Source of the DNA: Tetmemena sp. SeJ-2015
Taxonomy: Eukaryota; Ciliophora; Spirotrichea; Sporadotrichida; Oxytrichidae
Assembly: GCA_027382625.1 (NCBI GenBank)
Contig: JAJKFJ010025034.1
Coordinates: 1-10,622, forward strand
Direction of reading: 5' to 3'
DNA length: 10,622 bases
Below, piece after piece: positions 1 to 10,622 of the stretch (positions are counted from its first letter, which is position 1; the number at the start of each line of letters is the position of its first letter). Position numbers and translations under genes: made by a program. Under the pieces are notes generated by a model, which saw only the letters and a list, made by a program, of their open reading frames with translations, was not told the DNA's origin and made no database searches.

Positions 1-96
1 TTTACTGTTCTACTAAAACTTATTTGCAGAGGTGGTGCTTAAGAATCTGCTCTAAAATAGCCCAGTTATTTTAGAAGTGAATCCAAGTGCTTTCAT
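1..96 (-). CDS. N-terminus of a probable mitochondrial protein (partial)
   Basis: Code-6 reading frame that starts at an ATG on the minus strand (bases 96-94) and runs off the left edge after 32 codons. The N-terminus begins MKALGFTSKITGLF and continues with Ser, Arg, Phe, Leu, Ser, Thr and Thr. It has Lys and Arg but no acidic residue. This is the composition of a mitochondrial presequence, and the Arg17-Phe18-Leu19-Ser20 stretch resembles a processing-peptidase site. Two Gln codons near the edge are written as TAG/TAA. The mature protein lies outside the window, so its function is unknown. A competing open frame on the same strand (bases 250 to 1) overlaps it and is also free of TGA. The presequence-like character is the only reason to prefer this one. 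Confidence 0.45.
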
Positions 97-418
97 TTTA
101 GAGGGGCCTTTAGGCAATAAGAAATATGTTAATTTAGGCTTCATAGTTGATTAAAAATAAACATTCTCTTTGGAGGGTATCAAAATTTTCAGAAGTATCG
201 CAGCAGGAATTCAACTGTAAAAAGTCCTTAGAGGGCTATGCATTCTGCATTTGATTTAACAAATTAAATGATAGGTTGGAGAAGATATAGATTTAAGACT
301 AAGTTATTTATAGAATTTTGGTAATTACTAATTCTAAATACCCATAATAGAAATAAATATATAAATAGGATAAGAATTTTGATTTTAAATTACCTTTTAT
401 TATCAATTTTAAATATAA
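97..418. other. Intergenic spacer, possible unassigned coding fragment
   Basis: Spacer between the stop of the seven-transmembrane gene and the start of the left-edge gene. Bases 300-418 are strongly AT-rich and hold nothing recognisable. On the minus strand an ATG at 250-248 opens a TGA-free frame with fairly normal composition (Ser, Asp, Glu and Gln rich near 140-240). It could be an MDS of another gene or chance openness, which is common with a single stop codon. Confidence 0.3.
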
Positions 419-2084
419 TCAGTATGTATTATAATTAGATTTCGCACTCATCAAATGATGATGAGAAAGGTAGTCTCGTTTGAACATAACGCTGCTTTTC
501 TCTAGATTTTGAAAAAGAGTAGTGTCTTCGTTTGAGAGTACATCAATTCCTGGAGGAATGTTTGGAGAGCCGTAGAAATAAGCATTGCTACTCTAAGTGA
601 TGACTGAATAAATAAAATGCTTGGATGGAGCTAAAGTACCTGTGAGGTAACTTGATCTAAGGTTATTATCAGAGATTTGAGGATCCTCTGGCTCTGTTTT
701 TCTAATTTAGTCACTGTGTAAGAATGTGATTTTCTTATCTAGACTTTATAGCTGATTTGGCTATTCTTCCTCCTCTTCTTAATAAATGCTATCGTAAGTG
801 CTATTTGTGTTTCTCGTGCCCCTCCTCTATTAGAGACTCTGCACTTAGCTTCTGTAAGATAAGAACTGCATGACAAATGCCACTTAAATGGGGAACACTA
901 TCAAAATACTCAATAAATTATATTAAACTATCATGTAGGTGTGAAATACTAGAAAAACCCCACTAGACAAATATATTATAATAAGATCAGGAATTTTACG
1001 AGTTTGCAAAGCTGTAGACAGTGTCATTTTCTATATATTTAATCAAGTTGTAAATCGCTCTATACAGCAAGCTTATCGAAAATGACAGAGTTAAAATTTA
1101 TAAAGTTGTGAAGAAGGTCCTCCTCTTTTTAAAAATAAACGCTAAAAGGGTTCTTTCTTGTGGACTTCATAATTCTCTTTCTGTCATTCATTTTCTCTCT
1201 GAAGTAGAGGAACTGCAGCCAATGTGTATAAGTCATCAAAATGAAAGTGGATATGTATATCGAGAATTCCCTCTCTGGCTCCCTAAATTGTTCTAAGATA
1301 GAAAGATTTTTACTTTGAAAAGTTGCAGAGAGTATCTGTTGTAGAGCATCCGTTTTGATACTTATTGACTGCATCTGCTATTACTTGGCCAGAAATAACA
1401 AAAAATAAATTGCAACAAGGATGATGTAGATAAACACCCTGCTAATTATTTTACGAGTTTGAGTTTTGAAGAATGTCACTCCTTTTCGAAAAATCATTTT
1501 CATTCTATCATAGCCCAATTAAACTTGGATTTGGCTTACACATTTAGAATATAAGTCATCGCGGTAAAAGGAAACACTAGGGCAGGGTAGTAATTTAATA
1601 TTATAATATTTTTTAAAAATAGTATCGGAAAATATTATAAAGGCAGCATTTTATCTCGTCAACGTAAAATATAGCCACAAACAAAACCATTAAGCCTAAA
1701 TTAAGTTAAGAAAGCAGTTTAATTTATATGAGGTACTTACTTAGAAGAGTTGTTATCGAAAAGATGTACAGGAAAATAAGTGGGATGTTTCCGCATTTCC
1801 TGGTTTTTATAATTAAGTAGATATTGAAAAACGCTAGTATAATCGTGATGCCAATAACAATTTGATAAACCATGATTAATAGCTTCTCGTATTCTTGCAA
1901 GTTTTAATCTGCAGATGGTGTATCATCTTCTCCATCTATATATTAGCTAAGTTTAAAATTCATTGATAGTCTTACCTAATTTAGCCGGAAATGTAAGTAA
2001 ATTATGAGAAGTAATTTGTGCCTGAATCTATAGGAGGTATTGAATCGGGACTTTCTTGATTATATCATCAATCAAACTTTCCAT
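419..2084 (-). CDS. Seven-transmembrane protein with long cytoplasmic tail (germline form)
   Basis: Minus-strand gene with ATG at 2084-2082 and TGA at 421-419. Two GTAAG...TAG introns (40 and 45 nt) and three IESs (32, 14 and 44 bp) break the frame. Removing them leaves exactly 497 codons, 496 aa. Seven hydrophobic helices are visible at about residues 55-78, 88-112, 124-143, 172-190, 233-251, 308-330 and 332-351. They are preceded by a polar N-terminus and followed by a tail of about 145 residues with five Glu in a row (378-382) and Ser/Asn/His-rich sequence. Seven helices plus a cytoplasmic tail suggest a receptor-like membrane protein of the sort expanded in ciliates, but I see no diagnostic receptor motif and make no family call. 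The start lies about 105 bp from the divergent gene at 2190, so the two may share a promoter region. The 44-bp IES rests on a 3-bp pointer and is the weakest join. A 14-bp repeat complicates the same region. Confidence 0.78.
993..1006 (+). repeat. 14-bp direct repeat ATTTTACGAGTTTG, copy 1
   Basis: Identical to 1448-1461. On the minus strand both copies encode Gln-Thr-Arg-Lys-Ile in the 7TM gene (residues 302-306 here). Confidence 0.85.
1007..1050 (-). other. IES, about 44 bp, pointer CAA (provisional)
   Basis: A frame change is certain between the segment after helix 5 and the segment carrying helices 6-7, because the first frame meets TGA at 1026-1024. The best in-phase join uses a 3-bp CAA. 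A TGAT join is also possible. The right-hand pointer coincides with the first base of a 14-bp repeat. Confidence 0.5.
1448..1461 (+). repeat. 14-bp direct repeat ATTTTACGAGTTTG, copy 2
   Basis: Identical to 993-1006. It encodes residues 165-169 of the 7TM protein, in the same codon phase as the other copy. Confidence 0.85.
1498..1511 (-). other. IES, 14 bp, pointer ATGAT
   Basis: Two in-phase ATGAT copies 14 bp apart. The intervening bases carry in-frame TGA. Removal joins Phe-Asn-Trp-Ala to Met-Ile-Phe-Arg-Lys and continues into helix 4. It is far too short for an intron. Confidence 0.65.
1593..1624 (-). other. IES, 32 bp, pointer TACTA
   Basis: Almost pure A/T segment between two TACTA copies (minus strand), both in codon phase 1. 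Removal joins the Tyr-Asn-Ile-Phe-Arg segment to Tyr-Tyr-Pro-Ala-Leu, giving transmembrane helix 3. It has no GT/AG ends. Confidence 0.75.
1696..1740 (-). other. Intron, 45 nt, in the 7TM gene
   Basis: Reads GTAAGTAC...TTAACTTAATTTAG on the minus strand. Phase 1. The length is a multiple of three and there is no TGA, so it is silent in frame terms. The canonical ends, and the unbroken second transmembrane helix formed after removal, support it. Confidence 0.75.
1936..1975 (-). other. Intron, 40 nt, in the 7TM gene
   Basis: Reads GTAAGACT...CTAATATATAG on the minus strand, with a CTAAT branch-like sequence close to the acceptor. Phase 1. Removal joins an N-terminal polar segment to an acidic one (Gly-Glu-Asp-Asp) in frame. 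Confidence 0.75.
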
Positions 2085-2189
2085 TTTATATTTGATTTAG
2101 GATATTTCCCTTAAAAAATCCTGATAGGAGTTATTTTTTCGCTATAATTTAGGGTGTTAATTTTATGTTAATTAATATAAGTCTCTTAT
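2085..2189. promoter_or_regulatory. Short divergent intergenic region
   Basis: AT-rich stretch of about 105 bp between the start of the minus-strand 7TM gene and the start of the plus-strand gene at 2190. By position it would hold both 5' regions. No specific motif is recognised. Confidence 0.35.
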
Positions 2190-3347
2190 ATGTCAATATT
2201 TATATTTGGGTTGTGCGCTTGGATTTATCGTGCACTCCGATTAATATCTTGCTATTTATATTGCACTTCGAACCGGGAAATAACTTATATATAAACTTAG
2301 ATTGAAGAGGTCTGTGTTTAGCCCCATATTGGTGGTGCTAAAAAGCCCTCCTCAATCACTCTATCTAGAACAGCTTAGGCTACCTCACTCTTGACTTTTA
2401 AGTTTCTCGCCACTTCAGGTCAAGAGAATTAGGCAACTTAACGCATTATAATACAATTATTAAATATCTAACGCTGTCCATGAGTCACTTCCTTTTTCCG
2501 ATTGCAAAATATAGTGGAGAGAAAATGAGTAAGAGTTGAATTTTATGAATTGAATATGATGAATAATGTATTCTTACAACCAAGGTAGATTTTATTTATT
2601 GCTAAGGTCATCTGCTTATAGAGGTGTAGATCATAGATTAATTATCTCTTATTATTATAGTCACTGATTCATACATTATATATCATTTGGCTTGAGATCC
2701 AATATACTTAATTCATATATTTAGGAGCAAACCCCATCATATCTATTTTAGCATTGAATAGGGGAATAATTAACAAGTTGGATTCTTCAGTAATTTTGAA
2801 TGCTTTGAATGGTGTCTTGGGTGAAACCAATTGGATTTAGACTAGTGAACATTTGATAATGGTGCTGTGGAGAAGCTTGTTGGTAGGAAGTCCATGGCTG
2901 TTGGGGATATTGGGGGCATTAAAAGCCAATCGAATTGTAGTAAAATGGATTCTATGGGGTAGTCTCCCAGCCATTAAATTATTAAAATCCTTGAATGTAG
3001 TTAACAGAGCCGCCCATCATGGAATCCTTATCTTCAAAAATAAATGAAGAATATAACTTCCTGCACCTCCTAACTCTAAAGAGAGGAAGCACAAGAGAAG
3101 GAACTCTGAGATTAGTTATTTTTTCCCTTATCAGAGTGAAAAATAAGATGATCAAATAATTGATGAGAATTGAATGAAAAGCAGGGAGAGAATTGCCAGC
3201 AGGCAGTTAATGATTGTTATTAATTTAGCTCTCAGTTATTGTCATCTTGTCAAACTCAGATATAAAATTTAAGCACACAGAGGAGAGTTATTAATACATT
3301 TAGTATTGGGTGAAGTTATTAGCAGAGAAGTTGGATTCTGGAGTTGA
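2190..3347 (+). CDS. Ser/Gln-rich protein with N-terminal hydrophobic segment (germline form, middle unresolved)
   Basis: Proposed ATG at 2190 opens a hydrophobic N-terminus (about residues 2-25), followed by a Ser/Thr/Ala-rich stretch to about 2425. The C-terminal half is much clearer: from about 2770 a frame containing Lys-Leu-Asp-Ser-Ser runs through four IESs (50, 34, 38 and 28 bp, pointers of 7, 4, 6 and 8 bp). It ends with Arg-Glu-Val-Gly-Phe-Trp-Ser and TGA at 3345-3347. The C-terminal region has a basic patch (Lys-Glu-Arg-Lys-His-Lys-Arg-Arg) and several Cys in Gln-rich sequence. Between 2425 and 2770 several frames are open and the true joins cannot be fixed by eye. Plausible pieces are a 58-bp IES with pointer GAG, a 14-bp IES with pointer ATGAAT (2545-2558) and a 140-nt AT-rich intron ending near 2724. 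The family is not recognised. The gene is convergent with the one at 3407-4133, with a gap of only 59 bp. Confidence 0.55.
2808..2857 (+). other. IES, 50 bp, pointer AATGGTG
   Basis: Two 7-bp AATGGTG copies at 2808 and 2858, both read as Asn-Gly in phase 1. Removal joins Leu-Asn-Ala-Leu-Asn-Gly to Ala-Val-Glu-Lys-Leu and deletes the TGA at 2846-2848 that lies just upstream in the right-hand frame. Confidence 0.8.
3025..3058 (+). other. IES, 34 bp, pointer TCCT
   Basis: AT-rich segment with in-phase TCCT copies. Removal joins Ser-Trp-Asn-Pro to Ala-Pro-Pro-Asn-Ser-Lys and leads into a basic patch. The pointer is only 4 bp, so the boundary is provisional. Confidence 0.6.
3137..3174 (+). other. 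IES, 38 bp, pointer TGAAAA
   Basis: AT-rich segment between two in-phase 6-bp copies. Removal joins Tyr-Gln-Ser-Glu-Lys to Gln-Gly-Glu-Asn-Cys and skips in-frame TGA codons on both sides. Confidence 0.75.
3286..3313 (+). other. IES, 28 bp, pointer AGTTATTA
   Basis: An 8-bp repeat at 3286 and 3314, in the same codon phase on each side. Removal replaces a TGA at 3311 with the C-terminus Val-Ile-Ser-Arg-Glu-Val-Gly-Phe-Trp-Ser and a stop at 3345. Confidence 0.75.
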
Positions 3348-3406
3348 AAAGTTAGAACCCTGCGTAAACTATAAATTTCCATTCACTCGCAAAATATAAG
3401 CATATA

Positions 3407-4133
3407 TCATTAAAAATAAGCCATATGATTTTTAAGATTGTAGAATTTATCTGTGAACATAGGGTTAGCTGGTCTTTCAGGTATCAGTTTCTCCTCGGAC
3501 CAGCTTCTTTCTTTAGAAATTTGCAATCTGTCGGGAATAGAGAAGTTCTGCTGGTTGAATCCATTGAGAGTGGGCTGGGGAGAGCTTCTATTAAATCCTG
3601 ATGCTGAGTGGGGGACCACCGACTTTTATGAGCCTTGAATGATTTTTGGCTTGGTGACTTTAATTTATTTCTTGGGTTACCAAATCGAGGCCATTTCCTC
3701 TTCAGCCTCATACAAGAACTTTAGCTACCTCGAGCAGGAAGCCCCTGAAGTCTCAACTGAGAAATCCTGTTCATCGTTACTCAATTAGTATTCGATTCAA
3801 TTTTAAACTACTAGAAAATAGAGATGCCTTATCTTCACTGTTTTGGCTTGATTGACATGATAAGGGTGACAGACTAACAGGCGACGATTTTTGAGTTGAA
3901 ACTTCACTCTTTAAATTACATAAGATAGATTAATGATGATTATATAAGTATTATAATTTTATCTTCAGGAGAGAATTTGAGGTCTGTTGTTTTAGCTTGA
4001 TGACGTGTAGGGGAGAGATACCGTAGATAGATGTTTCCGGGCTTGATAATAAATTAAAAGATAGAGAGTTAACAGAATTCTTGAAGTGAGAAAGAACTTG
4101 ATTATCGGCGTACTGGGTGTATTATACTTCCAT
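3407..4133 (-). CDS. Small Ser/Gln-rich protein of unknown function (germline form)
   Basis: Minus-strand gene with ATG at 4133-4131 and TGA at 3409-3407. Three IESs of 101, 61 and 16 bp (pointers ATCAAG, TGAAG, AATTGA) interrupt it. Removing them leaves exactly 183 codons, 182 aa. The N-terminal half is Ser/Gln-rich. Residues 80-96 hold a Leu-Tyr-Glu-Ala-Glu-Glu-Glu-Met stretch followed by Ile-Trp. The rest is rich in Asn, Pro, Gln and Lys and ends Asn-His-Met-Ala-Tyr-Phe-Gln. There is no signal peptide, membrane segment or recognisable domain, so it is probably largely disordered. Several Gln codons are TAA or TAG. The plus-strand open frame over 3453-3638 is a shadow of this gene. Confidence 0.7.
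3787..3802 (-). other. IES, 16 bp, pointer AATTGA
   Basis: Two 6-bp AATTGA copies 16 bp apart, in phase on both sides. Without removal the upstream frame meets TGA at 3773-3771. Removal joins Ser-Leu-Lys-Leu to Ser-Asn-Asp-Glu-Gln. Confidence 0.75.
3907..3967 (-). other. IES, 61 bp, pointer TGAAG
   Basis: Very AT-rich block flanked by TGAAG in the same codon phase. Removal joins Lys-Phe-Ser-Pro-Glu to Val-Ser-Thr-Gln-Lys. The base composition contrasts clearly with both sides. Confidence 0.7.
4002..4102 (-). other. IES, 101 bp, pointer ATCAAG
   Basis: Two in-phase ATCAAG copies (minus strand, 4102-4097 and 4001-3996). A third ATCAAG copy lies inside. The segment is open in more than one frame, so the join is supported by the 6-bp pointer, exact codon count and the smooth Asp-Asn-Gln-Ala-Lys join rather than by a stop. 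Confidence 0.6.
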
Positions 4134-4596
4134 TATTTATATTGGATTTAGGTCGCGAATGATTATTCGGAGGGTTTAGATTAGGGAGTAGTAGAGTTGT
4201 ATTTATAATTTATATTATTAATAGTATTATCAAATATAATGTTATATTTAAATATAGAGAGTATTTTATGAATGGGATAATATAAGTTTCTTCTTTTTAT
4301 ACTCAGCATTTGCTTAAAATATTTTTAAAGAAAAAGAAGCATTATTTTTTTAAAAACCACTATCGCCACTCCTTGATAAAATCAGCCTCACTAGAAATTA
4401 ACTTTATAAGTGAATATTAAAATAAATTAAAAAGTTTCTAGTTTAAAAATGCTGAATTATTCATTTAATTTGTATTTGCATAAAAATAAATTATCACTCT
4501 AAATTGTAACATAAAATATTTTAATAGCTAGTAGGAATGTTGAAGTTTAAGATTGATAAAATTTTAATTAGTTTATAATTGGTTTGGATAAAAGGA
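4134..4596. other. AT-rich intergenic spacer
   Basis: Between two divergent genes. Bases 4200-4560 are the most AT-rich long stretch of the window, with many A/T runs. I see no gene, no RNA gene, no telomere-like repeat and no transposon end in it. Confidence 0.6.
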
Positions 4597-4608
4597 ATGG
4601 GAGCATGC

Positions 4609-5283
4609 ATGTCTGAATAAAACTTAAAGAGTTCAGTGAAGCAACTAAATGGCTCCACCACTATCACTAAATCTGCCACTATGACTAACTAAGGAGAATA
4701 AATAAAAGAGCATAATACAGTGTCCGAAGCCACAAGCTAGCAAGTCAGTCACCAAGATAGAAATTCACCCAGCAAACATACCAATGGATTTATTCTCATA
4801 TCCTATTTTAAATGGAGTGCTTTCAAGCTAAAATAATGATTCAGAGAGTGAGGAAGAGTCAAACGATCAAAGAGCAGCTATTTCAAAGGCAAAGCTTAAA
4901 GATTAATAGCAACTGGGAGCTGTCATTCAAAACGGCTAAGCTATGTCTCCCTCCAAGAAAAGAGCACTTTAATCTATACACATCGATTTATTATAATCTA
5001 ACAGCAAATGCAAGAAACACAAAAAGGTCAAGCTCAGCATACATTCAGAGCACACTCTTCATCGCAGAAAGAATTTCCTAGAACCATTGAGTTTATTTTT
5101 CCATGGAGCTGTTCGAGTTAATTCACGGAGTAAGGATGTAAAAGTGAGACACCCAACTTCCTGCCGGGCATGGGTATAAAGAAATGGATTTGCAAGGACT
5201 GTGCTTTCTTTGTTTGCAAAGCTTGCGTAAAAGAATACACTTCAAAGGAGCATGGAGATAGCAGTTCTAGTGATAGCGAATGA
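4609..5283 (+). CDS. Protein with C-terminal ZZ-like zinc-finger segment (germline form)
   Basis: ATG at 4609 (an in-frame ATG at 4597 would add four residues) and TGA at 5281-5283. Three IESs of 28, 24 and 26 bp (pointers AATGGA, TAATCTA, GAGTT) are removed to give 198 aa. Residues 1-60 are Ser/Thr/Gln-rich, 68-75 are acidic (Asp-Ser-Glu-Ser-Glu-Glu-Glu), and 107-140 are Lys/His-rich with Cys117 and His120. The C-terminal part has Cys151 and then Trp-Ile-Cys169-x2-Cys172-x4-Cys177-x2-Cys180 and His189, ending in Asp and four Ser. The two close CxxC pairs with an aromatic/Val before the second pair resemble the second half of a ZZ-type zinc finger, a protein-binding domain. The first half is not clear, so B-box-like or divergent fingers are alternatives. 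No partner can be inferred. Confidence 0.78.
4783..4810 (+). other. IES, 28 bp, pointer AATGGA
   Basis: AATGGA at 4783 and 4811, both read Asn-Gly in phase. Left in place, the upstream frame hits TGA at 4837. Removal leads into Val-Leu-Ser-Ser-Gln and the acidic stretch. Confidence 0.82.
4970..4993 (+). other. IES, 24 bp, pointer TAATCTA
   Basis: A 7-bp repeat at 4970 and 4994, in phase. The segment is a multiple of three and has no TGA, so it is frame-neutral and shows only by its repeat and AT-richness. Retention would add eight residues. Confidence 0.65.
5089..5114 (+). other. IES, 26 bp, pointer GAGTT
   Basis: GAGTT at 5089 and 5115 in the same codon phase. Removal moves the reading frame into the one that encodes the CxxC finger. 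Confidence 0.72.
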
Positions 5284-5456
5284 AACAGTAGGTCAAAGGG
5301 ATCTTAATACAAGTTAAAAACTATGTTATGTGCAGTATTTTATCCTAAATTATTTTTTCACTAAAAATATGAAGATTATCATAAGAATTCGCAGAGGCAT
5401 TTTAGAAAATATAAACTTTATAATTTTTGAATTTCTTTTGATAAAAGAATAGACTA
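5284..5456. other. Short AT-rich spacer
   Basis: Holds the 3' region of the zinc-finger gene and the 5' region of the TPR gene. Nothing specific is recognised. Confidence 0.4.
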
Positions 5457-7998
5457 ATGAGCTGTCCATTTGTAAATAAGGACCTACTCTCTAGATTACC
5501 CGACGAGAAAAGGGCAGAACTAGAACAGTACTACAAAAACTTTGTCCAAAAGGATGAAACCAATTTATTTTAACTCAAGGCACTTAGGCCTAAGAACTAT
5601 GCCCAGTTATGAAACTGAATGAGGAAAATATTGACACTGAAGAGCCGAAATCCTATTCTACCTAACAAGCAAATGCTTTGGCAGCAGGAGGCGCGGGTGC
5701 TTGCCCATTTATTTCTTCTAGTAAGAATTAATTACATTCAATATTTTATTGTATAGAGCACACTGATCCTGGTTTGGACTTCTTTGAGGTTGGAAGCAAC
5801 ATAAAGTACAAGTCTAAGTACTCTCACTTCCTCAACATCAGAACCTTTTTTGAATACCCAGAAGACAAGTCTGAGTCCAGCGATTAAAATCCAATTAACA
5901 GAACTTCTTAATGTAAGTGCGATCAACTTAACCAAAGTAGAGGATAAAGTTCGACCTAGCGCAAATTCTGAGTTACAGGAAAATTAAGAAAATATTCAAA
6001 GAAACATGTAAGCCTATTTTTTAACCAGACAATTATGCTTTAGAGAGAACCTTTGCAAGGAAGATATGGTAGATGCTCATCTCAAGGAAGAATTAAAAAG
6101 CCACGAGAAAGTTAACAAGTTCTAGAAGAAGTTTAAACAAGCTAGTATGCTATTCCTTTCATAACTAACTCCATATTAGAATAACACTTAGACCAAAACG
6201 AAGATATCTAACTTATCAACATTTCATTTTTAAAGATTTGTTCAATGATGATTTGCAAGCTTAAATTGAAAGCAGGTCTACAGAAGCAGAGGGTGATTAA
6301 AATGAAGATAGTCTTCCCTCTACAAGAAAGCTGGGAAAGAAATTAGTTTTTACCAAGGAACAGATCAAGAAAGATTGATTTTCTCTCTTATAATATTTTA
6401 GACTAATCAAAAATCCGGCAATATCCAGCGGTCTTGCTTCAAACTTTATTCCACAGCAATCCCAAATTTGATAAATATAGGCAGGCAGATTCGAGTGAGC
6501 TGTTCTTCTTTTCTGATGAAATTAAAACTATGGGTAACGATGCCTATCAAAAGAATAACTTCTATTTGGCTTTGGATTTCTATGAGCAGGCCCTATGTCT
6601 TTATAACTGGCTTGAGTTGAGGCATGAGAAAAAGGAATCAGGAGAGATAAGTGAGAAGAAGAAAGTGTCCTTCACTATGTTTGGGAAGGAGCCAGTAAGG
6701 ATAACCGATGAGAGAGTTTTCAATATGTTTAAAGCCTAGCAGGGTGATGAAGATCCTCTTTTAGAAAAAGAAAACTGTAAGCTTCTTTTGCTTTAAACTT
6801 TATAGTGGATTCTTTGGTTATAAACTTGCTCTAGAATGCTTTTGTCTGTTATATGAAGCTCTACCACTTCAAGCAAGCAAAGAAAAATAATTGAGTGATA
6901 TATAATGTTTATAAGAAGGTAGCTAATTACATAAAGTAGTTGAAGCCAGAATATCCTCTGTGCTACTCTTTAATTGGATTAAGCACCTATTACAATCTAA
7001 ATGCAGACTATAAAGAAATAAGGGACACTATAGAGGAGGTAGCGAATAAATTACTTATTTATTTTAATGGGTTGAAGCTAGTCCAAACTTACGTGCAAGG
7101 TTACACTCAAAAGGAAATCCAGAAGATTCATAAAGTGCTTGAGTTGCTTGATACTCATGATTTTTCTATAGTTTTTAATTTCTCAGTTGAAAAACAGAAT
7201 AAAGAAAGATGTGTAAACAGTTGAGAAGATTTTAAATAGAGCAAAAAAGATATATGAGCTGAGGAGCAGCAGAGGGCAGATCGTGAAGGAAAAAGCCTAT
7301 GACTGCAAAACTTCTCACTCTAACTTTAGACTGGTTTCCAAGTAAGTACTAAATTGCAGTAGAAGTTTAAAACTTAATTTAGAATGAACAAGAAATACTT
7401 TGATGTGCTAGAGTACTTTAGAGAGAGTTAGCAGCCAGTGGAATGTGTGAAAGTTATCTAAGAGTATCAAAAATTTGCACCTACATTTAATGAAATGAGA
7501 TATCTGCTGGAGGTCCTTAATTTCCGCGATCTCGATTCTGAGGTACAAAAAGAGCTTCCCTAAGACTTGGTCATTTTTAGCTCTTTGATTATTATTTCAT
7601 TTTGGTTGAACTGATGAAGCAAAATGAATTCATCATTCCAATAGCAAATGAGATAAGAGAAAGACTAGCTTATGAGGAATTCTAGAATGCCAAAATGATG
7701 AATGTGTTTCTTTATAATTTTGAATATAGACTTACTAAACTACTCAATGGAACTAATTGATAAAGAAGATGAGAAAGAAAAGAAGAGAAAGAAGAAAAGC
7801 GGAGAATGGCAAGAGGAGAAGGGTCCGATCACAAGCACAGTAAATTGGCTTCTTGGAGACAGTAAATGGCAGATTTCATTTAATCTGATGCTGTTCTTAC
7901 TGATGGTGGGACTATACTTCTATATTAGATTTGACATGTGTTCTTATTTAAAATATAATTATAGTTTTTATTTCGATGGGTGCAAGAAAAAGAAATGA
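5457..7998 (+). CDS. TPR protein with C-terminal membrane anchor (germline form)
   Basis: ATG at 5457, TGA at 7996-7998. Removing four GTAAG...TAG introns and seven proposed IESs leaves exactly 636 codons, 635 aa. Cys-Pro pairs lie at residues 3-4, 23-24 and 57-58. Residues 120-220 are charged and probably helical. A clear TPR begins at Gly241-Asn-Asp-Ala-Tyr and runs to Trp266-Leu-Glu. A second covers about 327-357 (Asn-Ala-Phe-Val-Cys-Tyr ... Phe-Lys-Gln-Ala ... Leu-Lys-Pro). More helical repeats follow to about 555, then a Lys-rich stretch (561-569), one hydrophobic helix (about 594-613) and a C-terminus of four Lys. The layout resembles TPR co-chaperones anchored by a C-terminal tail, and the terminal Lys would fit ER retrieval; both are inference. 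The last 40 residues are AT-rich and uncertain: an alternative join (TATAA at 7954 and 8052) would instead run on into the next gene. Confidence 0.8.
5517..5593 (+). other. IES, 77 bp, pointer GAACTA
   Basis: Two in-phase GAACTA copies (Glu-Leu). A frame change here is certain because the first frame reaches TGA at 5610. A 44-nt GTCC...TTAG intron at 5544-5587 would also restore the frame and keep a helical stretch, but it lacks the GTAAG start of every other intron. Confidence 0.5.
5721..5756 (+). other. Intron, 36 nt
   Basis: GTAAGAAT...TGTATAG, phase 1, length a multiple of three. Canonical ends and AT-richness. It splits a Lys codon before His-Thr-Asp-Pro. Confidence 0.75.
5913..5940 (+). 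other. Intron, 28 nt
   Basis: GTAAGTGC...TTAACCAAAGTAG with a CTTAAC branch-like site. Phase 1. Removal changes the frame into a long Glu/Gln-rich coding stretch and recreates a TAG Gln codon at the junction. Confidence 0.85.
6138..6255 (+). other. IES, 118 bp, pointer CAAGCT
   Basis: Two CAAGCT copies at 6138 and 6256, each read Gln-Ala in phase. The AT-rich interior has a TGA in the upstream frame. It also contains a GTATGC...TTAG intron-like piece, but excising that alone does not connect the coding frames. Confidence 0.8.
6373..6469 (+). other. IES, about 97 bp, pointer GAT (boundary uncertain)
   Basis: The upstream frame stops at TGA 6376 right after Gln-Ile-Lys-Lys-Asp, and the TPR-bearing frame resumes near 6470. 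GAT is in phase at both ends. CCAA, CAA, or two smaller IESs with pointers ATCAA and AATCC would also work. Confidence 0.5.
6777..6805 (+). other. Intron, 29 nt
   Basis: GTAAGCTT...TTTAAACTTTATAG, phase 1. Removal joins Glu-Lys-Glu-Asn to Leu-Asp-Ser-Leu-Val-Ile-Asn and opens the second TPR. Confidence 0.88.
6880..6912 (+). other. IES, 33 bp, pointer AAGAA
   Basis: AAGAA at 6880 and 6913 flank an AT-rich 33-bp segment with an in-frame TGA at 6892. The length is a multiple of three and there is no GT start. Removal restores the 12-residue spacing from the second TPR's Ala to its Pro. Confidence 0.88.
7121..7223 (+). other. IES, 103 bp, pointer AGAAGATT
   Basis: An 8-bp repeat at 7121 and 7224, in phase. 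Removal joins Lys-Glu-Ile-Gln-Lys-Ile to Leu-Asn-Arg-Ala-Lys-Lys and avoids TGA at 7222. This is among the longest pointers in the window. Confidence 0.82.
7342..7382 (+). other. Intron, 41 nt
   Basis: GTAAGTACTAAA...CTTAATTTAG, phase 2. Removal joins Arg-Leu-Val-Ser to Lys-Met-Asn-Lys-Lys-Tyr. Confidence 0.85.
7567..7601 (+). other. IES, 35 bp, pointer TTGGT
   Basis: TTGGT at 7567 and 7602, in phase. Removal joins Pro-Gln-Asp-Leu-Val to Glu-Leu-Met-Lys-Gln. The interior is T-rich. Confidence 0.75.
7720..7756 (+). other. IES, 37 bp, pointer TTGA (or 28 bp, pointer GAA)
   Basis: A frame change before the Lys/Glu-rich stretch is certain, since the upstream frame ends at TGA 7758. Two in-phase pointers fit: TTGA (7720/7757) or GAA (7722/7750). 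They differ by three residues. Confidence 0.6.
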
Positions 7999-8048
7999 TT
8001 CCTTTTATTAATTTCAACTCTATCTCATTAATTTTATCTGTTTCCAAT

Positions 8049-8594
8049 ATGTATAACTTAAAGTAGCCAATTGAAGCAGAAGTAGCAAAGAATAGTTATG
8101 AAAACAATGTAGAGGAGCATTCAATAGATGAAGACAATATTATAATTAGTTTAATACTAGTATAGGGTTATTAAATCTGATTGACTACATTAAGAGACCT
8201 GCTACGGCTGGTGCAGACATTACTAGCATGAATCAATTACTAGAAAGCTCTAAATATTTGCCTGAATTTAGAGGAAAATCAGACTTTAAAGGCGTAATAA
8301 GCAACACAAATGCTAAAAGCAAAGTCAGAGATGAGCTAGCAAGTGAAACTAGAAACAAAACTTTGCGTATTAATTGCATAAATATTTTGTAAAACTAAGC
8401 GAAGCCTTCAGAAGTATTCTTCAATAGATGCTTGCTTCCCTACTAATTTAAATAGAGTAGCTTTTGGAACTGTCTCCAAGGCTTTTGTAAAACCTCTTTC
8501 ATTTAAGTATGGAGCGGTCTTCAAAAATAAATCTGAGGAAGCTAGGTACTACAAAATGCAATACCAAATTCTCAAACTCAGACATCTATTGGTT
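8049..8594 (+). CDS. Incomplete gene, weakly like DNA polymerase epsilon B-subunit N-terminus
   Basis: ATG at 8049 opens a frame interrupted by two IESs (17 and 34 bp). It encodes Leu-Ile-Asp-Tyr-Ile-Lys-Arg-Pro near its start, a charged middle, and Val-Ala-Phe-Gly-Thr-Val-Ser-Lys toward the end. The last clear stretch, EARYYKMQYQILKLRHL, resembles from memory the helix before the OB/phosphoesterase region of polymerase epsilon subunit 2 (pattern A-x-aromatic-x4-Y-x-I-L-x2-R). This is a weak hint, not an identification. After about 8594 the sequence turns strongly AT-rich with no nearby stop (first in-frame TGA 8787) and no further coding. The gene is therefore either scrambled, with its other MDSs elsewhere, or a fragment. 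Alternatively a TATAA pointer at 7954/8052 could make it the C-terminal part of the preceding TPR gene. Confidence 0.55.
8136..8152 (+). other. IES, 17 bp, pointer AATA
   Basis: In-phase AATA at 8136 and 8153 around an all-A/T/G 17-bp segment. Removal joins Asp-Glu-Asp-Asn to Thr-Ser-Ile-Gly-Leu-Leu. The unremoved frame reaches TGA at 8178. Confidence 0.65.
8357..8390 (+). other. IES, 34 bp, pointer AAAACT
   Basis: AAAACT at 8357 and 8391, both read Lys-Thr in phase. Removal joins Glu-Thr-Arg-Asn-Lys-Thr to Lys-Arg-Ser-Leu-Gln-Lys. Confidence 0.8.
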
Positions 8595-8792
8595 ATATTT
8601 ATATAATACTCTACTTTTTCTTATTTATGTCTCGTCTCGTAAAATTTATTTGATATTAAATTACTTAAAGCATACAGTAATCATATATTTTTTGACTATA
8701 AAAATATTTTGCATGTAAAATTTATGAATGAATAACCTTTAAAAGTTTAATCTCTAAATTTAATTTTGAAAAACTATATGTTTTATTGATTA
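8595..8792. other. AT-rich spacer
   Basis: Strongly AT-rich region after the incomplete gene and before the next start. No feature is seen. An in-frame TGA at 8787-8789 lies just before the next ATG. Confidence 0.5.
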
Positions 8793-10205
8793 ATGAAGGT
8801 TAATGATCCTCGAAGTTCTCATGAGTATATTTTCAAGTTCCTGAAAGAATTCTTCTCTCTAGAGTAAATAAGTCACTTTACAGACGAAGGACTCAGGAAC
8901 TTTATCCAAGCAATCATTGAAGTTAAAATAATAAATCCAAACTACACTTTGGAAGAGTTCATTATCTTAATTTAATCAATGTTTTCTTCTTTAATCGAGA
9001 GCATGAACGGTAAATTAGAGAACTATGAATTTTAAGAAACTCAGCTAGATTAAAATTAGAAGTTCTAGTCTCTAGCTTAAACCAAGAGGTTTGATATTCT
9101 CAATTCTTCACAAGGACTGGCACATGAAATTTTAGCAGCAAGTGAGCTTAACTCAACTGGAGATATCAAATTAGACTTGTCTTATACACCTGATCAAGCT
9201 AAGAAGCAAGGTCAGCCAAAGTCAGTTTCAAAATTTGAGCTAGGGAATAGCGTCAGGAAGGAAACTTCAATTTCACCAAGTGGCTAAAGTCCAATAAGAT
9301 TGGAGGATTATAACCAATAGAGCTAGCAAGATCTCAGTTTTGGCACTCTTAGCAAACCCGAGAGATCCAGGCAAAGAGTTCAGAGCGCTCATAGAACTAC
9401 AGGCGGTCTTAGTTTTAATTTAAGTATGAAGCAGAACATGCAGAGGTTAGGCCTTTCCAGAAACTAAATAGAGCAGTAAAACTCTAATTCTACTTCACCG
9501 ATCAAGTAAAGCATTAATTTGGTATATTATTGATACTTCTTATACTCGCAATGCTTTATATAATGTACAGTCCGATGTCAGGAAGGCCAGAGCCGTTTGT
9601 TTAGAACTTCAATATACCCAAGCTAGCCCCAATGAACAATTTACTTCTAAGATAGAGTTAGAATTAAGGAGGCTACTAGAAGTATAAGTGTTCTTCTGTG
9701 TCAGCCAATACTTCAGCAACAGTTATAAAGGATTTATAAAATGCTCCAAACTACACAAATCTCTCCTAACTTGCTTATTTGGCTGCTAGTCATCAGTAAA
9801 TTGCAGCAAATGATTAAAACTTCTCAAGTCAAATTAAAAAGAGCAGTCAAAAAGACTTAAGAAAGTCTGGAGAGGGTAACTTGACTGGAAAGAATGAAGG
9901 ATTAAGAGGAAGTGGGGCCCATTCGAATTAGGGATCGAGCAAGAGACCTTCAAGACCTTAAAGCAGTATGGTAATAAGGAGATCTCAGCAAAGCATCCAT
10001 TCTAGTTAGTTGCTCTAATGCCATCAAACGAGTACTAATCCAAAGAAGCTGTATATAATTATTTATTGCTATAGCTAATACGAAATTACATCAACCAACA
10101 AAACATAAGAATAGCATTCATATTAATACTTTTAAAAGCTTACGAAATTCAACCTCCAAGTTGTAAAGAGCCACCTAAAGACTGCTAGCTTGCTCTACTG
10201 AGTGA
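8793..10205 (+). CDS. Ser/Gln-rich protein, probably largely disordered (germline form)
   Basis: ATG at 8793, two codons after an in-frame TGA, which fixes the start. After two IESs (74 bp CCGAT, 40 bp CTAAT) the frame ends at TGA 10203-10205, giving exactly 433 codons, 432 aa. Residues 1-75 look folded and helical, with Glu/Phe/Leu-rich sequence (His-Glu-Tyr-Ile-Phe-Lys-Phe-Leu). From about 80 the protein is dominated by Ser, Gln, Asn and Lys with basic Arg/Ser patches toward the C-terminus. Many Gln are TAA or TAG, so a standard-code ORF finder misses the gene entirely. No domain is recognised. The folded N-terminus may be the functional part and the tail a linker or a phosphorylation target, which is inference only. 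Confidence 0.8.
9498..9571 (+). other. IES, 74 bp, pointer CCGAT
   Basis: CCGAT at 9498 and 9572 in the same codon phase around an AT-rich segment with a TGA at 9531. Removal joins Asn-Ser-Thr-Ser-Pro to Met-Ser-Gly-Arg-Pro. Confidence 0.82.
10035..10074 (+). other. IES, 40 bp, pointer CTAAT
   Basis: CTAAT at 10035 and 10075, in phase. Removal joins His-Gln-Thr-Ser-Thr-Asn to Thr-Lys-Leu-His-Gln-Pro and leads to the stop at 10203. Without removal the frame runs through AT-rich sequence to TGA 10199. Confidence 0.68.
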
Positions 10206-10256
10206 GATAGAGGGCCACAATCCAAGGTAACAATATATATTATAGAATAACGTTTG

Positions 10257-10269
10257 ATAGCATGAGAGA
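10257..10269 (+). repeat. 13-bp direct repeat ATAGCATGAGAGA, copy 1
   Basis: Identical to 10367-10379, 110 bp apart. Copy 1 contains the proposed start codon; copy 2 spans a proposed intron acceptor. Its length suits a pointer. Confidence 0.8.
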
Positions 10270-10622
10270 CTTAAAAACAAAGTATCAAAAGGATGGAATC
10301 ATGAGAAGAAACAAGCTGTTGCTTGAGCATATACTCGTAAGGAATCTAATTATTATAATTAATTCTATAGCATGAGAGATTGGAAAAATCAATTTCTACC
10401 ATCAACTACTATCAGGGATTTGCGTATTAGAAATTTTAATTTTCTTTAAACAAGAAGCCTTGAATCAATTACTGAATGGAAGCAATATTTTGCTAAACGA
10501 ATAATCACAAAACGATATTGCACTTATTCAAGACCAAACATCAAATTGAATTTAACTTAATTTCATTTAGATCATATTCACATAGATAAAGTAAATTTGG
10601 CAATTAATCAATTTTACTCTTT
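10262..10622 (+). CDS. Start of a further gene (partial)
   Basis: ATG at 10262 opens MRDLKTKYQKDGIMRRNK and a Leu-rich stretch to 10336. A 34-nt GTAAGG...TATAG intron follows, then His-Glu-Arg-Leu-Glu-Lys and further coding to about 10430. Beyond that two frames are both plausible. One ends in TGA near 10548; the other stays open to the window edge. The N-terminal half is charged and helical with no recognised domain. Only 56 bp separate it from the previous stop. A 13-bp repeat covering the start codon recurs 110 bp downstream and allows a different reading. An alternative upstream frame (10140-10225) rich in Pro and Cys could also feed into it. Confidence 0.42.
10337..10370 (+). other. Intron, 34 nt (proposed)
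   Basis: GTAAGGAATCT...AATTCTATAG, phase 0, in the size range and with the ends of the other introns in the window. Its 3' end overlaps the second copy of a 13-bp repeat. Confidence 0.6.
10367..10379 (+). repeat. 13-bp direct repeat ATAGCATGAGAGA, copy 2
   Basis: Identical to 10257-10269. Joining at the repeat would give Met-Arg-Asp-Trp-Lys and a frame open to the window edge. Confidence 0.8.

What the first reader, a model, noticed from the sequence alone, without database searches (positions are those of the whole stretch)
419..10205. Dense germline gene cluster broken by more than 20 short IESs
About 20 AT-rich segments of 14-118 bp interrupt seven code-6 genes. Each is flanked by a 3-8 bp direct repeat in the same codon phase on both sides, and removing the segment plus one repeat restores the frame. 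For five genes the resulting length is an exact number of codons (497, 183, 199, 636, 433). The repeats share no motif, which argues against TA-bounded Paramecium or Euplotes type elements and fits hypotrich pointers.
Basis: partly seen in the sequence, partly recalled or inferred. Interest (0 to 1): 0.9.

Follow-up and report, generated by a model that had tools for sequence, protein, structure and literature searches.

The report
Germline genes split by removable DNA
This is likely a piece of a ciliate's germline genome in which genes are broken by short AT-rich DNA segments that are predicted to be cut out at small repeats when the working nucleus forms; it is a good example of a known kind of genome editing, but several of the proposed segments look instead like ordinary RNA introns, and part of the gene map had to be redrawn.

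Summary
Partly confirmed. The window is a whole 10.6-kb contig of an unnamed 146-Mb assembly, most likely the germline of a hypotrich ciliate. Proteins of relatives (two from Stylonychia lemnae, one unnamed) match two genes here. Removing 17 AT-rich segments (14-207 bp, median 30) at 2-6 bp direct repeats restores both frames. A register-shifted control never reaches the true repeat rule (0 of 14 decoys for each of three proteins). In the restored 719-aa gene, differences from a 98% identical copy are mostly silent (33 silent, 3 not). So IESs with pointers are real here.

Window 1741-1743 is the empty site of a 557-bp element, likely Tc1/mariner-derived, that interrupts the same gene in two sister copies: a possible IES birth. 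New member of a known kind.

The parts
419..2084 (-). Gene 1, predicted membrane protein of 505 aa (no homolog found)
   Evidence: Frame restored with 2 intron candidates and 2 IES candidates; against copy B 26 silent and 13 replacement codons, 28 of 41 substitutions at position 3. Homolog search: none of 7992 scored candidates at E<=0.01.
1036..1064 (-). Weak IES candidate in gene 1, pointer TATAGA, 29 bp
   Evidence: Chosen in 1 of 2 settings; the other setting puts 1030-1040 here.
1607..1640 (-). IES candidate in gene 1, 10-bp pointer TTATAATATT, 34 bp
   Evidence: 2 of 2 settings; no homolog.
1696..1740 (-). Intron candidate in gene 1, GTAAGT...TTTAG, 45 bp
   Evidence: Splice motifs only; it is open and in frame, so the frame does not demand its removal, and the codon model kept it.
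1741..1743 (.). TTA: empty site of the 557-bp element X that sister copies B and C carry
   Evidence: Alignment of A, B, C.
1936..1975 (-). Intron candidate in gene 1, GTAAGA...ATATAG, 40 bp
   Evidence: Splice motifs and frame; the codon model preferred a 10-bp cut at 1993-2002 instead.
2193..4133 (-). Gene 2 region, structure unresolved
   Evidence: Codon model only, boundaries change with settings; 3 of 10 A/B substitutions at position 3, 2 silent and 2 replacement codons.
3787..3802 (-). IES candidate in gene 2, pointer AATTGA, 16 bp
   Evidence: 2 of 2 settings; copy B has a 1-bp length difference at its edge.
4597..5283 (+). Gene 3, predicted 210 aa with a cysteine-rich C-terminal part
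   Evidence: Two IES candidates; 11 silent and 3 replacement codons against copy B. No family above its cut-off.
4783..4810 (+). IES candidate in gene 3, pointer AATGGA, 28 bp
   Evidence: Codon model.
5089..5114 (+). IES candidate in gene 3, pointer GAGTT, 26 bp
   Evidence: Codon model.
5457..7998 (+). Gene 4, 719 aa after 9 IESs and 4 introns
   Evidence: Homologs P0001 and P0002; open frame; 33 silent and 3 replacement codons against copy B.
5558..5571 (+). IES, pointer AAC, 14 bp
   Evidence: 4 of 4 settings with P0001, 2 of 4 with P0002.
5721..5756 (+). Likely intron GTAAGA...TATAG, 36 bp
   Evidence: Gives SSKHTDPG, identical to P0002; no repeat at the cut.
5913..5940 (+). Likely intron GTAAGT...GTAG, 28 bp
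   Evidence: Restores frame, no repeat at the cut; flanks weakly conserved.
6165..6207 (+). IES, pointer CTAACT, 43 bp
   Evidence: Needed for the frame; not picked by either homolog alignment.
6372..6399 (+). IES, pointer AGA, 28 bp
   Evidence: 4 of 4 with P0001 and with P0002.
6777..6805 (+). Likely intron GTAAGC...TATAG, 29 bp
   Evidence: Restores frame, no repeat at the cut; borders a stretch that both homologs lack.
6880..6912 (+). IES, pointer AAGAA, 33 bp
   Evidence: 4 of 4 with P0001; P0002 lacks this stretch.
7045..7065 (+). IES, pointer AAT, 21 bp, in frame
   Evidence: 4 of 4 with P0001 and with P0002.
7154..7181 (+). IES, pointer CTCA, 28 bp
   Evidence: 4 of 4 with P0001 and with P0002.
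7342..7382 (+). Likely intron GTAAGT...TTTAG, 41 bp
   Evidence: Gives SKMNKKYF against QKMHKKYF (P0001) and TKMHCKYF (P0002); no repeat at the cut.
7567..7601 (+). IES, pointer TTGGT, 35 bp
   Evidence: 4 of 4 with P0001 and with P0002.
7699..7720 (+). IES, pointer TGAAT, 22 bp
   Evidence: 4 of 4 with P0001 and with P0002.
7944..7967 (+). IES, pointer TTATTT, 24 bp, in frame
   Evidence: 4 of 4 with P0001 and with P0002.
8183..10549 (+). Gene 5 from the first surely placed codon to its stop; start not resolved
   Evidence: Homolog P0003; open frame after 8 IESs.
8357..8390 (+). IES, pointer AAAACT, 34 bp
   Evidence: Frame; the homolog alignment prefers 8346-8391, AAACTA, in 4 of 4.
8591..8797 (+).
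   Evidence: 4 of 4 with P0003; could also be cut as GTTATA...GAAG.
8964..8993 (+). IES, pointer ATC, 30 bp, in frame
   Evidence: 4 of 4 with P0003.
9507..9556 (+). IES, pointer TA, 50 bp, perfect 9-bp terminal inverted repeat
   Evidence: 3 of 4 with P0003; inverted repeat P 0.0005.
10047..10072 (+). IES, pointer AGCT, 26 bp
   Evidence: 4 of 4 with P0003.
10113..10136 (+). IES, pointer AGC, 24 bp, in frame
   Evidence: 4 of 4 with P0003.
10241..10365 (+). IES, pointer TATAG, 125 bp, 8-bp terminal inverted repeat
   Evidence: 3 of 4 with P0003; inverted repeat reached by 0 of 2000 shuffles.
10430..10461 (+). IES, pointer GAA, 32 bp
   Evidence: 4 of 4 with P0003.

Best explanation
The window is likely a hypotrich-ciliate germline (micronuclear) locus whose genes are interrupted by short AT-rich segments bounded by 2-6 bp direct repeats, which would be removed as DNA (internal eliminated sequences, IESs) with one repeat copy kept when the somatic nucleus develops, while at least four further segments are likely spliceosomal introns removed later from RNA. 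Shown here: 17 segments whose removal at direct repeats restores two genes in agreement with proteins of relatives, and mostly silent divergence in the restored frames. Inferred: that the cell performs the excision, and that the GTAAG...AG segments are spliced. The excision machinery is not visible in the window; by analogy with Oxytricha it would be Tc1/mariner-type transposases with RNA templates. A minority of the IESs probably descend from Tc1/mariner-type elements: two carry terminal inverted repeats, and the empty site at 1741-1743 is filled in two sister copies by a 557-bp element whose end matches that of an element with a DDE transposase domain.
For: Homologs skip the segments. Pointer rule beats all 14 register-shifted decoys for each of 3 proteins (6 decoys each for two proteins). 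Open frames of 719 aa and from 8183 to the stop at 10549. Silent bias against copy B: gene 4 33 silent to 3 replacement, gene 5 2 to 0, gene 1 26 to 13, gene 3 11 to 3; random silent fraction 0.197. Clean split: 17 of 17 IESs have a repeat at the cut and 16 of 17 have no GT...AG cut; 4 of 4 introns have GTAAG...AG and no repeat. Transposase domain DDE_3 matches are many in the assembly (150 scored of 921 candidates), as expected of a germline assembly. The homologs P0002 and P0003 come from contigs of 2246 and 3217 bp, as expected of somatic mini-chromosomes.
Against: No somatic DNA or RNA of the same species was available. Frames can be threaded through shuffled DNA just as well, so genes without homologs stay uncertain; gene 2 shows no silent bias. 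Two of 17 IES boundaries rest on frame only. Copy B has four 1-bp indels in exons of genes 4 and 5, by assembly error or young decay. The IES 8591-8797 could be an intron by its ends. The codon model did not itself choose the two gene-1 introns. Several actin genes of the assembly are uninterrupted over the Pfam match, so IES density varies.
Confidence: 0.9

Rival explanations
1. All the segments are spliceosomal introns, removed from RNA, and nothing is removed as DNA.
For: Four segments in gene 4 do look like introns, and IES 8591-8797 can be cut as GT...AG. Short introns occur in spirotrichs (28-42 bp mostly in Strombidium cf. sulcatum; PMC10901763 section 15).
Against: 16 of 17 IESs have no GT...AG cut among their equivalent positions, and all have a direct repeat; the repeat rule is supported against decoys.
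Confidence: 0.03
2. The locus is a decaying pseudogene copy whose frames are broken by chance insertions.
For: Copy B carries four 1-bp indels in exons, and copy C loses the rest of gene 1 beyond element X.
Against: Restored frames differ from copy B mostly at silent sites, 33 to 3 in gene 4; the interruptions are shared by A and B and flanked by repeats in register.
Confidence: 0.03
3. For the genes without homologs (1, 2 and 3), many individual IES calls are chance direct repeats chosen to keep a frame open in a one-stop genetic code.
For: Threading succeeds in 30 of 30 shuffles; gene 2 boundaries shift with settings and its A/B substitutions show no silent bias.
Against: Genes 1 and 3 show silent bias in the chosen frames; the 10-bp repeat at 1607-1640 is long.
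Confidence: 0.4

Closest known systems
Germline IESs and pointers of Oxytricha trifallax and Tetmemena (PMC9797194: passages, outline and sections 6, 9, 10 seen)
   Same: Short, mostly non-TA direct repeats kept once; IESs within coding sequence; introns and IESs in the same genes; canonical pointers of 2-20 bp
   Different: No somatic genome of this species to confirm; no scrambled order seen in this window; species not named. The median IES of 30 bp here (17 IESs) is below the 73 bp given for O. trifallax (PMC10901763 section 18), from a small and selected sample
Paramecium / Euplotes TA-bounded IESs with terminal consensus TAYAGYNR (PMC8384191, passages seen)
   Same: IES 9507-9556 has a TA pointer and terminal inverted repeat; element X in its TA context reads TATAGTTC / TATAGTGC, 7 of 8 consensus positions
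   Different: 15 of 17 IESs have no significant terminal inverted repeat and most pointers are longer than TA
MITE-type IESs of Blepharisma (PMC9942856, search listing only)
   Same: Non-autonomous DNA elements accommodated in a ciliate germline genome
   Different: Element X shares its end with a Tc1/mariner-type element of this assembly and is present or absent between sister copies; its excision is not shown
Intron-IES conversion (discussed in PMC9797194 section 10)
   Same: Introns and IESs side by side in one gene, and an element inserted directly at an exon-intron border
   Different: No position was shown to be intron in one species and IES in another

Membership tests
Hypotrich IES with pointer | Direct repeat at both ends, in the same reading register, one copy kept | tested here: met
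   17 of 17; true register beats 14 of 14 decoys for 3 of 3 homologs
Hypotrich IES with pointer | Absent from the somatic gene | tested here: inconclusive
   Absent from proteins of related species; same-species somatic DNA not available
Hypotrich IES with pointer | Physical excision during macronuclear development | not testable with these tools
   Needs DNA from developing nuclei
Hypotrich IES with pointer | Host is a hypotrich (UAA/UAG = Gln, somatic mini-chromosomes) | tested here: inconclusive
   Code 6 frames and best named homologs in Stylonychia lemnae; the 18S search did not complete
Paramecium/Euplotes TA IES | TA at every boundary with a shared terminal consensus | tested here: not met
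   TA occurs in 5 of 17 pointers; 2 of 17 have terminal inverted repeats
Spliceosomal intron (5721-5756, 5913-5940, 6777-6805, 7342-7382) | GT...AG ends, frame restored, no repeat needed | tested here: met
   4 of 4; RNA not tested
Tc1/mariner-derived non-autonomous element (X) | Multi-copy, fixed ends, short target-site duplication, terminal inverted repeats, ends shared with a transposase-coding element | tested here: inconclusive
   19 of 43 listed matches cover at least 92% of the query copy, itself included, at 67-100% identity; TTA repeated at B and C4774 but only TA shared at C622; 36-base left end shared with an element on C4324 that holds a DDE_3 match, whose right end was not found; the inverted-repeat alignment of the 70-bp ends of X scores 27, within the shuffle range (mean 20.9, maximum 37), although the outermost 12 bases agree at 10

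The most novel reading that the evidence does not exclude
The window holds the empty copy of an IES being born: a 557-bp Tc1/mariner-derived element sits at 1741-1743 in sister germline copies, right at an exon-intron border of a gene under selection, and is tolerated because it is cut out as DNA at a TTA pointer. Together with the small inverted-repeat IESs two genes away, this shows transposon-to-IES conversion at several stages, next to true introns, within one 10-kb hypotrich locus.
Probability: 0.35. Interest if true: 0.6.

Novelty: new member of a known kind. Interest (0 to 1): 0.42.

Why it matters
It gives a small germline locus in which DNA-level and RNA-level removal can be told apart by sequence (repeat and no GT...AG, against GTAAG...AG and no repeat), which bears on the open question of intron-IES conversion. 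The element that is present in two copies and absent in the third makes the transposon origin of IESs testable within one species. It also shows that frame restoration at short repeats is not evidence in a one-stop genetic code, since shuffled DNA allowed it in 30 of 30 trials.

Tried and rejected
A repeat-jump codon model over whole strands fused genes and invented IESs; rejected, and turned into a control. A seven-state frame HMM missed the AT-rich membrane gene. The first homology alignments without introns placed doubtful pointer cuts where introns lie; revised. An intron-aware codon model deleted membrane segments of gene 1 and was refitted. Pfam on ten raw frames gave nothing above a cut-off, and on one frame of L049 nothing. 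Search for homologs of gene 1 found none. Enrichment of the ANT motif in pointers: not significant. Copy C was first read as carrying a long transposon; beyond X it has other open frames that by eye resemble a calpain-type protease and a small GTPase (no family search was made), so an exchange between X copies or a misassembly at X is likelier. My query covered only about 60 bp of X plus 500 bp of flank by mistake; one search used a full copy. The first 223 residues of P0003 matched nowhere among the 10 matches in this assembly. The species was not identified: GC 30.8% in a 200-kb sample does not decide it.
Full report
What the window is. The window is the whole of contig C5060 (10,622 bp) of an unnamed assembly of 146.2 Mb in 5213 contigs; contig lengths seen run from 10,007 to 278,886 bp. 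Two near copies exist: B on C1890 (98.0% over 8.26 kb and 96.5% over 1.74 kb) and C on C1121 (95.4% over 1.74 kb). The homologs with a named source are both Stylonychia lemnae (P0002, P0003). P0001 is listed only as eukprot:403331870, which I recall, but did not verify, as an Oxytricha trifallax accession.

With one stop codon and cheap 3-bp repeats a frame can be threaded through almost any DNA. In 30 of 30 first-order Markov shuffles of 5457-7998 the same procedure found 734-798 codons with 5-16 'IESs' (the real sequence: 811 codons with 7). Exact codon totals follow from any such threading, so independent evidence was needed.

Homology. P0001 (613 aa) and P0002 (585 aa) align along 5457-7998 with 397 and 354 identical residues, and skip the AT-rich segments. 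Across four parameter settings 13 of the 17 IESs returned identically in 4 of 4 with at least one homolog, two in 3 of 4, one rests on frame alone, and one has a preferred alternative boundary. The restored gene 4 has 719 aa; gene 5 is open from 8183 to the stop at 10547-10549 (stop position counted on the sequence), its start unresolved.

Control for the pointer rule. The same alignment was run with a rule in which the cut lands 1-8 bases off the true repeat register. For P0001 the true rule scored 2009.2 against decoys with mean 1939.7, s.d. 10.6, maximum 1964.8; for P0002 1737.8 against 1676.9, 9.4, 1694.1; for P0003 962.9 against 915.4, 11.6, 940.5; 14 decoys each, none reaching the true score. 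A first version with 6 decoys for P0001 and P0003 agreed.

Selection. Against copy B, gene 4 shows 34 of 40 substitutions at codon position 3, and 33 silent against 3 replacement codons; gene 5, over the 493 codons covered, 2 against 0; gene 1, 26 against 13; gene 3, 11 against 3. The random silent fraction is 0.197. Gene 2 gave 2 against 2 with 3 of 10 substitutions at position 3 and stays unresolved. B differs by four 1-bp indels and one 6-bp indel in the exons compared. Over genes 4 and 5 together, IESs do not differ faster than exons (7 in 569 against 42 in 3647 bases).

Introns among the segments. Four segments in gene 4 begin GTAAG and end AG, restore the frame exactly, and have no repeat at the cut; all 17 IESs have a repeat of 2-6 bp, and 16 of 17 cannot be cut as GT...AG. 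Two introns are supported by residues of the homologs on both sides (5721-5756 and 7342-7382); 5913-5940 lies in a weakly conserved stretch, and 6777-6805 borders a stretch that both homologs lack. Gene 1 has two more candidates by motif, which the codon model did not choose. Introns and IESs have been discussed as interconvertible (PMC9797194 section 10).

Inverted-repeat IESs and element X. IES 9507-9556 has a TA pointer and a perfect 9-bp terminal inverted repeat (P 0.0005), and IES 10241-10365 an 8-bp one (0 of 2000 shuffles); the other 15 have none at P below 0.05 (not corrected for 17 tests). At 1741-1743 the window lacks a 557-bp element X that B and C carry. With a copy on C622 as query, 19 of 43 listed matches, the query copy included, cover at least 92% of it at 67-100% identity (lower bounds). 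The first 36 bases of X recur at the start of an element on C4324 that holds a DDE_3 match 0.75-1.14 kb inside; its other end was not found in the 2.4 kb read. In B the flanks repeat TTA; at C622 only TA is shared. In gene sense X lies directly before the GTAAGT of the intron candidate 1696-1740. Copy C continues beyond X into other sequence. Excision of X is inferred, not shown.

Reading. This is a germline locus of the hypotrich type with IESs and introns side by side: a new example of a known kind. What a specialist may want from it is the element present in two copies and absent in the third within a coding gene, and the clean sequence split between segments removed as DNA and segments removed as RNA.

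Noticed in passing
window 1741-1743; C1890:62740-63296; C1121:6100-6657; C622:10833-11390: 557-bp multi-copy element X, absent from the window but inserted in the same coding gene in two sister copies.
   Followed up: partly
L006/L007 (C1121) beyond 6658: Copy C departs from copies A and B exactly at the right end of X and continues into other open frames, pointing to an exchange between X copies or a misassembly at X.
   Followed up: partly
L044 and L049 (C4324:11600-14013): Element with the same left end as X and an open frame matching DDE_3, a possible autonomous relative.
   Followed up: partly
window 5457-7998 against C1890: IESs plus introns of gene 4 carry fewer substitutions (5 in 382) than fourfold sites (15 in 206), Fisher P 0.0004; substitutions are clustered along the window and IESs are AT-rich, so constraint is not shown.
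   Followed up: no
window 4140-4590 and 5500-5999: Substitutions against copy B are uneven: 30 in 451 bases between genes 2 and 3, none in 5500-5999, as if by patches of exchange.
   Followed up: no
window 10258-10269 and 10368-10379: TAGCATGAGAGA occurs twice, once inside the IES 10241-10365 and once in the coding part after it: a possible small duplication of coding sequence.
   Followed up: no
C2293:49904-51013, C3998:8847-9962 and others: Many actin-family genes in the assembly (65 matches), some uninterrupted across the domain, others in pieces.
   Followed up: no
17 IESs of genes 4 and 5, sense strand: T exceeds A inside 13 of 17 IESs, is below A in 3 and equal in 1, a bias like that of introns.
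   Followed up: no
P0001 and P0002 against window 6777-6979: Both annotated homologs lack a stretch that the window encodes here; the public gene models may have skipped it as an over-long intron.
   Followed up: no
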